Part shown: one piece after another, positions 1-64,000 of the stretch
How the letters are laid out: each line of letters starts with the position of its first letter
Position numbering within the stretch: the first letter of the stretch is position 1
NCBI GenBank assembly: GCA_003054665.1
Contig: QAYY01000001.1
Span: forward strand, 981,501 to 1,045,500
Direction: 5' to 3'
DNA from: Opitutaceae bacterium EW11
Lineage (GTDB): Bacteria; Verrucomicrobiota; Verrucomicrobiia; Opitutales; Opitutaceae
Length of the DNA: 64,000 nt
Translations under genes and position numbers: made by a program
Notes under the pieces: generated by a model
Seen by the model: the letters and a program-made list of their open reading frames with translations, nothing else
What the model was told of the DNA's origin: nothing
The model's database searches: none

Positions 1-1
1 G

Positions 2-1792
2 CCGGATTCGCTCTTCGTTTTCACGCCTGAAATCGGCGAAACATCCGCCACGGTTCGCGTGAAGGCCCGCGCCCTGAATCGCTCGGCGGATGCCGCCGTC
101 GTGACGCCCCGAATCGAACTTCTCCGAGCCGACGGTTCGGTCGCCGCTTCGCTCGACGCGCCGGAGTTGAATCTGCCCGCGGGCGCCGCCGGGGAAATCG
201 ACGCGACGCTTACCCTGCCCGATCCGCAACGCTGGGACATCGGCAGCCCGAATCTCTACCGTGCCCAGCTCGACCTCGTCTCCGCGGGGAAATCTCTCGA
301 CCGCGACTCCGCCAGCTTAGGTGTGCGGGAATGCCGGTTCGACGCCGCCACCGGCTTCTGGCTCAACGGCCGCAATCTCAAGATCAAGGGCGTGTGCCTC
401 CACCAGGATGCCGGCGCGCTGGGCGTGGCCGTGCCGCTCAGCATCTGGGAACGGCGCCTGCACGCATTGCGCGACCTGGGCGTGAATGCGATCCGCACGT
501 CGCACAATCCCATGGCGCCGGAGTTCCTCGATCTGTGCGACCGGCTCGGCTTCCTCGTGCTCGACGAGTTCTTCGACTGCTGGACGCGCGCCAAGAACCC
601 GTACGACTATCACCTCCATTTTGACGAGTGGGCCGAGATCGATGCGCGCGACACGATCCGCCGCGACCGCAATCACCCCTGCGTCTTCGCCTACAGTGCC
701 GGTAACGAAATCCATGATACGAGAGAGCCCGAACTGGCGAAGCGAATACTCGGCAAACTGATCTCGCTCTACCATGCGGAGGATCCGACGCGGCCCGTCA
801 CGCAGGCGCTTTTCCGGCCCAACGCCACGAACGACTACGAGAACGGCCTCGCGGACCTGCTCGACGTCGTCGGCCAGAACTACCGCGAGGACGAGCTGCT
901 CGCCGCCCATCGGCAAAACCCGTCGCGCAGGATCCTCGGCACGGAAAACCGGCACGACGCCGAAACCTGGCGCGCACTGCGCGACCATCCGCCCTTCTCC
1001 GGCCAATTCCTCTGGCCGGGCATCGCGTACCTCGGCGAGTCGAGCGGCTGGCCGGGTGTCGGTTTCCCGATCGGGCTTCTCGATCGCACGGGAGCGCCGT
1101 ACCCCCGCGCTTTCGAGCGGCGCAGCTGGTGGTCCGACACCCCCACCGTGTTCGCCGTGCGTCGCACCGGCCGCGACATCGCCCGGCAGACCGATCCCGG
1201 CTACGGCCCCAGCACGCGTTTCCGCCAGGTTCTCTTTCCCGACTGGACGCCGGCCGATCTCTCCTCGCACGAGGAACAGGTCGAGGTCTACAGCAACGCG
1301 CCGCAGGTGGAGCTTTTTCTCAACGGGAAATCGCTCGGTTCGCGCCGCCTCAATCCCGGCGCCGCGCCCCGATTCTGGCGCGTCCCGTTCGCGCCCGGCG
1401 TTCTGGAGGCCGTGGCCCGCGACGGCGGAGCCGAAGTCGCGCGACACACGCTCCGGACGGCGGGAGCGGCGGCACGACTCGTCTGTTCGTCAGGACCGCA
1501 GGAGCTCGCGCGGCCGCAGGATGGCATGGTTGTCGTTCGTATTGCGGTAGCCGATACGAATGGCACGGTGGTGCCGTCCGCCGTTCTTCCCGTGACCTTT
1601 TCGGTGGAAGGCCCCGCGCGGATCGTCGCGGTGGACAACGGCGACAACGCCTCCCACGAACCATTCGCCGCCACGCGCCGCACGACTTACCGGGGCCGCT
1701 GTGTCGCGTTCGTGCGCCTCACGGGACCGGGAGCGGCCACCGTGCGCGCCGAGGCGCCCGGAGTGGAGCCGTTCGAGCTACGGCTCGAGTGA
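2..1792 (+). CDS. Glycoside hydrolase family 2 protein (beta-galactosidase-like), 5' end missing
   Basis: The reading frame is open from the first bases of the window, so the N-terminal part is cut off. The text FVFTPEIGETSATVRVKA just before a GTG at 59 already looks like the GH2 immunoglobulin-like domain. A TIM barrel follows, with the typical run KGVCLHQDAG, IRTSHNP and LDLCDRLGFLVLDEFFDCW. The expected acid/base Glu is in SAGNEIHD (codon 707-709) and the likely nucleophile Glu in ILGTENRHD (codon 944-946). The C-terminus has beta domains (VELFLNGKSLGSR), as in DUF4982-type GH2 enzymes. The family cleaves terminal beta-galactosides or related sugars, and the exact substrate cannot be read from the sequence. 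The next gene converges from the minus strand. Confidence 0.88.
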   Translation, partial: PDSLFVFTPEIGETSATVRVKARALNRSADAAVVTPRIELLRADGSVAASLDAPELNLPAGAAGEIDATLTLPDPQRWDIGSPNLYRAQLDLVSAGKSLDRDSASLGVRECRFDAATGFWLNGRNLKIKGVCLHQDAGALGVAVPLSIWERRLHALRDLGVNAIRTSHNPMAPEFLDLCDRLGFLVLDEFFDCWTRAKNPYDYHLHFDEWAEIDARDTIRRDRNHPCVFAYSAGNEIHDTREPELAKRILGKLISLYHAEDPTRPVTQALFRPNATNDYENGLADLLDVVGQNYREDELLAAHRQNPSRRILGTENRHDAETWRALRDHPPFSGQFLWPGIAYLGESSGWPGVGFPIGLLDRTGAPYPRAFERRSWWSDTPTVFAVRRTGRDIARQTDPGYGPSTRFRQVLFPDWTPADLSSHEEQVEVYSNAPQVELFLNGKSLGSRRLNPGAAPRFWRVPFAPGVLEAVARDGGAEVARHTLRTAGAAARLVCSSGPQELARPQDGMVVVRIAVADTNGTVVPSAVLPVTFSVEGPARIVAVDNGDNASHEPFAATRRTTYRGRCVAFVRLTGPGAATVRAEAPGVEPFELRLE

Positions 1793-1864
1793 GCGGCGGG
1801 TAGGCGCCGACGACGGAAGTCCGTTCCGCAGTCCCGGTTCGCCAAGCGGCGTCGGCCCGCACTC

Positions 1865-2554
1865 TCAGCTGGAGCCTGCGCCGACGGGGGCCGATTGCGA
1901 CGGCTCCGAGGCGATGGCCTTCGCCGCCGTACTCGGCGGTTGCGACGCCATTTCCGCCCGGCGGCGATCGATCCGTTCGGTGTCGTCGACGGGAATCACC
2001 CTCGTCTCGTCGTCAGGAAAAGCGCTCCCCTGCGTGCCGCGAAGCGGAGACTCGCGTTCGAAAACCCGCACATGGTCGAGGAGCCAGGCGTAGTCCGCCT
2101 TGCTCGCTTCGCCGCAGTTCGCCGCGCGTTCCAGCAGCGGAAGGCACTCCTTCTGAAATGCGGGATCGCTGTGCTGGACCAAGAGCCACACAGCGTGCGC
2201 GCCGCTCGAGCCCACCAGCGATTTTCCGGGCCAGCCGCGCTGGGCGACGATCTGCCTGACGCGGGCTTCATGAGCCGCGTCGACCCGACCGATCGCCGCC
2301 AGCCGTTCGGTCGTCATCTTCGGACCGGCTCCGGCTCGCACGCGCCGGTCCTCCGCCGCCATCGCCAACAGTTCGTCGCGCAGCGGTTCGTCGGTGGCCG
2401 GGTCGGCCGGGGACGAAGCGGGAGAAGAAGCAGGCATCGACGCCGGGGCGACCTGCGTCTCGACCGACGATGAATCGGAACCGCTGTCGTTGAACGCCGC
2501 GCCGAAAAGGCCGAGCAAACTGCCAACGAGCACTCTCCACGCGTAGAGGTTCAT
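1865..2554 (-). CDS. DUF6624-like protein with N-terminal membrane anchor or signal
   Basis: 229 residues. A short hydrophobic N-terminus (AWRVLVGSLLGLFGAAF) is followed by an acidic Ser/Pro-rich linker to about residue 55 and then a compact domain. That domain contains VRQIVAQRGWPGKSLVG, AHAVWLLVQHSD, FQKECLPLLERA and YAWLLDHVRV, the pattern I associate with DUF6624, whose function is unknown. The tail is rich in Ser, Pro and Ala. Export or membrane anchoring is inferred from the N-terminus. It converges with the GH2 gene and is transcribed in the same direction as the amidohydrolase about 90 bases upstream, with which it may be cotranscribed. Confidence 0.7.
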   Translation of the reverse strand: MNLYAWRVLVGSLLGLFGAAFNDSGSDSSSVETQVAPASMPASSPASSPADPATDEPLRDELLAMAAEDRRVRAGAGPKMTTERLAAIGRVDAAHEARVRQIVAQRGWPGKSLVGSSGAHAVWLLVQHSDPAFQKECLPLLERAANCGEASKADYAWLLDHVRVFERESPLRGTQGSAFPDDETRVIPVDDTERIDRRRAEMASQPPSTAAKAIASEPSQSAPVGAGSS

Positions 2555-2642
2555 GGGGAATAGGAGGAAAACGGCCCAGTCGCCGGTTTCTTAACCTGAG
2601 TGCCGGGCGTCGTTTGGCAAACACCGTGTGGAAAAACGTGCC

Positions 2643-3899
2643 TCAACGCGCCTCCGGTGCTTCCGAGAAAACCACCCTGCCTTCGCGCACGGTGAAGCGA
2701 ACTCGGGAAAACGCCGCAACGTCGGCCATCGGATCGCCTTTCAAGACGACCAAGTCCCCGTCCGCACCGGCGACCACGCGTCCCGAATGCTCGGCTGCTC
2801 CAAGCCGGCGCGCCGGAGCGGTGGTCAGCGACTCGAGCAGTTGACGCGGCGTGATTCCACCGTCGGCCAACAAGCGATACTCCCGCGTCAGGTCCTGGTA
2901 GTCGGTGAGGAAACCGACATCGGTGCCGAATAGAATCTCGCCGCCCGCTTGGACAAAACTCTTCACCTCCCGCACCACCCCGGGGAACGCCTTTGTGCGG
3001 CTGAAAAGCGTCACGGTCGGGACCAGCGCGATGTGCGCCTTTCGCAAGTCCGCCACGGTTCGTTCGGTCCAGTTCTCCGGATCCTCGACCGTGTGCCCCA
3101 ACACGTCGACTCCCGCAGCGAGAGCCAACCGCACGCCTTCCACGGTCGAGGGATGCACAAAGACAATCTTGCCCAAGCGGTGCGCCTCGGCCGCGGCCGC
3201 CTTGGCGATCTCCGGGGCCATCGAAACCAGCGCGATGTCGCCGTTGCGGCGAACGCCTGTGACGAGGAAGAGCTTCACGACGTCGGCGCCCGCGGCGACG
3301 TTCGCCTGCACCGCGCGCACCGCCTCCTCCGGAGTTTTCGGCGTGGGCAGCAGCGCAACGACGTCCGCCGGCACCGTTTCCGTCACGTAAAACGGCACTC
3401 CATTTGTCGGATACAACGGCAGGCCGGCGGTGAGGATCCGCGGGCCAGGCACCTCGCCCGAATCGATCCTTCTCCGCAGCGCCGTCGTGTTCGAGATGTC
3501 GGAGCCCAGGTCCAACACCGAGGTGAAGCCGTACCGCGTGAGCATCGCCTGGAGGGAGCGCTGGAGTTCCGCTTGGGGACGGGACGCGGCCCCGGTCCAC
3601 TGCGGCTCCGTGAAATGCACGTGGCAGTTCCAGAAGCCCGCGACGATCGTGTCCCCCGAGCAGTCGATCACGCGCGCCCCCGCGGGCGCCGCGATCCGGT
3701 CGCGCGGACCTACCGCGGCGATCCGTCCGTCCTTCAGCAGCACCGCGCCGCCGACCAGCGGCTCGACGCCGGGCGCCGCGACGATGCGCGCACCGGTGAG
3801 GAGGAGCGGCTCAGGCGAACCCGTCGGGGCCGCCGAGGCGCAGGAGAGGACCGAAGCAAATAGGGCAAGAGCGGAAGCGAACCTGGGCAGAGGGAACAT
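2643..3899 (-). CDS. Secreted amidohydrolase (imidazolonepropionase/prolidase-like)
   Basis: 418 residues with an N-terminal signal sequence (LALFASVLSCASA). The Cys in SVLSC could be a lipidation site, but the residue before the Ser is atypical for a lipobox. The mature part begins with the usual amidohydrolase beta sandwich (LLLTGARIVAAPGVEPLVGGAVLLKDGRI). Metal-ligand candidates follow in GFWNCHVHF (HxH), KIVFVHPST, DVLGHTVED and ILFGTDVGFL. Such enzymes hydrolyse cyclic amides or dipeptides using one or two metal ions. The substrate is not predictable. Position in the periplasm or on the surface follows from the signal sequence. Confidence 0.85.
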   Translation of the reverse strand: MFPLPRFASALALFASVLSCASAAPTGSPEPLLLTGARIVAAPGVEPLVGGAVLLKDGRIAAVGPRDRIAAPAGARVIDCSGDTIVAGFWNCHVHFTEPQWTGAASRPQAELQRSLQAMLTRYGFTSVLDLGSDISNTTALRRRIDSGEVPGPRILTAGLPLYPTNGVPFYVTETVPADVVALLPTPKTPEEAVRAVQANVAAGADVVKLFLVTGVRRNGDIALVSMAPEIAKAAAAEAHRLGKIVFVHPSTVEGVRLALAAGVDVLGHTVEDPENWTERTVADLRKAHIALVPTVTLFSRTKAFPGVVREVKSFVQAGGEILFGTDVGFLTDYQDLTREYRLLADGGITPRQLLESLTTAPARRLGAAEHSGRVVAGADGDLVVLKGDPMADVAAFSRVRFTVREGRVVFSEAPEAR

Positions 3900-3997
3900 C
3901 GGCTGAAGAAAGCGCCCTTTCCCGACCAGGCAACCGCAGCGCGCGGATACGCCCGCGTCGCTCCGGTCTCCCCAAGATCGGCGTCACACGCCGCCGC

Positions 3998-4447
3998 TCA
4001 CTCCCAATAACCTTCGTAGTAGCGATACGCGTTGCCTTCGCGTTCCCAACGCGGCGCCACCCAGACTGCGCCCTCGCGCGGCGGAAGCTCCCAGCGTCCG
4101 GATATCCAGACGTAATGGGTGTCGCGATACGTCCAGTATCCGGGGATCCAGACGTGTTTCGGCGACGGTTGCTCCAGCACGGGCTCCTGCTGAGGAGCCG
4201 GAGGCGCCTGGGTGACGACCACCGTCTGGGCAGGCGTCATGGGAGAGCCGGAGCCCGACTGCGGCGCGGTCTGAACGACAACCGGAGCCGAAGCGGGAGG
4301 CGTGGAGGGCGGCGGGGCCGATACGACGTGCGACTCGGGCTCGGAGGCACAACCTGCAAACGCGAGCGCGGCAGCCGATCCGAGAACCAGCGCGCAAACG
4401 CTCGAACGATTTCGGCGGGGGGAAGAATGCGGGGTTTTCGTTTTCAT
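3998..4447 (-). CDS. Small lipoprotein with YxWxxGxW-type repeats
   Basis: 149 residues from the ATG at 4447, chosen because it gives MKTKTPHSSPRRNRSS followed by a hydrophobic stretch and the lipobox AFAGC; a longer frame upstream adds only unlikely sequence. After the Cys comes a Pro/Ser/Val-rich spacer, then three aromatic repeats: KHVWIPGYWTYRD, HYVWISGRWELPP and VWVAPRWEREG. The repeats resemble the YXWGXW repeat family, whose role is unknown and which is common in exported proteins. A GGAG-like sequence lies close to the start. It should be anchored to a membrane by its lipid. Confidence 0.75.
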   Translation of the reverse strand: MKTKTPHSSPRRNRSSVCALVLGSAAALAFAGCASEPESHVVSAPPPSTPPASAPVVVQTAPQSGSGSPMTPAQTVVVTQAPPAPQQEPVLEQPSPKHVWIPGYWTYRDTHYVWISGRWELPPREGAVWVAPRWEREGNAYRYYEGYWE

Positions 4448-4804
4448 ACTCCGCAAACTACCACCATCGAAACCGGCCGCTATGGGAGAAAGCGACCGCC
4501 CTAGTCTCGGATCGCGTCCGACCGGCAGGAACCCGCTGATCCGCACCGGCGGCGCTCGGTAGCGGCCGGCAAAAGAGCATCGCGGCGCGCGCGGCGCTGC
4601 GCCTGTCGCTCAAGCCGAGGTGGCTGCGAGAGCGGGTCATTGAACTGCTCCACGAACGCATGCGTCGCGCCTTTCTGCGCGTATGGTTAGTCTCCACAGG
4701 CTCTCCGCCGCGTGGCCAGAGCGCAAACTTCAGCATCGGCCCAGCTCGGGGCAATGGGCCCTTGAAGTGGGACTGATCTACCCGCGTATCCGTGCTGCGT
4801 CTAC
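4448..4804. other. Gap of 357 bases without a recognisable gene
   Basis: The stretch lies between the lipoprotein start and the end of the second MarR gene. Frames on both strands give only Arg/Ser-rich translations without domain-like patterns, and I saw no terminator with a T-run. The promoter of the lipoprotein gene must lie in its left part. Confidence 0.5.
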
Positions 4805-5251
4805 TCACCTTTCACGCTGCCGTCCCGTGACGCTGGCATTCGTCACCGCCCGCAAATAATCGTCGATCGCTTGATCCGCCCTTTCCCGGCCAGCGGCGGT
4901 GATTCGGCCCCGGATGATGCGACGATCCTCACTGTCCCGAAAACGTTCAGCCAAGCCTGCGCCGACCAGATCGTCGAAGGCGTCCGTTACGGCGGAACGC
5001 GATACGGCGGCGTGACGAGCAAGGACCGCCATCGGGATCGAAGCTGGCTGGGCGTCGAACAACGATACGAGAATCGAAAACTGAAGATCACTCACCCGGT
5101 GAGAAGCGAGGGCTCGCCGAAGTCGCAATCGGAGGCGCTCGGCCGCGCCCAAGCTGGCAAAGGCAAGGGCGCAAGACGCGGGCTCGATTCCGGTTCGTCT
5201 GGTCGCGAGCGCGATGAGCGTGCGCACTGACTGCGACTCGAAATCGGTCAT
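4805..5251 (-). CDS. MarR-family transcriptional regulator (distal)
   Basis: 148 residues from ATG 5251, which gives MTDFESQSVRTL; the longer frame upstream looks like non-coding sequence. The winged-helix region shows VSDLQFSILVSLFDA, PMAVLARHAAVSRSAVTDAFDDLVGAGL and the wing FRDSEDRRIIRGRITAAGR, a typical MarR arrangement. MarR dimers usually repress by binding a short palindrome and are released by small phenolic or drug ligands. It lies 256 bases after the end of the RND pump gene on the same strand, so it may be the last member of the efflux cluster or may have its own promoter. It is distinct in sequence from the MarR at 12.3 kb. Confidence 0.85.
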   Translation of the reverse strand: MTDFESQSVRTLIALATRRTGIEPASCALAFASLGAAERLRLRLRRALASHRVSDLQFSILVSLFDAQPASIPMAVLARHAAVSRSAVTDAFDDLVGAGLAERFRDSEDRRIIRGRITAAGRERADQAIDDYLRAVTNASVTGRQRER

Positions 5252-5507
5252 ATTCCAGGCCCGCGACGTTAGGCGCCGGGGATGCAGTTCACCCGCACGA
5301 CCGCCGCGGTCGTAAGCCGGCGGCCGCGCAACGAGAGTCCCTTCACGATCGTGTCGCGCTGCGTAGATGTGCACAGGGCCGTATCACGGCCGTCCGGCAG
5401 TTTCCGATCCTCGGCCTGGCCAGATCACCGTGATAGCGGCTCGCCCGGAAACGCACGGGCAGCGCGTGAAGAAACCACGCTTCCCCTTCGGCTGCCTCTG
5501 CCACCGA

Positions 5508-8500
5508 TCACGCGATCGTTTTATGGTATTTGTAGTGCGCAGGGTTCCTCACGTTGAACCACGTGGCGTAGAGGGCTGGCAGGAATAGCAGCGTGAGCAC
5601 CGTGCCGGCGCCGACGCCGCCGATAAGCACGAAGGCGAGAGCGCCCCAGAACGTCGAATGCGTGAGGGGAATGAACGCGAGCATCGCCGCCACGGCTGTA
5701 AGCACGACCGGCCGGGCGCGTCTCACGGTGGATTCGATGATCGCCTCGTAGTCGGAGAGACCCGCCGCCTTGTCGTGCTGGATCTGATCGACCAGGATGA
5801 GCGTATTGCGAATCAGGATACCCGAAAGGCCGATCAGCCCGAGGATCGCGTTGAAGCCGAACGCCTGATTGAAAAGAATCAGAGTCGGAACTGCGCCGAC
5901 CAATCCCAGGGGGCCGGTGGCGAAGGCCATGAACATCGCCGAAAACGAGCGCACCTGAATCATGATCAAAGCCAGCGTGATGAGGATCATGATGGGAAAC
6001 AGCAGCACGAGGGCCTTGTTGGCTTTCGCGCTCTCTTCCACCGAACCGCCCGTGTCGATCCGGTAGCCGTCCGGCAGGCCGGCCTTGAGCGAGGCGAGCT
6101 GTGGCAACACCTCGGCGGTCACGTCGGGGGGCTGCACGCCGTCGATCACGTCGCCCTGCACCGCGATATACAGCTCCCGATTGTAGCGCTTCAAAACGGC
6201 GTCTTCCATCCGGGTTTCGATCCGCGCAATCTGGCGCAGCGGAATCGAGCGGCCTTGGTCGTTGCGAATGACGACATCGCCGATCGCGTCGAGCCCGTCT
6301 CGTTCGAGCTTCGGACTTCTCACCTCGACATCGACGGTGCGATTGCCGCTGCGGACCTGGGAAACGGCCGCACCTTGCAGGATGGCCTGAAGCTGCAGCG
6401 CCGCATTCTGCGGGTTGAGACCCACGAGGTGCAGGCGCTCCTCGTCGAAGGCCAGGTGGAGCACCGGAGTCCTCTCGCCCCAGTCGAGGTGCACGTCGCG
6501 CAGATGCGGGTTCTTCTCCATCACCAGCCTGACATCGTTCGCGATACGGCGGACCTCGTTGAGGTCGCCGCCCGTCACGCGAAAGAGCACGGGATACGGC
6601 ACCGGCGGTCCGAATACAAACTGCGTCACGCGCACACGGGCCTCCGGGAATCGTCCCTCGGCGACCAGTTCGCGAATCTTGTGTTTGAGAATGTCGCGCT
6701 GCTTCGGGTTTTCGGTTTGGACGACCACCTGCGCGAATGCTGGGTTGGGCAGCTCGGAATTGAGAGAGAGGAAGAAACGCGGGGCGCCTTCGCCGATGTA
6801 GCTCGCCACGTGCTTCGCCTCGGGCAAGGTCATCATGTCTTTCTCAATACGGCCAACCGTCTGCTCGGTCGTGGCGAAGGCAGAACCAGCCGGGAGGTTG
6901 ATTTCCAGCGTCAGCTCGGTCCGGTCCGAATTCGGGAAGAACTGCTTCTTCACGATCGCCATGCCGGCGACGGATACGCCGAACAGGCCCACGGTGACTC
7001 CCAGCGTCACCCACTTGTAGTCCACGCAAGTCCGGATGAGACGACGAAACCGCTCGTAGTTTTTCGTGCCGTAGATCGACGGGTGCGCATGCGCATTGGC
7101 CGCAATGTTTGGCAGAAGTTTCACTCCCAGGTAGGGCGTGAAGATCACGGCCACGAACCACGAAACCAGCAGCGAGAAGGCGACGATCCAGAAGATGTTT
7201 CCGGCGTATTCGCCGGCCGTGGACCGGGCAAAACCGACCGGCAGGAACCCGGCAATCGTGACTAAGGTACCCGTGAGCATCGGCGCCGCGGTCGAGGTCC
7301 ACGCGTGGCCTGCCGCCTTCACACGATCCCAACCTTCCTCCATCTTCACGACCATGGTCTCGATCGCGATGATCGCGTCATCGACCAGGAGACCGAGCGA
7401 GAGGATGAGCGCGCCCAGCGTGATGCGGTCGAAGTCACGGCCGGTGACGAGCATGATCGTGAAAACCGCCCCGAGCGTCAGCGGGACAGCCGCCGCAACG
7501 ACGATTCCCACCCGGAAGCCGAGCGTCAGCAGACTGACGAGGATGACGACACCCAGAGCGGCAAAGAATTTCACCATGAATTCGTTGATCGCCGCCCTGA
7601 TGACCGATGCCTGATCGGAAATCTGAGTGAGTGTGATCCCGACCGGCAGCTCCGCCTGAAGCTGGCGGACCTCAGCCGCGAGGTCCTTGCCCAGCGTGAG
7701 CCCGTTGTAGCGCTTGTGCATCACCACGCCGAGTATGAGCGCCGGTTCGCCCGCTTCGCGGATCTGGTACGTGGGCGGGTCTTCGTAGCCGCGGCGCACC
7801 TCGGCCACGTCGCCGACCGTCAGCGTTTTGCCGGGTACCGGCAGAGGAATTGACCGCACCGAATCGAGATCCGAGACCGCCCCGTCCAGTCTGAGAAAGA
7901 CGCGCGGTCCACTGGCCTCGACGAAGCCGGAGGGCGTGACGTCGTTATGGCTCGCAATGGCGCTGAACAGCGCCTGCGCGCTGAGACCGAGGGTCGCGAG
8001 TCGTTGGTACGAGATTTCAACGAAGATCTTCTGATTCTGCTCGCCCATGATCTTCACCTTTTGCACGCCGGGCAGATGAGTCAGACGCTGACGAAGACGC
8101 TCGGCGTCCTGCACCAAATCGCGGTGCGGCAGATCGACGGCCTTCAGGGCGTAGAGCGAAAAGAACACATCGGAATACTCGTCGTTGAAAATGGGGCCGA
8201 GCACGCCACGAGGCAGAAACCGCGCTTCGTCACCGAGCTTTTTGCGGACCTGATAAAACTCCTCCGGCACCTCCTTGGGTGGCGTGTTGTCCTTCAGATA
8301 AACCTTCATCGTCATCAGCCCGGGGCGCGACGAAGTTTCCGTTCGGTCGTAGTGCTCGAGCTCCTGCAACCGCTTCTCCAGGCGATCCGCGACCTGGTTT
8401 TGCATTTCCTCGGCCGTGGCGCCCGGCCAGACCGCGGTCACGGTCATGATCTTCACCACGAAGGTCGGATCCTCTGCACGCCCGAGCCGGCTGAACGCCA

Positions 8501-8588
8501 GCACGCCGGCGGCGGCAATTGCGATCAGGAAAAACAGTGTGATGGCTCGCTCCTTGACGGCGAAGGCCGAGAGATTGAAGCGGCTCAT
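5508..8588 (-). CDS. RND efflux transporter, inner-membrane pump subunit (AcrB/TriC-like)
   Basis: 1026 residues, full length for a hydrophobe/amphiphile RND pump. The N-terminal transmembrane helix (ALITLFFL-type region, ending VLAFSRLGRAEDP) is followed by the pore domain VTAVWPGATAEEMQNQVADRLE. Central helices carry LILSLGLLVDDAIIAIE with the Asp pair of the proton relay, and the C-terminal half contains GLIGLSGILIRNTLILVDQI. The pump works with the membrane-fusion and outer-membrane proteins upstream as a tripartite exporter driven by protons. The start overlaps the end of the membrane-fusion gene by 4 bases, indicating translational coupling. Which drugs or solvents are exported is not visible. 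Confidence 0.95.
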   Translation of the reverse strand: MSRFNLSAFAVKERAITLFFLIAIAAAGVLAFSRLGRAEDPTFVVKIMTVTAVWPGATAEEMQNQVADRLEKRLQELEHYDRTETSSRPGLMTMKVYLKDNTPPKEVPEEFYQVRKKLGDEARFLPRGVLGPIFNDEYSDVFFSLYALKAVDLPHRDLVQDAERLRQRLTHLPGVQKVKIMGEQNQKIFVEISYQRLATLGLSAQALFSAIASHNDVTPSGFVEASGPRVFLRLDGAVSDLDSVRSIPLPVPGKTLTVGDVAEVRRGYEDPPTYQIREAGEPALILGVVMHKRYNGLTLGKDLAAEVRQLQAELPVGITLTQISDQASVIRAAINEFMVKFFAALGVVILVSLLTLGFRVGIVVAAAVPLTLGAVFTIMLVTGRDFDRITLGALILSLGLLVDDAIIAIETMVVKMEEGWDRVKAAGHAWTSTAAPMLTGTLVTIAGFLPVGFARSTAGEYAGNIFWIVAFSLLVSWFVAVIFTPYLGVKLLPNIAANAHAHPSIYGTKNYERFRRLIRTCVDYKWVTLGVTVGLFGVSVAGMAIVKKQFFPNSDRTELTLEINLPAGSAFATTEQTVGRIEKDMMTLPEAKHVASYIGEGAPRFFLSLNSELPNPAFAQVVVQTENPKQRDILKHKIRELVAEGRFPEARVRVTQFVFGPPVPYPVLFRVTGGDLNEVRRIANDVRLVMEKNPHLRDVHLDWGERTPVLHLAFDEERLHLVGLNPQNAALQLQAILQGAAVSQVRSGNRTVDVEVRSPKLERDGLDAIGDVVIRNDQGRSIPLRQIARIETRMEDAVLKRYNRELYIAVQGDVIDGVQPPDVTAEVLPQLASLKAGLPDGYRIDTGGSVEESAKANKALVLLFPIMILITLALIMIQVRSFSAMFMAFATGPLGLVGAVPTLILFNQAFGFNAILGLIGLSGILIRNTLILVDQIQHDKAAGLSDYEAIIESTVRRARPVVLTAVAAMLAFIPLTHSTFWGALAFVLIGGVGAGTVLTLLFLPALYATWFNVRNPAHYKYHKTIA

Positions 8589-9721
8589 CGGGCGTCTTTC
8601 GCGGAGAGCTTCTCCACACGTACCACTTCACCGGAATTCAGGAGCTGGGCCCCGAGTCCGACAATCGTGTCACCTGGCTGCAGCCCCCGGCTGATCGAGG
8701 CGGTTTCCGCACCGAGCTTCGCGATGGCAACGGAGCGCTTGGCCACGACGGAAGTTTTCGGATCGATGACCCACACCGCCGCGCCGTCACCGCGATCGAT
8801 CAAGCTGCCCAACGGGATTACCATCGTCGCTTGGGCATCACCTCCACCCGTGGCGATGCGAACGGTGACCGTTGCGCCCAAAGGGAAACGAGTGGCTTCG
8901 CCCTCGAGAACATAGCGGGCCTGGTAGGTGCGCGCGACGGGATCGGCGACGCCGGAGATCTCGCGAAAAGTCGCTGGCACCTCCAACTCCGAGTTGAGGT
9001 AGAGTTGGGCCGTTGCTTCGGCGCCGCGAATGCGCTCCAGCGAGCTTTCGGGAATGTCGACCGCCGCTTCACGCAAACCTTCCTTGGCGAGCACGAGCAC
9101 GGGTTGACCGGCCGCCACGACTTGGCCCGGTTCGGCCAAAGTGGACATGACCACACCGTCGGCATCTGCATACAAGGTTGTGTAGCCCGCCTGATTCGCG
9201 AGTTGTTCGGCCTGCGCCGCACTGCTCTCCGCGGCGGCGGTGGCCTTCTCCAACGCATCGCGCGACTCGGCACGTTTCTCCACGAGGACGCGGACACGCT
9301 CGAGTTCGAGAGCGGCCTGCTTCTGAACGGCACGGGCAGCCTGTAGCGCCAGTTGGTAATCCGTCGGATCAAGCTTGAGCAGAGGCTGACCGGTTTTGAC
9401 GGTTTCGCCGGCATTCACCAATCGCTCGGCGATTTTTCCGCCGACTCGAAATCCCAGGTTGCTCTCCGTGCGGGCACGCACGACGCCGGTGAATTGAATC
9501 ATCTGGTCAGCGCCGCGCTTCCCCGAGCTCACTTGAAAGGCTCTGACTACCCGAGCCGTGGTGGTGGTCTGGGCTTCTCCCCGGCCGCAGCCAGACAAGA
9601 CAAGGCCGCCGAGGGAAGCCAACGCGATCCAGGCGCCGCGACGTATCCGCTGGCTCCGCCTCGCCGTTCTCCGTTCGGAGGGTGTGGAATCATGGGCGCT
9701 GAGATGAGTGTGAAGGTTCAT
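8585..9721 (-). CDS. RND efflux periplasmic adaptor (membrane-fusion) lipoprotein
   Basis: 378 residues. A basic N-terminus leads into a hydrophobic segment ending in the lipobox VLSGC, so the adaptor is probably anchored in the inner membrane. The first barrel-sandwich half is seen in VGGKIAERLVNAGETVKTGQPLLKLDPTDY. A helical hairpin of about 60 residues rich in Ala, Glu and Gln follows, then the second half LYADADGVVMSTLAEPGQVV and beta-barrel sequence. It belongs to the AcrA/HlyD family and links the pump to the outer-membrane factor. The end overlaps the pump start by 4 bases and the outer-membrane factor gene ends 37 bases upstream. Confidence 0.93.
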   Translation of the reverse strand: MNLHTHLSAHDSTPSERRTARRSQRIRRGAWIALASLGGLVLSGCGRGEAQTTTTARVVRAFQVSSGKRGADQMIQFTGVVRARTESNLGFRVGGKIAERLVNAGETVKTGQPLLKLDPTDYQLALQAARAVQKQAALELERVRVLVEKRAESRDALEKATAAAESSAAQAEQLANQAGYTTLYADADGVVMSTLAEPGQVVAAGQPVLVLAKEGLREAAVDIPESSLERIRGAEATAQLYLNSELEVPATFREISGVADPVARTYQARYVLEGEATRFPLGATVTVRIATGGGDAQATMVIPLGSLIDRGDGAAVWVIDPKTSVVAKRSVAIAKLGAETASISRGLQPGDTIVGLGAQLLNSGEVVRVEKLSAKDAR

Positions 9722-9758
9722 ACTTGAAGTCGGTTGAAATGAGATGGTCCCTGGCGGC

Positions 9759-11258
9759 CTAGACGGATTTCGGCTGATCCCACCCTCCGCCGAGGGCGCG
9801 GATGAGCGTGACTCGTGTGATCCAGCGTTGGCCCGCCAGCGCGGCCGCGCTGCGCTCGGCTGCCAGCGCGGTTCTCTGGGCGTCGATCACCTCCAGATAG
9901 CTTGTGGCTCCGGCGCGGTAACGCTCCTCCGCGAGATCTCGGGCACGGCGTGCGTGGACCACCGCTCGCGCAATAGCCTCGGATTGCTCGGCCAATCGTT
10001 GCGAAGCGGTGAGCGCGTCCTGCACTTCGCGAAGTGCCCCCAAAACAGCCTGCCTGTATCCAGCCACCGCTTCTTCGTAGGCCGCCAGACTACGCTGGTA
10101 GTTCGCGCGATTCCGTCCGCCTTGAAAAAGCGGCACGTAAACACTCGGCCCAATCGACCACGCCCGGCTGTCGGTCTTGAACAGGTTGTCGATTTCCGCG
10201 CTCGCGAATCCCGCGCTTCCCGTCAGCGAAATCGCCGGAAAAAATGCCGACTTCGCCACGCCGATTTGTGCGTTCGCTGATCTCAAGCTGCTCTCCGCCG
10301 CAGCGAGGTCGGGACGGCGCCGCAGCAATTCACTCGGCAAGCCGACTGGAACTGGTGGGAGCGCGCGGTTGAGCTGAGCGCGTTCGTCAATCTCGAACGC
10401 CGGAGCGGCCTGCCCCAGCAGAACAGCCAGTCCATTCTTGAGGGCGGAGCGACGATTCGTCACCGAGGCGAGGTCGGCTTCGGAGGTGGCCACCGCCGCT
10501 CGCGCTTGTTCAACCGCGAGGTCACTCGCGCGACCGGCATCGCGTCTCGCCTCGACGAGAGCCAGCATCTCTTTCTGCAAAGCCAGTGTCTCGGCCACAA
10601 TCCGCTCCTCCTGATCGGTCGCGGAGAGCGCGAAATACGTCGATGCGGTTTCCGCCGCGACGGACAGGCGAGTCGCCTCCGCCAGTTCCTGCGTGGCGAC
10701 AAACCCGGCTTGCGCACTTTCGCTCAATCGGCGCACGCGCCCGAAAAGATCGAGCTCCCACGAAAGAGTCAGGGGCAGGCGGTAGGTGGTCGTGAGACTG
10801 TGCGGAAACTGATTGATGGTCGTCTCCGAGGTTCGCTCCCGTGTCGCCAGGCCGGTTGCTCCGATCATCGGCAGATACGAGGCACGCGCCTGCCCGGTGA
10901 GCGCCCGCGCCTGTTCGACCCGGGCCAATGCCCCCTTGAGGCTTTGATTCTCCTTCAGCGCGTGTGCGATGTAGCCGTTCAAATCCGCGTCGCCAAAACC
11001 CCGCCACCATTCGCTGGCGACCCGAGGTCCCGCAGAAACGGGGTGTGAATCAGCGGCATCCTTGAAGGTCTTCGCGGTCGGAGTGGTCGGGGCGCGGTAA
11101 TCCGGGCCCACCGCCGGCAATGAGCAGCCCGCCAACGCGCTGGCCGCGAGGATGCCGACAATAGTCGCAGGATGCGGAAATCGCATCTGCGGGCTCACTG
11201 TGGAGCCGGATTGGACGCTCGCCAACCCGTTCAGGGAAAAGTCAGTGGATGTTCGCAT
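9759..11258 (-). CDS. Outer-membrane efflux lipoprotein (NodT/OprM family)
   Basis: 499 residues from ATG 11258, preceded by a GAGG sequence at suitable spacing. An ATG at 11186 would give a more compact lipoprotein signal (MRFPHPATIV through ALAGC) and is a real alternative. After the lipobox come VGPDYRAPTTPTA and WWRGFGDADLNGYIAHAL, typical of the NodT group, then two long helical repeats with LLRRRPDLAAAESSLRSANAQIGVAKSAFFP in the middle. The trimer forms the outer-membrane channel and periplasmic tunnel for the pump. The SDR gene ends 17 bases upstream, so they share a transcript. Confidence 0.93.
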   Translation of the reverse strand: MRTSTDFSLNGLASVQSGSTVSPQMRFPHPATIVGILAASALAGCSLPAVGPDYRAPTTPTAKTFKDAADSHPVSAGPRVASEWWRGFGDADLNGYIAHALKENQSLKGALARVEQARALTGQARASYLPMIGATGLATRERTSETTINQFPHSLTTTYRLPLTLSWELDLFGRVRRLSESAQAGFVATQELAEATRLSVAAETASTYFALSATDQEERIVAETLALQKEMLALVEARRDAGRASDLAVEQARAAVATSEADLASVTNRRSALKNGLAVLLGQAAPAFEIDERAQLNRALPPVPVGLPSELLRRRPDLAAAESSLRSANAQIGVAKSAFFPAISLTGSAGFASAEIDNLFKTDSRAWSIGPSVYVPLFQGGRNRANYQRSLAAYEEAVAGYRQAVLGALREVQDALTASQRLAEQSEAIARAVVHARRARDLAEERYRAGATSYLEVIDAQRTALAAERSAAALAGQRWITRVTLIRALGGGWDQPKSV

Positions 11259-11275
11259 GGTGCGCCTCGATCGAC

Positions 11276-12157
11276 TCAACCATTCATCGCCCGCGACATG
11301 ATGGCTTGGTGAAGCCGGCGCGGGGTTGCCCAGGTGAAGGCTGCGAGGAACTTGTTCGCGAAGCCGGGCACGGCACTCATGCGACCCGCCTGGAGGGCGC
11401 GGATGCCAGCTTTCACGACCGGCGCCGGTTGCATCAGCATCGGCTTCAGCATCGGCGTGATCTTCATCTGTGCCGTTGTCGCGAAACCCGTATCCGAAGC
11501 TCCGGGACACAGTGTGGTCACGGTGATGCCTTCATCCTTGAGTTCCTGATGCAGCGCTTCCCCGAGGCGTAGCACGTAAGCTTTCGCGGCCGCATAGACC
11601 GCGAACTTTCTCACGCCTTGGTAAGCCAGCAGACTCGCGACGAGCAGAATACTGCCCCGGCGCCGCTGGCGCATGTCCTGCACGAAGGTGTGCGTGACTG
11701 CCGTCAGGCTCGCGATGTCCAGCTGCACCATCGCAAGTGCGGCATCAACGGGAGTGTCGGCAAACGAACCCTGGAGCCCATGGCCGGCATTGTTGATCAG
11801 TACGTCGATCTCGATCTTTTGCGCCCGGAGCCGCTCGTGCAGCCGCGCGATGGCTGCGAGATCCGAAAGATCGACCTGCTCCACGACCACCTGCGTGCCA
11901 TGCTGCCGCCGGAGCGTATCCGCCAGCGCTTGCAGCCGTTCGAGTCGCCGGGCGACCAAAACCAGGGCATGGCCTTGTTCGGCGTATTGACGGGCGAACT
12001 CCTCGCCGAAGCCACTCGATGCGCCCGTGATGAGGACCCAGGATTTGCCGCTCGGATTAGCCGTCGCGTCGTCCTGGCGCGTCGATGAGATCCTAGTGGA
12101 ATCGCCGGGCAGGCGAGTTTGTGTTCGGGTGGGCAGGCGGGAGCTTTGCTCGGTCAT
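11276..12157 (-). CDS. Short-chain dehydrogenase/reductase (SDR), first gene of the efflux operon
   Basis: 293 residues from ATG 12157 (MTEQSSRLP). An upstream in-frame ATG at 12250 lies inside the operator-like repeat and is unlikely to be used. The Rossmann motif is TGASSGFGEEFARQ, the structural motif NNAG follows, and the catalytic Ser, Tyr and Lys are in VASLLAYQGVRKFAVYAAAK. The family oxidises or reduces alcohols, ketones or sugars with NAD(P). A reductase at the head of a drug-efflux operon suggests chemical modification of the same toxic compound that is pumped out; this is inference. The intergenic region upstream holds one of two identical operator candidates. Confidence 0.92.
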   Translation of the reverse strand: MTEQSSRLPTRTQTRLPGDSTRISSTRQDDATANPSGKSWVLITGASSGFGEEFARQYAEQGHALVLVARRLERLQALADTLRRQHGTQVVVEQVDLSDLAAIARLHERLRAQKIEIDVLINNAGHGLQGSFADTPVDAALAMVQLDIASLTAVTHTFVQDMRQRRRGSILLVASLLAYQGVRKFAVYAAAKAYVLRLGEALHQELKDEGITVTTLCPGASDTGFATTAQMKITPMLKPMLMQPAPVVKAGIRALQAGRMSAVPGFANKFLAAFTWATPRRLHQAIMSRAMNG

Positions 12158-12235
12158 GATGGTTGGCAGGGAGAGGCGAGTGCGGGTGCGGCAGAGGGTG
12201 GTTGAACAGAAAAGAGGAGTGGTTATTGAGGGTGT

Positions 12236-12251
12236 TGTGTATATGCACATC
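12236..12251. promoter_or_regulatory. Operator candidate upstream of the SDR-efflux operon
   Basis: The 16-base sequence TGTGTATATGCACATC occurs here and again, identical, at 12728-12743. Its core GTGTATATGCAC matches its own reverse complement at 10 of 12 positions, the size and symmetry expected of a MarR site. It lies 79 bases before the SDR start codon and after the end of the MarR gene. Confidence 0.65.
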
Positions 12252-12283
12252 AGGGCGAAAAACGACCGCGTCGTGCAGCTGGC

Positions 12284-12724
12284 TCAGTTTTTCAGGGCCA
12301 CGGCGACCTTCTCGAGGTCGGCGAGCAGCGCGGCCCAGCGCTCTTCGCCCAGCACCTGGACCGCGGTGCGTTGGGCGGATTCCCAAGCGGGGGCGGTCTT
12401 CTCGATTTGCTTACGGCCCTTCGTCGTAAGCGATAGTTCAACCGGTCCGCCGTGCTCGCCGCCTTTGATGGATACCATCCCGTCCCGCTGCAACGGCCGG
12501 AGATTCCGCAACAGCGTGGTGCGCTCCATCCCAAGAATCTCGCTCAGATCGGCCATCGTGGATGTACCGGTGCTGTGCAGGGCAGACAAAAGCATTCCCT
12601 GGGTCGTGCGAATTCCGTGACGGCGCATCTCGGCGTCAAAGAACTGCGTCACGAGCCGCGTGACGCGGCGCAGGTTGAAACACACGCAGTTTTGGCGGAC
12701 AGAGAAATCGAGTTCCTTAGGCAT
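12284..12724 (-). CDS. MarR-family transcriptional regulator of the efflux operon
   Basis: 146 residues from ATG 12724 (MPKELDFSVRQNCVCFNLRR). Homologues of this MarR subgroup usually begin near the Cys-rich first helix, which supports this start; an in-frame ATG at 12742 falls within the operator-like repeat. The DNA-binding region is TTQGMLLSALHSTGTSTMADLSEILG followed by MERTTLLRNLRPLQRDGMVSI, with wing residues GGEHGGPVELSLTTKGR. It lies 126 bases upstream of the SDR-efflux operon on the same strand. Matching palindromes at both promoters imply that it represses itself and the pump. The ligand is unknown. Confidence 0.9.
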   Translation of the reverse strand: MPKELDFSVRQNCVCFNLRRVTRLVTQFFDAEMRRHGIRTTQGMLLSALHSTGTSTMADLSEILGMERTTLLRNLRPLQRDGMVSIKGGEHGGPVELSLTTKGRKQIEKTAPAWESAQRTAVQVLGEERWAALLADLEKVAVALKN

Positions 12725-12727
12725 TCG

Positions 12728-12743
12728 TGTGTATATGCACATC
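12728..12743. promoter_or_regulatory. Operator candidate at the MarR start
   Basis: Second exact copy of TGTGTATATGCACATC, 4 bases upstream of the chosen MarR start codon. A repressor bound here would block the ribosome-binding and start region of its own gene, consistent with autoregulation. Confidence 0.65.
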
Positions 12744-12984
12744 GGGCCACCTCTTGTCAACCAAGACGCTCGCTCCGCTCGGAAACTCGAGCGACTGCCA
12801 GCCGCCGGTTTGGCCATTCTACACGCGGTCACGGTAGTCCGCTGCGCGGCTCCAACCCGCGCAGGTGTCCCGCTCCCCCCCTCGTCGGTCTCACGGTGCG
12901 GGACCCAGCCTCCGCGCACCCCCAGCGATCGGCGAACAGGAAGTCGGATACTTCCGCAGGATTGAATGCCGGAGCCGTTCGCGA

Positions 12985-13013
12985 CACGGGCGGCGGTGGA
13001 GCCGCCGCCCGTG
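12985..13013 (-). terminator. Hairpin after the membrane-anchored protein gene
   Basis: Perfect 12-bp stem with arms CACGGGCGGCGG and CCGCCGCCCGTG and a 5-base loop, 10 bases past the stop of the gene at 13023. It lacks a T-run, so it may need Rho or only stabilise the mRNA end. Confidence 0.5.
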
Positions 13014-13022
13014 CGTGCGCCG

Positions 13023-13739
13023 TCACTGCGGCAGCTGGGCGATGACGCTGCCGTCCGCGTTGAGGAGTTGCAGGCGGGGCGCTCCGTCGGCGCCGACCTT
13101 GAGCGTCGCACGGACGCGTCCCTGCGGGTCCTTCAGCTCCAATCCGGCCGACTTGTCGGGATCGCGGCCGAGGGTGATCCGCGGCGCGCCCAGCGGGTGC
13201 GTCTCCAGAAACTTCGCCACTTCGGCGTTTTGCTGGTCCGGCGGCAGTGAAGCGATCCGCTCCAGCAGATCGATGTATTCGCTGATCGGCCAGGAAGGCT
13301 GATCGAGGACGTTGAACGTCGAGGAAACGGCGTCGTTCTGCTGCTTGTTCGTCATCGTGATCACCTGATCCTGCAGGTAGCGGTCGAAGCTCAGGTGGCC
13401 GAGGCTGCTGACGTTGCCCTGCGCGTCCGTCGCTCCGGCGAACGAGAGCCCGCCGTTCTCGGAGCCCTCGTCGTTGAGGAAGATCATCCCGGCGCCGTGA
13501 TGCCCCGGCAGGTGCTCCTTGCCCTTGATGTAGATGCCGGGGCCGCGGGCATTGTTGGAAATGATCATCCGCAACGTGCCGTCGGGCTCCACGACGTTGA
13601 TACGCTGCACGGTGATCTCGTCCCACCGGCCGCGGCTGGTCTGATCGTCGGTGAATCCGCTGAACACGAGAACGGCCAGGACGGCCGTGAGCACGCCGGA
13701 GTAGAGGGCGTAGAATCGCTGACTGCTGAGAAATTTCAT
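13023..13739 (-). CDS. Membrane-anchored beta-rich protein of unknown function
   Basis: 238 residues. A single N-terminal transmembrane segment (about residues 10-28, ALYSGVLTAVLAVLVFSGF) is followed by a beta-rich body. That body contains INVVEPDGTLRMIISN, GPGIYIKGKEH, AGMIFLNDEGSENGGLSFAG and, near the C-terminus, LELKDPQGRVRATLKVGADGAPRLQLLNADGSV. The repeated short D-G-x-hydrophobic strands resemble stacked beta hairpins. I recognise a conserved hypothetical pattern but no named domain. The topology suggests that the bulk lies outside the cytoplasm. It is separated from the M56 gene by almost 400 bases and a terminator, so it is probably transcribed alone. Confidence 0.75.
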   Translation of the reverse strand: MKFLSSQRFYALYSGVLTAVLAVLVFSGFTDDQTSRGRWDEITVQRINVVEPDGTLRMIISNNARGPGIYIKGKEHLPGHHGAGMIFLNDEGSENGGLSFAGATDAQGNVSSLGHLSFDRYLQDQVITMTNKQQNDAVSSTFNVLDQPSWPISEYIDLLERIASLPPDQQNAEVAKFLETHPLGAPRITLGRDPDKSAGLELKDPQGRVRATLKVGADGAPRLQLLNADGSVIAQLPQ

Positions 13740-14054
13740 CGGGTATCGATGGATGGAAATGCTGCGAAAGGGTGGAAAGAAGCGCCGCCACGGCGGCCTT
13801 CCGGAAGGCTTCGCTTTCCGTGCCGCGGCGCGGAAGGACGGCCGGTATTCGTTCTTCGGATGCGCGGGCTGGGTTCAGCCGGGACGGGGTGACTCCATGA
13901 AAAGGGCTCCGCTGTTGGGGTTGTGTCGGTCGCAAGCTGGAAGCCTCACCCGCCGGGGTAAGTGCGACGCGACACCGAAGTCTGCTTCGCGGCGCGGTCA
14001 ACTCGCCGCGGAAGATCCAGGACGACTTCCGCGGCGGCCGTTTTCCCGGCCGAC

Positions 14055-14090
14055 AAAAAAGGCGCGCCCAACCTTTCGGCCGGGCGCGCC
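14055..14090 (-). terminator. Rho-independent terminator of the M56 gene
   Basis: On the minus strand the arms GGCGCGCCC and GGGCGCGCC (9 bp, 12-base loop) are followed by six T, about 30 bases after the stop of the M56 gene. It sits in a 382-base gap (13740-14121) that shows no gene. Confidence 0.85.
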
Positions 14091-14121
14091 GCGCACTCGG
14101 GTCAAAACGATTCGTTCCGGA

Positions 14122-16080
14122 TCAGCCGGTTGGCTGGCTGGAATTCGGCAGATCGAAGAGGATGCGCCACGCGCCGTCCTCCCCGCGCTGCCAGACGTGC
14201 ACGCCCTTGCCGACCAGCGACGTCTGCGTCTGTGAATCGGCGGCGGCGAGGGTCCAGCGAAACAGGTTCACCACCAGCACGAGGTCGGCGTTGCCCTCGA
14301 CGTGCGCGGTCTGGCGCTCGAGCCGCACGAGCTTCGTCGACTGCGGCGCGGCGATCAGCTGGGCGATCGCCGAACGCCCATGCACGAGCTGGTGCTGCAG
14401 GATCAGCGTTCCGCTCTCCGCGTAGTAGGCGGCCGCTTCGGCCGGGCGCTGCTCCTCGAACAGCTTGTGGAATTTGTCCTCCGCCTCGAGCACCGCGGCG
14501 AAGTCCCCCTTCGAGGAAGACTCGCCGGCGGCGTTTTTCAGCGCGAACGCGCGTTCCGGCACGGCCGCCGGCGGCTGCGAGCTGCCCGTGCGGATCCAGG
14601 AAAGGAGTTTCACTTTGAGCGAACGGTCGGAGTCCTCTTGCCAAATCGTGAGCGCCTGCCGTTGTTCGCTCATCTGCGGAGCCTCGGGCGAAAGCTTGTA
14701 GCGAAAATCCACCGTGCCGGTCTCGACGAGCCAGCGGCCGACGGCGTACACGTTTCGCTCCGACCAGACCATCGGCTCGTAAACCAGGGTTTTCGGGGCG
14801 CGTAGGTACATTTGCCCTACAGCGGCCTTGCCGGTGGAGAATTCGGCTTTGTCGGGAAGGAGGAGCGTGTCGTCCGTGAACGCCCCCACGAAGCCGTCGT
14901 AATCCCGGCGATTGTGGGCGTTCATCAGCGCCGTTGTCGCCTGGGCGATGCGTTCGAGCAGCGGAGCCGGCTCGACGGATTTGAAGGCGTGCGGGGCTTC
15001 GTCGCGCGATTGCGCGGGCGCCATCGGTATCAGCACGAAGGCTAGGGCGAGCAGCGAACCGATGCGGGCGTAGCCGAGGCGGGCCCGCGATGGCCGCGGA
15101 AGATGGAGGTTCATTTTTATGCGCTTGTTGAGTTGCGATTTCGTTTCGATGACACCGAGCGCAAAACGGGAGCCGGGATTGTCCGGCATGAGCAGCGACG
15201 CCGCCTCGACGAGGGCGAGACTGTAGGATCGCGCGCTGATCTCCGGGTCGGCCAAAACCGCGCGATCCGTGGCCTCCTCGCGCAGCCGCGACACGCGGGC
15301 ATTCACCCACCACACCGCGGGGTGGTGGAAAAACAGCACGCGGAAAAGGCTCTGCGCGGCCGCGACCCACAAGTCTCCGCGCCGCACGTGGCAGGCTTCG
15401 TGCACGATCACGGAATAGAGCTGGTCGGCCGACAGGCGCGCCACCAGGGCGCGGGGCAGGTAGATCGCCGGTCTCCACAACCCGAATACCAGCGGCCCGA
15501 CCGGCAGCTCGACCAGGCGCACCGGCAGAGGGCGGCGCAGGCACACCTGGGAACAGGCGCGAAGCGAAGCGGCCTGGATCCTTCCCGAGGCGGCTTCGCT
15601 CGCGCCCAGCTGGCGCACGAGGCGCCGATGCCGCGCGAGGGATACCGCTCCCAGCAACGCGGCGCCGAAAAACCAGGCGAGCATCAGTCCGGCTTTCCAG
15701 GTCGGCTTCGGAGGCGCGACGTACCGGCGCTCGGATGCGACCGGACGCTCGGGGGCCGGCTGGTCCGTCCAGCCATCCGCGGCCTTCTGCATTTCCGGCA
15801 TTGCCGCGGGCGGAGCCGTGGGGGCCGGCGAGGCCGCAGAAACGACCGCCCCCGCGCCTGCCCACCAGTAAGCGACACCGGTCGGGTAGGAGAACTGGGG
15901 CGGCATCACGAGCTTCACGAAAAAGATCAGCCAGAGCGCGCAGCGCCAGGACACACCCAGCCGCCGCCCCAAGGTCAGGTCGAGGATCGCAAGAATCGCC
16001 GCCAGCAGGGCCGTCTGCAGGAAGTGCGGCCAGGCACCGGCGACGAACGCCGCGGCCGCTGTATTCAGTGTCTCGATCAT
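14122..16080 (-). CDS. M56 (BlaR1/MecR1-type) membrane metallopeptidase fused to two NTF2-like domains
   Basis: 652 residues. Residues 1-340 hold several transmembrane helices and the zinc-protease motif VHEACHVRRGD (His227, Glu228, His231), with FHHPAVWWVNARVSRLREEATD after it, as in BlaR1/MecR1 proteins. A further hydrophobic segment (SLLALAFVLIPMAPAQ) leads to the C-terminal part. This part lacks the penicillin-binding domain of BlaR1. Instead it seems to contain two SnoaL/DUF4440-type domains: one from about residue 375 (ALMNAHNRRDYDGFVGAFTDDTLLLP) and one from about 510 (KLFEEQRPAEAAAYYAESGTLIL). M56 proteins cleave BlaI-type repressors in response to a signal. The repressor gene lies 24 bases upstream. 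Confidence 0.9.
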   Translation of the reverse strand: MIETLNTAAAAFVAGAWPHFLQTALLAAILAILDLTLGRRLGVSWRCALWLIFFVKLVMPPQFSYPTGVAYWWAGAGAVVSAASPAPTAPPAAMPEMQKAADGWTDQPAPERPVASERRYVAPPKPTWKAGLMLAWFFGAALLGAVSLARHRRLVRQLGASEAASGRIQAASLRACSQVCLRRPLPVRLVELPVGPLVFGLWRPAIYLPRALVARLSADQLYSVIVHEACHVRRGDLWVAAAQSLFRVLFFHHPAVWWVNARVSRLREEATDRAVLADPEISARSYSLALVEAASLLMPDNPGSRFALGVIETKSQLNKRIKMNLHLPRPSRARLGYARIGSLLALAFVLIPMAPAQSRDEAPHAFKSVEPAPLLERIAQATTALMNAHNRRDYDGFVGAFTDDTLLLPDKAEFSTGKAAVGQMYLRAPKTLVYEPMVWSERNVYAVGRWLVETGTVDFRYKLSPEAPQMSEQRQALTIWQEDSDRSLKVKLLSWIRTGSSQPPAAVPERAFALKNAAGESSSKGDFAAVLEAEDKFHKLFEEQRPAEAAAYYAESGTLILQHQLVHGRSAIAQLIAAPQSTKLVRLERQTAHVEGNADLVLVVNLFRWTLAAADSQTQTSLVGKGVHVWQRGEDGAWRILFDLPNSSQPTG

Positions 16081-16104
16081 GGGGGTTGGGCCATGCGGCC
16101 CCGC

Positions 16105-16524
16105 CTAAACGTTTCGCTCCGTTTCCGCCGACTCGATCAAGCGGCGCAGGGCCGCGAGTTCGCCGGGCGCGAGTTTCTCGTGCGCGACGAGGTGGTTTAC
16201 CATCGGCGCCACAGCGCCGTCAAAAGCCCGGTCGAGCAGCCGGCGGATTTCCCCGCGGGCCGCGTCGGTCCGCGTGATCCTCGCCTCGAAAAGCTGGACG
16301 TTCCGCACCCGCTTCAGTGCAAGCACGCCCTTTTTCGCCAGGCGATCCATCGTCGTCTTGACGGTGCTGTAGGCCCAGCCGCGCTCCGCCTTCAGCGCCT
16401 CCTGCACGTCGCCCGCGGAGCAGGGTTGCCGTTCCCACACCACCTTCATCACCTCCCATTCGGCGGCGGTGAGTTCGTTGGGGCGGGGAGTCGCTTCGTC
16501 TTTTCCGGAGCTCATATTCGACAT
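16105..16524 (-). CDS. BlaI/MecI-family transcriptional repressor
   Basis: 139 residues. The winged helix is plain in LTAAEWEVMKVVWERQPCSAGDVQEAL and WAYSTVKTTMDRLAKKGVLALKR, followed by the C-terminal dimerisation and cleavage region. The first ATG (16524) overlaps a TTCGACAT half-site; the ATG three codons later (16515) is a possible alternative. Such repressors bind as dimers to a dyad in front of their own operon and are cleaved by the partner M56 protease. Here the partner follows directly downstream, so the two form a self-contained sensor-repressor unit. No beta-lactamase gene is nearby. Confidence 0.93.
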   Translation of the reverse strand: MSNMSSGKDEATPRPNELTAAEWEVMKVVWERQPCSAGDVQEALKAERGWAYSTVKTTMDRLAKKGVLALKRVRNVQLFEARITRTDAARGEIRRLLDRAFDGAVAPMVNHLVAHEKLAPGELAALRRLIESAETERNV

Positions 16525-16552
16525 AGGTAGGACTTATTCGACATTTGTCGAA
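16516..16552. promoter_or_regulatory. BlaI-type operator
   Basis: A perfect dyad TTCGACATTTGTCGAA (7-bp arms, 2-base centre, 16537-16552) lies 13 bases before the repressor start. The nonamer ATTCGACAT is repeated at 16516-16524 and 16536-16544, exactly 20 bases apart, so two repressor dimers could bind on one face of the helix. A TTGAAG sequence next to it could serve as the -35 box. Confidence 0.7.
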
Positions 16553-16554
16553 CT

Positions 16555-16856
16555 TCAAGCCCTTTTTCTCGCTCGGTTCGCGGATGAGGGGGCGCCGGAG
16601 GCCGGCTGAACGCCGGCGAGGGCGTTTCGCTTGCCCGCTCGGGGCGCGCCGAATTCGTCGGATCTCGCTTCGAAAAGAGCGGAGGGGAAAGCGAGAGCGG
16701 GAGTCCCGGGCGCTTCGCCGCCCCGGAGCGGTTTGGGCGTAGTACTTCTCCCACTACCGCGGCGTCTGTCGGACACGCTGTAACTTTTCGCGGCGTGCCG
16801 GGTTTTCTCCGCATCGGCACCTGCCGACACACACTCAACCACAACGCTTCCTTCCG
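16555..16856. other. Divergent intergenic region, 302 bases
   Basis: The region lies between the BlaI-type repressor (minus) and the TonB-like lipoprotein (plus). It must contain both promoters, but outside the operator I saw no clear -35/-10 pair. A short GTAGT...ACTAC inverted repeat at 16739-16757 is noted without a role. Confidence 0.4.
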
Positions 16857-17234
16857 ATGAACCTCGCCCGCCCTTTCGCCAGCCTCGCGCTTGCCGCCCT
16901 CGTCGCCGCCACGTCCGCCTGCGCCACCGCGCGTCCGGAACCCTCGCAGGTCGATCTTCGCTCCCGCGGCTTCACGCTGCCCTCTCCCACCAAAACCGTG
17001 GGTTTCACCCAGCTGCCGCGCCGGTTCGAAAACGCGGTGGTGAACGTGACCATGGTCGTCGATCCGCAAGGCGTGCCGCATCAGATCGCCAGCGAACGCC
17101 GCATGCCCGAGGATCTCTCTGCGCGGCTGATGCCCGCCCTATCGCAGTGGCGTTTCTCGCCCGCCCTCGACCCGAAGGGGAATCCGGTCTCGATGCGCGT
17201 GGTCATCCCGCTCGAACTCGTCCCCGTGGACTGA
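16857..17234 (+). CDS. Small TonB C-terminal-like lipoprotein
   Basis: 125 residues. The signal MNLARPFASLALAALVAATSAC ends in a Cys, consistent with a lipoprotein. The mature part ends in a TonB-C-like domain: RRFENAVVNVTMVVDPQGVPHQIASERRMPEDLSARLMPALSQWRFSPALDPKGNPVSMRVVIPLEL, where the strand-helix-strand pattern and QWRFSPA resemble TonB family proteins. It lacks the N-terminal anchor and Pro-rich spacer of true TonB, so energising a receptor is uncertain. It is divergent from the BlaI gene and alone before a strong hairpin. Confidence 0.75.
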   Translation: MNLARPFASLALAALVAATSACATARPEPSQVDLRSRGFTLPSPTKTVGFTQLPRRFENAVVNVTMVVDPQGVPHQIASERRMPEDLSARLMPALSQWRFSPALDPKGNPVSMRVVIPLELVPVD

Positions 17235-17307
17235 GGCCGACGCGCCCCGCTGTATCCCTCTGCTGACTACACGGCCGGCGCCGCTCCGGTTTCGGCCGCT
17301 CCAGCGG

Positions 17308-17372
17308 AAAAGCCGGTCGTTCCGAATTCCCTTGCGCTCGGGGGCGCAATGGGGGGAATGGCCGGCTTTTTT
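17308..17372 (+). terminator. Long terminator-like hairpin, possible attenuator of the ParB-like gene
   Basis: Three nested stems share one axis: AAAAGCCGG (17308-17316) with CCGGCTTTT (17362-17370), ATTCCC (17326-17331) with GGGAAT (17354-17359), and TTGCGC (17332-17337) with GCGCAA (17344-17349). Six T follow (17367-17372). It begins 74 bases after the lipoprotein stop and ends 4 bases before the ATG chosen for the ParB-like gene, so it could terminate the first transcript or attenuate the second. Confidence 0.75.
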
Positions 17373-17375
17373 CTC

Positions 17376-18227
17376 ATGCAGATTCAGGATCTTTCCCTCG
17401 ACGCGATCGACATGAACGGCGGCACGCAGGCACGCGTGCGCACGGACGACGAGGCGATCTCGTCCTACGCGGCCGACATGACGCAGGGCGCCGTCTTTCC
17501 CCCGATCACCGTTTATTACGACGGCGCCACCTACTGGCTGGCCGACGGCTTTCACCGCTACCTCGCCGCGAAACGGATCGAGCAGCCCACGATCAAGGCC
17601 GAGGTCCACGCCGGCGGCCGGACCGACGCTCTCAAGCACGCCCTCGGCGCCAACGCCACCAACGGCGTCTACCGCAACAACGCCGACAAGCGGAACGCGG
17701 TGGAAATCGCGCTGCGCGAATGGAGCGACCGCGCCAATCCCGTCATCGCCGAGATCTGCAAGGTCTCGGTCGAGCTGGTCCGCCAGATCCGGAAGGAGAT
17801 GACGTCGCAGCAACGCCTGCCGCAGTCGGAGACCGTCACGGGCCGCGACGGACGCGAATATCCGGCGGCGATCGAGCGCCAGCCGCGCGGCAAATCCGAA
17901 CGGCCCTCCAGCGAGGAGGCCGCGGGCAGCGATGGCGGCGGGCACGGCGGTTTCAGCAAGGGCAAGGGCGACCCCGGCGCGCTCGGCGGGACCAATACCG
18001 AACTCGAAACCGAGGCCCGCTCGATGATTCGCAAGGGCGAGATGAATCCGTTCGAGCTTCCCAAGATGCTCACCGCCACGGCGCACGACTACGCCGAGAC
18101 AGTCATCACGCTCCTCAGCAAGATGCGCCCGGACGACCCGAAGCGGACCGACGCCCTTTTCCGCATCAAACGGGCCATCGACAAGCTGATCGCAGGCGAA
18201 CCCGTCGGCATGCACACCGGCACCTGA
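17376..18227 (+). CDS. ParB N-terminal-domain protein
   Basis: 283 residues from ATG 17376 (MQIQDLSLDAIDMNGGTQ). In-frame ATGs at 17349 and 17358 lie inside the hairpin and are less likely, although 17349 has a G-rich stretch before it. The ParB/sulfiredoxin-like domain shows TQARVRTDDEAISSYAADM, FPPITVYYDGATYWLADGFHRYLAAK and ANATNGVYRNNADKRNAVEIAL. A helix-turn-helix-like stretch (VIAEICKVSVELVRQIRKEM) and the sequence GRDGREYPA follow, a combination known from stand-alone ParB-like DNA-binding proteins of phages and mobile elements. A Gly/Ser-rich linker precedes a helical C-terminus. No ParA partner or parS-like site was seen, so a role in chromosome partition is unlikely. Confidence 0.8.
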   Translation: MQIQDLSLDAIDMNGGTQARVRTDDEAISSYAADMTQGAVFPPITVYYDGATYWLADGFHRYLAAKRIEQPTIKAEVHAGGRTDALKHALGANATNGVYRNNADKRNAVEIALREWSDRANPVIAEICKVSVELVRQIRKEMTSQQRLPQSETVTGRDGREYPAAIERQPRGKSERPSSEEAAGSDGGGHGGFSKGKGDPGALGGTNTELETEARSMIRKGEMNPFELPKMLTATAHDYAETVITLLSKMRPDDPKRTDALFRIKRAIDKLIAGEPVGMHTGT

Positions 18228-18246
18228 GCCGGCTGGCGCGCCATCG

Positions 18247-19062
18247 CTACCCTTCCACCAGCATCGGCGGGGCGCTCGCCGGGGACTCGATTTCGGCGGG
18301 TTCGTCGTCTTTCAATCGCACTCCGCTGAGTTCGAGCCGCGCCGACTTCTTCAAAAGCAGCGCGAGCTTCCGTGCCGCCTGTATCGGCGGAAGCCCCTCC
18401 GCGCGGATGTTCGAAACGCAGTTGCGGTCCGCGTCCGTGCAGGACTGCCGCGGCCGATAGGTGAAATACGCGCCAAGGCTGTCCGGCGACCCCAGCCCGG
18501 GGCGTTCGCCCAAAAACAGGATGGTGTGCCGCGCGCCCACGACTTCGCCGACGTCGTCCTGCAGCTTCACGCGAGCGAGCGGCACCACGAAGATCGGGAA
18601 GATCGACCAACCCTCGCTCTCGAGCTGGCGCACGAGGGGAACGATGGTCGCGGCCGCATGATTTTCCGCCGCGCGCGCCGCCAGTCCGTCGGAAACCAGA
18701 ATCGCGAGATCCCTCCTGCCCCAGGCGTTCGCGGCGTTGCGCAGCCAGGTGCGGGAAACGTCGGCCAAGCGCCGGCCCAGGTCCGGGCGCAGGAGGTAGG
18801 TCTCGCGGTTCGGCACCGCCGTGGTCAGCCACTCCGTCGGCAGACCGTCATGGCGGAGCTGCCGGATGATGCCGTTGGCGTCGAAAGCGGCGTTCACCGC
18901 ATCCCTCGCCCGGGCATGCGCCAGCCGGAAATCGAGCTGCGAAACCGTGCGCAGGCTTCCGCCCGATCGCCCGAGCGCGATGCGCGCCGAGGTGTAGTGG
19001 GAAAGTGAACACCAGGAATCCGGCCCCGCGGGTGCCGGCCGTCGGCTGTCATTCGATGGCAT
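18247..19062 (-). CDS. eutC: Ethanolamine ammonia-lyase small subunit
   Basis: 271 residues. The family pattern is clear: ARIALGRSGGSLRT, LDFRLAHARARDAV, LLRPDLGRRL, DLAILVSDGLAARA and DDVGEVVGARHTILFLGERPGLGSPDSLGAYFTYRP, then the Cys-containing stretch SCTDADRNCVSNIR. With EutB it forms the coenzyme-B12-dependent lyase that splits ethanolamine into acetaldehyde and ammonia; EutC contributes to cobalamin binding. Its start overlaps the end of eutB by 14 bases, so the two are translated together. A C-terminal extension of about 20 residues (DDEPAEIESPASAPPM) is unusual but not disruptive. Confidence 0.97.
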   Translation of the reverse strand: MPSNDSRRPAPAGPDSWCSLSHYTSARIALGRSGGSLRTVSQLDFRLAHARARDAVNAAFDANGIIRQLRHDGLPTEWLTTAVPNRETYLLRPDLGRRLADVSRTWLRNAANAWGRRDLAILVSDGLAARAAENHAAATIVPLVRQLESEGWSIFPIFVVPLARVKLQDDVGEVVGARHTILFLGERPGLGSPDSLGAYFTYRPRQSCTDADRNCVSNIRAEGLPPIQAARKLALLLKKSARLELSGVRLKDDEPAEIESPASAPPMLVEG

Positions 19063-20431
19063 GGGCGAGAAGAGCGTGACGCTCGTCGATCCTGCGCAGG
19101 CGCTTTCCGTCTTCGGAGATGTGCATGGCCTCGAGCCAGGCCTCGAACTCCGGGGCGGGGCGAAGGCCGAGCGTCTGTCGCAGGTAGTGGCTGTCGTGAA
19201 AGGAGGTCGATTGGTAGCCCAGCATGATGTCGTCCGCTCCGGGCACGCCCATGATGTAGTTCACGCCGGCCACGCCGAGCAGGGTCAGCAGCGTATCCAT
19301 ATCGTCCTGATCCGCCTCGGCGTGGTTGGTGTAGCAGACGTCCACGCCCATCGGCAGCCCCAGAACCTTTCCGCAGAAATGGTCCTCGAGTCCGGCGCGG
19401 ATGATTTGTTTCCCATCGTACAGGTACTCCGGCCCGATGAAGCCCACCACGGTGTTCACCAGCAGCGGATCGAAGTGGCGCGCGACCGCGTAGGCCCGCG
19501 CCTCGCACGTTTGCTGATCGACCCCGTGGTGCGCTCCGGCGGAGAGCGCCGCACCCTGGCCGGTTTCGAAATACATCACGTTCTGACCGACCGTGCCGCG
19601 GCCCAGCGCGAGCGCGGCCTGGCGGGCCTCGGAGAGCAGCGCCAGGTTGACGCCGAAGCTCGCGTTCGCCGCCTCGGTTCCCGCGATCGATTGAAACACG
19701 AGATCGACCGGTGCGCCGCGGCGCATCGCCTCCATCTGCGTGGTGACGTGCGCCAGGACGCACGACTGCGTCGGGATCTCGTAACGTCGAAGAAGATCGT
19801 CGATCAGCTTCAACAGTCCCTCCACCGCCGGGACGCTGTCCGTGGCGGGGTTGATTCCGATCACCGCGTCTCCGCAGCCGTAGAGCAGCCCGTCGATGAT
19901 CGACGCCGCGATGCCCCGCGGGTCGTCGGTCGGATGGTTGGGCTGCAGCCGGACCGCGAGCCGCCCGGGCTGCCCGAGCGTGTTTCGAAACGCCGTCACG
20001 ACGCGTCGCTTTTGAGCGACCAGGATGAGGTCCTGGTTGCTCATCAGCTTCGAAACCGCGGCGACCATCTCGGGCATGAGCCCCGGCGAGACCGCCTCGA
20101 GAGTCGCCCCCGTCGTTCTGTAGTCCAGCAGCCAATCGCGGAATTCGCCCACCGACAGCGCGGCCACGGGCGAAAACGCCTCCGCATCGTGCGTATCCAA
20201 GATCAGCCGCGTCACCTCGTCGGACTCGTACGGGACCAGTGGCTCGTCGAGGAAACGGCGGAGCGGCACGTCGGCGAGACATTGCTGGGCCGCCACGCGC
20301 TCCTCGGCGGACTCAGCCGCGATGCCGGCCAGTTCGTCGCCCGACCGCTTCGGCGTCGCTTTCGCCAGCAGATCGCGCAGCGAGGAGAAGCTGTGGCGTC
20401 GGGCGCCGACGAGGCACGAATAGGTGCGCAT
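19049..20431 (-). CDS. eutB: Ethanolamine ammonia-lyase large subunit
   Basis: 460 residues from ATG 20431 (MRTYSCLVGARRHSFSSL), the usual EutB length. Conserved parts include LLAKATPKRSGDELAG, VRLQPNHPTDDPRGIAASIIDGLLYGCGDAVIGINPATDS, FQSIAGTEAANASFGVNLALL, VMYFETGQGAALSAGAHHGVDQQTCEARAYA and VGFIGPEYLYDGKQIIRAGLEDHF. It is the catalytic subunit of the B12-dependent lyase. The permease gene ends 17 bases upstream and eutC overlaps downstream, giving one operon. EutA reactivase, EutR and shell proteins are absent nearby. Confidence 0.98.
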   Translation of the reverse strand: MRTYSCLVGARRHSFSSLRDLLAKATPKRSGDELAGIAAESAEERVAAQQCLADVPLRRFLDEPLVPYESDEVTRLILDTHDAEAFSPVAALSVGEFRDWLLDYRTTGATLEAVSPGLMPEMVAAVSKLMSNQDLILVAQKRRVVTAFRNTLGQPGRLAVRLQPNHPTDDPRGIAASIIDGLLYGCGDAVIGINPATDSVPAVEGLLKLIDDLLRRYEIPTQSCVLAHVTTQMEAMRRGAPVDLVFQSIAGTEAANASFGVNLALLSEARQAALALGRGTVGQNVMYFETGQGAALSAGAHHGVDQQTCEARAYAVARHFDPLLVNTVVGFIGPEYLYDGKQIIRAGLEDHFCGKVLGLPMGVDVCYTNHAEADQDDMDTLLTLLGVAGVNYIMGVPGADDIMLGYQSTSFHDSHYLRQTLGLRPAPEFEAWLEAMHISEDGKRLRRIDERHALLAHAIE

Positions 20432-20448
20432 GGCGGAGCAGGATTCGT

Positions 20449-22020
20449 TCAGCCGATCGGCGTCGGGGCGGGCGCCAGATCGCCGGTTCCGGCCGGCGCG
20501 GCAGGCGCCGCGACACCCTTGATCGAGGTCACCGGCGGCCCCTTGAAGACCTTGCGCACGCCCAGCCACCAGCCGAGCGTCAGGAGCGCCACCGCGCCGA
20601 TCAGCGCATTCAGGGCGAGATCGTTGGGCGGCTGCACGCCGATCCAGACGATCAGGCCCACGAAGGCCACCGAGATCGCCGCGAGGGTCTTGTAGAGAAC
20701 GGGACCGAGGTCGAACGGCCCCATTTTCGTCCACGTTTTCCCGTAGGCGACGATCCCCGCCACCGCCGGCATGACGTACGAGATGTAGAGGAAAATCACA
20801 CAGGCTGCCGTGAGCGTGGAATACGCCGGGGCGTAGAGCGTCGAGCCCACCGCGAGCGCCGCCGTGGTCCAGATCGCCGTCACGGGCGTCTTCCATTTCG
20901 GCGAGACCTTGCGCAGCGCCTTCGACGCCGGCAGTCCGCCGTCGCGGGCGAAGGCGAAGATCATGCGCGACGTCGACGTCACGCAGGCGAGGCCGCAGAG
21001 GAAATTGGATACGACGATGCCGATCCAGAGGAGTTTGCCGAGCGTGCCGGGCAGGACCTGCTCCATCAGCCACGGGAAAACGTTCGCCCCCTGCTTGGCG
21101 GCGTCGGCCAGACTGGGCATCGCGACCACGAAGGCCGAAACCATCACCCAGCCGAAGAGACCGGAGAGATAGACAGAGCGGAGGATGCCCTTCGGCACGT
21201 TTTTCGCGGCGTCGACCGTTTCCTCCGAGGTGTGCGCCGAAGCGTCGTACCCCGTGATGGTGTAGATCGGCCACATCAACCCGAGCAGCAGCATGGTGAG
21301 CGAACTCGCGTGGGCGGGCCAAACGCCGCCGCCGGCGTCGCCGCTGAAATTCGTGAACGTGAACAGGCGTCCGACGTCGTGGCTCGGCGCGAAGACGAGC
21401 ATCGCGGCGGTGAGCGCGATCGCGACGGCGAAGATCAGGTAGCCGCTGAAATCGGTCAGCAGCGTGACCGCCCGGATGCCGAAGTGGTTAAAAAGCGCCT
21501 GAACGAGAGTGATAATGCTCACTCCGACGATCTGGTGGACGACCGTGAGTTTGCTCGGATCGATTCCGATCATCGGTCCGATGAAATTCACGAATAGGCT
21601 GTACGTGCCGACGTTCACGGCCGCGGTGACAAACACCACGCCGGCGAGATTGAACCACGCCGTGGCCCAGCCCCAGCCCTTGCCGCCGAGGATGGAGCTC
21701 CAGTGATAAAGCCCGCCGGCCGTCGGAAACGCCGAAGCCACCTGCGCCATGCACAGCGCGACGACGAGGCAGAGCGCCACGCCAAGCGGCCATACGATGC
21801 CAGCCGCCGCGCCGCCCACCGCGCTGACGCCCAGCTGCAGCGAGGTGATGCCGCCCGCGAGGATGCAGATGATCGAAAAGGAAATGGCGAAGTTGGAAAA
21901 CCCGCTCATCCGCCGCACGAGTTCCTGTGCGTAGCCCATGCTCTCGAGGAGCTTGGTGTCTTCCGACGCACGCGCCGAAGCCGCCGTGTGTCCCGACGCG
22001 CCCTTCTTGGTTGCTGACAT
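20449..22020 (-). CDS. eat: APC-family permease, probable ethanolamine transporter
   Basis: 523 residues from ATG 22020. About twelve transmembrane helices with the amino-acid permease signatures SGFSNFAISFSIICILAGGITSLQLG near the first helix, AGGLYHWSSILGGKGWGWATAWFNLAG and TGYDASAHTSEETVDAAKNVPKGILRSVYLSG. The resemblance is to the GABA/choline/ethanolamine branch. Direct coupling to eutB and eutC (17-base gap) makes ethanolamine the likely substrate, as in the eat-eutBC operons of Pseudomonas. The C-terminus is a short Ala/Pro-rich tail. A sigma-54-type promoter lies about 55 bases upstream. Confidence 0.9.
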   Translation of the reverse strand: MSATKKGASGHTAASARASEDTKLLESMGYAQELVRRMSGFSNFAISFSIICILAGGITSLQLGVSAVGGAAAGIVWPLGVALCLVVALCMAQVASAFPTAGGLYHWSSILGGKGWGWATAWFNLAGVVFVTAAVNVGTYSLFVNFIGPMIGIDPSKLTVVHQIVGVSIITLVQALFNHFGIRAVTLLTDFSGYLIFAVAIALTAAMLVFAPSHDVGRLFTFTNFSGDAGGGVWPAHASSLTMLLLGLMWPIYTITGYDASAHTSEETVDAAKNVPKGILRSVYLSGLFGWVMVSAFVVAMPSLADAAKQGANVFPWLMEQVLPGTLGKLLWIGIVVSNFLCGLACVTSTSRMIFAFARDGGLPASKALRKVSPKWKTPVTAIWTTAALAVGSTLYAPAYSTLTAACVIFLYISYVMPAVAGIVAYGKTWTKMGPFDLGPVLYKTLAAISVAFVGLIVWIGVQPPNDLALNALIGAVALLTLGWWLGVRKVFKGPPVTSIKGVAAPAAPAGTGDLAPAPTPIG

Positions 22021-22074
22021 AGGTGAAGTGTTCGAACCGCCGGGAGACGCCGGCTCGTGGGGCGCTCGCCTAAC

Positions 22075-22091
22075 AGCATACGCGGTGCCAG
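22075..22091 (-). promoter_or_regulatory. Sigma-54 promoter candidate for the ethanolamine operon
   Basis: On the minus strand the sequence is CTGGCACCGCGTATGCT. It matches the -24/-12 consensus YTGGCAC-N5-TTGCW at every position but one (ATGC for TTGC), with the correct 10 bases between the GG and GC pairs. Transcription would start near 22064, giving a leader of about 44 bases before the permease ATG. Confidence 0.65.
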
Positions 22092-22157
22092 CACCCTCGG
22101 CCGCTCGGTCGCGGGAGCGCGAGCCGCTGGCCCGCGCTCCCGGGGGGGGTATCTCAC

Positions 22158-22178
22158 CGGCATCGGATTCCGATGCCG
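22158..22178. promoter_or_regulatory. Perfect dyad, candidate upstream activator site of the ethanolamine operon
   Basis: Arms CGGCATCGGA and TCCGATGCCG are separated by a single T. The centre lies about 104 bases upstream of the start point expected from the sigma-54 promoter, the normal place for an NtrC-type activator site. No activator gene is present in the window. Confidence 0.55.
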
Positions 22179-22264
22179 AGGCGCGGACGGCGCCGCGCCC
22201 TCCAGCGTGGATGCACGACCTGTTTCGGAAGGCGCGACGAGCGAACCTCACAGGCGTGCCGAAT

Positions 22265-22286
22265 CCCGCAATCGCGCGCTTGCGGG
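22265..22286 (-). terminator. Hairpin downstream of the alcohol dehydrogenase
   Basis: Arms CCCGCAA and TTGCGGG enclose an 8-base loop about 80 bases after the dehydrogenase stop. There is no T-run, so a terminator role is only possible. It lies in the 344-base gap 22021-22364, which holds no gene. Confidence 0.3.
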
Positions 22287-22364
22287 TGGATCGGCGCCTC
22301 CCCACGACGACATCTTCGTCCGATCTGGAGGGCGCGCCGCCGACTGGCCCTCTCGCTCCGATGT

Positions 22365-23444
22365 CTAATCGACCCGGATCACGATCTTCCCGAAATGCCG
22401 TCCGGATCCCATGTGGTGAAACGCCTCTTTCGTCTCCTCCCACGAGAACACGCGGTCGATCGCGGGCTGCAGACGGGCCAGGGCGAACGCGCGATTCATT
22501 TCGACGAACGACTGACGCGAGCCGACGAGCACGCCCCGAACGCGGGCTTTCTTCCGCAGCACACGGAGCGGACTCAACCCGCCTTCCACACCTGCGAGGT
22601 ATCCGATGACATAAACGCTTCCGCCGACCGCGACCGAGTCCAGCGACTCCGCCATCGTGTTGGCCCCCCCGACCTCGATCACATGCTCCACGCCCTCGCC
22701 GTTCGTCAGCTCAGCCACCTGTTTTGACCATTCGGGGTGGCGCCGGTAGTTGATTCCGGCATCGGCGCCGAGACTGCGGGCCCGCTCGAGCTTCTCGTCG
22801 CTGCTCGAGGTGACGATCACCCGCGCTCCGGCGAGCTTGGCAATCTGAAGGGCGAAGATGGCTACGCCACCCGTCCCCTGCACGAGCACGGTCTCGCCCG
22901 GCTTCAGGCCGCCTTGCACGATCAACGCGTTCCACGCCGTGACCGCCGCGATCGGCAGCGTCGAGGCCTGCTCGAACGACAAATAGTCGGGAATCCGCAC
23001 GAGCCCCGACGCCGGGAGCAGCGCCCGCTGCCGCAGCAGGCCGGGGAGCGGTCCGCCGAGCGTCTCGGCTCCGGCCGGCGGGCGTTCGCCGCTGTCCCAA
23101 ACCTGCCAGAAATTCGGCATCGCCCTGTCGCCGACGCGGAAACCGGTCACTCCGGCGCCGAGCGCCAGGATTTCGCCGGCAACATCGGACACGGGAATGA
23201 ACGGCGGCGCGTAGTGGCCGGCTGGATATTGTCCGCGCAGGATGTCGTAGTCGCGAAAGTTCAGCGATGCCGCGCGGATGCCGAGCAACACTTCGCCCGG
23301 GCCGGGCTCGCCCACCGGGCGGTCGACCGGCTTGAGATTGTCGACCGAGAATTCCTTTTCGATCAGGTAGGTGAAGTTCGTTGCCGGGCGGCGCGTGCTG
23401 GCGGGAGAAGCGGGACCGGTGCTTTCGAGAATGGCAGGATTCAT
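22365..23444 (-). CDS. NAD(P)-dependent alcohol dehydrogenase (medium-chain, quinone-oxidoreductase-like)
   Basis: 359 residues from ATG 23444 (MNPAILESTG). The GroES-like part has GPGEVLLGIRAASLNFRDYDILRGQYP and VSDVAGEILALGAGVTGFRVGDRA. The nucleotide-binding part has GETVLVQGTGGVAIFALQIAKLAGARVIVTSSSDEKLERARSLGAD. The catalytic-zinc ligands of classical alcohol dehydrogenases are not in their usual places, so a zinc-free reductase is likely. It is divergent from a LysR regulator across 113 bases that include a perfect dyad, which suggests that this regulator controls it. The substrate is unknown. Confidence 0.9.
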   Translation of the reverse strand: MNPAILESTGPASPASTRRPATNFTYLIEKEFSVDNLKPVDRPVGEPGPGEVLLGIRAASLNFRDYDILRGQYPAGHYAPPFIPVSDVAGEILALGAGVTGFRVGDRAMPNFWQVWDSGERPPAGAETLGGPLPGLLRQRALLPASGLVRIPDYLSFEQASTLPIAAVTAWNALIVQGGLKPGETVLVQGTGGVAIFALQIAKLAGARVIVTSSSDEKLERARSLGADAGINYRRHPEWSKQVAELTNGEGVEHVIEVGGANTMAESLDSVAVGGSVYVIGYLAGVEGGLSPLRVLRKKARVRGVLVGSRQSFVEMNRAFALARLQPAIDRVFSWEETKEAFHHMGSGRHFGKIVIRVD

Positions 23445-23516
23445 GGTTTGAAGGCGTCGGCGCGAAGGACCATCCCCCGCGCTTCGACGCTGAAACAATA
23501 TCGCCGGGGCCCCTTG

Positions 23517-23544
23517 CGAACCATGTCCGGGGCGGCATGGTTCG
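23517..23544. promoter_or_regulatory. Dyad in the LysR/alcohol dehydrogenase divergent promoter region
   Basis: Perfect 9-bp arms CGAACCATG and CATGGTTCG are separated by 10 bases and lie 14 bases before the LysR start. The position fits an autoregulatory LysR site, though the arms do not follow the simplest T-N11-A form. Confidence 0.5.
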
Positions 23545-23557
23545 ATGCTCAAACTGC

Positions 23558-24499
23558 ATGGAGCTACCCCACCTCAGAGAATTCCTCGCTTTGGCGGACG
23601 AACTCCACTTCGGCCGCGCCGCCGAAAAACTCGGTCTCCCGCAATCGTCGCTCTCCCGGCGGATGCAGCAGCTCGAGGCGATGCTCGGCGTCGCGTTGAT
23701 CGACCGTTCGAACAAGGCCATCGCGTTGACCCCGGCCGGCGAGGCGTTCCGCCACGACGCCCGCGCCCATCTCGACGGCCTGCGCGACGCCGTCGCCCGG
23801 GCACGCCGCATTTCCGCGGGCCATACCGGCCAGCTGAGGATCGCGTTCCCGTCCAACCTCGCCGCCTCGTTTCTCCCGCAGGTGCTCGCGCGGCTCCGCG
23901 CCGACGCTCCGGACGCCTCGCTCACGCTGCGCGAGCTTCCGAACGCCCTGCACGAAGCGGCGCTGCGCGCCCGGGAGATCGACATTGCCGTCACTCTGCT
24001 CCCCGTACGCGATCCGGCCCTGACGCAGCGCTTTCTGTTCACCGAACCGTTGAAAGTGCTCCTGGCGGACACCCACCCGCTGGCGCGCGAAGAAGCGGTG
24101 TCGTTGCGGCAGCTCCAGCGCGAAACGTTTTTGATGTGCCCCGCCTACCGCGACGCGGGATTCCACGAGACGATCCTCGAGCGCTGCGCCGCCTTCGGCT
24201 TCACGCCGCGAATCGGCGAGGAAACCGACAGCCGAGTTCTCCTCAGCGAACTCGTGGCGGGCCGGACCGGTATCGCCGTCCTTCCCGACTCGTCCACCCG
24301 AGTGCCCGGGACAGGCGTGGTTGCTCGCCCGATCAAAGAGCCGCTCGATCCGCTGCGCGTGGGTCTGGTGTGGTTCGAAGAACACCCGAACGCCTTGCGG
24401 AAACTCTTCGTCGCCGCAGCCGTCGAGTGCGCGAGCGAACTCGGCACTGCAGCCCCGCGTACAACCGAGAAACGCACCCGCGAACGCGTCGTCGCCTGA
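23558..24499 (+). CDS. LysR-family transcriptional regulator
   Basis: 313 residues from ATG 23558 (MELPHLREFLALADEL). The N-terminal helix-turn-helix is textbook LysR: HFGRAAEKLGLPQSSLSRRMQQLEAMLGVALIDRSNKAIALTPAGEAF. The effector domain follows from about residue 90 (GQLRIAFPSNLAASFLPQVLARLR), with DIAVTLLPV and GIAVLPDSS. These regulators normally activate a divergent target when bound to a small ligand, and the alcohol dehydrogenase is the obvious candidate. It is followed by the convergent end of the histidine kinase gene. Confidence 0.93.
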   Translation: MELPHLREFLALADELHFGRAAEKLGLPQSSLSRRMQQLEAMLGVALIDRSNKAIALTPAGEAFRHDARAHLDGLRDAVARARRISAGHTGQLRIAFPSNLAASFLPQVLARLRADAPDASLTLRELPNALHEAALRAREIDIAVTLLPVRDPALTQRFLFTEPLKVLLADTHPLAREEAVSLRQLQRETFLMCPAYRDAGFHETILERCAAFGFTPRIGEETDSRVLLSELVAGRTGIAVLPDSSTRVPGTGVVARPIKEPLDPLRVGLVWFEEHPNALRKLFVAAAVECASELGTAAPRTTEKRTRERVVA

Positions 24500-24589
24500 A
24501 GGGCGGGAGCGAATTGTGCGTCTGGTAGACCCGCAACGTCGCCCAGCGCCCCGCCTTCCAGAATCCGGTATCTGCCCTCCTCCGCCCGC

Positions 24590-26020
24590 CTACCGCGGCA
24601 ATCCGAGTTCCGCGCGGCAGCCGCCGCCTTCGCGGTTTCGCACCTGCACCCAGCCGCCATGGAGATTCGCGATCTCCTGGACGAAACTCAGCCCGAGGCC
24701 GGTGCTTTTGGTCCCGGAGCCGGGTCGCGGCAGCGAGTAGAACCGCTCGAAGATGCGATCCTTGGCGTAGTCGGGGATGCCGGGGCCGGAGTCTTCCACC
24801 ACGATCGTCGTCCCGCCGCGCTCGGTCTGCGCAGAGACGGAGACTTCCCCGCCGGGAGGTGAGAACTCGACCGCGTTTTTCACCAGATTCGTGATCGCCA
24901 CGCCGACGAGGAACTTTTCTCCGGTCACCTGCGCGCCGCTCGGAATCTCGATTCGGAGGCGCAGCTGCCGGGAGAGCGCGGTGGCGGTCACGCTCCGCAG
25001 CAGGTCGTCCACGAAGGGGCGCAGTTCAAATGGCTCCGTCGGTCCGAGCCTCCGCCGCGCCTCGAGCGCCGAGAGCTGGAGCAGCTGATCGACGACGTGC
25101 TGGATGCGATTCGCCTCGTTGCGGATGTTCTGGAGAAACTTTTCCCGCTGGTCTGGAGGCATTTCCTCGCTGAGCAGTTCGGCCGCGCCGCGAATCGCGG
25201 AGAGCGGCGCCTTCACCTCGTGCGTCAACGCCTGAGTGTAGCGCTCGACGTACTTTTTCCCCTCGAGAGCCTCGCGCATCTCCTCGAAGGCGCGGCGAAG
25301 ATCGCCCACTTCGCGGCCCGCCAGCCGGGGCAGCGTGGCCGGTTTGCCGTCGCGCACGGCTCGCGCGTAGGCCGTCAGCCGCTCGATCGGCGTCGTCAGC
25401 CAGACGGAAAAAGCGAAGCCCATACCGACGATCAGCACGCCGCCGCCCACGCCCGCCCAGGTGATGCGCCGCTTCGCGACGGCGACCAGTTCGCCCACCG
25501 CACTGGTCGGCTTGCCCAGCGACACGGCGCCGATGATCCGGCCGTCCGAGCGGATCGGAGCCGCGACATGGATGACGAGCGAGCTGTCGTCGACCGGATC
25601 GAGCCGCGTCGCCCGTGCGCCGTAAAGCCCGTCGAGCGTGCGGTGCACGTCGAGCCAGCGCGAGTAGTCCTGCCCCTCGTCGCGACCGTTTTCGGAATCG
25701 TAGAGCACTCGGCCGCCTGCATCCACCACGTAAATACGCAGATCGATCCGGGTCTTCTGGATGCTGTAGACCCGGGCATCTAGGCGTCGCCGGTAGGCCG
25801 CATCGAGCAACGTGTGGAGTCTTGCCGGATCGAGGCCGCCCGCCACCACCGCGTCCGCCTCCAGCATCGAGGCCACGATATTGGCCGCGTCGACCAGCGA
25901 CTCCTCCATCGACTCGAGGTAGCGGGGCCGCACGCCTTCGAGAATCCAGCTCACGAGATAGGCGAGCCCGCCGCCGACCAGCACGAGATAAACGAGGAAT
26001 ATGCGCGTGCGGATCGTCAT
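24590..26020 (-). CDS. creC: Sensor histidine kinase, CreC-like
   Basis: 476 residues. First transmembrane helix about 8-28, periplasmic sensor with DLRIYVVDAGGRVLYDSENGRDEGQDYSRW and IHVAAPIRSDGRIIGAVSLGKPTS, then a second helix at about 188-210. HAMP follows, then the phospho-acceptor His267 in LTHEVKAPLSAIRGAAELL and the ATPase boxes NLVKNAVEFSPPGG, VEDSGPGIPDYAKDRIFERFYSLPRPGSGTKSTGLGLSFV. The sensor wording and partner match CreC, which in enterobacteria responds to carbon and redox state. It lies 34 bases after the regulator gene. A creD gene is not present. Confidence 0.9.
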   Translation of the reverse strand: MTIRTRIFLVYLVLVGGGLAYLVSWILEGVRPRYLESMEESLVDAANIVASMLEADAVVAGGLDPARLHTLLDAAYRRRLDARVYSIQKTRIDLRIYVVDAGGRVLYDSENGRDEGQDYSRWLDVHRTLDGLYGARATRLDPVDDSSLVIHVAAPIRSDGRIIGAVSLGKPTSAVGELVAVAKRRITWAGVGGGVLIVGMGFAFSVWLTTPIERLTAYARAVRDGKPATLPRLAGREVGDLRRAFEEMREALEGKKYVERYTQALTHEVKAPLSAIRGAAELLSEEMPPDQREKFLQNIRNEANRIQHVVDQLLQLSALEARRRLGPTEPFELRPFVDDLLRSVTATALSRQLRLRIEIPSGAQVTGEKFLVGVAITNLVKNAVEFSPPGGEVSVSAQTERGGTTIVVEDSGPGIPDYAKDRIFERFYSLPRPGSGTKSTGLGLSFVQEIANLHGGWVQVRNREGGGCRAELGLPR

Positions 26021-26054
26021 CGCGGGGCGCGTCGGGCTGGGGCGGAAGCGGCGC

Positions 26055-26822
26055 TCATTCCTTCAGCGAGTATCCAAGTCCCCGATGCGTCTGGATCGGA
26101 TCCGCCGTCGGGTCGACCGCGCGGAGCTTGGCCCGAAGCGTCTTCACGTGGGCGTCGACCGTCCGGTCGAGGCTGGCACCCGGCTCCTCCCACGCGGAAT
26201 TCATCAACTGGTCGCGGCTGAAGACCCGGCCGGGCTGCGAGACCAGCGTTTTCAGGAGCCTGAATTCGTAGCGCGTCAGATCGAGCGGCTGGCCCCGGTA
26301 GAGAATCCGGCAGCGCGGCTCGTCGACGACAAAACGGGGCACGGGCACAGTCGAAGGCGCGGCCGGCGGCGGCTCCGCAGCAACCGGGGCGGCAGGCGGA
26401 GCCGCCGTTCCGCTCCCGCCGTTCGGAGCCCGCCGCAGGATGGCGCGAACCCGGGCGGTCAGCTCGCGCGGGCTGAACGGCTTCACCAGATAATCGTCGC
26501 CCCCGATCTCGAGCCCGACGACCCGGTCAATCTCGCTGCTGCGGGCGGTGAGGAACAGAACCGGCACGGCCGACGTGGCCCGGATGGTTTTGCAGAGATC
26601 GAAGCCGTTGATGTCGGGCAAGCCCACATCCAGCACGATCAGGGCGATCGGCCGGGCCGTAAGTGCCGCCAAGCCGGCCTGCCCGGTGGTGCACCAGAAG
26701 GGATCGAACCCCTCCGTTTTCAGCGCATACACCAGCGTGTCGGCAATCGACGGTTCGTCTTCGATGATGAGGATTTGAACAGGCACGGGGCGGGGATCGG
26801 TGCGGGAATCCGCAGTCAGCAT
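26055..26822 (-). CDS. creB: Response regulator, CreB-like (OmpR family)
   Basis: 255 residues from ATG 26822. The receiver shows ILIIEDEPSIADTLVYAL with the acidic pair, phospho-acceptor Asp65 in LIVLDVGLPD and the Lys of DDYLVKPFSP. A Pro/Ala-rich linker of about 30 residues, longer than usual, joins it to the OmpR winged helix (RYEFRLLKTLVSQPGRVFSRDQLMNSAW, DRTVDAHVKTLRAKLR, IQTHRGLGYSL). It receives phosphate from the kinase downstream. The divergent neighbour is the HDOD gene. Confidence 0.92.
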   Translation of the reverse strand: MLTADSRTDPRPVPVQILIIEDEPSIADTLVYALKTEGFDPFWCTTGQAGLAALTARPIALIVLDVGLPDINGFDLCKTIRATSAVPVLFLTARSSEIDRVVGLEIGGDDYLVKPFSPRELTARVRAILRRAPNGGSGTAAPPAAPVAAEPPPAAPSTVPVPRFVVDEPRCRILYRGQPLDLTRYEFRLLKTLVSQPGRVFSRDQLMNSAWEEPGASLDRTVDAHVKTLRAKLRAVDPTADPIQTHRGLGYSLKE

Positions 26823-27050
26823 GGGAATCGACCCCGCCGGAGCAATGACCGACCTGCGGCGCAACCCGTGGGCCCAGGGCGGGTTCGGCAGCGTTTCCCG
26901 GCAAAGCCCGGACCACGCCAGTTTATTGCACGTAGCTGCACACACGCGAATACTCGCCTTGCCGCTCGCCGGATGGGGGTAAAACCTCTGCCAACTCCCG
27001 ATTCCTGTTCAACTTTTGCGGGGCCGGGTCGATACGAACGGAGAGCCACT

Positions 27051-27905
27051 ATGTCTCCTCTCTCAAGCGAAACTGCCGCCCGAGACAGCATCCTTCGTCT
27101 GGCCAAGAAACTGCCCACGTCGCCGCACATTTTTGGGCGACTTGGACGGTTGCTGAACGACATGAATTCCGACCTGACGGATATCGTGAAGCTGGTCGCC
27201 GTGGATTCCGGCCTGACGGGGCGCGTCATCCGGTTGAGCAACAGCGTCTTCTTCCGTGGCGAGCAGCCCGTGAAATCGTTGGACGAGGCGATCAATCGCG
27301 TCGGTTTCCGCGAGATGCACCGCATCGTCGGCGTGGCGATGAGCGAACAGATTTTCCAGGGCGGTCTTCCGGTCTACAACCTCTCCGCAGAGGGGCTTTG
27401 GGAGAACTCCGTCCTGACCGCCCTCTCGATGGAGCGCCTGGCCAAAATCGCCGGCGAAGACGAGAGCGAGGCCTACACGGTCGGTCTGCTTCGCGGCATC
27501 GGGAAGCTCGTGCTCGACATGCTGATTCAGGTCGAACACCCGGGCATCAGCTGTCCGGATACCGACACGGTCGATCTTCCGAAATGGGAACGCGCGTGGG
27601 CCGCGGTGACCAGCAACGAGGCGGGATCGATGATTCTTCAGGAATGGAAGATGCCGGACAGCGTCGTCATCGGCGTGCGCGATCACTATCGCCCGACCGA
27701 AACGACGCCTCGGCTCGGAGCCCTTCTCCACGTCGCCTGCTGCATCACCCATCAGCTCGGCAAGGGCGTGCGCGCAGAGACGCGGCAGTGGGAGATGACG
27801 CCCGAGGTTCTGGCGCTCGCCGGCCTGCATCCGCAACACGTCGAAACGTGCGTTGCGGAGACCCAGGAAGCCCTCTCCGAACTGAAGTCGCGATTGAAGA
27901 GCTGA
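27051..27905 (+). CDS. HDOD-domain protein
   Basis: 284 residues from ATG 27051, preceded by GGAGAG at good spacing. The HDOD domain spans about residues 18-215: LPTSPHIFGRLGRLLNDMNSDLTDIVKLVAVDSGLTGRVIRLSNSVFF, INRVGFREMHRIVGVAM, LWENSVLTALSMERLA and AYTVGLLRGIGKLVLDML. The metal-binding HD residues are degenerate, as usual for this family. HDOD proteins act in signalling, often near two-component genes and chemotaxis. Here it is divergent from creB, with about 230 bases between. The target is unknown. Confidence 0.88.
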   Translation: MSPLSSETAARDSILRLAKKLPTSPHIFGRLGRLLNDMNSDLTDIVKLVAVDSGLTGRVIRLSNSVFFRGEQPVKSLDEAINRVGFREMHRIVGVAMSEQIFQGGLPVYNLSAEGLWENSVLTALSMERLAKIAGEDESEAYTVGLLRGIGKLVLDMLIQVEHPGISCPDTDTVDLPKWERAWAAVTSNEAGSMILQEWKMPDSVVIGVRDHYRPTETTPRLGALLHVACCITHQLGKGVRAETRQWEMTPEVLALAGLHPQHVETCVAETQEALSELKSRLKS

Positions 27906-28058
27906 GCGGACGCGTTTCGCGCGCCGCCGGCCTCTCCTCGGTTGCTCCGCCGCCTCTCGATCCTGCCGGTCCGAACGACCGAACCGGAGGCGCGTGTCCG
28001 TCGAGGGCCCGGTAGTCCTCGGCCGCCGCAAGTTCGAGAGTGATTTCCGAACCAAGCT

Positions 28059-29015
28059 TTGCTCTCGTCAAAAGACGTTGTGACCGCCCTCCCCGAATAT
28101 CACCGCGATACGCAGCGCCGCGCTCATGAAGGCGCGCGGTTTGTCGCGCAGGGCATCCTCCTCAATTTCGTCCTCGCCGGCATCAAGCTCGCCGGCGGCA
28201 TCTGGGGAAACACTTACGCGCTGATCGCCGACGCCGCGGAATCGATGATCGACATCGTGACCTCGAGTCTCGTCTGGGTTGGACTGCGCGTGGCGGCGCG
28301 GCCGCCCGACGCCGAGCACCCGTACGGGCACGGCAAGGCGGAATCGATTTCCGGCCTGCTCGTGTCGTTGTTCATCCTGGCCGTCGGCACCTGGATCGGC
28401 GTGGAGGCGATCCATGAAATCCGGACGCCGCATCAAGGCCCTCACTGGGGCACGCTGCCGCTGCTGGCGGGCGTCATCGCCGCGAAGACGTTTTTCTCGC
28501 GCCGCCTCGGCACGGCAGGAAAAGAATCGAGCAGCAACACGATGGGCATCGAGGCGTGGCACCATCTCACCGACGCGCTCACGTCCGCCGCCGCGTTCGT
28601 CGGAATCAGCATCGCCCTCCTCGGCGGAAAGGGCTTCGAAACGGCCGATGATTGGGCGGCGCTCGCCGCCTGCCTCGTGATTCTCTGGAACGGCTTCGGC
28701 TTCCTGCGCAAGGCCCTCGCGGAGATGATGGATACCGCCGCGCCGGCCGCGATGGAGTCGGAAGTCCGCGCGATCGCCGCCACCGTGGAGGGCGTGCGCG
28801 GGATCGACAAATGCCGGGTTCGCCGGAGCGGCTTGAGCCACCTCGTGGACATCCACGTGGAAGTCGACGGCGCTCTTTCCGTTCGCCAGGGGCACGATAT
28901 CGCCGGCGCGGTCAAGCACCGGCTGCTCGGCTCGCCGCTGCACATCAGCGACGTCCTCGTGCACATCGAACCCGCGCGCAGCCCGGGCGTTTCGCCCTCG
29001 GCCCAGCAGCCGTAG
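28059..29015 (+). CDS. Cation diffusion facilitator family transporter
   Basis: 318 residues from a TTG at 28059; a GTG at 28080 is an equally possible start, and neither has a clear ribosome-binding site. Six transmembrane helices with metal-site motifs ALIADAAESMIDIVTSS, HPYGHGKAESISGLL and AWHHLTDALTSAAAFVG. The cytoplasmic C-terminal domain is seen in VEGVRGIDKCRVRRSGLSHLVDIHVEVDGALSVRQGHDIAGAVKHRLL. The family exports divalent cations such as zinc, iron or manganese against protons. No metal-responsive regulator is adjacent. Confidence 0.92.
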   Translation: MLSSKDVVTALPEYHRDTQRRAHEGARFVAQGILLNFVLAGIKLAGGIWGNTYALIADAAESMIDIVTSSLVWVGLRVAARPPDAEHPYGHGKAESISGLLVSLFILAVGTWIGVEAIHEIRTPHQGPHWGTLPLLAGVIAAKTFFSRRLGTAGKESSSNTMGIEAWHHLTDALTSAAAFVGISIALLGGKGFETADDWAALAACLVILWNGFGFLRKALAEMMDTAAPAAMESEVRAIAATVEGVRGIDKCRVRRSGLSHLVDIHVEVDGALSVRQGHDIAGAVKHRLLGSPLHISDVLVHIEPARSPGVSPSAQQP

Positions 29016-29103
29016 GCACACGCTGTATCCGGAATGCGGGGAGATGCGCGCGGTCCCGTTTCCACTCGCGCCGAGGGTCGCCGTTTGCGAGCCTTCCAGG
29101 TTT

Positions 29104-29811
29104 ATGTCGGACACCGCACTCGCACCTGAGGCACCCTGGCGCATCGGCCTTCGCGGCGCGCGCGCCAACCTCGTACCCGGCTTGGTGCTACAGGTCGTCG
29201 CGCTCGCGATCGCCCTCGCGTACTACTTTCACCCTCCGGTCCGCGACGCGCTGGAGCACCTGAGCGAGTTCAGGATTCGCACGGGCTTCGCCTACAGTTT
29301 CGTCGCGACGGGAATCTTCGGTGGCGTGCTCCCCTGCCTGTACCTGGTACTCAACCCCGCGACGCGCGGCCGTTACGACTTCAAGCAATGCGCCGCGCTG
29401 TGCGCCTTCTGGGCGTACAAAGGCATCGAAGTCGATCTGCTCTACCGCACGCTCGCGCTCACCATCGGCGCCGATCACCGGGCCGGCACCGTCGCGACCA
29501 AAGTCGTGCTCGACCAGTTCATCTACTGCCCGCTGTTCGCCATCCCCGTGACGGCCCTCGTCTACGCCTGGATCGAAACCCATTTCGATGCCCGCGCCGT
29601 CGTCCAGGATTGGCGGACACCGCAGTGGTATCAGCGGCGGGCCCTGCCCAACCTGATTTCCAACCTGGGTGTGTGGGTGCCGACCGTATCCGTGGTCTAC
29701 GCACTGCCGTCGAGCCTTCAGATCCCGCTGTTCAATCTCGTGCTCTGCTTCTTCACTCTCCTGCTCGCCCATATCTCGGCGCACAGCGCACCGAGCAGCC
29801 GCCAGGTCTGA
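29104..29811 (+). CDS. Mpv17/PMP22-like integral membrane protein
   Basis: 235 residues from ATG 29104 (MSDTALAPEAPWR); a longer frame begins at 29044 but has a poor N-terminus. About four to five hydrophobic segments: LVLQVVALAIALAYYF, FSFVATGIFGG-type, KVVLDQFIYCPLFAIPVTALVYAW, GVWVPTVSVVYALP and FNLVLCFFTLLLAHIS. DQF..CPLF and N.GVWVP.....YALP..LQIPLFN echo the Mpv17/PMP22 signature of eukaryotic organelle membrane proteins, of which bacterial relatives exist. Function unknown. It stands alone between the CDF and DsbD genes. Confidence 0.65.
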   Translation: MSDTALAPEAPWRIGLRGARANLVPGLVLQVVALAIALAYYFHPPVRDALEHLSEFRIRTGFAYSFVATGIFGGVLPCLYLVLNPATRGRYDFKQCAALCAFWAYKGIEVDLLYRTLALTIGADHRAGTVATKVVLDQFIYCPLFAIPVTALVYAWIETHFDARAVVQDWRTPQWYQRRALPNLISNLGVWVPTVSVVYALPSSLQIPLFNLVLCFFTLLLAHISAHSAPSSRQV

Positions 29812-30112
29812 CGGCCGAGCAGAAAACGGCCTGGTTCACGGCGGTATCTCGAGCGACTCCCCGCCACGGCCGCTCCTGCCGGCGTCCCGCTCTCGCAAGC
29901 CGGAATCGGCTTATTCTCCGGCGGCCGATCTTCAGCACCCCTACTTTCAGCCGCCCGTCATTTTGCCGTTCTGAACAGATACGGCCGCCCGCGGTCGAGG
30001 CGAAACCCCCCGCCCTCCCCGGCGTGACTCACTCCGTGGTCGAAAAGTCAGAAGTTGAAGGAATCGACCGCGGGCCTTTTGCCTCTCACTCACACAGCTC
30101 TATTCTGCACCC
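29812..30112. other. Intergenic region, 301 bases
   Basis: No gene recognised. A small perfect hairpin (AAGCCG, loop GAAT, CGGCTT) at 29897-29912 might end the upstream transcript but lacks a proper T-run. The dsbD promoter is expected in the right part; no convincing -35/-10 pair was picked. Confidence 0.4.
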
Positions 30113-32200
30113 ATGCGTCTCAGCCGACTGCTCCTGATCCTCGCGGCCTTCTGCCTGGCCGCCGGTTGGTCCTCCGCCCAGGTCACCGCCACCCTGGTCG
30201 GTGACGAAACCTCCATCCAGCCCGGCCGACCCTTCACGGTGGCCTTGCGGCTGGAGCACCAAGCGCACTGGCACACGTACTGGATCAATCCAGGAACTGG
30301 ATACGCGACGTCGATCGCCTGGACGCTGCCCGCCGGCTGGAAAGCCGGCGAGATCCACTGGCCGACCCCGATCGTCATCCGCGACCGCACGGGGGCAACC
30401 GTCGGCAACGGGTACGACGGCGACGCATTGCTCCCGGTCACGATCACGCCGCCCGCCGACGCCAAGCCGGGCGAGACCGTCACGCTGAAGGCAAAAGCCG
30501 ATTGGCTGATGTGCGAAAACGCCTGCGTGCCCGGCGGCGCCACGGTCGAACTCTCGCTTCCGGTGCGAGCCGAGGAGCCCGCCAAGAATGAGACCTGGCA
30601 CAAGCGTATCGCCGAGCTGCCGATGCCCCGCGCTCCGCAAGGCTGGAACGTCTCCGCGGTTCGGGACGGCAAGACAATCCGCCTCACCCTGACCTCGGCC
30701 GGCAACAGCCCGGCGCGCCCGCTGCCGAACTCCCATTTCTTCTCGGAAGACGGCCTGATCGACTACGAAAAGCCGCAGACCGAAAAGCCCGTCGCCGGAG
30801 GGTACGAGTGGCTCCTCTCCGTTTCCGATTCGGCCGAAGCCGCGGCCGCGCGCCTCGTCGGAGTACTCGCGACCCAGCCGCCGCTCGCGGGCCTGCGAAT
30901 CGATGTCCTGCTCTCGTCCGGAAACGCCGCGGCTGCGGCGAGCCAGCCGGCTTCCGGAGTGGGCGGCGCCGCGCAGGCTTCCGGGGGTGCGTCGGGAGGC
31001 AGCGGCCTCTCCGGCCTCCTGCTCCTGGCGTTCGTGGGCGGCATGATCCTGAACCTCATGCCCTGCGTCTTTCCTGTGCTCGGGATCAAGATCCTCGGCT
31101 TCGTCAACCAAGCCGGCGCCGATCGCCGCAAGGTCACGCTCCACGGCCTGGTCTTCACGTCGGGCGTCCTCGCCTCGTTCTGGGCGCTGGCCGGCGTGCT
31201 CGCGATTCTCCGGGCCGGCGGCTCCCAGCTCGGCTGGGGCTTCCAGCTCCAGTCGCCCGTCTTCGTTTTCGCGCTCGCCACGGTCATGCTGGTTTTCGCG
31301 CTCAGCATGAGCGGCCTCTTCGAGATCGGCCTCCGCGCCACCGCCGTCGGGGCGTCGCTGCAGTCGAAATCCGGATACGCGGGCTCGTTCTTCACCGGCG
31401 TGCTGGCGACGGTCGTCGCCACACCGTGCAGCGCCCCGTTCCTCGCCCCGGCGCTCGGCGCCGCGGTGACGATGCCGGCCGCCGAATCGTTCGCGGTCTT
31501 CACCGCCATCGCCGTCGGCCTTTCGACTCCCTACCTCGTGCTCTCGATGTTTCCGAGCGCCGTGAAGGTGCTGCCGCGGCCGGGCGCCTGGATGGAAACG
31601 TTCAAGCAGGTGATGGCGTTCCCGCTCTACGCCACGGTCGCATATCTCGTCTGGGTTCTCGCCGGCCAGACGAAGGACAACGACTACGCGCTGCTCAGCA
31701 TCCTCTTCGGTCTGACGCTCATCGCCCTGGCCGGCTGGCTCTACGGTCGGACCAACGCCCCCGGCGCCTCGTCCACGCGCGCCAACATCGGCGCCGCCGC
31801 GGCGCTCCTGATCGCGGTCTTCGGCCTCTTCCTCGGCTGGCCCCGCGCGGCCAAAGCCACTGACATCGCATGGGAGCCATGGACTCCGCAGCGCGTTGCG
31901 GAGCTCCGCGCGCAGAATCGCGTCATCTACGTCGACTTCACCGCCCGCTGGTGCGCGACCTGCCAGGCCAACAAAAAACTCGTCTTCGGTTCCGACGAGG
32001 TGAAACGCCTCTTCCACGACAAGAAGATCGCCACACTCAAGGGAGACTGGACCAACCGTGATCCGAAGATCACGGAAGAGCTCGCGCGCTGGGGCCGCAG
32101 CGCCGTCCCCTTCAATCTCGTCTACAAACCCGGCCAAACCGAGCCCGTGGTGCTGCCCGAGCTGCTCACCGCCAGCACCGTGCTCCAGGCGCTCAAATAG
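30113..32200 (+). CDS. dsbD: Thiol:disulfide interchange protein DsbD (ScsB-like)
   Basis: 695 residues. A signal peptide ending SSAQ is followed by a periplasmic alpha domain with HWHTYWINPG and ADWLMCENACVPG, whose Cys pair is the acceptor. An Ala/Gly/Ser-rich linker leads to the eight-helix core with Cys318 in LNLMPCVFPVLGIK and the second Cys in VVATPCSAPFLAPALGAAV. A C-terminal thioredoxin domain carries FTARWCATCQANKK (Cys614, Cys617). Electrons pass from cytoplasmic thioredoxin through the membrane to periplasmic reductases. A GC-only hairpin follows the stop. Confidence 0.95.
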   Translation: MRLSRLLLILAAFCLAAGWSSAQVTATLVGDETSIQPGRPFTVALRLEHQAHWHTYWINPGTGYATSIAWTLPAGWKAGEIHWPTPIVIRDRTGATVGNGYDGDALLPVTITPPADAKPGETVTLKAKADWLMCENACVPGGATVELSLPVRAEEPAKNETWHKRIAELPMPRAPQGWNVSAVRDGKTIRLTLTSAGNSPARPLPNSHFFSEDGLIDYEKPQTEKPVAGGYEWLLSVSDSAEAAAARLVGVLATQPPLAGLRIDVLLSSGNAAAAASQPASGVGGAAQASGGASGGSGLSGLLLLAFVGGMILNLMPCVFPVLGIKILGFVNQAGADRRKVTLHGLVFTSGVLASFWALAGVLAILRAGGSQLGWGFQLQSPVFVFALATVMLVFALSMSGLFEIGLRATAVGASLQSKSGYAGSFFTGVLATVVATPCSAPFLAPALGAAVTMPAAESFAVFTAIAVGLSTPYLVLSMFPSAVKVLPRPGAWMETFKQVMAFPLYATVAYLVWVLAGQTKDNDYALLSILFGLTLIALAGWLYGRTNAPGASSTRANIGAAAALLIAVFGLFLGWPRAAKATDIAWEPWTPQRVAELRAQNRVIYVDFTARWCATCQANKKLVFGSDEVKRLFHDKKIATLKGDWTNRDPKITEELARWGRSAVPFNLVYKPGQTEPVVLPELLTASTVLQALK

Positions 32201-32260
32201 CGGCAGGGCCCGCTGCCGGCGCGCCGCACCGCCGCGCAGAACGCCGGCTCCTGGCAGCTA

Positions 32261-32297
32261 AAGAAAAGCGCCCCGCCGGCGAACCGGCGGGGCGCTT
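32261..32297 (-). terminator. Terminator of the first TonB-dependent receptor
   Basis: 14-bp perfect stem (AAGCGCCCCGCCGG with its complement) closed by a UUCG-type tetraloop on the minus strand and followed by TTTTCTT, about 20 bases past the receptor stop. In the other direction it can also stop dsbD transcription. Confidence 0.88.
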
Positions 32298-32318
32298 GCA
32301 ACCAAACAGCAGCCAAAG

Positions 32319-35222
32319 TCAGAATTTCTTCCCGACGGAGACGTAGAGCATCCGGCCCTCAGCGGTGTAGATGAAGCCGGGATAGTTCTGCGGATTATTG
32401 CCGTAGTATTGGCTGAGCGGGGGATTCCGGTCGAAGACGTTGAACGCGCCCACCGTGAAGGTCGTTTCGTCGAGGAAGCGGTTGACGCCTTTGCGGATCG
32501 CGTAGCTGAACTGCGCATCCCAGGTGAAGCTCGAGCCGGCGCGGCGGTCGTTGCCGTCCAGATCGAAATCGTGGAAGCCGTTCAGATAGTGGCCGGTGAT
32601 GTTCGCTCGGTACGACGCGAGCGACCAGTCGAGCTGAATGGTGCCCTTCCAGCGAAGGTACGCGTCCTGTCCCTCGCCGTCCGTCGTCTGGTCCACCCTT
32701 TGGACGAGCGGTGTTCCAGGGACGAACGATTGTTTGAACGACGAGAGGTAGGTCGCGTCCGCCGCGATGCCGAACTTACCGATCGGCGTCGGTTTCAGGC
32801 GGTAGCTGACACCCATGTCCACGCCGTACGCGATCGTATCCCCGGCGTTGATATACACGCCGTTGACCTGCTCGATCCCCCCGTCGGGCCCGAGGACGAC
32901 ACTCTCGCCGGGCTGCAAGCCTCCGGGTGCGGTGCCGAAATTCCGATCCAGGAGATTCTGAAGATCGATCGACGCCGTGCCCTTCCGGTCGACGCGCCAG
33001 ACGTCGACGCTGGTCGTCAGCCCCTGGAGATGCCAGTAATCCGGCGCCCAGACGACGCCCACGTTGTACGACTTCGTGTGTTCGGGAGCGAGTTTCCGAT
33101 TGCCCGCCGTGGTCGTCGGCACTTCCGGCAGGTCCTCTCCGGTCCGGGGATCGATCAGACCGAGCAGCGAAGCCACCGGCCCGGCATAGAGCTGATACAG
33201 GGACGGCTCCAGGAAACCCTTCGAAGCGCTCGCGCGCAGCGTGAGCGACTCGTCGAACGGCTGATACCGCAGGCCCGCCTTCGGCACGGTCGTCGTCTCG
33301 CTGTTCGTGAGGAAGTTTTCGTACCGCGCCGCCACGTCGGCCCCCAGGCTGTGCACCCCGGGCACGTGGTTCGCTTCCGCGACGATCGGCACGGAGAGTT
33401 CGGCATACACGCCGACGACCTTGCGCGTGTGATCGGTGATCGCCGCGGGCGAGCTTCCGATGATGTCGCCCGTGTGGTTCAGTACATCGGGAGACTGCGC
33501 GAGGGATTCGACCCGGTAGTCCACGCCCGCGGCGGCCCCGACGCCCCCGGCCGGCAGGGTGAACAGATCGGCGGTCGAGACGTTGAGGAAGCCGTTGCCC
33601 AGGCGCGACGTGTTGACGTCGTGAACGACCACGCGGGCGAAATCCACCAGCTTGGCGTTGTTCTCGATCGCGTTCACATAGTATCCAAACGGATTATACG
33701 GAATGGTGGTCCCGACATACTGGTCGCTCGCCGGATTGAAGATCGGATCGGCCGCGTTCAACACGCGGTTGAACCGAGACGAGGAGACCAGCGTGTCCTT
33801 CCCCCGGAAGACGATCTCGCTGTAGCGGAAGCCTGCATCCACATCGAACTTGTCGGCGATGTTGCTGATGCGGATGCCGGTGGTCCCCATGAACGCATTG
33901 GTGGTGTCGTGGAAGATCCGGTTGCCGAATTCCTTCAGGCGGAAACGGGTGCCGCCCGCGATGTCGGTGTTGAACGGGTTAAACGGATTGTACGCGCCGA
34001 TCGGAGCCGCCCGGTCGCGTCCGTCCGCCATCGCCAACGGCGTCGCGGTGCGCGCCGGGATCACGAGCTCCGTCTGCCCGGGAGTGGTGAAACTGCCCGT
34101 CGCCGCCGGAGCCAGCTGCGTCTCGGTCATGTTGCTCTGGTAGCTGCCGTCGAAATACGCCACCACCGAGTCGAGGCCGAAGAGCTTGCGCTCGCCGTTC
34201 AGGATCATGCCGTAGCGCTCCCACGACGGGTAGGACTGGGCGTCCTGGTTGTAGTTGTACACCGAACTCCGGCCGCTGGAATAGATGTAATCCCCCGCCG
34301 GCGTGGTGCCGTGGTTGTTCGACGCCGTCGGAAGGCCGTCGTCCGTCAGCGGCCCGGGCGTCGCGTAAAAGACCGATTTCGAGACTCCCGCCGGACCCGT
34401 GCCCGCCGGCAATCCGAGCGCCTCGTCGTAGGCTGCTTGGGAGATCTGCAGATTGATCGGGCTCGAGTTGGTGCTCAGGAACGCCGGCACTGCGGAATAC
34501 GCGCGATCCCGCTGCATGATCGCGGCGCGGCTTTGATAGTTGAAGCCGACGAGGAGACTGCCCTTCTCGCTCGAGACGCCGGACAGGACGTTGGCGGTGA
34601 ACTGCGACGAGTCCTTGTTGGTGGTGTTCTGGTAGGAGACGAACGACTCGGAACCGTCGTAGCCTTTTCGCAGGATGATGTTCGTCACGCCCGCGACCGC
34701 ATCCGCGCCGTACATCGCCGACGCGCCCTCCTTGAGGACATCGATGCGCTCGATCGCGCTGAGCGGGATCGTGTTGAGATCGACGAACGCCGTGGTGCCG
34801 CTCTGCCCGATCGGATAGTTGGCGATGCGATGTCCGTTGATCAGCACCAGCGTGGCCTCCGGCCCGAGGCCGTGGATGGATACCGCCGAAGCGCTGGGCG
34901 TGAAACCGGTGGCGTTGTTGGAGATCGGCACCGCTCCCTGATTCGCGACGGTCAATGTGTGGAGCAGCTGGGCGGTGTTCTGAAAGCCGGTCGCGTCGAT
35001 CCGGCTTCGATCGAGGGAGACGACGGGCGCGATGCTCGTGTCTCCGGAAGCAAGCGTGGACGGAATATTCGATCCGGTAACCACGACTTTCTCCAGTTTC
35101 TGTGCCTCGGTACTGCCACCGTCGTCCATCGCGACGGCCGATTGGCCGTGGACGGCTGGGACAATAGCAGGTGCTAGTGGCAGCGTCAGGGCTGCCAGCA
35201 AACGCAAGCGTGACTTGCTCAT
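32319..35222 (-). CDS. TonB-dependent outer-membrane receptor
   Basis: 967 residues. Signal peptide MSKSRLRLLAALTLPLAPAI through AVHGQS, then QKLEKVVVTGSNIPS, which serves as the TonB-box region. The plug domain follows (NTAQLLHTLTVANQG, VSIHGLGPEATLVLINGHRIA, IPLSAIERIDVLKEGASAMYGADAVAGVTNIILRK), then a large beta barrel ending in an aromatic residue (YVSVGKKF). Receptors of this kind import siderophores, cobalamin or carbohydrates. No SusD partner is adjacent, so the ligand cannot be named. A strong terminator follows the gene. Confidence 0.95.
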   Translation of the reverse strand: MSKSRLRLLAALTLPLAPAIVPAVHGQSAVAMDDGGSTEAQKLEKVVVTGSNIPSTLASGDTSIAPVVSLDRSRIDATGFQNTAQLLHTLTVANQGAVPISNNATGFTPSASAVSIHGLGPEATLVLINGHRIANYPIGQSGTTAFVDLNTIPLSAIERIDVLKEGASAMYGADAVAGVTNIILRKGYDGSESFVSYQNTTNKDSSQFTANVLSGVSSEKGSLLVGFNYQSRAAIMQRDRAYSAVPAFLSTNSSPINLQISQAAYDEALGLPAGTGPAGVSKSVFYATPGPLTDDGLPTASNNHGTTPAGDYIYSSGRSSVYNYNQDAQSYPSWERYGMILNGERKLFGLDSVVAYFDGSYQSNMTETQLAPAATGSFTTPGQTELVIPARTATPLAMADGRDRAAPIGAYNPFNPFNTDIAGGTRFRLKEFGNRIFHDTTNAFMGTTGIRISNIADKFDVDAGFRYSEIVFRGKDTLVSSSRFNRVLNAADPIFNPASDQYVGTTIPYNPFGYYVNAIENNAKLVDFARVVVHDVNTSRLGNGFLNVSTADLFTLPAGGVGAAAGVDYRVESLAQSPDVLNHTGDIIGSSPAAITDHTRKVVGVYAELSVPIVAEANHVPGVHSLGADVAARYENFLTNSETTTVPKAGLRYQPFDESLTLRASASKGFLEPSLYQLYAGPVASLLGLIDPRTGEDLPEVPTTTAGNRKLAPEHTKSYNVGVVWAPDYWHLQGLTTSVDVWRVDRKGTASIDLQNLLDRNFGTAPGGLQPGESVVLGPDGGIEQVNGVYINAGDTIAYGVDMGVSYRLKPTPIGKFGIAADATYLSSFKQSFVPGTPLVQRVDQTTDGEGQDAYLRWKGTIQLDWSLASYRANITGHYLNGFHDFDLDGNDRRAGSSFTWDAQFSYAIRKGVNRFLDETTFTVGAFNVFDRNPPLSQYYGNNPQNYPGFIYTAEGRMLYVSVGKKF

Positions 35223-35539
35223 ACGACTGTTGGTGAGGTTGTCTTCTGTTGTGTTTTAAGAGCGTCTTGGGCTTGGCCCGATTTCTCTTGGGTCGGCCAC
35301 TGAGCACATCCCGCGCTAACGACCGGTACAGCGGACCACGTATGAGTGGCCGTAATTAGGCTCAGCAGAAGATTCGCGATGAGGCTAATGACGTCGTGTC
35401 ATTTCAACTACATCCACCAATCTACCTGAGTTGAGGCGAACGAGACGGCGCAAACTCAAGGCTGCGGGCCTGCTGTCGAGTGAAGGGCATGTGGCCGGTT
35501 CATCGGCACGATGAAGCGAACTCACTTCGGGAATAGGGC
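35223..35539. other. Divergent intergenic region, 317 bases
   Basis: Holds the promoters of the receptor (minus) and the EamA exporter (plus). The only symmetric element seen is ATGAC-N5-GTCAT at 35388-35402, possibly a regulator half-site pair. No gene recognised. Confidence 0.4.
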
Positions 35540-36418
35540 TTGGAATCGGCGCACCGGGTTTGCTCCACTGTGGCGGTGCGAGATCCGGCTCATTCACGTT
35601 CAATCGGACTTCTGGTCCTCACGGCGCTCTGTTGGAGCCTGGGCGGCGTCCTGATCAAATATGTCGCCTGGACGCCGCTCGCGGTGGCTGGAGGCCGCGG
35701 TTTCATCGCCGCCGCGCTTCTCGCCTTTGCGTTCCGTCCGTTGCGGTTCACCTGGTCTCCCCTCCAGATCGGAGCGGCCCTGGCGTACGCCGGCTGCACG
35801 ATCAGTTTCGTCACGGCGACGAAACTGACCACCGCGGCGAACGCGATCCTCCTGCAGTACACGGCACCTGTCTACGTCGCGCTGCTCAGCTCCTGGTTGC
35901 TGGGGGAACGCACTCGGCGCGTCGACTGGCTGACGCTGGCCGTGGTGCTCGGCGGGATGGCGTTGTTTTTCGCGGACGAGCTCGAGATGCGTCACGCTCT
36001 GGGCAACGCGATCGCGATCCTCAGCGGCGTGTTTTTTGCCGCGATGACACTCCTGCTCCGCAAGCAGAAGGACGGTTCCCCGGCCGAATCGATCATCCTG
36101 GGAAACCTTATCGCCGGCGTGGTCGGGCTTCCGTCCATCGTTCAATCTCCGCTGCTGACGCCCTCCGGCTGGGGCGCGCTCGCCTTGCTCGGGACGGTCC
36201 AGCTCGGCCTCTCGTACTATTTCTACGCCAAGGCGGTGAAACACGTCACGGCTCTCGAGCTGGTGCTCATCCCCGTGCTCGAACCCATTCTCAACCCGAT
36301 CTGGGCGTGGCTGGCGTACGGAGAGCGGCCGGGCCCGTGGGCTTTTGTAGGCGGTGCAATCGTGCTCGGCGCCGTGACCTGGCGCGCCCTGGTGTCCGTG
36401 AGGCAAACACGGGCGTGA
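35540..36418 (+). CDS. EamA/DMT-family exporter
   Basis: 292 residues from TTG 35540; GTG at 35570 or 35576 would remove an unlikely N-terminus and is a serious alternative. Ten transmembrane helices in two EamA repeats: LLVLTALCWSLGGVLIKYVAWTPLAVAGGRG, NAILLQYTAPVYVALLSSWLLGERTRRVDWL, then VFFAAMTLLLRKQ and LELVLIPVLEPILNPIWAWLAYGERPGPWAFVGGAIVLGAV. These proteins export amino acids or other metabolites. It is followed by a repeat-rich spacer. Confidence 0.9.
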   Translation: MESAHRVCSTVAVRDPAHSRSIGLLVLTALCWSLGGVLIKYVAWTPLAVAGGRGFIAAALLAFAFRPLRFTWSPLQIGAALAYAGCTISFVTATKLTTAANAILLQYTAPVYVALLSSWLLGERTRRVDWLTLAVVLGGMALFFADELEMRHALGNAIAILSGVFFAAMTLLLRKQKDGSPAESIILGNLIAGVVGLPSIVQSPLLTPSGWGALALLGTVQLGLSYYFYAKAVKHVTALELVLIPVLEPILNPIWAWLAYGERPGPWAFVGGAIVLGAVTWRALVSVRQTRA

Positions 36419-36441
36419 CTGCGGGACGTGGACACGTAGCT

Positions 36442-36462
36442 GGTAGTTGGTAGTTGGTAGTT
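36442..36462 (+). repeat. Heptamer tandem repeat (GGTAGTT)x3
   Basis: Three perfect copies of GGTAGTT with one degenerate copy on each side. A related, degenerate run on the other strand lies at about 55746-55769. About 60 bases further on, 36522-36545 carries a second low-complexity pattern built on TTCGTGYC, so the spacer is intergenic repeat DNA. Confidence 0.7.
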
Positions 36463-36640
36463 GGTGACCAACCCGATCGGGCCTTCTGGTTTCGCGACAG
36501 CGTGAAGATGCGCGGCCTTGCTTCGTGTCCTTCGTGCCTTCGCGAGGCAGAATTGCCCCAGGATATTCGATCGCCATGGGGCAAACGGTACGGCCCAAAA
36601 TGCGCTTTTGTGCCCGCGGTGTTTGCCCCACCCTCGCGGA

Positions 36641-38626
36641 GTGCCGACCGCCCGCCCTTCCGCTTCTCCTCGCCGTGCGTTTCAATGGGATCTCGCGCGC
36701 CAGTTGGAACGACTCGACGTTCTCCTGAAACTGCTGCCGCGCTACGCCGACTGGGGTTACCAGGAGCTGTATCTCCACCTCGAGGACGCGGTCGAGTACC
36801 CGAGCCTGCCCGGCGTCGCTCGCAAACATGCATTCACCTATCGGCAGCTCGGCCGGTTGGTCGGCACTGCCTCCCGAGTTGGCGTCCAGGTGGTGCCGAT
36901 CGTGAACCTGCTCGGCCACACCCAATACCTCGTCAAACATCCCGCTCTGAGGGATCTGAACGAACTCCGCGACCCGTCCGGCGATCCGCTGACTCAGGGC
37001 CAGATCTGTCCGCTCCACCCACGCACGCCGGAAGTCGCCGAGAAGCTCATCCGGGACATGGCGCCCTTCTGCACGGCTGGAAAACTCCACGCCGGCCTGG
37101 ACGAATCGTTTCATCTCGGGAAATGCCCCCGATGCGCGGCTGAGGTGAAGCGGAAAGGGCTCGGTTATCACTTTTCCGAACACGTGCGCCGGATACATGC
37201 GCTGGTATCCGGCCAGGGCCTGCGGCTCGGGATGTGGGCCGACATGCTCACCTTTGTCCCCGAAGCCATCGAGCGCCTGCCGGCCGGCATCGTCGCGTAC
37301 GACTGGTATTATTACCCGTTCCGGCGGCTCCCGCGTGTGGAGCTATTCAACTTCGCCGAGGTGGATCTCGCCACGCCCCTTAAGAAGCGGGGGATCGAAT
37401 ATTGGGGCTGTCCGATGAACGGCGCCTTCCGCTGGGAACCGCTGCCCGTCTTCCGCGATCGATTGGCGAACATCCGCTCCTGGTGGAAACACTGCCGTCG
37501 GACGGGCGCCGCCGGCATGCTGATTTCGTCGTGGGAGGCGTACCGACTGGCGCTGGAGACGACGACGGTCGTCGACGCCGCCGCGGCCTCACTCTGGCTC
37601 GACGGCGATGGCGCCGATGCTTCGGACGAAGTTCTGCTCCAGCGTGGTTTCGCCCGAGTCTTCGGCAAAGCCGGAGCAGCCCGCACCAGCCGCCTCGCAC
37701 TTTCCGCCGACGCGTATCCGTACTCAGGGTACGCACGCTGGGAGCTGAACACGCGGTGGGACCTTCGGGCGGCTCCGACTTCGGTCGCGACCGCGGCGGC
37801 CGAGGCACGCCATTTCTCCCGGCTGAAGCGGGAGAGCCGAGGACTGCCCGAGCCGCTGCCGGCCAGCCTGAAATTCCGTTCATACCTGGCCGATCGCGAA
37901 TACTGGGTGGCGGCCGCCGCAGACTCCGTATGGACGATCCGGCGACAACTCTCCTCCGGGCGCTCCACCGCCGCGGCGAAGCGGCTCGCGCAACTCGATC
38001 GGGAGGCCGCCGCCTTCGCCACGCGGCTTCGTGAGGACCGCGCCGCGGCGAAAACGATGTGGCGGCGGACGCGTTTTTCCAACTGGCCTAGCCAGAACGC
38101 CGCCCTCCTCTCGGGAGACGAAGAACGGCTGAGAACATGGAGGAACTGGATCGCCCATGCCCGCGACGATCTCAAGCGCGTCTGGGATGAAAGCCCCGTT
38201 TGCGGCGCTTGGCAGCTGTACTTCACCGTCCGCAATTTTGTGCCCGCCCTGCAGCGGATTTCGGTCGAGCAAAGCCTCGCCGACGGCACCTGGAAGGAAC
38301 TGCACGCCCGGCACACGATTGAGTTTCAGGCCCGAGGCGCACAACCGAGGACGAACGTCGAGCGGCTTTTCAGCGTTCCGGTCGACCTACCGCCGGGCCG
38401 ATCCACCGCGGCATTCCACCTGCCCCGGCTCCGTGTCGTCGTGCGCGGCTTGGGCCAGGTCCGTCTCAGCTCCGCGGAGCTGACCAACGGCGTCGACGCC
38501 TACGTGTACCCCCGGGACGAAAAGAAGCCCCTGGGAAAACCAGCGCCGCGTCGCGGCCTTCCAGCACTGGACGAAGAGCTGGGCGTGTGGCGGCTGAGCG
38601 CGCCGAAGCCGCGCAATCGAAGGTAG
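36641..38626 (+). CDS. GH20-like family glycoside hydrolase
   Basis: 661 residues from GTG 36641. The frame extends back to 36518, but that stretch carries intergenic-type repeats, so the shorter start is preferred. It opens with RAFQWDLARQLERLDVLLKLLPRYADWGYQELYLHLEDAVEYPSLPG, the first strands of a GH20-type barrel, followed by VGVQVVPIVNLLGHTQYLVKHP. The Asp154-Glu155 pair in HAGLDESFHLG corresponds to the catalytic DE of beta-N-acetylhexosaminidases. Later parts (GMWADML, SWEAYRLALE) complete the barrel, and the last 250 residues are helical plus beta and unassigned. No signal peptide is seen with this start. Substrate uncertain. Confidence 0.75.
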   Translation: MPTARPSASPRRAFQWDLARQLERLDVLLKLLPRYADWGYQELYLHLEDAVEYPSLPGVARKHAFTYRQLGRLVGTASRVGVQVVPIVNLLGHTQYLVKHPALRDLNELRDPSGDPLTQGQICPLHPRTPEVAEKLIRDMAPFCTAGKLHAGLDESFHLGKCPRCAAEVKRKGLGYHFSEHVRRIHALVSGQGLRLGMWADMLTFVPEAIERLPAGIVAYDWYYYPFRRLPRVELFNFAEVDLATPLKKRGIEYWGCPMNGAFRWEPLPVFRDRLANIRSWWKHCRRTGAAGMLISSWEAYRLALETTTVVDAAAASLWLDGDGADASDEVLLQRGFARVFGKAGAARTSRLALSADAYPYSGYARWELNTRWDLRAAPTSVATAAAEARHFSRLKRESRGLPEPLPASLKFRSYLADREYWVAAAADSVWTIRRQLSSGRSTAAAKRLAQLDREAAAFATRLREDRAAAKTMWRRTRFSNWPSQNAALLSGDEERLRTWRNWIAHARDDLKRVWDESPVCGAWQLYFTVRNFVPALQRISVEQSLADGTWKELHARHTIEFQARGAQPRTNVERLFSVPVDLPPGRSTAAFHLPRLRVVVRGLGQVRLSSAELTNGVDAYVYPRDEKKPLGKPAPRRGLPALDEELGVWRLSAPKPRNRR

Positions 38627-38770
38627 CATCGCGGGCACCGCTCATCTTCTCCGATCCGCCGTTCCTCCAAACTGGCGCAGCGAGACGGCTCGGTTGGTAT
38701 TTGATCCACAAAAACCCTACCTCCGGCAATGCTCGCAACGCCGGAGGCACCTTCCACCGCATCAACCAAC

Positions 38771-40645
38771 ATGAGATCACGCTTCTTTGTTCAGCTCGCA
38801 CTCCTGCTCTGCTGCCTGGCGATCCGCTCCGTCGCCGCAGCCCCGATCCCCCTCGAGGATTTCTTCAAGGATCTTAGTTTCGATGAGATCCAGATTTCGC
38901 CGGATGGCACGAGAGTCGCGGCCCTGTCGAAGTGGAAAGACCACCTGAACTTGTTCGTGGTGGACATCAAAACCAAGACACCGCGCCAGCTCACCGCGAA
39001 CGTGAATACGGACGTTCACAGCGTGATCTGGATCGGCAACAACACCCTCTTGTTTACGACGGCTGAAGAAGGCTACGCCACCGGCCGTTTCTGCCGCATC
39101 GATGTAGATGGTTCGCACCTGACTGAACTCAGCGGCGGCGGGCGCAGCACCAGTTTTCTTGGACGCATCGGCGATTCGACCGAGGAGATACTCGTCGAGA
39201 ACAATGATCGGCGTTCCGACGAGATGGATGTTTACCGCCTGAACCTGAAGAAAGGCACAAAACGCCGCGTCGCGACCAACCCGGGCAACGTCGAGGGCTG
39301 GCTCGCCGACAACCACGGCGTGGTCCGGCTTGGCTACGGCGTTCACGGTCGCGAGCGCTTCCTCGTTTACCGCGAACGGCAGGAAGACGACTTCAAGGAG
39401 ATCAAGCGGTGGGATTTCACCAAGGGAGACGTTCGCCCCATAGCGTTTCACTCCGACAATCGCCGTGTGTATGCCAGGTCGAGCGAAGGTCGCGATACCG
39501 AGGCCATCGTGCTCTTCGATCCCGCCCAAGGCAAAGTCGTGGAGGAGCTCTTTTCCGATCCGGTCTACGACGTGGAGGGCGTGGTGCGGATCGGAGCCGA
39601 CCGTCGCGTCGTTGGTTACCGGCTCGAGCGAGAGCGACTCGCCACGATCTGGGCCGATCCGCAGATGAAAGAATACCAGTCGATGCTCAACGGTGAGTTG
39701 AAGCGCACGGAGAACCTAATCACCAGCGTCAGTCACGACGGGAAATGGATGGTCATTCTCGCCTACACCGATCGCGACCCCGGAACGTATTATCTTTTCA
39801 ACACCGAAGAACTCACCCTCGAAAAACTTATCGCGCGGGCGCCGTGGATCAAACCAGAGCAGATGAGCGAACAGCGCTGTATCCAGTACACTGCGCGGGA
39901 CGGATTGACGATCCACGGTTACCTTACCATCCCGGCGAATTCCGACGGGAAGAACCTGCCGCTGATCGTGAACCCCCACGGCGGTCCGTGGGTGCGCGAC
40001 GGTTGGGGCTACGATCCCGAGAAGCAGTTTCTCGCCAGCCGAGGCTATGCGGTGCTCCAGATGAACTTCCGTGGTTCGACCGGCTATGGCCTCAAGCATC
40101 TGCAGGCCGGCTACGGTCAGTGGGGGCTCGCGATGCAGGACGACATCACCGACGGAGTGAAATGGTGCATCGAACAGGGAATCGCCGATCCGAAGCGCAT
40201 CGCCATCTTTGGCGGAAGCTACGGCGGCTATGCCACCATGGCGGGTCTCGCCTTCACGCCGGATCTCTACCGTTGCGGCGTCAACTACGTAGGCGTCACC
40301 GATATTGCACTGCTTCTGAAGACGGTGCCAAAAGCGTGGGAGATTATTCGCGATCAGCTCGAGGCGACGACAGGGAACGCCAAACGCGACCGTGATCGCT
40401 TGAATGCGACGTCTCCGCTGCTCAGCGCCAAAAACGTTCGGGTGCCGGTCTTCATGGCTTACGGGCGACTGGACGAGCGCGTCGACATTCGTCACGCGAC
40501 ACGGCTAGCCTCGATCCTCAAAGGGAACGGCGTGCCGGTCGAACTGATGATCAAGGACGACGAAGGCCACGGCTATCGACGGCTCAAGAACCGGGTCGAG
40601 TTTTACTCCAAGATGGAGGAGTTCCTGGCGAAAAACATGCAGTGA
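38771..40645 (+). CDS. S9-family peptidase (prolyl oligopeptidase/acylaminoacyl peptidase type), exported
   Basis: 624 residues from ATG 38771, with the signal peptide MRSRFFVQLALLLCCLAIRS through VAA. A beta-propeller with ISPDGTRVAALSKW follows, then the alpha/beta-hydrolase domain. Its nucleophile Ser is in FGGSYGGYATMAG (about residue 483), the Asp in MAYGRLDERV (about 567) and the His in DDEGHGYRRL (about 600). PLIVNPHGGPWVRDGWGYD and LQMNFRGSTGYG are typical. It cleaves short peptides in the periplasm. A hairpin lies shortly after the stop. Confidence 0.94.
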   Translation: MRSRFFVQLALLLCCLAIRSVAAAPIPLEDFFKDLSFDEIQISPDGTRVAALSKWKDHLNLFVVDIKTKTPRQLTANVNTDVHSVIWIGNNTLLFTTAEEGYATGRFCRIDVDGSHLTELSGGGRSTSFLGRIGDSTEEILVENNDRRSDEMDVYRLNLKKGTKRRVATNPGNVEGWLADNHGVVRLGYGVHGRERFLVYRERQEDDFKEIKRWDFTKGDVRPIAFHSDNRRVYARSSEGRDTEAIVLFDPAQGKVVEELFSDPVYDVEGVVRIGADRRVVGYRLERERLATIWADPQMKEYQSMLNGELKRTENLITSVSHDGKWMVILAYTDRDPGTYYLFNTEELTLEKLIARAPWIKPEQMSEQRCIQYTARDGLTIHGYLTIPANSDGKNLPLIVNPHGGPWVRDGWGYDPEKQFLASRGYAVLQMNFRGSTGYGLKHLQAGYGQWGLAMQDDITDGVKWCIEQGIADPKRIAIFGGSYGGYATMAGLAFTPDLYRCGVNYVGVTDIALLLKTVPKAWEIIRDQLEATTGNAKRDRDRLNATSPLLSAKNVRVPVFMAYGRLDERVDIRHATRLASILKGNGVPVELMIKDDEGHGYRRLKNRVEFYSKMEEFLAKNMQ

Positions 40646-40673
40646 GCCGGCTTGTATCCGCCGATCACCTACG

Positions 40674-40695
40674 GGCCGGAGCATCCGCTCCGGCC
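40674..40695. terminator. Hairpin between convergent genes
   Basis: 9-bp perfect stem GGCCGGAGC/GCTCCGGCC with a 4-base loop, followed on the plus strand by TTCTCGTTT. It probably ends the S9 peptidase transcript. Confidence 0.6.
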
Positions 40696-40741
40696 TTCTC
40701 GTTTGAACAAAACAGACGCTGAGGCCAGGAACCGGGTTCGC

Positions 40742-41350
40742 TTACTTGACCCGCCGCACCTTCACTCGCGATCCGTAGCCCTCGATGCTGAGAAAATAGG
40801 TTCCCAGTGCGCCCTTTCGGATCACCACCGCCGGCGACTGCAGGTGCACCGGAAACTCGCTCGCTTCGGCTTGGCGCCAGACTTGGCCGTTTTCGAGGAC
40901 GAATTGGGTGCCGCCGCTCCAACCTAAGAATTCGCCAACGATCCGGCTTCGGAGCTCCGTCGGAGCCTTCTGAATCTGCGTCACGACTTTCTGGGTACGC
41001 GTTTCGTTTCCGAACGCGTCCTCTCCATGGGGAAGCTCCGCGGCGGAGGCGTTCCTCGCCTGCGACCTGGCAGGCACCGACGAAACTGTCGGGGATGCCG
41101 TGCCCGTGCCGGATTCCGGAGCGGTCTCCGCTCCAGGAGCCCCCGGCGCTTGCCGGACCTCGACCAAGCGGTCCAAGGCGGAGAGCTCCTCAGGCGTCAG
41201 CTTGTTCAGCCCCGCCCGTTCGAAGTCCTCCGGTTTGAGAACCTCTTTGAGTGAGGCCGCCCGACCGAGCTCAGGTGCGCAGAGGAGCACACCCGCGGAG
41301 AAGATAACTGCGCAAAAAAAGCGGGACCGTGCGGAAATTCCGGAATTCAT
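40742..41350 (-). CDS. Exported protein of unknown function
   Basis: 202 residues. Signal sequence FFCAVIFSAGVLLCAPELGRA, then EVLKPEDFERAGLNKLTPEELSALDRLVE, a short helical region also seen near the N-terminus of other small exported proteins. A Gly/Ala/Pro/Thr-rich linker follows, then a C-terminal beta domain (SRIVGEFLGWSGGTQFVLENGQVWRQAEASEF, VVIRKGALGTYFLSIEGYGSRVKVRRV). That last part looks like an OB-like or SH3-like fold. I do not know its role. It converges with the S9 peptidase and lies after the second receptor, separated by a terminator. Confidence 0.75.
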   Translation of the reverse strand: MNSGISARSRFFCAVIFSAGVLLCAPELGRAASLKEVLKPEDFERAGLNKLTPEELSALDRLVEVRQAPGAPGAETAPESGTGTASPTVSSVPARSQARNASAAELPHGEDAFGNETRTQKVVTQIQKAPTELRSRIVGEFLGWSGGTQFVLENGQVWRQAEASEFPVHLQSPAVVIRKGALGTYFLSIEGYGSRVKVRRVK

Positions 41351-41404
41351 GGATCGACTGAGATTGCTCCGATCAAGCTGAGGCTGGCGCCAAGGACAAT
41401 GCGC

Positions 41405-41439
41405 AAAAAAGAGCCGCGCATCCCGAAGAATGCGCGGCT
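41405..41439 (-). terminator. Terminator of the second TonB-dependent receptor
   Basis: On the minus strand the arms AGCCGCGCAT and ATGCGCGGCT with an 8-base loop are followed by CTTTTTT, 22 bases after the receptor stop. Confidence 0.88.
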
Positions 41440-41461
41440 TCGAATTCAGAGGAGAATCAGC

Positions 41462-44293
41462 TTAGAACTGCTTCTCGAGGCGAACGTGCCAGAAGGCCGG
41501 CTCGACCGTGTTGATGCCGGCCGTCGTTCCTGTGCCGTCCATGGGATCAACAGGTCCCTTGGCGTCGAAGACGTTGTTCACGCCCACGGTGACCTCGATA
41601 CCGCGGAAGCCGCGATAGGTGACGGACACGTTGGTCGTGTACTGCGGCTTGACGGTGTAATGGGCATAAACCGAGTCACCCATATCGTACCAGCTGCCGA
41701 GGAGGAGCGAGCGCTGACGTTTGCCGCGGTAGACCTCGAAGAGGTTGACCGCCCAATCGCCCTTGCGCCAGTTGATCTGCGCGGTGCCGTTCCAGCGGGC
41801 ATTCAGGTAGGAACCCACCAGGTTGCTGCCGTCGACAGACGTCTCGTTGATCCAGGTCGCGTTGGCGGCGACGTACAGATTGCCGAGATTGTTCGTCTTC
41901 CAGAGATAGCTGGCACCGAGATCCGCGCCGCGGTATTCGCCGCGAGCAACGTTCACGTAGTCGTCGCGGATATACAGCACTTCGTTGGTTGCCGGGTCGC
42001 GAACGACCTTGCCTGCGAAGAGCGGGTTACCCGTAGCCGCACCGGTGAAGAACTCGGAGTAGCTGTACAGATCGCTCAGCTGAACCAGAAGGTCCTTCTG
42101 CTGGAAGTGGAAGTAGTCGAGCGTGAGCTCCAGGCCCTTGAGTTTGCCCTCGGGCGCGAAAACCACACCACCGTACCACGTATCCGTCAGCTCAGGATGG
42201 AGGTTGCGGTTACCAGCAACCACGGTCTGCACCTGGTCGATCTTGCTTCCGGTGACCGGATCCGTCGCCTGGTACGACGAGAACGTCGTCTGGGAAGACG
42301 TGAACAGGTAAGCGAGGTCGGGGGCCTTGAAGGACTTCGCGTAGGAAGCACGGAAAGCCAGCCAGGTGAACGGCGAGTATTTGACGCCGATCTTCGGACG
42401 AGCGCGCTTGGCGAAGCCCGGATCGCTGTAGCTCTCATAGCGAGCCGCAAGCTGGGCTTCCAACGAGTTGACAAAGCGCATTCCCTTCAGGATCGGAACA
42501 TCCAACTCGGCGAAGATCGAAGTCACACGGCGATCGCCGAAGCTGCTGGTGCCCTCGCTGCCGCCGAGGATATTGCCCGTGGCATTGAGATCGGACTGGA
42601 TCTTGCCGAACGACTCGTTGCGGTGTTCACCGCCGAGACCGAGCTGAAGCGGACCCGCGGGCAGTTGGAAGATCGGGCCAGACGTCTGGAAGTCATAGCT
42701 CGTGTATTTGATGAAGGCTGACGTCGGATTCTCGACCTCGAGGAAGTCGGCCATCGCCTTTTCATTCCAGCCGAACCAGTTGAAGTAGACGCGATCATTC
42801 TGCGGCGTCGCAGGGTTCCAGGCCAGGGATCCGTCACCGTTGCGGGTCAAGCCCATCAAGGCCTGCTGCATACGATAGTCCGGGATCGTGCCGCGGTTCA
42901 GGTTGTTGACGTCGTTCTTGCTGTAGACGACTGCCGATTCCCAGGTCCAGCCTTCGAGGGCGGAAATGTTGCCCTTCAGGCCGGCGAGGACGCGCGGGGT
43001 GTCGGAAGTGACGTCGCTGATACGAGCACCGTTCTCGACCATGCGGCGACGGCCGTTGGAAATATCGACGCCCCACGGATTGTACTTGTTGTACGCCGGG
43101 ATGATCATTCCCACGCCGGGCGAGAGGCCCCACGAGGTCTCGATGTCAGCCGGAGTCGCCGCCGAATAAACGAGGCTGTGAGTGCGGTTGAACGAGAGTT
43201 CCGCAAAAGCCGAGAGGTCAGGCGTGAACTCGAAGTCCGCACGCGTGTACATCGCGTACTTTTCCATTTCCGGGAAAAGACCGTTCGACTCGTTGTAGTT
43301 GTAGTAATTCGGAGACCTCGTCGCCGCCGCAGTCGTCGGATTGTCCGTGGGAGTGGCAAAGCTGCGCAGGCCAACTCCGGGAACCCGGACGTAGCCCGGA
43401 TAACCACGAGAAGAACGGTTATCGCCGATGTAGCCGTCGGAAACAGGATCCGTCAGACCGGCATCCTTGAGGTAGGCGTCAACCGAGGAGAAACCCGCAG
43501 CCTGATAGCCTTCGATGATGTACTTCGGATTCGCTTGCTGGCCAACCGAGGTTTTGTCCACGTTGGCGGCGCTGGGGACGTCGCGCGAGAAGACGGCGTT
43601 GCGCTTCTCATAGCTGATCGAAGTGGAAACGGACATCTTGCCCGAAACAGCTCCGACCATGGCGGACGCTTTCCGCATCAAGCCGTCGGTGTTGAAGTAA
43701 TTGCCGATCTCGGTGCTGACGTTCAGCCCCTGGTAGTCCTTGCGTAGGATGAAATTCACTACACCAGCCACGGCATCGGAACCGTACAGAGCGGAACCGC
43801 CATCCTTCAGAATTTCGACGCGCTCGATCGCAGCTTCCGGAATGCTGTTCAGGTCGAACATCGTCTGGAAACCGTTGAAACCCGGCACGGCGTAGGGCAC
43901 CGCACGCCGTCCGTTGATCAGGACGAGCGTCGAGTTGTTGCCCAGGCTGCGCAGGTTGACCGTGCTCACGCCAGGCGTGAAGCTCGTGCCGGAATCGGTC
44001 GGCGTCAGAGCCTGGCCGCTATTGAACGGCATGGCCCGGATGGCTTCGCCCACGGTGGTGAAACCTTGGACCTGCATGTCCTGGAACGTAATCGCCTGGA
44101 CCGGGCTGACCGACTCGGCGTCGACGCGCTTGATACGCGAGCCCGTGACCTCGAACTTTTCGAGTTTCTGCGGTTCGTCGTCTTTTTTGGTGGAAGCAGC
44201 GTCCTGCGCGTAGGCAGACACCGCGAAGAGCACGGACGATGCTCCCGCTGACAGCGCAAACGCCGTCAGCCTCTGTGAGCGAGACTTGCTCAT
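41462..44293 (-). CDS. TonB-dependent outer-membrane receptor
   Basis: 943 residues from ATG 44293 (MSKSRSQRLTAFALSAGASS); a longer frame upstream is not signal-like. After the signal peptide (ending AYAQ) comes KLEKFEVTGSRIKRVDAES, then the plug with VGEAIRAMPFNSGQ, VNLRSLGNNSTLVLINGRRA and IPEAAIERVEILKDGGSALYGSDAVAGVVNFILRK. The barrel is Tyr/Asn-rich and ends in HVRLEKQF. It is divergent from the XdhC/MocA pair, which may hint at a purine-like or molybdate-related ligand, but this is weak. Codon use and start resemble the first receptor. Confidence 0.95.
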   Translation of the reverse strand: MSKSRSQRLTAFALSAGASSVLFAVSAYAQDAASTKKDDEPQKLEKFEVTGSRIKRVDAESVSPVQAITFQDMQVQGFTTVGEAIRAMPFNSGQALTPTDSGTSFTPGVSTVNLRSLGNNSTLVLINGRRAVPYAVPGFNGFQTMFDLNSIPEAAIERVEILKDGGSALYGSDAVAGVVNFILRKDYQGLNVSTEIGNYFNTDGLMRKASAMVGAVSGKMSVSTSISYEKRNAVFSRDVPSAANVDKTSVGQQANPKYIIEGYQAAGFSSVDAYLKDAGLTDPVSDGYIGDNRSSRGYPGYVRVPGVGLRSFATPTDNPTTAAATRSPNYYNYNESNGLFPEMEKYAMYTRADFEFTPDLSAFAELSFNRTHSLVYSAATPADIETSWGLSPGVGMIIPAYNKYNPWGVDISNGRRRMVENGARISDVTSDTPRVLAGLKGNISALEGWTWESAVVYSKNDVNNLNRGTIPDYRMQQALMGLTRNGDGSLAWNPATPQNDRVYFNWFGWNEKAMADFLEVENPTSAFIKYTSYDFQTSGPIFQLPAGPLQLGLGGEHRNESFGKIQSDLNATGNILGGSEGTSSFGDRRVTSIFAELDVPILKGMRFVNSLEAQLAARYESYSDPGFAKRARPKIGVKYSPFTWLAFRASYAKSFKAPDLAYLFTSSQTTFSSYQATDPVTGSKIDQVQTVVAGNRNLHPELTDTWYGGVVFAPEGKLKGLELTLDYFHFQQKDLLVQLSDLYSYSEFFTGAATGNPLFAGKVVRDPATNEVLYIRDDYVNVARGEYRGADLGASYLWKTNNLGNLYVAANATWINETSVDGSNLVGSYLNARWNGTAQINWRKGDWAVNLFEVYRGKRQRSLLLGSWYDMGDSVYAHYTVKPQYTTNVSVTYRGFRGIEVTVGVNNVFDAKGPVDPMDGTGTTAGINTVEPAFWHVRLEKQF

Positions 44294-44390
44294 AGTTTGT
44301 GGTTGGTTGTGTTGGGTTGCGAAGAGTGCGCTAGATCGCGCCAGCGCGTTGCTCTTGGGCGGACACGTATGCAAATATTGTGCCTGTTTT

Positions 44391-44403
44391 CAATGCAGCA
44401 TTG
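44391..44403. promoter_or_regulatory. Palindrome in the receptor/xdhC divergent region
   Basis: CAATGC-A-GCATTG, perfect 6-bp arms, in an AT-rich stretch 98 bases before the receptor start. Confidence 0.4.
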
Positions 44404-44426
44404 TAGTTCTATAGTGAATTCGTCGC

Positions 44427-44439
44427 GGTTAATTTAACC
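44427..44439. promoter_or_regulatory. Second palindrome in the receptor/xdhC divergent region
   Basis: GGTTAA-T-TTAACC, perfect 6-bp arms, 36 bases centre to centre from the first palindrome and 45 bases before the XdhC start. Spacing and AT content suit regulator binding. Confidence 0.4.
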
Positions 44440-44483
44440 CATTTGTTTAACTAACAGCCTGTCATTTGCCCGGCTGCTCCCTC

Positions 44484-45569
44484 GTGAAAGAGATTCTTAA
44501 CCTACTGGCGGCACTGAAATCCCCTGCGCCTCGCGTTCTCGCCACTCTCGGCAAAGTCGAGGGATCCTCCTACCGACGCGCAGGAGCGCGGTTACTCTGG
44601 AGCCCCAACTCAGCCCGCGTCGGCTCCATCAGCGGCGGCTGCCTGGAGGACGATTTGATCGAGCGCGCCCGCGGCGTTCTCGCATCGGGCACACCGCAAA
44701 CCGTAGTGTACGACACCACCGGCGAAAACGATCTCGTCTGGGGAGTGGGCCTCGGATGCCACGGCGTCGTGACTGTCTTGCTCGAGACGGTGCGGCAGCC
44801 TGCTGCCCAATGGTTGCTTCTCGAAGAGGCATGGAAGGCCCGCAGGCCGGTCAGCTTCGTCACCGTGATCAGCGCGCCATCGGCGGAGTGGCTGGGCACC
44901 TGGATGGCGTATGCCGACGCAGACAACCTGACGACCCGAGGACCGGAACTCCCTGGCCTGGAGCGCCTGGCAGCACAGTGCCTTCTCTCGGAAACGTCCC
45001 GAACGGTGGCGATCGACACACCCCGAGGGCGCGCCGAGGTCTTCTGTGAATACCTGCCGTGCCCGTTATCGCTCACGGTCTTCGGCGCCGGAGACGATGC
45101 GAAGCCCCTTGTGCGTCTCGCGAAAGAACTCGGCTGGCAGATACGCGTCGCAGACCCGCGTCCCGCGTATGCCAAACCGGAGCGTTTCCCCGAGGCCGAC
45201 GAGGTGCGGGCGATCGCCGCCGAAGACGCCGCCAACCTCTCGTGGGACAGCCGATGTGTGGCGGTGGCCATGACCCATCACTACCGCTACGACACGCCGA
45301 TCCTCCGCGCCATGCTTCCTCTCGGACTTCCCTACCTCGGGCTGCTCGGGCCGAAAAAACGCGCGGAACGCATTCTCGACGATCTCGCGGGCCAAGGCAT
45401 CAGGCCAACCTCCGAGATGCTCGCGAGATTCCATGCCCCCGTGGGCCTCGACTTGGGCGGCAACTCGCCGGAAGAGGTCGCCTATTCTATTCTGGCAGAG
45501 ATCCAGACGGTTTTGAATCGGCGCGACGGGCGTCCACTTCGGGAGCGAACTCAACCAATTCACGGGTAG
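44484..45569 (+). CDS. xdhC: XdhC/CoxI-family molybdenum-hydroxylase maturation protein
   Basis: 361 residues from GTG 44484; a TTG at 44466 is the other option. The N-terminal XdhC/CoxI domain shows VLATLGKVEGSSYRRAGARLLW, GSISGGCLEDDLIERARGVL and GLGCHGVVTVLLE. The C-terminal Rossmann domain shows LTVFGAGDDAKPLVRLAKELGWQIRVADPRPAYA and LPYLGLLGPKKRAERIL. The family binds and sulfurates molybdenum cofactor for xanthine or CO dehydrogenase-type enzymes. It is followed after 33 bases by the MocA-like gene; the hydroxylase itself is not in the window. Confidence 0.92.
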   Translation: MKEILNLLAALKSPAPRVLATLGKVEGSSYRRAGARLLWSPNSARVGSISGGCLEDDLIERARGVLASGTPQTVVYDTTGENDLVWGVGLGCHGVVTVLLETVRQPAAQWLLLEEAWKARRPVSFVTVISAPSAEWLGTWMAYADADNLTTRGPELPGLERLAAQCLLSETSRTVAIDTPRGRAEVFCEYLPCPLSLTVFGAGDDAKPLVRLAKELGWQIRVADPRPAYAKPERFPEADEVRAIAAEDAANLSWDSRCVAVAMTHHYRYDTPILRAMLPLGLPYLGLLGPKKRAERILDDLAGQGIRPTSEMLARFHAPVGLDLGGNSPEEVAYSILAEIQTVLNRRDGRPLRERTQPIHG

Positions 45570-45602
45570 TTTGCCTCTTTTCCGGCGGCATCCACCACTT
45601 CT

Positions 45603-46238
45603 ATGCACGACGCAACATCCGCACCTTCCTTGCGCGTCGGCATTGTCGTGCTTGCGGCGGGCGCCTCGAGCCGCATGGGGAAGCCCAAGCCGCTCCTGCC
45701 CATCGAAGGCCAACCGCTCGCCGTGCGCGCCGCCCGCGCCTCTTTGGAAGCCAAGACGGACTGCGTCGTCTTCGTTCTCGGCTGCGCCGCCGACTCGGTC
45801 GCTCCCGTCCTTGCGCCCTGGCCCGTATCGATCCTGCGCAACGACCGCTGGAACGACGGTATCGGGTCTTCGATACGTTGCGGAATCCAGGCGCTCAGCC
45901 AATTCCAGCCTCTTCTCGACGGCGCTCTCATCACGCTGTGCGATCAGCCCGGGCTGACGTCCGCCGCGATTCGACGTCTGATCGACGCATTTAGCGGGCC
46001 CCAAGGGCTGGTGGCGGCACGCTACTTGGGTGCCGTCGGTGCCCCCGCGATCTTTGGGAGGGACTATTTCCCCGAGCTGCTGAGCCTCCCACCAGATGCC
46101 GGCGCCCAGCGCGTACTCAAAAAACACTCCGACATCATGGTTCCCGTGGATCTCCCGGATTTGGCCGTGGATCTCGACACGCCCGACGACTATCGGCGTT
46201 GCACCGAGAAAAGAGAGCCGCCGGGAACCTTTCCCTAG
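45603..46238 (+). CDS. mocA: Molybdenum cofactor cytidylyltransferase-like NTP transferase
   Basis: 211 residues. The nucleotide-binding start GIVVLAAGASSRMGKPKPLLPIEGQPL and the later DGALITLCDQPGLTSAAIRRLIDAF, YLGAVGAPAIFGRDYFPELLSLPPDAGAQRVLKK and DLPDLAVDLDTPDDYRR match MocA/MobA-type enzymes. These attach CMP or GMP to molybdopterin. With XdhC in front it most likely makes the cytosine form used by xanthine-dehydrogenase-like enzymes. No signal or membrane segment. Confidence 0.92.
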   Translation: MHDATSAPSLRVGIVVLAAGASSRMGKPKPLLPIEGQPLAVRAARASLEAKTDCVVFVLGCAADSVAPVLAPWPVSILRNDRWNDGIGSSIRCGIQALSQFQPLLDGALITLCDQPGLTSAAIRRLIDAFSGPQGLVAARYLGAVGAPAIFGRDYFPELLSLPPDAGAQRVLKKHSDIMVPVDLPDLAVDLDTPDDYRRCTEKREPPGTFP

Positions 46239-46590
46239 AAGGTGCACAGCAAGGAGCTGGGGAGCACCTTGTTCCCCTCCGAGCACGCACCTGATAGCGG
46301 ATTCCGCCCGGTGCCAGGGAGCAGACCCCGGCTCCCGCCACATCACCAGGAATGCGCATCCAATTGTTGGGTACACTTTGAGTAGGCAGCCGCACGCCTT
46401 GATGCAACTCGCTCGCTAGCAGTCTACATTCAATCCGTTTTCAATCTTTTCGTACTCTTTGCTTGCTGAAGCGAAAGAGCGGGGTAGATAAGCGTCCCCA
46501 TGTCGGCGGGTTTGCCTGTCTCAAACGCGCAACCACAACGGCGAGCCTAACGCCGTCCGTGCTCCTCTTTCCCCGTCTGCCTTTCGCGCC
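46239..46590. other. Gap of 352 bases without a gene
   Basis: Contains two inverted repeats, AAGGTGC/GCACCTT (46239-46270) directly after the mocA stop and GGGAGC/GCTCCC (46317-46336), neither with a T-run. The rest shows no coding pattern; the promoter of the next gene is expected here. Confidence 0.45.
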
Positions 46591-48708
46591 ATGAACAGCC
46601 TGCACCACCAATACCCGCAGCTCAGCCGATTCGTGCGAGGTGCGGCCATTCGTCAAACCGGCCGACCCACGCGATCCCTTCCGGGATCGCCGCGGGCCCG
46701 GTTTTTCTCCCTGCCAGTACTCGCAGTCGTCGGAGCCACACTGTGCTGCCCCACCGTCCGGGGCGGTCCCGACCAGGCCGAGGTGCTCGCGTGGCTCAAC
46801 AGCACTCAGGCGGGGCGCGTCAGTTTCAGCCGCATCGAGATGGAGTCGCTCACCAACTCCGAGGGCGTATCGACCCTTCACTTTCAGGCGATGGGGCATG
46901 CGACGGAGACACTGTATTCGAAGATGAATACCAGCTACTACTTCGAACACGGGCTCAACCTCGACGTGGACAAACTCACCGCCAGTCGGGCGTATCTGGA
47001 AGGGGAAGACGGCAAGACACTTCTCCAGCGCCTGGGCGCAACGGAGCCGCTGGACCTTCGCGCCATCACGGTGCTGAGACAATCGACGCCCGCGGGATCC
47101 GCGTTTGCCTATGCAGGACAAGCCACGGCGCGACGGGAAAACGGCGCCTGGGTGTTTGCCGACCTGGGAAGCGGCTTTGTGTTTGCCGCCCCGTCGGGCG
47201 ATCGGCTGCGGTCCTTCGAAGGTCGGGTGTTCGTGGCAGGGCGCTCACGAGACGACCAAACGCTCCGTCGGCTCGCTGCCGAGCAGGTGGAGTTCACAGA
47301 GCGTCTGGTTGCGGCACGCGCCGAATTGGCGGAGGAACGACGGCTCGACCAGAACACCGAGCTCACTGCCTTTCTCTCTCCGCTCAAACCCGGAACGTTT
47401 TTTGTCGGCCAGGTGTTTCCCGACAACGGAGGCCAACCGGGCGCGGTGATTCTCGAGATCGTGAGCCTCAACCGCGGCGCCCGAAAGCTGGTCGCGCGAT
47501 TCCGCAACGACGGCGGCTGGCTCGATACGCGCTCGGTGGTGGGCACGTGGCCGGAAAAACCCTCCTCCGATTCGCTGGCCATCCAGCTGCAGAGCACCGA
47601 ACCCAACGATTGGATCGTGCACGGAGGTCCGATCCTGGGCTACACCGGCGCGCTGGAGTTCAACGGGCAGATCGCCGCCGACGGCACGTTCACCGCGGCG
47701 GGATGCAAGCTGCGGATCCAGATGATGCCCATGTCAGAGAGCGGCCTCGCGAAATTCCGCGCGATTTGCGTCGCCTATCGGCAGAAGCTTCTGACGCCGA
47801 CCCAGCCGGGCATCGTCTACCGGGGAGAAGCTCGCGCGCGCACCGGTTCCGACAGTTGTCCGATCCAGATTCGCTTTACCGAGCAAGACCCCGGCCGGAT
47901 GAGCGTCGCGGCAATCCTCGAGTCGCCGACCGGGGCCGCGTTTTCGCGCGCCCTTCGCGGCAATCTGATTGAGAACTCGCACCGGGCCGAGAACCGGCCG
48001 ATCCGGTTGACGCTTTTTCCGATCGATTCGGTCCGCTCCGCCCCGGCCAACTCCATCTTCGCCTATGCCCGCGACCTTGCGATGGAGCTCTCGGTTGAAG
48101 GCGATACCCTGAGCGGCAAGGACGAGAATTTCGTCTACCGCCTCACACGCGTTTCCCCAGAACCGCGACCAGTCCCGGAGTCGGCCATTCCCGACACGCC
48201 GCCGACAATTGTCGCACTCCCTCCGGGTGCAAAGGAGCCCCCGTTCCCACGACGTCCCGGCTTGTATGCTCTCGTGGAAGGCAAGTGGCTGCCGCTTCCG
48301 CGAAACCAGGCGCGCAAAGTTGAATACGAGGAAACGAAACCTGCCGACGTCGCCTCCGGCAAACCGATGGTGGAAGTCGTCTTCACCGGCACCGATCCGC
48401 GCCCGGTCCTGCCGCGCGATTCGGTGCGGCTGGCCTATCGAGGGGCGCCGCCGGCTCAACCGGAAGGGGTGCCCGATAACTTCCCCGTGGCGGAGGCCTC
48501 CCGTTCGTTTCTGACCGTCGACGGCATTCGCCACGCACCGCTGGACGCCATCCTCAGCGACGTCTACGGCTTCGCGCCGATCAACACCGTTCCGCTCCTT
48601 TCGGAGTGGAAGGAAAAGGACCTGCTAGTGATCCACACGCGCGATCTGGTTCCGAGCACCTACGCCGTGGCCATCGGCAGCGAGTGCTACGAGTACGAGG
48701 TGAAATAA
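46591..48708 (+). CDS. Large exported protein of unknown function
   Basis: 705 residues. A long basic N-terminus precedes a hydrophobic segment (FFSLPVLAVVGATLCCPTVRGG), so a signal peptide or anchor is likely; a later start inside the first 35 residues is possible. The body begins AEVLAWLNSTQAGRVSFSRIEMESLTN and contains an all-beta region with YKVG-like strands, a helical segment (AEQVEFTERLVAARAELAEERR) and two related beta stretches around IHGGP-like VHGGPILGYTGALEFNGQIAADGTFTAAG and GIVYRGEARA. The C-terminus has a Pro-rich linker and VRLAYRGAPPAQPEG. I do not recognise a family. It is alone between mocA and convergent purK. Confidence 0.75.
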   Translation: MNSLHHQYPQLSRFVRGAAIRQTGRPTRSLPGSPRARFFSLPVLAVVGATLCCPTVRGGPDQAEVLAWLNSTQAGRVSFSRIEMESLTNSEGVSTLHFQAMGHATETLYSKMNTSYYFEHGLNLDVDKLTASRAYLEGEDGKTLLQRLGATEPLDLRAITVLRQSTPAGSAFAYAGQATARRENGAWVFADLGSGFVFAAPSGDRLRSFEGRVFVAGRSRDDQTLRRLAAEQVEFTERLVAARAELAEERRLDQNTELTAFLSPLKPGTFFVGQVFPDNGGQPGAVILEIVSLNRGARKLVARFRNDGGWLDTRSVVGTWPEKPSSDSLAIQLQSTEPNDWIVHGGPILGYTGALEFNGQIAADGTFTAAGCKLRIQMMPMSESGLAKFRAICVAYRQKLLTPTQPGIVYRGEARARTGSDSCPIQIRFTEQDPGRMSVAAILESPTGAAFSRALRGNLIENSHRAENRPIRLTLFPIDSVRSAPANSIFAYARDLAMELSVEGDTLSGKDENFVYRLTRVSPEPRPVPESAIPDTPPTIVALPPGAKEPPFPRRPGLYALVEGKWLPLPRNQARKVEYEETKPADVASGKPMVEVVFTGTDPRPVLPRDSVRLAYRGAPPAQPEGVPDNFPVAEASRSFLTVDGIRHAPLDAILSDVYGFAPINTVPLLSEWKEKDLLVIHTRDLVPSTYAVAIGSECYEYEVK

Positions 48709-48843
48709 CGCACCTCCGTACGCGGGGTGTCTTTCAATCCGCGCTCACGGAGCGCGCCACGCCTCGAAAACGCCTGGCATCGCGGATCGCCAGGCCGACT
48801 GCATCTCCGCGGGGGACTCAAACCGCCGCGCGACCGGAACGGC

Positions 48844-49995
48844 TCAGCTTCGTCCCGACAGTTTGGCTTTCAGCTCCCGTGCGTTGTCGAGGGCGCGATT
48901 CGCGTCGTCGGCACAGACCGTGAAGTGCCCCATTTTCCGCCCGATCTTCGGCTCCGCTTTGCCGTAGAGGTGAAGCTTCGCCCTAGGCGCCTCCAGCACG
49001 GCGGCCCAGTTTGGCGGCGCTGCGACTTGGCCTTCACGCCACTTCCAAGCTTCGCCGAGAATGTTCACCATCGCGACCGGTGACGAGAGCGAGACATCGC
49101 CGAGAGGCAGACCACAGATGGCGCGCACGTGCTGTTCGAACTGGGACGTCACGCAAGCGTCGATCGTGTAGTGGCCGGAGTCGTGCGGTCGTGGGGCGAG
49201 TTCGTTGACGAGGATCTCCCCGCGATCGGTGAGAAACATCTCGACCGCCAGAAGGCCCACGACGTTGAGCTTTGCCGCGATGGCTTTGGCCAGGTTCTCC
49301 GCTTCCACACGAACGACGTCGCTGATCCGCGCAGGCGCGATCGAAAAATCTAGGACGCCTTTCGTGTGGATGTTCTCGGCCACAGGGAAGGCCCGCAGGT
49401 CGCCCGCTTCCGTCCGCGCGACGATGACCGAGAGCTCGCATTTGAAGTCGACGTATTTCTCCACCACCGCGCGTTGTTTGGCGAACGCGGCCACGGCATG
49501 CTCAGCGGTCACCGCATCGGTGACCTTCATCTGACCTTTCCCTTCGGAACCGAAGTCGGCGGTCTTCACGATGCAAGGCGTACCCATCCTCCGGATACCC
49601 GCATGGAGATCGTCTCCTGCCTCGACCTCCGTGAACGGCACGTGCGGGAAGCCGTTCTTCCGCAGCCAGGTTTTTTCGCGCATCCGGTTCTGGCAGATTT
49701 CGAGGACGTTCCAGTGCGGATGCAGCTGGCCTATCTTTTCGATGCTCCAGAGCGGTTCGACGGGGACGTTCTCGAACTCGTACGTGACCACGGCACAGCC
49801 TTTGACGAAGGTGGACAGCGCGTCCACCTGGGTGAACGGTGCGTTGAACTCCCGCGCGGCGACCTCGGCGGCGGGGGAACCGGCCGCGGGCTCAAAGACA
49901 TGGACCCGGTATCCGATCCGTTCCGCGGCATGCGCGAGCATTCGGCCCAGTTCGCCGCCACCAAGGATGCCAATCGTCTGACCGGGAGGGATCAT
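48844..49995 (-). CDS. purK: 5-(carboxyamino)imidazole ribonucleotide synthase
   Basis: 383 residues. The ATP-grasp enzyme starts IPPGQTIGILGGGELGRMLAHAAERIGYRVHVFEP and shows FENVP, NRMREKTWLRKNGFPHVPF, GTPCIVKTADFGSEGKGQ, VEKYVDFKCELSVIVART and NELAPRPHDSGHYTIDACVTSQFEQHVRAICGLPLGD. It carboxylates AIR with bicarbonate and ATP in purine synthesis. The product is used by PurE, encoded 191 bases upstream on the same strand. Confidence 0.97.
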   Translation of the reverse strand: MIPPGQTIGILGGGELGRMLAHAAERIGYRVHVFEPAAGSPAAEVAAREFNAPFTQVDALSTFVKGCAVVTYEFENVPVEPLWSIEKIGQLHPHWNVLEICQNRMREKTWLRKNGFPHVPFTEVEAGDDLHAGIRRMGTPCIVKTADFGSEGKGQMKVTDAVTAEHAVAAFAKQRAVVEKYVDFKCELSVIVARTEAGDLRAFPVAENIHTKGVLDFSIAPARISDVVRVEAENLAKAIAAKLNVVGLLAVEMFLTDRGEILVNELAPRPHDSGHYTIDACVTSQFEQHVRAICGLPLGDVSLSSPVAMVNILGEAWKWREGQVAAPPNWAAVLEAPRAKLHLYGKAEPKIGRKMGHFTVCADDANRALDNARELKAKLSGRS

Positions 49996-50186
49996 GCGAG
50001 CCTGGAATTCAGGTCGATGGCGCGGACCGAAACAAGCCGGAAGAACCGGGGCGAAAACCGTGCCAGTTCCGTGGCGCGGGCGCGCAGGCAGGCGGAGCCA
50101 CTGCGGCGCTCGAAACCGACTTGAGCGCCGCTGTGGCGAACGCGAACTCCGGTCGGGAGCTCGCGCTCGTCAAGAAGGGCCGAGCG

Positions 50187-50672
50187 TCAGGGCAGCTTCG
50201 ATTCCGCCACCTTCGCCGTCTGTTGGGCGCGGTAGTCGGAGAGCGCCTTTCTGATCCTCTCGTCGGTGTGGGCCAGGATCGCCGCGCCAAAAAGAGCCGC
50301 ATTGACCGCACCAGGTTTGCCGATCGCAAACGTCGCCACGGGAATACCGCCAGGCATCTGAACGATCGAGAGGAGGGAATCCAATCCTTTCAGGCTCTGC
50401 GATTCCATGGGCACGCCGAGCACCGGAAGCGGCGTGAGCGCGGCCATCACTCCGGCCAGATGCGCCGCGCCACCGGCTCCCGCGATGATCAGCTTCAGCC
50501 CGCGACTTTCGGCGGTCTTGCCGTACTCGAATGCGAGATCCGGGGTGCGGTGCGCGCTGATAACCCGCTTTTCGTAGCTGATGCCAAGTTGGTCCAACGT
50601 CTGAGCAGTGTGTTCGAGCGTCGACCAATCGGACGTACTACCCATGATGATACCGACAAGAGGAGAAGGCAT
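50187..50672 (-). CDS. purE: 5-(carboxyamino)imidazole ribonucleotide mutase
   Basis: 161 residues from ATG 50672 ([26 protein letters not shown]). The class I PurE motifs are [65 protein letters not shown] and [31 protein letters not shown]. It moves the carboxyl group of N5-CAIR to C4, the step after PurK. The 191 bases to purK hold no gene, so both may share a transcript or not. A 263-base gap upstream (50673-50935) contains its promoter. Confidence 0.97.
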
Positions 50673-50935
50673 TGGAACGAGGATGGTTTTACGGTGTGGG
50701 TGAGGGAAGCCGGAAGGTAGGAGGCCGGGGTCGGGGCGCAAGTCGGCCACCGACAAGAAACCTATTTCTTCTCCGCCGGCCGCTTTTCACGGGACCGCTC
50801 CGGTGTCCGATCCCGGGGCGTGTCCAAGTCGGCAACATTGCGCTCCGCCCAGGGGCTGACCTGGGTTCCGACATCCGCCCCGACAAGACCCGGAGACCCG
50901 GCCAGCGGCTGCCAGCCGAGTCTTCGGCAGCTCTG

Positions 50936-52816
50936 CTACACGAGCGACACGCCCTTCGGAACGCGCACGATGGTCGTGCCGGCGATCTTGTCGTGCCACG
51001 ACTGGCGCTGTTCGTCGAACGCGACCCAAATGAAACCGAAGCCGGCCAGCGCCAGCGACAGGAAGCCGGCGAGCGCGCGAACGATTGCCACGGTCCAGTC
51101 GAGCTTCCGATCGTCGACCCGGACGACTTTGATCTCGAGGATGATGCCGCCAATCGTCGTGCCTTTCAGCGCCCACATCACGACATGGTAGACGGTAAAG
51201 ATCAGCGTCGCGAAGCCGCCGTCGACGTGGAGCATTCCGCACATCACGCCGATCAGAACCAAGTCGAGCATCGAAGCGCACAACCGCCGCCAAAACCCGA
51301 CGCGCTCCAGGGAAGCAGAGGAAATCGGAACGGGGGGCGGGGCAAACGTGCGCGGCGTTTCCGCGGGAGCCGGGGCCACTGCGGCCGAAGCACCGAAACC
51401 GGGTGACTGATTGGAGACAGTTCCCTCAACGTTCGGAGTCGACGCGGTTGTCGTCGGGAGCGGCGGAACCGCCGCCGGCGCGGCTCCCGCACTCGCCGTC
51501 GCGAGCACCACCGGAGGAACGGGCGGCGCCTTCTCCCGGCGCATGCTCAGGATTGTCGTGTAGACGGCCATGCCGAGGCCGACCATCGAGCCGATCTTCC
51601 AGAGGACCAGGCCCAGGAGCGGGATGGTATAGATGACCATGGCGATCAAACCGCCGATGAGCACCGAAAGTGCGGTGCTCTTGATGCCCAGCGGATTGGT
51701 TATCCGCCGACCGAGGAAACCGAAGAACGCCGCCTTCCCGAACAGGGTGCCGATGAAGAGCGCGAGAACCAGCGCAACGCCACCCAGCACGGTGAACGAA
51801 AGGATGATGAACAGCGGAGGCGTGAGGATGAGAGCCAGGAAGCTGGCAAGAATCGTCCGCCCTGGCCGCTGTTCGAGTGTCTCGGCGCACGCCCGAAGCG
51901 GTTTGTCGAAGATCAGCCCTAGGAGCACGTACACTCCAAGGAACGCGAACGCGATGCCCCACGGCCAGAGGATGTGCGGATCCCAGGACAGCAGCCGCGC
52001 CTTCAACACCGTCTCCTGGAACCAAGTGCCCACCGTGCCGGCGCCGGGCACATGACTCAGGAACGGCACCTCCGTGACCTGGCCGTGGATTTCGGCCCCG
52101 GGAGCACGTTCGATTCTGCTCCCGACGCACACCACTCCGCCGTCTACCTGGGCGTCAGGTCCGAGTTTGATCATGCCCATCACCGCGACGACCTGGCCGC
52201 GAACGTGGCCGTAGATCTCGGCATTGCCCATGACCGCCACGACATCCTGCCCGACGTTTTTGCGGGCAATCGCATTTCCCATCACCGCGACCACGCCCTG
52301 GCCGACGTCTTCACGCGCCTCGCTGTTGCCGAGCACGGCGACGACGTCCTGACCCACCTCTCCCTCGGCGAGCGAATTCCCGAGGATGCTGACCACGTCA
52401 TTGGCAGTCTCACCGGGAAACAGATGAGCGCCGCCAAACGAAACCACGTCTCGCGAGGAGCCGCGACGGTGTTGGGGAGCTGGTGCGGGCTTGGGCGCTG
52501 CGGGAGCTTCAGGCGTGGCACCTGCCTCGCGCTCAGGCGCGGGAGCAGGGCTCGTCGACTGCGCCGGAGCGGCTGCAGGCTCCGTGGGTTTGGTCTGCTC
52601 GGAGGCCTGCGGCGCAGGAGCAGGGGTCTCGGCCGCTGCGGGCTTCGGCTCGTCAGCGGTCTCGTCCTCCGGCGCAGTTGCGGGCGGCGTTTCTGCGGGA
52701 GCCGCCTTCTCCGCCGCCGCTGTTTCGCTCTGGGCGGGAGCGGGCTGCTCGGCCGCGGCCCACCACGGGGCCGCGCACGAGGCAAAAAGGATAAAAAGAA
52801 GCCGAATCGTTTTCAT
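50936..52816 (-). CDS. Bactofilin-like repeat protein with membrane helices and a C-terminal RDD domain
   Basis: 626 residues from ATG 52816. Signal peptide MKTIRLLFILFASCAAPWWA, then about 90 residues of Ala/Pro/Glu-rich sequence. A repeat block follows in which GQDVVAVMGN-like units recur (NDVVSILGNSLAEG, GQDVVAVLGNSEARED, GQGVVAVMGNAIARKN, GQDVVAVMGNAEIYGH), reminiscent of the bactofilin/polymer-forming beta helix. About five transmembrane helices (IAFAFLGVYVLLGLIF, FLALILTPPLFIILSF and more) and a second Pro-rich linker lead to an RDD-type membrane domain (RRLCASMLDLVLIGVMCGML to DKIAGTTIVRV). It follows the putative anti-sigma gene by 11 bases. Function unknown; a membrane-stress role is inferred from context. 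Confidence 0.8.
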   Translation of the reverse strand: MKTIRLLFILFASCAAPWWAAAEQPAPAQSETAAAEKAAPAETPPATAPEDETADEPKPAAAETPAPAPQASEQTKPTEPAAAPAQSTSPAPAPEREAGATPEAPAAPKPAPAPQHRRGSSRDVVSFGGAHLFPGETANDVVSILGNSLAEGEVGQDVVAVLGNSEAREDVGQGVVAVMGNAIARKNVGQDVVAVMGNAEIYGHVRGQVVAVMGMIKLGPDAQVDGGVVCVGSRIERAPGAEIHGQVTEVPFLSHVPGAGTVGTWFQETVLKARLLSWDPHILWPWGIAFAFLGVYVLLGLIFDKPLRACAETLEQRPGRTILASFLALILTPPLFIILSFTVLGGVALVLALFIGTLFGKAAFFGFLGRRITNPLGIKSTALSVLIGGLIAMVIYTIPLLGLVLWKIGSMVGLGMAVYTTILSMRREKAPPVPPVVLATASAGAAPAAVPPLPTTTASTPNVEGTVSNQSPGFGASAAVAPAPAETPRTFAPPPVPISSASLERVGFWRRLCASMLDLVLIGVMCGMLHVDGGFATLIFTVYHVVMWALKGTTIGGIILEIKVVRVDDRKLDWTVAIVRALAGFLSLALAGFGFIWVAFDEQRQSWHDKIAGTTIVRVPKGVSLV

Positions 52817-52827
52817 AAAGGGAGAAA

Positions 52828-53313
52828 TCAACGGGGTTGCCAAAGGGTGCGGTAGGCGGTTGCGCCCACGCCGATGAGGAGGAGATACGCCAGCACCACG
52901 CCGCCGATGCAGCCGTAGAGCCAGGGCGTCGGCACGAGGTCGAGGAGCTGCGAGCCAAGCCGGCCAAATACGCCAAACACCGCCTTCGCGGCTTGCAGCC
53001 AGCCGATCGGTTCGGCCACGGCTCCCTCCACCACTTGGGCGGAGCTGCTGTGGAACAGCGCGAAAACCGCTGCGATCACGCCGGCGGCGAGCGCGGCCGA
53101 AACGACGAGAAACGCCCAGCGAACTGCCGTCGGCCAGTAGGTCCAGGAGCGGTGCCACCACGGGAGCGCTTCACGCCGCGCAATCTCGGCGAGCACGCGC
53201 GCCTCCAACGAGGAGGGAGCGCGCCGAACCGGAAGCGATTTGAGCGCCTGGTCTACCACTTTCTCGAGAGGATCCGGGTTCGGGTTCATGGGATTAAACA
53301 GAGAATTTTTCAT
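52828..53313 (-). CDS. Putative anti-sigma factor, membrane protein
   Basis: 161 residues from ATG 53313; an ATG at 53289, 4 bases after the sigma stop, is an alternative. The cytoplasmic N-terminus NPDPLEKVVDQALKSLPVRRAPSSLEARVLAEIARREALPWW is helical and resembles zinc-free anti-sigma regions. Two transmembrane helices follow (AFLVVSAALAAGVIAAVFALF and LYGCIGGVVLAYLLLIGVGATAY). No HxxxCxxC zinc motif is present. It overlaps the sigma factor gene by 20 bases and precedes the RDD gene by 11 bases, so all three are one operon. The anti-sigma call rests mainly on this context. Confidence 0.65.
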   Translation of the reverse strand: MKNSLFNPMNPNPDPLEKVVDQALKSLPVRRAPSSLEARVLAEIARREALPWWHRSWTYWPTAVRWAFLVVSAALAAGVIAAVFALFHSSSAQVVEGAVAEPIGWLQAAKAVFGVFGRLGSQLLDLVPTPWLYGCIGGVVLAYLLLIGVGATAYRTLWQPR

Positions 53314-53893
53314 GTGCGGTGCCGCTCTGCGCGAGGACTTGGGCCAGCGCGGCGCGCGCCCTCAAAATGTCGGTTTTCACCTTGGCCAGGGAGACCCCGA
53401 GCCGTTTGGCGATCTCGTCGTAGGAAAGATCTTCGAAATGATAGAGCACGAGCGGCACGCGCTGATGGTCGGGGAGCTTGGCCAGAGCGCGCTCGATCCA
53501 GGCCCGCCGCTCCTGATTATCGAGGTCGGCATTCGCCACCTCGGAGGAGGCAAACTCGACGGGCTCCGGCTCGGGATCGTCGGGGTCGTCGGTGCGGACG
53601 AGTTCGGAAAAGAACCGCCACCGTTTCCGGTAACGCTGGAGGTGGTTGAGCGAAAGGTTGGTCGCGACGGTCTTCAGCCAGCCGCCAGCGGTGGGGCTCG
53701 ACTGCAGCATGTCGAAACGCTCGTACGCCTTGAGAAACACCTCTTGGGAAATGTCCTCCGCGTGCGTTTCGTTTCCCAGCAACCGAACCGCCGTGGAGTA
53801 GACCATATCCTGATAGTTTCGCATGAACGTCGTGAAATCGACTGGGGTCATCAGCCCCGCGGGTGGGTTTTGCACTGGAGGAACATCGTTCAT
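53294..53893 (-). CDS. ECF sigma factor (sigma-70 family)
   Basis: 199 residues from ATG 53893 (MNDVPPVQNPPAGLMTP). Region 2 is seen in FMRNYQDMVYSTAVRLLGNETHAEDISQEVFLKAYERFDML and GGWLKTVATNLSLNHLQRYRKRWRF. Region 4 is seen in ALAKLPDHQRVPLVLYHFEDLSYDEIAKRLGVSLAKVKTDILRARAALAQ. An acidic linker lies between. It directs RNA polymerase to a small set of stress or envelope genes. The overlapping downstream gene is its likely inhibitor. Confidence 0.94.
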   Translation of the reverse strand: MNDVPPVQNPPAGLMTPVDFTTFMRNYQDMVYSTAVRLLGNETHAEDISQEVFLKAYERFDMLQSSPTAGGWLKTVATNLSLNHLQRYRKRWRFFSELVRTDDPDDPEPEPVEFASSEVANADLDNQERRAWIERALAKLPDHQRVPLVLYHFEDLSYDEIAKRLGVSLAKVKTDILRARAALAQVLAQSGTAHEKFSV

Positions 53894-54326
53894 GCGAAGA
53901 ACACGTTGGCCTCTGTGGAAGTTGCAGTTTCTTAGCTGCCCACGCTGGTCGATTTCAGCGAAACGAGCGAATCCTGCGGGAGTGCAGGAAATCACAGTCA
54001 GAAGGACATTAACGCAAGATCAAGCTGGCGTCAGGCCCGAGGTCTGGCGTGTGCGTGTAGCGCGGACCCAGTGAGCGCCCGACCGCGCACCGGCCGATCT
54101 CCTCGCCGGAAAACCGACCGGGCAACGTCATGGGCCACGAGCCCTAGGTCTCCCTCGAAGCGAGAGAGTACGCCCCCGTATCTGCGGTGGCGGATCCGGT
54201 GGGCAGCACCGGTCCCGAGGCAGCGTTTCTTCTCCGACCGTGCTCCCCTTCGGACACTGGCTCGCATTTTTCGCGGGTGACAGGTTTGGCTCGAATTGGT
54301 ACCGGGGGAGTTCCATTTACAAGTCC
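53894..54326. other. Divergent intergenic region, 433 bases
   Basis: No gene recognised between the sigma factor and the DUF3568-type lipoprotein. A possible ECF-like AAC-N15-CGT lies directly before the sigma start but is too weak to call. The lipoprotein promoter lies in the right part. Confidence 0.4.
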
Positions 54327-54722
54327 ATGACCACCACTTTCCGTAGCTGCATCGCTGTTCTGATTGCGGGGGCTGCACTCGCCGGTTGTTCGACGATTGA
54401 TTACGACCAGTCGGGAGAAAACTACGCCGTCTTCCAGTACGGTGAGTTCAAGATGCTGGTGAACGCCAACGCCCGGCGCACCGTGGACGCAACCGAGCGG
54501 GCACTCCCCAAGGTTGACCTTCGAGAAACGGCGAAGCGGGTGAACCGCTTTGACGCCAAAGTCGCCGCTCGCGCGTGGAACAGGACTCGCGTGCTCGTCA
54601 CGATCGAGGAGGTGAACAGCCTCCAGACGCTTGTCACGATTCAGTGGGGCGAACAGGGCCACCTCGACCTTTCCCGGCAGCTGTTCGACGAGATCGACGC
54701 CGCACTTCCGAGCGTGCCTTGA
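54327..54722 (+). CDS. DUF3568-like lipoprotein
   Basis: 131 residues from ATG 54327, chosen because it gives the lipoprotein signal MTTTFRSCIAVLIAGAALAGC. The mature part FKMLVNANARRTVDATERALPKVDLRETAKRVNRFDAKVAARAWNRTRVLVTIEEVNSLQTLVTIQWGEQGHLDLSRQLFDEIDAALP has the alpha-beta layout of DUF3568-type proteins, small lipoproteins of unknown role. It converges with the nucleotidyltransferase gene 24 bases away. Confidence 0.7.
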   Translation: MTTTFRSCIAVLIAGAALAGCSTIDYDQSGENYAVFQYGEFKMLVNANARRTVDATERALPKVDLRETAKRVNRFDAKVAARAWNRTRVLVTIEEVNSLQTLVTIQWGEQGHLDLSRQLFDEIDAALPSVP

Positions 54723-54746
54723 GGCCGCTCCCGATCCGGGTCCGCC

Positions 54747-55628
54747 TCAGGACCAGAGTTTTTTCGGGTACTCGCCTGTCTCGACCAGGCGGGCGATGGA
54801 GTCGACGACGCGCGGTTTGTCTTCGCGATACGTCACTCCGAACCAGGAGCTTTCCGTCGTCAGCACGCGGGCCTGCAACCGGCCGCGCCCGATGAGTTCC
54901 GACACCGCGCCAGGAAGGTAATACTCCGCCTTCGGAGCGGGAGCGGAGCCGAGCGACTCGAGAAACGCATGGAATTCCGCGTCGAGCTGAGGAAAAACCG
55001 CCGGCGTGAAGCCCCAGCAGTTCATCGAAACGAGGGTGTCGGGCGAAAGCTTCTTCCCCGGGCCGACGTCGACCGCCTGAATCCCGGAGTGTTCGACGAC
55101 GGAAAGCAGCCGGCCCTCCGTATCCACGGAGCAAACACCGCGCGACACCGCCCCTGCCTCGGACAGGGTGTTTCCCAGCCGGAAGCCCACCATCGCCGCC
55201 TCGTCCGCTTTCGCTCCGGCGAGGAACGCCGACAGTTTCCGAAAAGAGTCCCGACCGTAGAAATCGTCGGCGTTGATGACGGCAAACGGCTCGCGCACCT
55301 TCTCCCGTGCACACCAGGTCGCGTGCCCCGTTCCCCATGGTTTCTCCCGACCTGCGGGCACGGTGAAGCCGGCGGGCAGCGCCTCGAGCGACTGAAATAC
55401 GAAATCGACCGCAATCCGGCCTTCGTAGGCAGCGGCAATCCGCTCGCGAAACACGGCTTCGAAGTCGCGCCGGATGACAAACACAACCCGGCCGAACCCG
55501 GCGCGGAGGGCGTCAAACACGGAGTAGTCGAGCATCGTCTCCCCCGAAGGGCCGATCGGGTCGATCTGCTTCAACCCGCCGTAACGGGAGCCCATTCCGG
55601 CAGCGAGGACGAGGAGCGTGGGTGCCAT
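54747..55628 (-). CDS. Nucleotidyltransferase family protein (sugar-nucleotide type)
   Basis: 293 residues from ATG 55628 (MAPTLLVLAAGMGSRYGG). GMGSRYGGLKQIDPIGPSGETMLDYSVFDAL is the nucleotide-binding loop of the pyrophosphorylase fold, and FAVINADDFYGRDSFRKL carries the metal-binding Asp residues. PWGTGHATWCAREKV and FGVTYREDKPRVVDSIARL complete the pattern. These enzymes join NTPs to sugar or choline phosphates; which sugar is not visible. The 266-base region upstream carries a degenerate heptamer repeat and the MCP terminator. Confidence 0.85.
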   Translation of the reverse strand: MAPTLLVLAAGMGSRYGGLKQIDPIGPSGETMLDYSVFDALRAGFGRVVFVIRRDFEAVFRERIAAAYEGRIAVDFVFQSLEALPAGFTVPAGREKPWGTGHATWCAREKVREPFAVINADDFYGRDSFRKLSAFLAGAKADEAAMVGFRLGNTLSEAGAVSRGVCSVDTEGRLLSVVEHSGIQAVDVGPGKKLSPDTLVSMNCWGFTPAVFPQLDAEFHAFLESLGSAPAPKAEYYLPGAVSELIGRGRLQARVLTTESSWFGVTYREDKPRVVDSIARLVETGEYPKKLWS

Positions 55629-55821
55629 CCAGGAAGGAGAAAGGATTGGAATCCGCACGGCAAGGCGATCGGCGCCCGCAGCTCGCTGCTGGATACAGCC
55701 GCAGAGCCGCCGCGTCCACCGTCCGCTTGTGGTCCGTACCCAAATTCCAATTACCAACTACGAACTACTCCGCGGCGCGCGACCGGGCCCATCCGCCTTC
55801 TCGCGTGCTCACGCCGCGGCC

Positions 55822-55857
55822 AAAAAAGAAACCGGCCGGAGATCGCTCTCCGGCCGG
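55822..55857 (-). terminator. Terminator of the chemotaxis-receptor gene
   Basis: 11-bp perfect stem (CCGGCCGGAGA and complement, 4-base loop) followed on the minus strand by TTTCTTTTTT, about 38 bases after the receptor stop. Confidence 0.88.
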
Positions 55858-55894
55858 CTTGCGAAGCGGGAAGTCTTAGCAGGAACCTGGATGC

Positions 55895-57958
55895 CTAGAC
55901 ATCCTTGAAAAAGCGGTCTTCACCCTGCGGCGCGTGGCCGTTGCGGTTCGGAATCCCACCGTTGCCGTCGACCTTGGCGGCTGCGGCCGGGGCCGGAACA
56001 CGAGCCGGTACGCGGCGCGGAGCCGCGGCGGTCGCCCGGGGAGCCTTGTCGGTCTTGGCGGAAGCCTGAGCGGAAGCGCTGGTGGGCGCAGGCGAAGCGG
56101 AAGCAGGTGCGGAGCTGGCCGGGGCGGCGGCGTGCTCCTCGTGCTTTTCCTCTTCGCCGTGTTCGTGGCGCTTTGCGCCGCTGACCATGGAAGTGAGTTC
56201 TTCGACGATCGTCGTGAGCTGGGCGGCCTGGTTGTTCAGCTCGGCGGCGGCAGCGCTGGTCTGCTGGGCCGTGGCGGCGTTGCCCTGGGTGACGCTGTCC
56301 ATGTCGGACACCGCACGGGTCACCTGCTCGATACCCTGGCTCTGCTCCTGCGAGGCGACGGCGATCTCGGCGATCAGCTCATCCACCTGACGGGCTTTCG
56401 CGGTGATTTCGTCGAGGCTCTTGGCCACTTTCTCGGAAATCTTGGCGCCCTGCTCGCTCTTGGAGGTGGCATCGGAAATCTTCTGCGCCGTCTCGCGGGC
56501 GGCCTGCACGCTGCGTTGGGCCAGCGAGCGGACTTCGTCGGCGACAACCGCAAAACCGAGGCCGGCTTCGCCTGCGCGAGCGGCTTCGACGGCGGCGTTC
56601 AAGGCGAGGAGGTTCGTCTGAAACGCGATCTCGTCGATCGTCTTGATGATCTTGGAAATCTCCATGCTGGACGCCTGGATCGCGCCCATGGCGGCCTTCA
56701 TCTCCTTCATGTCCTCGGCTCCGACGTCGGCGGCGGCGCGAGTCTGATTGGCAATCGCCTTGGCGGCCTGGGCGTTCTCGGCGTTCTTCTTCGTCATGCC
56801 GGCCATCTCTTCGAGCGAGGCGGAGCTCTCTTCGAGGGAAGCCGCCTGGCGGGATGAACCGTCGGCCATGGTTTGAGAAGCGGCGGTCACCTGGCCCGCG
56901 GCGAGCGAGGTGTGTTCCGCGCCCGTGGTGAGACGCTTGGTGAGGCGCGTGATCGGACCGGTCACGCTGCGCACGATGAGGAAGGAAAAGAGGATGCCGA
57001 CCACGATGCCGGCGATGCTGAAGCCCAGCACGAGGCGCTCATTGAGGCGCTGCGAGGAACGAGTCTGCTGATCGATCTGATCCTGCAGCTCGCCGAGTTT
57101 GCCGCGCACGTTGGAAATCTTCTGGGTGAAGAGCGGGGCGAGGCGGTCGAGTTCGTTTTTCGCCACGGCTGCGCGAGCTTCGGAAGCGGCGACGACCCGG
57201 TCGAAACCCTCGATGTAGGCGGCGCTGTTTTCGCCGATTTGCTTCAGGAGTTTCATCTTCGCCGGGTCGGCGAGAGAGGCGTCCAGCGCCTCGGCTTCGG
57301 CGAGTTCCTTCTGCATCGCAGCCACCTGTTTGTTCAGCGTGGTGAAGGAATCGCGTACCTTCGTCGCGTGGGCGGGATCGCCGGAGAGGAGGTAGCTGTT
57401 AACCGAGGCGAGGGCCTCGAAGAAATTTTGGAGCGCTGTCGAAGTCTTGAACGAAGCGTTCTGATCGCCGCTCTGGCGGGCCGCGACCAGCATTCCCTTG
57501 AGGGCTTCGGCAATCGACGTGGCGCGCGGATCGAGCGACTGCGCGACTTCCTGCTGACGCTGATGGAGCAGGTCCACCGTCTTTTTGAACGCCCCGGCAT
57601 AGTCGGTAAGCAGCTTCTTCGCGTCGGTGAGATCCTTCGAGCGCTCCGGGTCGGTGATCATCTCGGTCGCCTTGTTGAGTGCGGACTCGAGGGCCTTCTG
57701 GTTTTGCCCGTAGCTCGCGACACTCTCGTCGCTCCCGCTGATGAGAAACTCGTTCACGCTCATCCGCAGCTTGAGCATCGATGCTTCGAGATTCGCGGCG
57801 ACGTTGTTCTCCGCGGTGCTGGCGGAGTATTCGCTCAGTCCCTTTCCTGCGCGGCCCAGCGCGAAATAGGCAATGGCGGCGACAACCGCAAAGAGGACAA
57901 ATACCAGAGTGAATCCCGAAACGATCTTTCGGCCGATGGTGAGGGACGGAAGTTTCAC
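55895..57958 (-). CDS. Methyl-accepting chemotaxis protein
   Basis: 687 residues. First transmembrane helix about 10-34 ([27 protein letters not shown]), a helical sensor to about residue 310, second helix ([19 protein letters not shown]) and a HAMP segment ([12 protein letters not shown]). The signalling hairpin follows, with the conserved tip [41 protein letters not shown] at about 440-480. The last 90 residues are Ala/Pro/Ser-rich with a His/Glu-rich patch, and no NWETF-like CheR pentapeptide ends the protein. It passes chemical signals to CheA/CheW; none are in the window. A TonB-like gene lies 34 bases upstream. Confidence 0.95.
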
Positions 57959-57992
57959 AGGGTGAAGATGGAAACGTTGAGGTTGCTTGAGC

Positions 57993-58364
57993 TTACTCGT
58001 CGCTGACGTTGAAGCGCAGGGGGACGGTCACGCGGACCTTCACTGGATTGCCGTCCTTCTTGGCCGGCTTAAATTTCCAGTTCTTAACCGCGTCGAGCGC
58101 CGGTTTTTCGAAATCGTGGTGGGACGACTTCGAGATGGACGCCTCTTGAATCGAACCCTTTTCGTCGATCACGAGGATGACCGCGACCACGCCGGAGATT
58201 CCGTCGCGCTTGAGCGAATCGGGGTACTTCGGGGGAGGGGTCTTGATCGGGACGGGGTTGTCGTCGACCTTGGTGTAGATGGTGTCGTCAGCGTGGGCAG
58301 CAGTCAGCAATCCCAGGGCGCCACATAGAAGTGACACGGCGAAGATACGTGGCAGAAGTCTCAT
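57993..58364 (-). CDS. Small periplasmic TonB C-terminal-domain protein
   Basis: 123 residues. Signal peptide [20 protein letters not shown] ending AAHA, then [81 protein letters not shown], a complete TonB C-terminal domain. The N-terminal anchor and Pro-rich spacer of TonB are missing, so it is a soluble TonB-like protein. It is transcribed toward the chemotaxis receptor with only 34 bases between. The functional link is unknown. Confidence 0.88.
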
Positions 58365-58619
58365 TTGGGGAAGCGATTACTCGCTCCATATCGACCTCAC
58401 TCCCGCTTTCTTGAGGAGGTAGAGTGTTTTTTGCCCCAGAAATCCCGCATTTTGTTCTTCAATGTTTTGTAAACAATCGCGGTTTTCCGCTGGCGGGCGA
58501 CAAACGAACTCGCGCAGCGGACCACGGTAAGACCTTGAATGCCAGCGCGCTAACGCAGCGCTCCCCTTCCCGCTCCGAGCCCGACGGCGGACTTCTCACA
58601 GTCCTTCCGTCGACCTCAT

Positions 58620-59081
58620 CTATTTGTGAATTGAGAGCAGCTCGACCTCGAAAACTAGGGTTGCACGCCGTGGAATCTTGGGAGGTTGTCCCCGGGTGCC
58701 ATAGCCCAGCTCGAAAGGAACGATGACGATTCGCCGCTCTCCCGGCTTCATCAGTTGGAGCGCCTCGTCCCACCCTTCGATCACCTGCCCGCGGCCGAGG
58801 CGAAACGTGAAGGGCTTCTGCGGATCGAGCGCTTCGTCGAAGACGGTTCCATCGAGGAGTTTCCCCGTGTAGAGCACGTCGACCATGTCTCCAGCTTTCG
58901 GATTCGCGCCGCTGCCCTCCTTGAGCAGCACGGTGCGCAGACTGGTCGACGTACGCTTCGCGGTCGGCCAGTTCTTCTGGACGATTTCCAGGTCCTCGGC
59001 GGGCAGTTTTTCCCGCTGCGCGAAGACGAGGGAGGGGGCAAATGCGATCAGGACGAAGAGCAGAATTCGGGCAAAGCGCAT
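58620..59081 (-). CDS. FKBP-type peptidyl-prolyl isomerase, exported
   Basis: 153 residues. Signal peptide MRFARILLFVLIAFAPSLVFA. The FKBP domain is complete: VLLKEGSGANPKAGDMVDVLYTGKLLDGTVFDEALDPQKPFTFRLGRGQVIEGWDEALQLMKPGERRIVIVPFELGYGTRGQPPKIPRRATLVFEVELLSI. The aromatic and Asp residues of the active site are in place (YTGKLLDGTVFD, VIEGW). It helps fold periplasmic proteins. The gap upstream of the TonB-like gene (58365-58619) shows nothing else. Confidence 0.95.
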   Translation of the reverse strand: MRFARILLFVLIAFAPSLVFAQREKLPAEDLEIVQKNWPTAKRTSTSLRTVLLKEGSGANPKAGDMVDVLYTGKLLDGTVFDEALDPQKPFTFRLGRGQVIEGWDEALQLMKPGERRIVIVPFELGYGTRGQPPKIPRRATLVFEVELLSIHK

Positions 59082-59152
59082 GGCCCACTATGGAACCGGC
59101 ACGGCGACGCCGTGCAATCCTCGAGAGCGTTCCGCGTGCGGAACGATGCGGC

Positions 59153-59770
59153 TCACGTCCCTGACGCGACCGGCGGAACGCGCATCGCCGGGTGCACGGC
59201 GATGCGTTTCAAGGCCCTCCGCAGAAGCGTAATGCCGGGCTCGATACGATGCCAGGGAGAGGCGCCCGACGGATGGGGCAGCGGGATGACGTCGATCTCC
59301 CGGCCCGAGTGCCGCCAGGTGAACGACTGCCCGATGACTTCCGTCAGCGGAGCCTCCGGGAGGAAGCGGCCGATGGCGAGTTTGCCCACGGGAATGATCA
59401 ATTCGGGCCGGAGGATCTCGAGTTCACGCTCCAGCCACCGGCTGCAGTTCTCGATCTCTCCTTCGTCCGGCACGCGGTCCCCGCCGGCGGGATTCTTGCC
59501 CGGAAAACACCGGCATACGGCGGCGAAATAAACGCGATCCCGCGTTTCATCCTCCGTCCAGCCCAGAACGGAATTAAACCATTTGAAAAGCGTCTTCCCC
59601 GCCGTCCAGGCGAACGGCCGGCCAAGCACGGGCTCCTTGTCGCCCGGCGCCTGCCCGACGAGGAGAGCCCGGCTAGCGACGGGCCGCCCGACGACCACCG
59701 GTCGATGCATTTTGGGGCAGAGGCGGCAGGCGCGGAGCTGGGAAAGGTGCTTCTCGATGGGTGTCGGCAT
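59153..59770 (-). CDS. Uracil-DNA glycosylase family protein (iron-sulfur type)
   Basis: 205 residues. LRACRLCPKMHRPVVVGRP opens with the CxxC of the iron-sulfur cluster; further Cys are in AAVCRCFPGKNPAGGDRVPDEGEIENCSRWL. The catalytic motif ALLVGQAPGDKEPVLGRPFAWTAGKTL resembles family 4/5 enzymes (GxxPG-D.E...GRPF), and LIIPVGKLAIGRFL and VIPLPHPSGASPWHRI complete the fold. It removes uracil or related lesions from DNA. The 3' end lies about 70 bases from the FKBP gene on the same strand. Confidence 0.9.
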   Translation of the reverse strand: MPTPIEKHLSQLRACRLCPKMHRPVVVGRPVASRALLVGQAPGDKEPVLGRPFAWTAGKTLFKWFNSVLGWTEDETRDRVYFAAVCRCFPGKNPAGGDRVPDEGEIENCSRWLERELEILRPELIIPVGKLAIGRFLPEAPLTEVIGQSFTWRHSGREIDVIPLPHPSGASPWHRIEPGITLLRRALKRIAVHPAMRVPPVASGT

Positions 59771-59858
59771 GCGGGGACGAAGAGCTAGCGGCCCCGCCGA
59801 CGTCCGACAACCTGGGAGTTGGCCGGCAAGCCCGCCCGGCCGGAACGGCCCCGCGTGC

Positions 59859-61253
59859 CTACTCGGCCATGGTCCGATAGTGCAGCCCGCCGTCGCGGAT
59901 GGCCGCCACGGCCCCCTTGCCTCGGCGGAGCAGGATCATCTCGGATCCGGCGAGGAGCACGGGTCCGTATCCGTGGGCTGCATACGGGCTGGCGGGGCGG
60001 AAACAATAGAACATCGGCTCCCAGCCCATGCCGGTGCCGATGCAGGTGCCTTCGACCTGACCCTGGGCGTTGACCTTTTTCGCGACGGCATTCCAGGCCA
60101 CGGAGACCATCGGACCGTACGCCGCCTCGTCGAGCCATCCGCGATTGATGCCGCGCGCAATGCCGAACACGTACATCGCGGAAGCCGAGGTCTCGTCATA
60201 GGAATCGGGGCGGTCGAGAAGCTGGTGCCAGAGGCCGTTCGCTCCCTGCACCGCGGCCAGTCCGCGCGCTTGGGCCCGGAACAGTTCGAGAATCCTCGGC
60301 CGAGCCGGGTGTTGGACGGGCAGGACATCGAGCAACTCGGCCATGGCCATGAACGCCCAGCCGTTGGCCCGGCCCCAATGGAAGGCCGGATGCGGCTCCA
60401 TGCCTTTGACCCAGCCGTGCATGTAGAGTCCTTTTTCGCGGACAAACATGCGGTCGGAGAACTGAAGGATCTGCCTGGCGGCATCGTCGAGATACCGCGC
60501 GTCGCCGGTGAGCGCGCCCATCTGCGCCAGAGCCGGCACGCTCATGTAGAGATCGTCGAGCCAGAGGGTGTCCTTCATCGGACGATTCCGCGCGAGGGTA
60601 CCGTCTTCGAAGCGTTTCTGCCCGGAACCGATGTAGGCCATGTAGCGATCGATCCAGGGCGTGATCTCGACGTTTACCCCGCTCCTCACGCTTTTGATCA
60701 TCGCCGCACACATCGCGCCGGAGTCGTCAAGAGACTGGGGTTTCAGCACGGAGCGGAAGAAAAACCGCCGACCTTCCTTCGGGATCACCGCGTCGCCTTG
60801 CTCGCGGTAGTGAGCGGCGACGCGCGCGATGGCGTCCATTCGCTCGGCGACATAGTCGCGATACCGAACGTCGCCTGTCACATCGGCGGCGAGGAGCATG
60901 CCCGCGTAGGTCACGCCCCACTCGTAACTGATGATCCGATACCCCGTGCCCTGCACGTCGATGTTGGCCGGCAGTTTTTTCAGGTCCGGCACCGGCTGTT
61001 TCGTCTCGCGATCGGTAACCCGAATCCCGCTGGCACCCTGCAGATAGGCATGAACCCGTTGCAGCACGGCCTGAATCTCGGCTTCCTTCGCCGGCTCGTA
61101 GGGAGTCGGATAGTCGGGACTCGACCGATCCGCTGTCATCTCCCGCGCCCGATCGGCGGGGATCGCGGGCGAGGAGGCCGGGACAGGCTGCTGGGCGACG
61201 CCGAGCGAGAGCGAGACTGAGAAAAGAAAACCGAAAAGGAGCGGGGTCTTCAT
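59859..61253 (-). CDS. GH105 unsaturated rhamnogalacturonyl hydrolase-like protein, exported
   Basis: 464 residues from ATG 61253, with signal peptide MKTPLLFGFLFSVSLSLGVA. The (alpha/alpha)6 barrel shows SYEWGVTYAGMLLAADVTGD, LWLDDLYMSVPALAQMGALTGDARYLDDAARQI, HGWVKGMEPHPAFHWGRANGWAFMAMAELLDVLP and DSYDETSASAMYVFGIARGI. These match GH105 (YteR/YesR), which removes the unsaturated uronic acid left by pectin lyases. The signal suggests a periplasmic location. A PL11 lyase lies 2 kb away, which fits joint use of rhamnogalacturonan. Confidence 0.92.
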   Translation of the reverse strand: MKTPLLFGFLFSVSLSLGVAQQPVPASSPAIPADRAREMTADRSSPDYPTPYEPAKEAEIQAVLQRVHAYLQGASGIRVTDRETKQPVPDLKKLPANIDVQGTGYRIISYEWGVTYAGMLLAADVTGDVRYRDYVAERMDAIARVAAHYREQGDAVIPKEGRRFFFRSVLKPQSLDDSGAMCAAMIKSVRSGVNVEITPWIDRYMAYIGSGQKRFEDGTLARNRPMKDTLWLDDLYMSVPALAQMGALTGDARYLDDAARQILQFSDRMFVREKGLYMHGWVKGMEPHPAFHWGRANGWAFMAMAELLDVLPVQHPARPRILELFRAQARGLAAVQGANGLWHQLLDRPDSYDETSASAMYVFGIARGINRGWLDEAAYGPMVSVAWNAVAKKVNAQGQVEGTCIGTGMGWEPMFYCFRPASPYAAHGYGPVLLAGSEMILLRRGKGAVAAIRDGGLHYRTMAE

Positions 61254-61382
61254 GGGTCCGCCACGGTGACGATCCATGGATCGGTCTGTTACGGAGTCAG
61301 CCCATTCCTTCCCCACCGCCGCATCGGACAGTCCGATTGCGCTTTGTAGCGACCGTTTCACTACGCGCCCCAGCGGGGGCAT

Positions 61383-61413
61383 AAAAAAACCCGGCGGCTT
61401 TCGCCACCGGGTT
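61383..61413 (-). terminator. Terminator of the RNA-binding protein gene
   Basis: On the minus strand an 11-bp stem (one G-T pair, GAAA loop, arms AACCCGGTGGC and GCCGCCGGGTT) is followed by seven T, 30 bases after the stop. Confidence 0.88.
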
Positions 61414-61443
61414 CAAAAGATTCAAAAATTGAATCGCTAGATC

Positions 61444-61809
61444 TTAGTAGCGGCGATCACCGCCACGGCCGCCGAAGCCACCGCGACGCTCACCACCACC
61501 ACCGAAGCCACGACGCTCACCGCCGCCGCCGAAAGAACGGCCGCCACCGGCGCCCTCTTCCTTCGGACGAGCTTCGTTAACCGTCAGAGTGCGGCCACCG
61601 AGGTCAGAACCGTTCAGCTTCTCAGCCGCGGCCTTCGCCTCTTCAGGCGTGCCCATGGTGACGAACGCAAAGCCACGCGGGCGGTTGGTCATCTTGTCCA
61701 TGGCGATATAAACGTCGGAGACCGTGCCGAACGCACCGAACGCAGAGCGGAGCTCTTCTTCAGTGGTCTTGAAGGACATGTTGCCCACGTAGAGTTTCGA
61801 ATTACCCAT
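61444..61809 (-). CDS. RRM-type RNA-binding protein with Gly/Arg-rich tail
   Basis: 121 residues from ATG 61809, where homologues of this group begin ([13 protein letters not shown]). An in-frame ATG at 61875 has a much better ribosome site (GGAG, 5 bases) and would add 22 residues. RNP2 is KLYVGNMSF and RNP1 is [10 protein letters not shown], with [20 protein letters not shown] between. The tail is Gly/Arg-rich ([11 protein letters not shown] repeats). Such single-RRM proteins bind RNA, often in cold response, in cyanobacteria, verrucomicrobia and others. The promoter region is AT-rich. Confidence 0.93.
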
Positions 61810-62167
61810 CTTAGATTTCGTAGATCCAGCGTAGCTTACAGTCCGTTCCCGACCATCGGGTTTCGAAATCATCATGTGAACTCCAAAGCTCGCCTGACGA
61901 TTCACCAGCGCTGTCACCTAACCTTCTCTAACGAGGTGGGGGAGCAGAGAGGGTTGGTAGACAAAAGCAAGGCCAAAATGGATGGGCGATTTTGCAACCG
62001 CTTGGTGTAAACAGGATACTGTAATTCCTCTTATACACGCCGGAGCGGACGGCAGGGACTAATCCCATGTTCTAGGCTCGCCGGCGGCGTTTCGGCGGAC
62101 GAAGCGCGGCTAAAAAACGCGAAGCGAGCGGCGCACTCGGCCCTCGTCCGGCCAAGTTAAACGCCGC
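61810..62167. other. Leader and promoter region of the RNA-binding protein, 358 bases
   Basis: No other gene recognised. The part 61960-62040 is AT-rich relative to its surroundings and probably contains the promoter, leaving a leader of well over 100 bases. Such leaders often regulate cold-responsive RNA-binding genes, but I could not fold it reliably. Confidence 0.4.
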
Positions 62168-62614
62168 TCAGCCGAGCAGTCGATCGAGGGCGCGGCGATC
62201 GCGTTTCGTCGGGCGCCCGGTCCCTTTTTCCCGCGCGAGAAACTGCTGCACGCGAGATTCGCGCGCTTTCTCAAATTCTTCGGGAGGCGTCCGGTCCTCG
62301 CAGAACTCGGCGACCCGCGGAGCTCCCACGCGGTGCGGCGGCACGCCGAGAACGTGCAGCGTTCGCGTGACGAGTCCCTGGCGCAGGGTGATTATCTCGC
62401 CCGAACGCACGTCCCGCGCGGGCTTCGCCGGCTGGCCGTTCACTTCGACGCTGCCGGCCCGGCACGCGTCGGTGGCGAGGCTGCGCGTCTTGAACGCGCG
62501 CACGGCCCAGAGCCACTTGTCGAGACGGCCCTCGGCCAGCCCCGCTTTTCCCTGCTCCCCCGGCGCGGGGCGCGCAAGCCCGGCGCCGGGCAAGGATGAT
62601 TCTGTCGTATTCAA
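62168..62614 (-). CDS. hslR: S4-domain RNA-binding protein, Hsp15-like
   Basis: 148 residues from a TTG at 62614. The S4 domain is RLDKWLWAVRAFKTRSLATDACRAGSVEVNGQPAKPARDVRSGEIITLRQG, as in heat-shock protein 15, which binds stalled 50S subunits carrying nascent chains. A 28-residue N-terminal extension and a basic C-terminus (AREKGTGRPTKRDRRALDRLLG) flank it. The start codon directly follows the stop of the upstream DUF3016 gene, implying translational coupling; no ATG is available. Confidence 0.88.
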   Translation of the reverse strand: MNTTESSLPGAGLARPAPGEQGKAGLAEGRLDKWLWAVRAFKTRSLATDACRAGSVEVNGQPAKPARDVRSGEIITLRQGLVTRTLHVLGVPPHRVGAPRVAEFCEDRTPPEEFEKARESRVQQFLAREKGTGRPTKRDRRALDRLLG

Positions 62615-63142
62615 CTATTTCTTACGCGCCCGCAGCTCCCTGCTCATCCAGTCGTCGAGCAGGCGCTTTTCGTAGCGCAGCGAGTCGGAGCGGTCGAGCG
62701 ACGTCCCAATATCGTTCTGATAATCCAGGTTCGTCAGGGTCTCCGAGCCCTCCTTCACCACCGCGCCCTGGGCGTCGGTCACGCGATAGTTGAACTTCAG
62801 CCGCGGGGGATAGATGGCCTTGAGAATTCGAATGTCCTGAGCCGAGGGTCCGCGCTGAGGCTCGAAATCGCCGGCCATGTCGATGTCGGTGAAGGTGATC
62901 GTCAGCTTCTGGCCGTCCGCCAAATAACGCGGGGCACGGCTCTGAAGGTACTCCTTGAACATCTCCAGGTACGCGTCTCTCCCCCGGTCGGTTCCCATGT
63001 AGGTATCCTTCACGTCGGTGAACTTCTCCGGGTTCTGAAACTGCACATCCACGCGGTCCGCTTTCGAAGTGTCGGAGTCCGCGGCACGAAGGCCGCCGGC
63101 CAGAGCCAGCACGGCTAACAAGAGGGTAAGCTTCGTTTTCAT
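62615..63142 (-). CDS. DUF3016 family exported protein
   Basis: 175 residues from ATG 63142, with signal peptide MKTKLTLLLAVLALAGGLRA. The mature part DRVDVQFQNPEKFTDVKDTYMGTDRGRDAYLEMFKEYLQSRAPRYLADGQKLTITFTDIDMAGDFEP and the later YPPRLKFNYRVTDAQGAVVKEGSETLTNLDYQ match DUF3016, of unknown function and probably periplasmic. The stop abuts the TTG start of the S4 protein gene. The region upstream (63143-63225) is the short spacer to the lyase gene. Confidence 0.88.
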   Translation of the reverse strand: MKTKLTLLLAVLALAGGLRAADSDTSKADRVDVQFQNPEKFTDVKDTYMGTDRGRDAYLEMFKEYLQSRAPRYLADGQKLTITFTDIDMAGDFEPQRGPSAQDIRILKAIYPPRLKFNYRVTDAQGAVVKEGSETLTNLDYQNDIGTSLDRSDSLRYEKRLLDDWMSRELRARKK

Positions 63143-63225
63143 GGTGGTATGCCGCCTTGTGACGCACCCTAGCACAGAATTGTTTCCTCCGCCACGGCCC
63201 GCAAGCGGCTCGGAGAAGCCTCCGG

Positions 63226-64000
63226 TCACCGAGCGGGGCGACGCACCACGGAAATCGGGACCGGCTTGAACGCCGGCATATCGTCTCCCAGGTAGAAGCT
63301 GGGGTGCGGAGGCTGGTTGTAGGCCACGTTCTGCCACGCGACCGCCAGCCGGTACTGCGGATCGTGCATCAGGGTTGGAAAGCGGTGCGGTGTCGGAATC
63401 GTCGTGGTGTAAATGCGGAGTTCTCTGCCATCCGTGGTCCGCCAGACGATTTCTTCGCGCCAATCCCCAAGGATGTCCGCGCTGAGCGCCGGGGTTGCCT
63501 TGGTGCCATTGTTGGAACTGCAGCGCTCGGCCGTAAACAGGGGAACGGCGCGGTTCTCATTCCAATCCCACTTGTACACGACGTTCTGATCGAGCAGCTC
63601 GCGAAGCAGGTCCCCGTCCCACCAGACGCCGAAATTCACAGGGTGTGGTTTGATCTCGGAAATCCGTTCTCCGCGGGCGCTGTACAGCCCGGTGATGCCG
63701 CCGGAGCCGGCAACCCAGCATTCATTGCCTGGATACCGCGGGTCGATGTTCATCGCGTTTCCCCGGCCGGGGCCCTCGCCTTTGTCCCCGCCGGATTCGT
63801 CGGCGTGCAGCGACGGTTTTTTCCAGAGAATCTCCCCGGTCCTCGCATCGCGGAAACTCATGCCCGCGTCGTCAAAACGCTCCTGGATATCGAACACCTC
63901 CTGGCCGGGATGCGTCGGATCGAGGTCGGAAACGTGCAGCGCATCGCCGTGACCCAGGCCGGTGGAATACAGGCCGCGGCCGTCGTGATCGATCACGGCT
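63226..64000 (-). CDS. Rhamnogalacturonan lyase, PL11 family, C-terminal part
   Basis: The frame runs off the right end of the window, so at least half of the protein is missing. What remains is typical PL11 (YesW/YesX): DHDGRGLYSTGLGHGDALHVSDLDPTHPGQEVFDIQE, GNAMNIDPRYPGNECWVAGSGG, PHPVNFGVWWDGDLLRELLD, KATPALSADILGDWREEIVWRTTDGRELRIYTTT and DPQYRLAVAWQNVAYNQPPHPSFYLGDDM. These calcium-dependent enzymes cut the rhamnogalacturonan I backbone of pectin by elimination. GH105 at 59.9-61.3 kb would process the unsaturated products. Confidence 0.95.
   Translation of the reverse strand, partial: AVIDHDGRGLYSTGLGHGDALHVSDLDPTHPGQEVFDIQERFDDAGMSFRDARTGEILWKKPSLHADESGGDKGEGPGRGNAMNIDPRYPGNECWVAGSGGITGLYSARGERISEIKPHPVNFGVWWDGDLLRELLDQNVVYKWDWNENRAVPLFTAERCSSNNGTKATPALSADILGDWREEIVWRTTDGRELRIYTTTIPTPHRFPTLMHDPQYRLAVAWQNVAYNQPPHPSFYLGDDMPAFKPVPISVVRRPAR

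Follow-up and report, generated by a model that had tools for sequence, protein, structure and literature searches.

A probable sigma-54 promoter and a most likely unrelated dispersed repeat upstream of the eat-eutBC genes of an Opitutaceae bacterium

The window (the whole 64-kb stretch of DNA analysed here) carries a short set of ethanolamine genes on the minus strand. The first, eat, encodes an ethanolamine permease-like amino-acid permease (20449-22020; PF13520, E = 1e-52) and is followed by eutB for the large subunit of ethanolamine ammonia-lyase (19049-20461, exact start uncertain; PF06751, E = 4e-223) and by eutC for the small subunit (18247-19062; PF05985, E = 5e-79). These Pfam matches bear out the order permease-eutB-eutC given in the initial annotation of this DNA. 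Upstream of the permease and on the same strand, the gene calls place a zinc-type alcohol dehydrogenase-like gene (22365-23450; PF00107, E = 6e-30), and the two genes are separated by 344 nt (22021-22364). This gap consists of two parts, one proximal to the permease (22021-22112) and the other a distal mosaic that takes up most of 22113-22322. Among the genome matches listed with the gap as the query (E <= 0.01, self match aside), none touches the proximal part; this part holds a -24/-12-like site, which RpoN probably recognises, and then a conserved inverted repeat in the leader. The dispersed repeats of the gap sit in the 3' region of the upstream dehydrogenase gene, and the distal part is a mosaic of them, with a dyad as the core of one.

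The -24/-12-like site, CTGGCACCGCGTATGCT, occupies 22075-22091 on the minus strand and is a putative sigma-54 promoter with a predicted transcript start at about 22064. It had been described as matching the consensus with correct spacing and one mismatch. The position and the GG-N10-GC spacing hold, but there are two mismatches to TGGCACGN4TTGCW, or one if the G that follows TGGCAC is disregarded. The window contains nine matches with two or fewer mismatches versus 9.7 ± 3.0 expected from shuffles, so by itself the match has no significance at the scale of the window. Scored with a sigma-54 matrix of assumed weights, the site has P ~ 0.004 when compared with 200-nt stretches drawn at random from the window and ranks second among 80 upstream regions sampled from the same genome, itself included. 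The gene for the sigma factor, rpoN, which the earlier proposal had presupposed, is present in the genome as a single match (PF00309, E = 3.5e-15). A scan of 21900-22500 confined to sigma-70-type sites found none. The top -24/-12-like score of the 80 upstream regions belongs to AGGCACAATATTTGCA at 44370-44385 of the window (minus strand); the large ORF whose called start comes ~150 nt later (41462-44233) resembles, by reading, a TonB-dependent receptor.

The permease is scarce among near relatives, being detected in 3 of 100 genomes of the family at E <= 1e-60 and in 3 of 372 genomes of the order at E <= 1e-120, with the home genome included in both counts. One scan of named genomes confirmed 96 relatives, the best 80 of which were retained; relatives are cited here by L numbers. 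Among the four whose permease is at least 77% identical, three (L070, L072 and L081) keep the site, and the shared form TGGCA-N7-TGCT lies at a similar distance before the ATG throughout: at -70 in the window, -78 in both L070 and L072, and -74 in L081. The fourth, L071, has the closest permease (81%) and a degenerate -24 half (TTGAGTTGGCGTGCT). Over the 200 nt upstream, identity is 45-56% between the window, the L070/L072 pair and L081. L070 and L072 are 81% identical to each other in this region, so the four sites represent about three lineages, the window included. The proposed sigma-54 promoter thus gains from the presence of rpoN and from conservation in L070/L072 and L081, and is weakened by the degenerate site of L071; on sequence grounds, a sigma-54 promoter before eat-eutBC is probable. 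As to gene content in these relatives, no eutB follows the permease of L071 up to the contig end (5028-7762), where a different ORF occurs instead, and L070 has an ORF between eutB and eutC (3896-4366) that reads like a nucleoside deaminase.

Farther afield, L080, L082 and L083 share a weaker GG-N10-GC site at -47 to -49 that ends in TTGC (P = 0.30, 0.04 and 0.053, respectively). Their upstream regions are ~80% identical, so they count as one observation. In L080 and L082 eutB does come after the permease, yet the site is weaker. No sigma-54-like site was seen upstream of the permease in L073 and L137, and the 78 permease loci scored show no excess of sigma-54 sites: five have P <= 0.05, about what chance predicts. 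That scoring covers 78 of the 80 loci, with L116 and L132 omitted because the gene start falls outside the locus, and it took L072 from a wrong start (P = 0.75); from the right start the site is present. The region upstream of -24 contains no inverted repeat common to L070, L072 and L081.

The stretch that separates the promoter from the permease start contains a conserved leader motif, CCCACGAGCCGGCGTCTCCCGGC (22039-22061, minus strand; ~ +3 to +25 of the predicted transcript), which includes the inverted repeat GCCGG-N6-CCGGC (22039-22054). Its conservation is apparent in an alignment of the window with L070, L071, L072 and L081, in which the conserved stretch from promoter to start codon reads CCCACGMGCCGGSGTMTYCCGGC. 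The pattern GCCGG-N2-7-CCGGC occurs in six of the eight upstream regions compared: with a spacer of six or seven in the window and these four relatives (shuffle P between 0.002 and 0.011 in each case), as well as in L080 (shuffle P = 0.058); it is absent from the upstream regions of L082 and L083. Because the spacer varies by one, an RNA hairpin would fit slightly better than an operator, but the folding z-scores of the leader are weak (-0.2 to -2.0). As for a regulon built on the leader motif, the genome has one exact site and six more at three mismatches, with one in the control. Nor does the leader belong to a known RNA family by Rfam, which gives no match at E <= 1 in 21900-22420.

Upstream of the promoter is the perfect palindrome CGGCATCGGA-T-TCCGATGCCG (22158-22178). 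It is a 10+1+10 dyad centred at 22168, 104 nt from 22064, in agreement with the arm length and distance given in the initial annotation. The 21-mer CGGCATCGGANTCCGATGCCG has 11 exact occurrences in the 6.4-Mb genome versus none for the reversed control, which places the dyad far beyond chance, and with up to three mismatches there are 25 occurrences, again with none for the control. Given this excess across the genome, the dyad cannot be read as specific to eat-eutBC. A search of the home genome identifies it as the core of an interspersed intergenic repeat of ~65 nt with two adjacent hairpins, of which the window copy spans 22146-22215 (plus strand). A 70-nt query around the dyad has at least 48 genome matches at E <= 1 and at least 21 copies, window copy included, at E <= 4.2e-10; the latter number is a lower bound that comes from scoring the best 40 of 82 candidates. 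In nearly all of the listed copies, the shared sequence extends well past the palindrome, and the consensus is TCACCGGCATCGGATTCCGATGCCGAGGCGCGGACAGCGCCGCGCCCTCCA. Five pair changes within the palindrome affect both sides, a number reached in 0 of 500 shuffles. Two of the five come from L171, a copy in which half of the dyad is broken (5 of 10 pairs), leaving three (L160, L163 and L169) from otherwise intact dyads. The second hairpin of the repeat has no such both-side changes.

By simple codon-model gene calls, none of the 21 listed copies is inside a gene; 15 occupy gaps between tandem genes, six lie in convergent gaps and none is in a divergent gap. If a quarter of gaps are assumed to be divergent, the absence from such gaps has P ~ 0.002. 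Since a copy between tandem genes is also 5' of one of them, an effect on the next gene may exist. A -24/-12-like site (GG-N10-GC, two or fewer mismatches) occurs within 300 nt of the window copy only; the other 20 listed copies have none. A search of 99 other family genomes, with at most the best nine candidates scored per genome, did not detect the element at E <= 1e-6. The sequences of 15 relatives contain only weak matches to the repeat (best E of 0.02, in L080), and none of these lies within the ~350 nt that precede the permease. The dyad had been proposed as the binding site of an activator. As far as sequence can tell, this is contradicted by its membership in a dispersed intergenic repeat, which has at least 21 copies and was not found just before the permease in the relatives' loci compared, and the proposal is very likely wrong. 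For the same two reasons we ruled out an enhancer role; the core of a dispersed repeat is no evidence for an operon-specific enhancer. We likewise ruled out that the dyad acts as an intrinsic terminator for transcription in the permease direction, as no T-run follows it, and the one terminator-like match in 21900-22500 lies elsewhere and on the other strand. The dyad would instead be a REP-like element, persistent in intergenic DNA and able to form a strong hairpin, and is most likely unrelated to the sigma-54 activator.

Two further modules contribute to the distal mosaic. A second inverted repeat, the hairpin module CGGGAGCGCGAGCC/GGCCCGCGCTCCCG at 22112-22142, is dispersed in the genome more weakly than the dyad repeat: its pattern occurs at six distinct places with at most one mismatch and has 32 matches with up to three mismatches, compared with seven in the control. 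The third module spans 22231-22322 and is best matched at ~22273-22322. With the whole gap (22021-22364) as query and the best 40 of 135 candidates scored, there are at least 51 genome matches at E <= 0.01, and 25 of the 51 listed fall in this third module.

The repeat resembles REP/BIME elements in being a short GC-rich palindrome with many copies between genes, in forming mosaics of several modules, and in having no listed copy between divergent genes. REP families are often larger than the some twenty copies listed here, and the repeat has no match in the 99 other family genomes sampled, for each of which few candidates were scored. GTAG repeats are reported as abundant in Opitutus terrae, a member of the Verrucomicrobia (PMC3733652). 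Unlike the families described there, the listed copies have, by eye, no GTAG, GTGG or CGTC tag at the borders of the core. Literature on Verrucomicrobia, Opitutus terrae or Opitutaceae that concerns repeats or ethanolamine makes no mention, mostly in titles and the opening lines of abstracts, of eat-eutBC regulation or of the dyad repeat.

The initial annotation had extended to this locus the logic of Pseudomonas, in which, according to work attributed to Lundgren in 2016, the PA4022-eat-eutBC operon of P. aeruginosa reportedly depends on EatR (PA4021) and RpoN. The likeness is one of a short eut operon in the order eat-eutB-eutC with a -24/-12-type promoter ahead of it. Published accounts place the EatR gene just upstream of the Pseudomonas eat operon in divergent orientation, describe EatR as a sensor of acetaldehyde (PMC5821096), and assign it two PAS domains (PMC8694187). 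In the Opitutaceae genome, PF00158 has 17 matches; two weak ones (L017 and L018) were left out as other AAA proteins by reading, leaving 15 sigma-54 activators. The NtrC-type activators that the initial annotation expected elsewhere in the genome are thus there, and none is beside the operon, whose upstream neighbour is the same-strand dehydrogenase gene. By Pfam, 13 of the 15 carry a receiver domain and one (L006) a GAF domain, while L015 is without a recognised sensor domain at E <= 1e-4; no PAS domain was found in any of the 15. The operons also differ in that the one in P. aeruginosa includes an acetaldehyde dehydrogenase gene, whereas here a zinc-type dehydrogenase gene lies upstream on the same strand, and in that the upstream palindrome here is a dispersed repeat. 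With no PAS-bearing candidate and no adjoining activator gene to set against the divergent, PAS-bearing one of P. aeruginosa, the EatR analogy is unsupported in its specific parts. If RpoN is used, the activator would be unlike EatR in architecture, going by those found, and not adjacent; it would be encoded elsewhere and would probably be of the response-regulator type rather than an EatR homologue. When the home activators were compared by tblastn with 82 permease-locus sequences, including two that overlap others, matches appeared in L119 alone; the upstream flank covered in L070 and L072 is under 0.8 kb. In L119, a planctomycete contig, an activator fragment (2-712) begins at the end of the contig and stops immediately before the permease, which has the same orientation, so adjacency of activator and permease does occur elsewhere.

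So, what does the gap do? We consider it somewhat likely that the sigma-54 site drives eat-eutBC and that the dyad is an unrelated repeat. The main competitor, which we regard as possible though doubtful, holds that the -24/-12 match is accidental, that transcription starts at an unrecognised promoter of the housekeeping type or continues from the dehydrogenase gene by read-through, and that the conserved block is the binding site of a different protein or part of the leader element. The two mismatches and the chance-level number of matches in the window are what this would predict, as are the same-strand gene ~345 nt upstream, the lack of a sigma-54 excess over 78 permease loci, and L071, which has the leader repeat but lacks the -24 GG. 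It does not readily account for TGGCA-N7-TGCT with -24/-12 spacing at a nearly equal distance in the window and three relatives, or for the lack of a sigma-70-like site, a scan that leaves other promoter types aside.

The other two alternatives give the dyad a regulatory function. That an EatR-like activator binds it as an upstream activating sequence and switches on the sigma-54 promoter seems to us barely credible, even though the spacing of 104 nt is right, the palindrome is perfect, rpoN and 15 activators exist in the genome, and L119 has an activator fragment next to a relative of the permease: none of the 20 other listed copies has a -24/-12-like site within 300 nt, the relatives that retain the site showed no copy at this promoter, and no PAS-bearing, EatR-type activator is among the 15. 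Highly improbable, too, is an operator regulon, with a DNA-binding protein acting on many genes through the dyad family. The both-side palindrome changes in three intact copies, the long identical cores shared among copies, and the position of 15 of the 21 listed copies between tandem genes, hence 5' of one, are compatible with it, but the shared sequence runs past the palindrome into the second hairpin and the neighbouring modules, and the listed copies include none in divergent gaps and six of 21 in convergent ones, where no promoter is expected.

Should the promoter be confirmed, short ethanolamine operons under sigma-54 would be known from a second phylum, there with a different activator, and sigma factor and activator would be separable in evolution. 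A fuller scenario, in which the short eut operon of one Opitutaceae lineage uses sigma-54 without EatR under a two-component response regulator encoded elsewhere, the leader repeat adds a second layer of control, and palindromic repeats specific to the lineage have replaced the sequence expected to hold an enhancer, is speculative and on balance unlikely. The locus also suggests caution in repeat-rich genomes, where a perfect dyad that is suitably spaced from a promoter may be an interspersed element; a genome-wide count quickly tells the two apart. In L167, GTAGGCCGGGTGCCCCCACCCGGC, which resembles a GTAG-tagged REP, lies ~65-90 nt to the left of the 70-nt repeat stretch, and similar stretches of the GGGTGCCC type flank other copies of the repeat. 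The tyrosine transposase profile PF01797 has two matches in the genome. The dyad element has no match at E <= 0.01 in the stretches around them (L066 and L067), and L067 contains a stretch resembling the hairpin module (1674-1733) just 3' of its PF01797 match.
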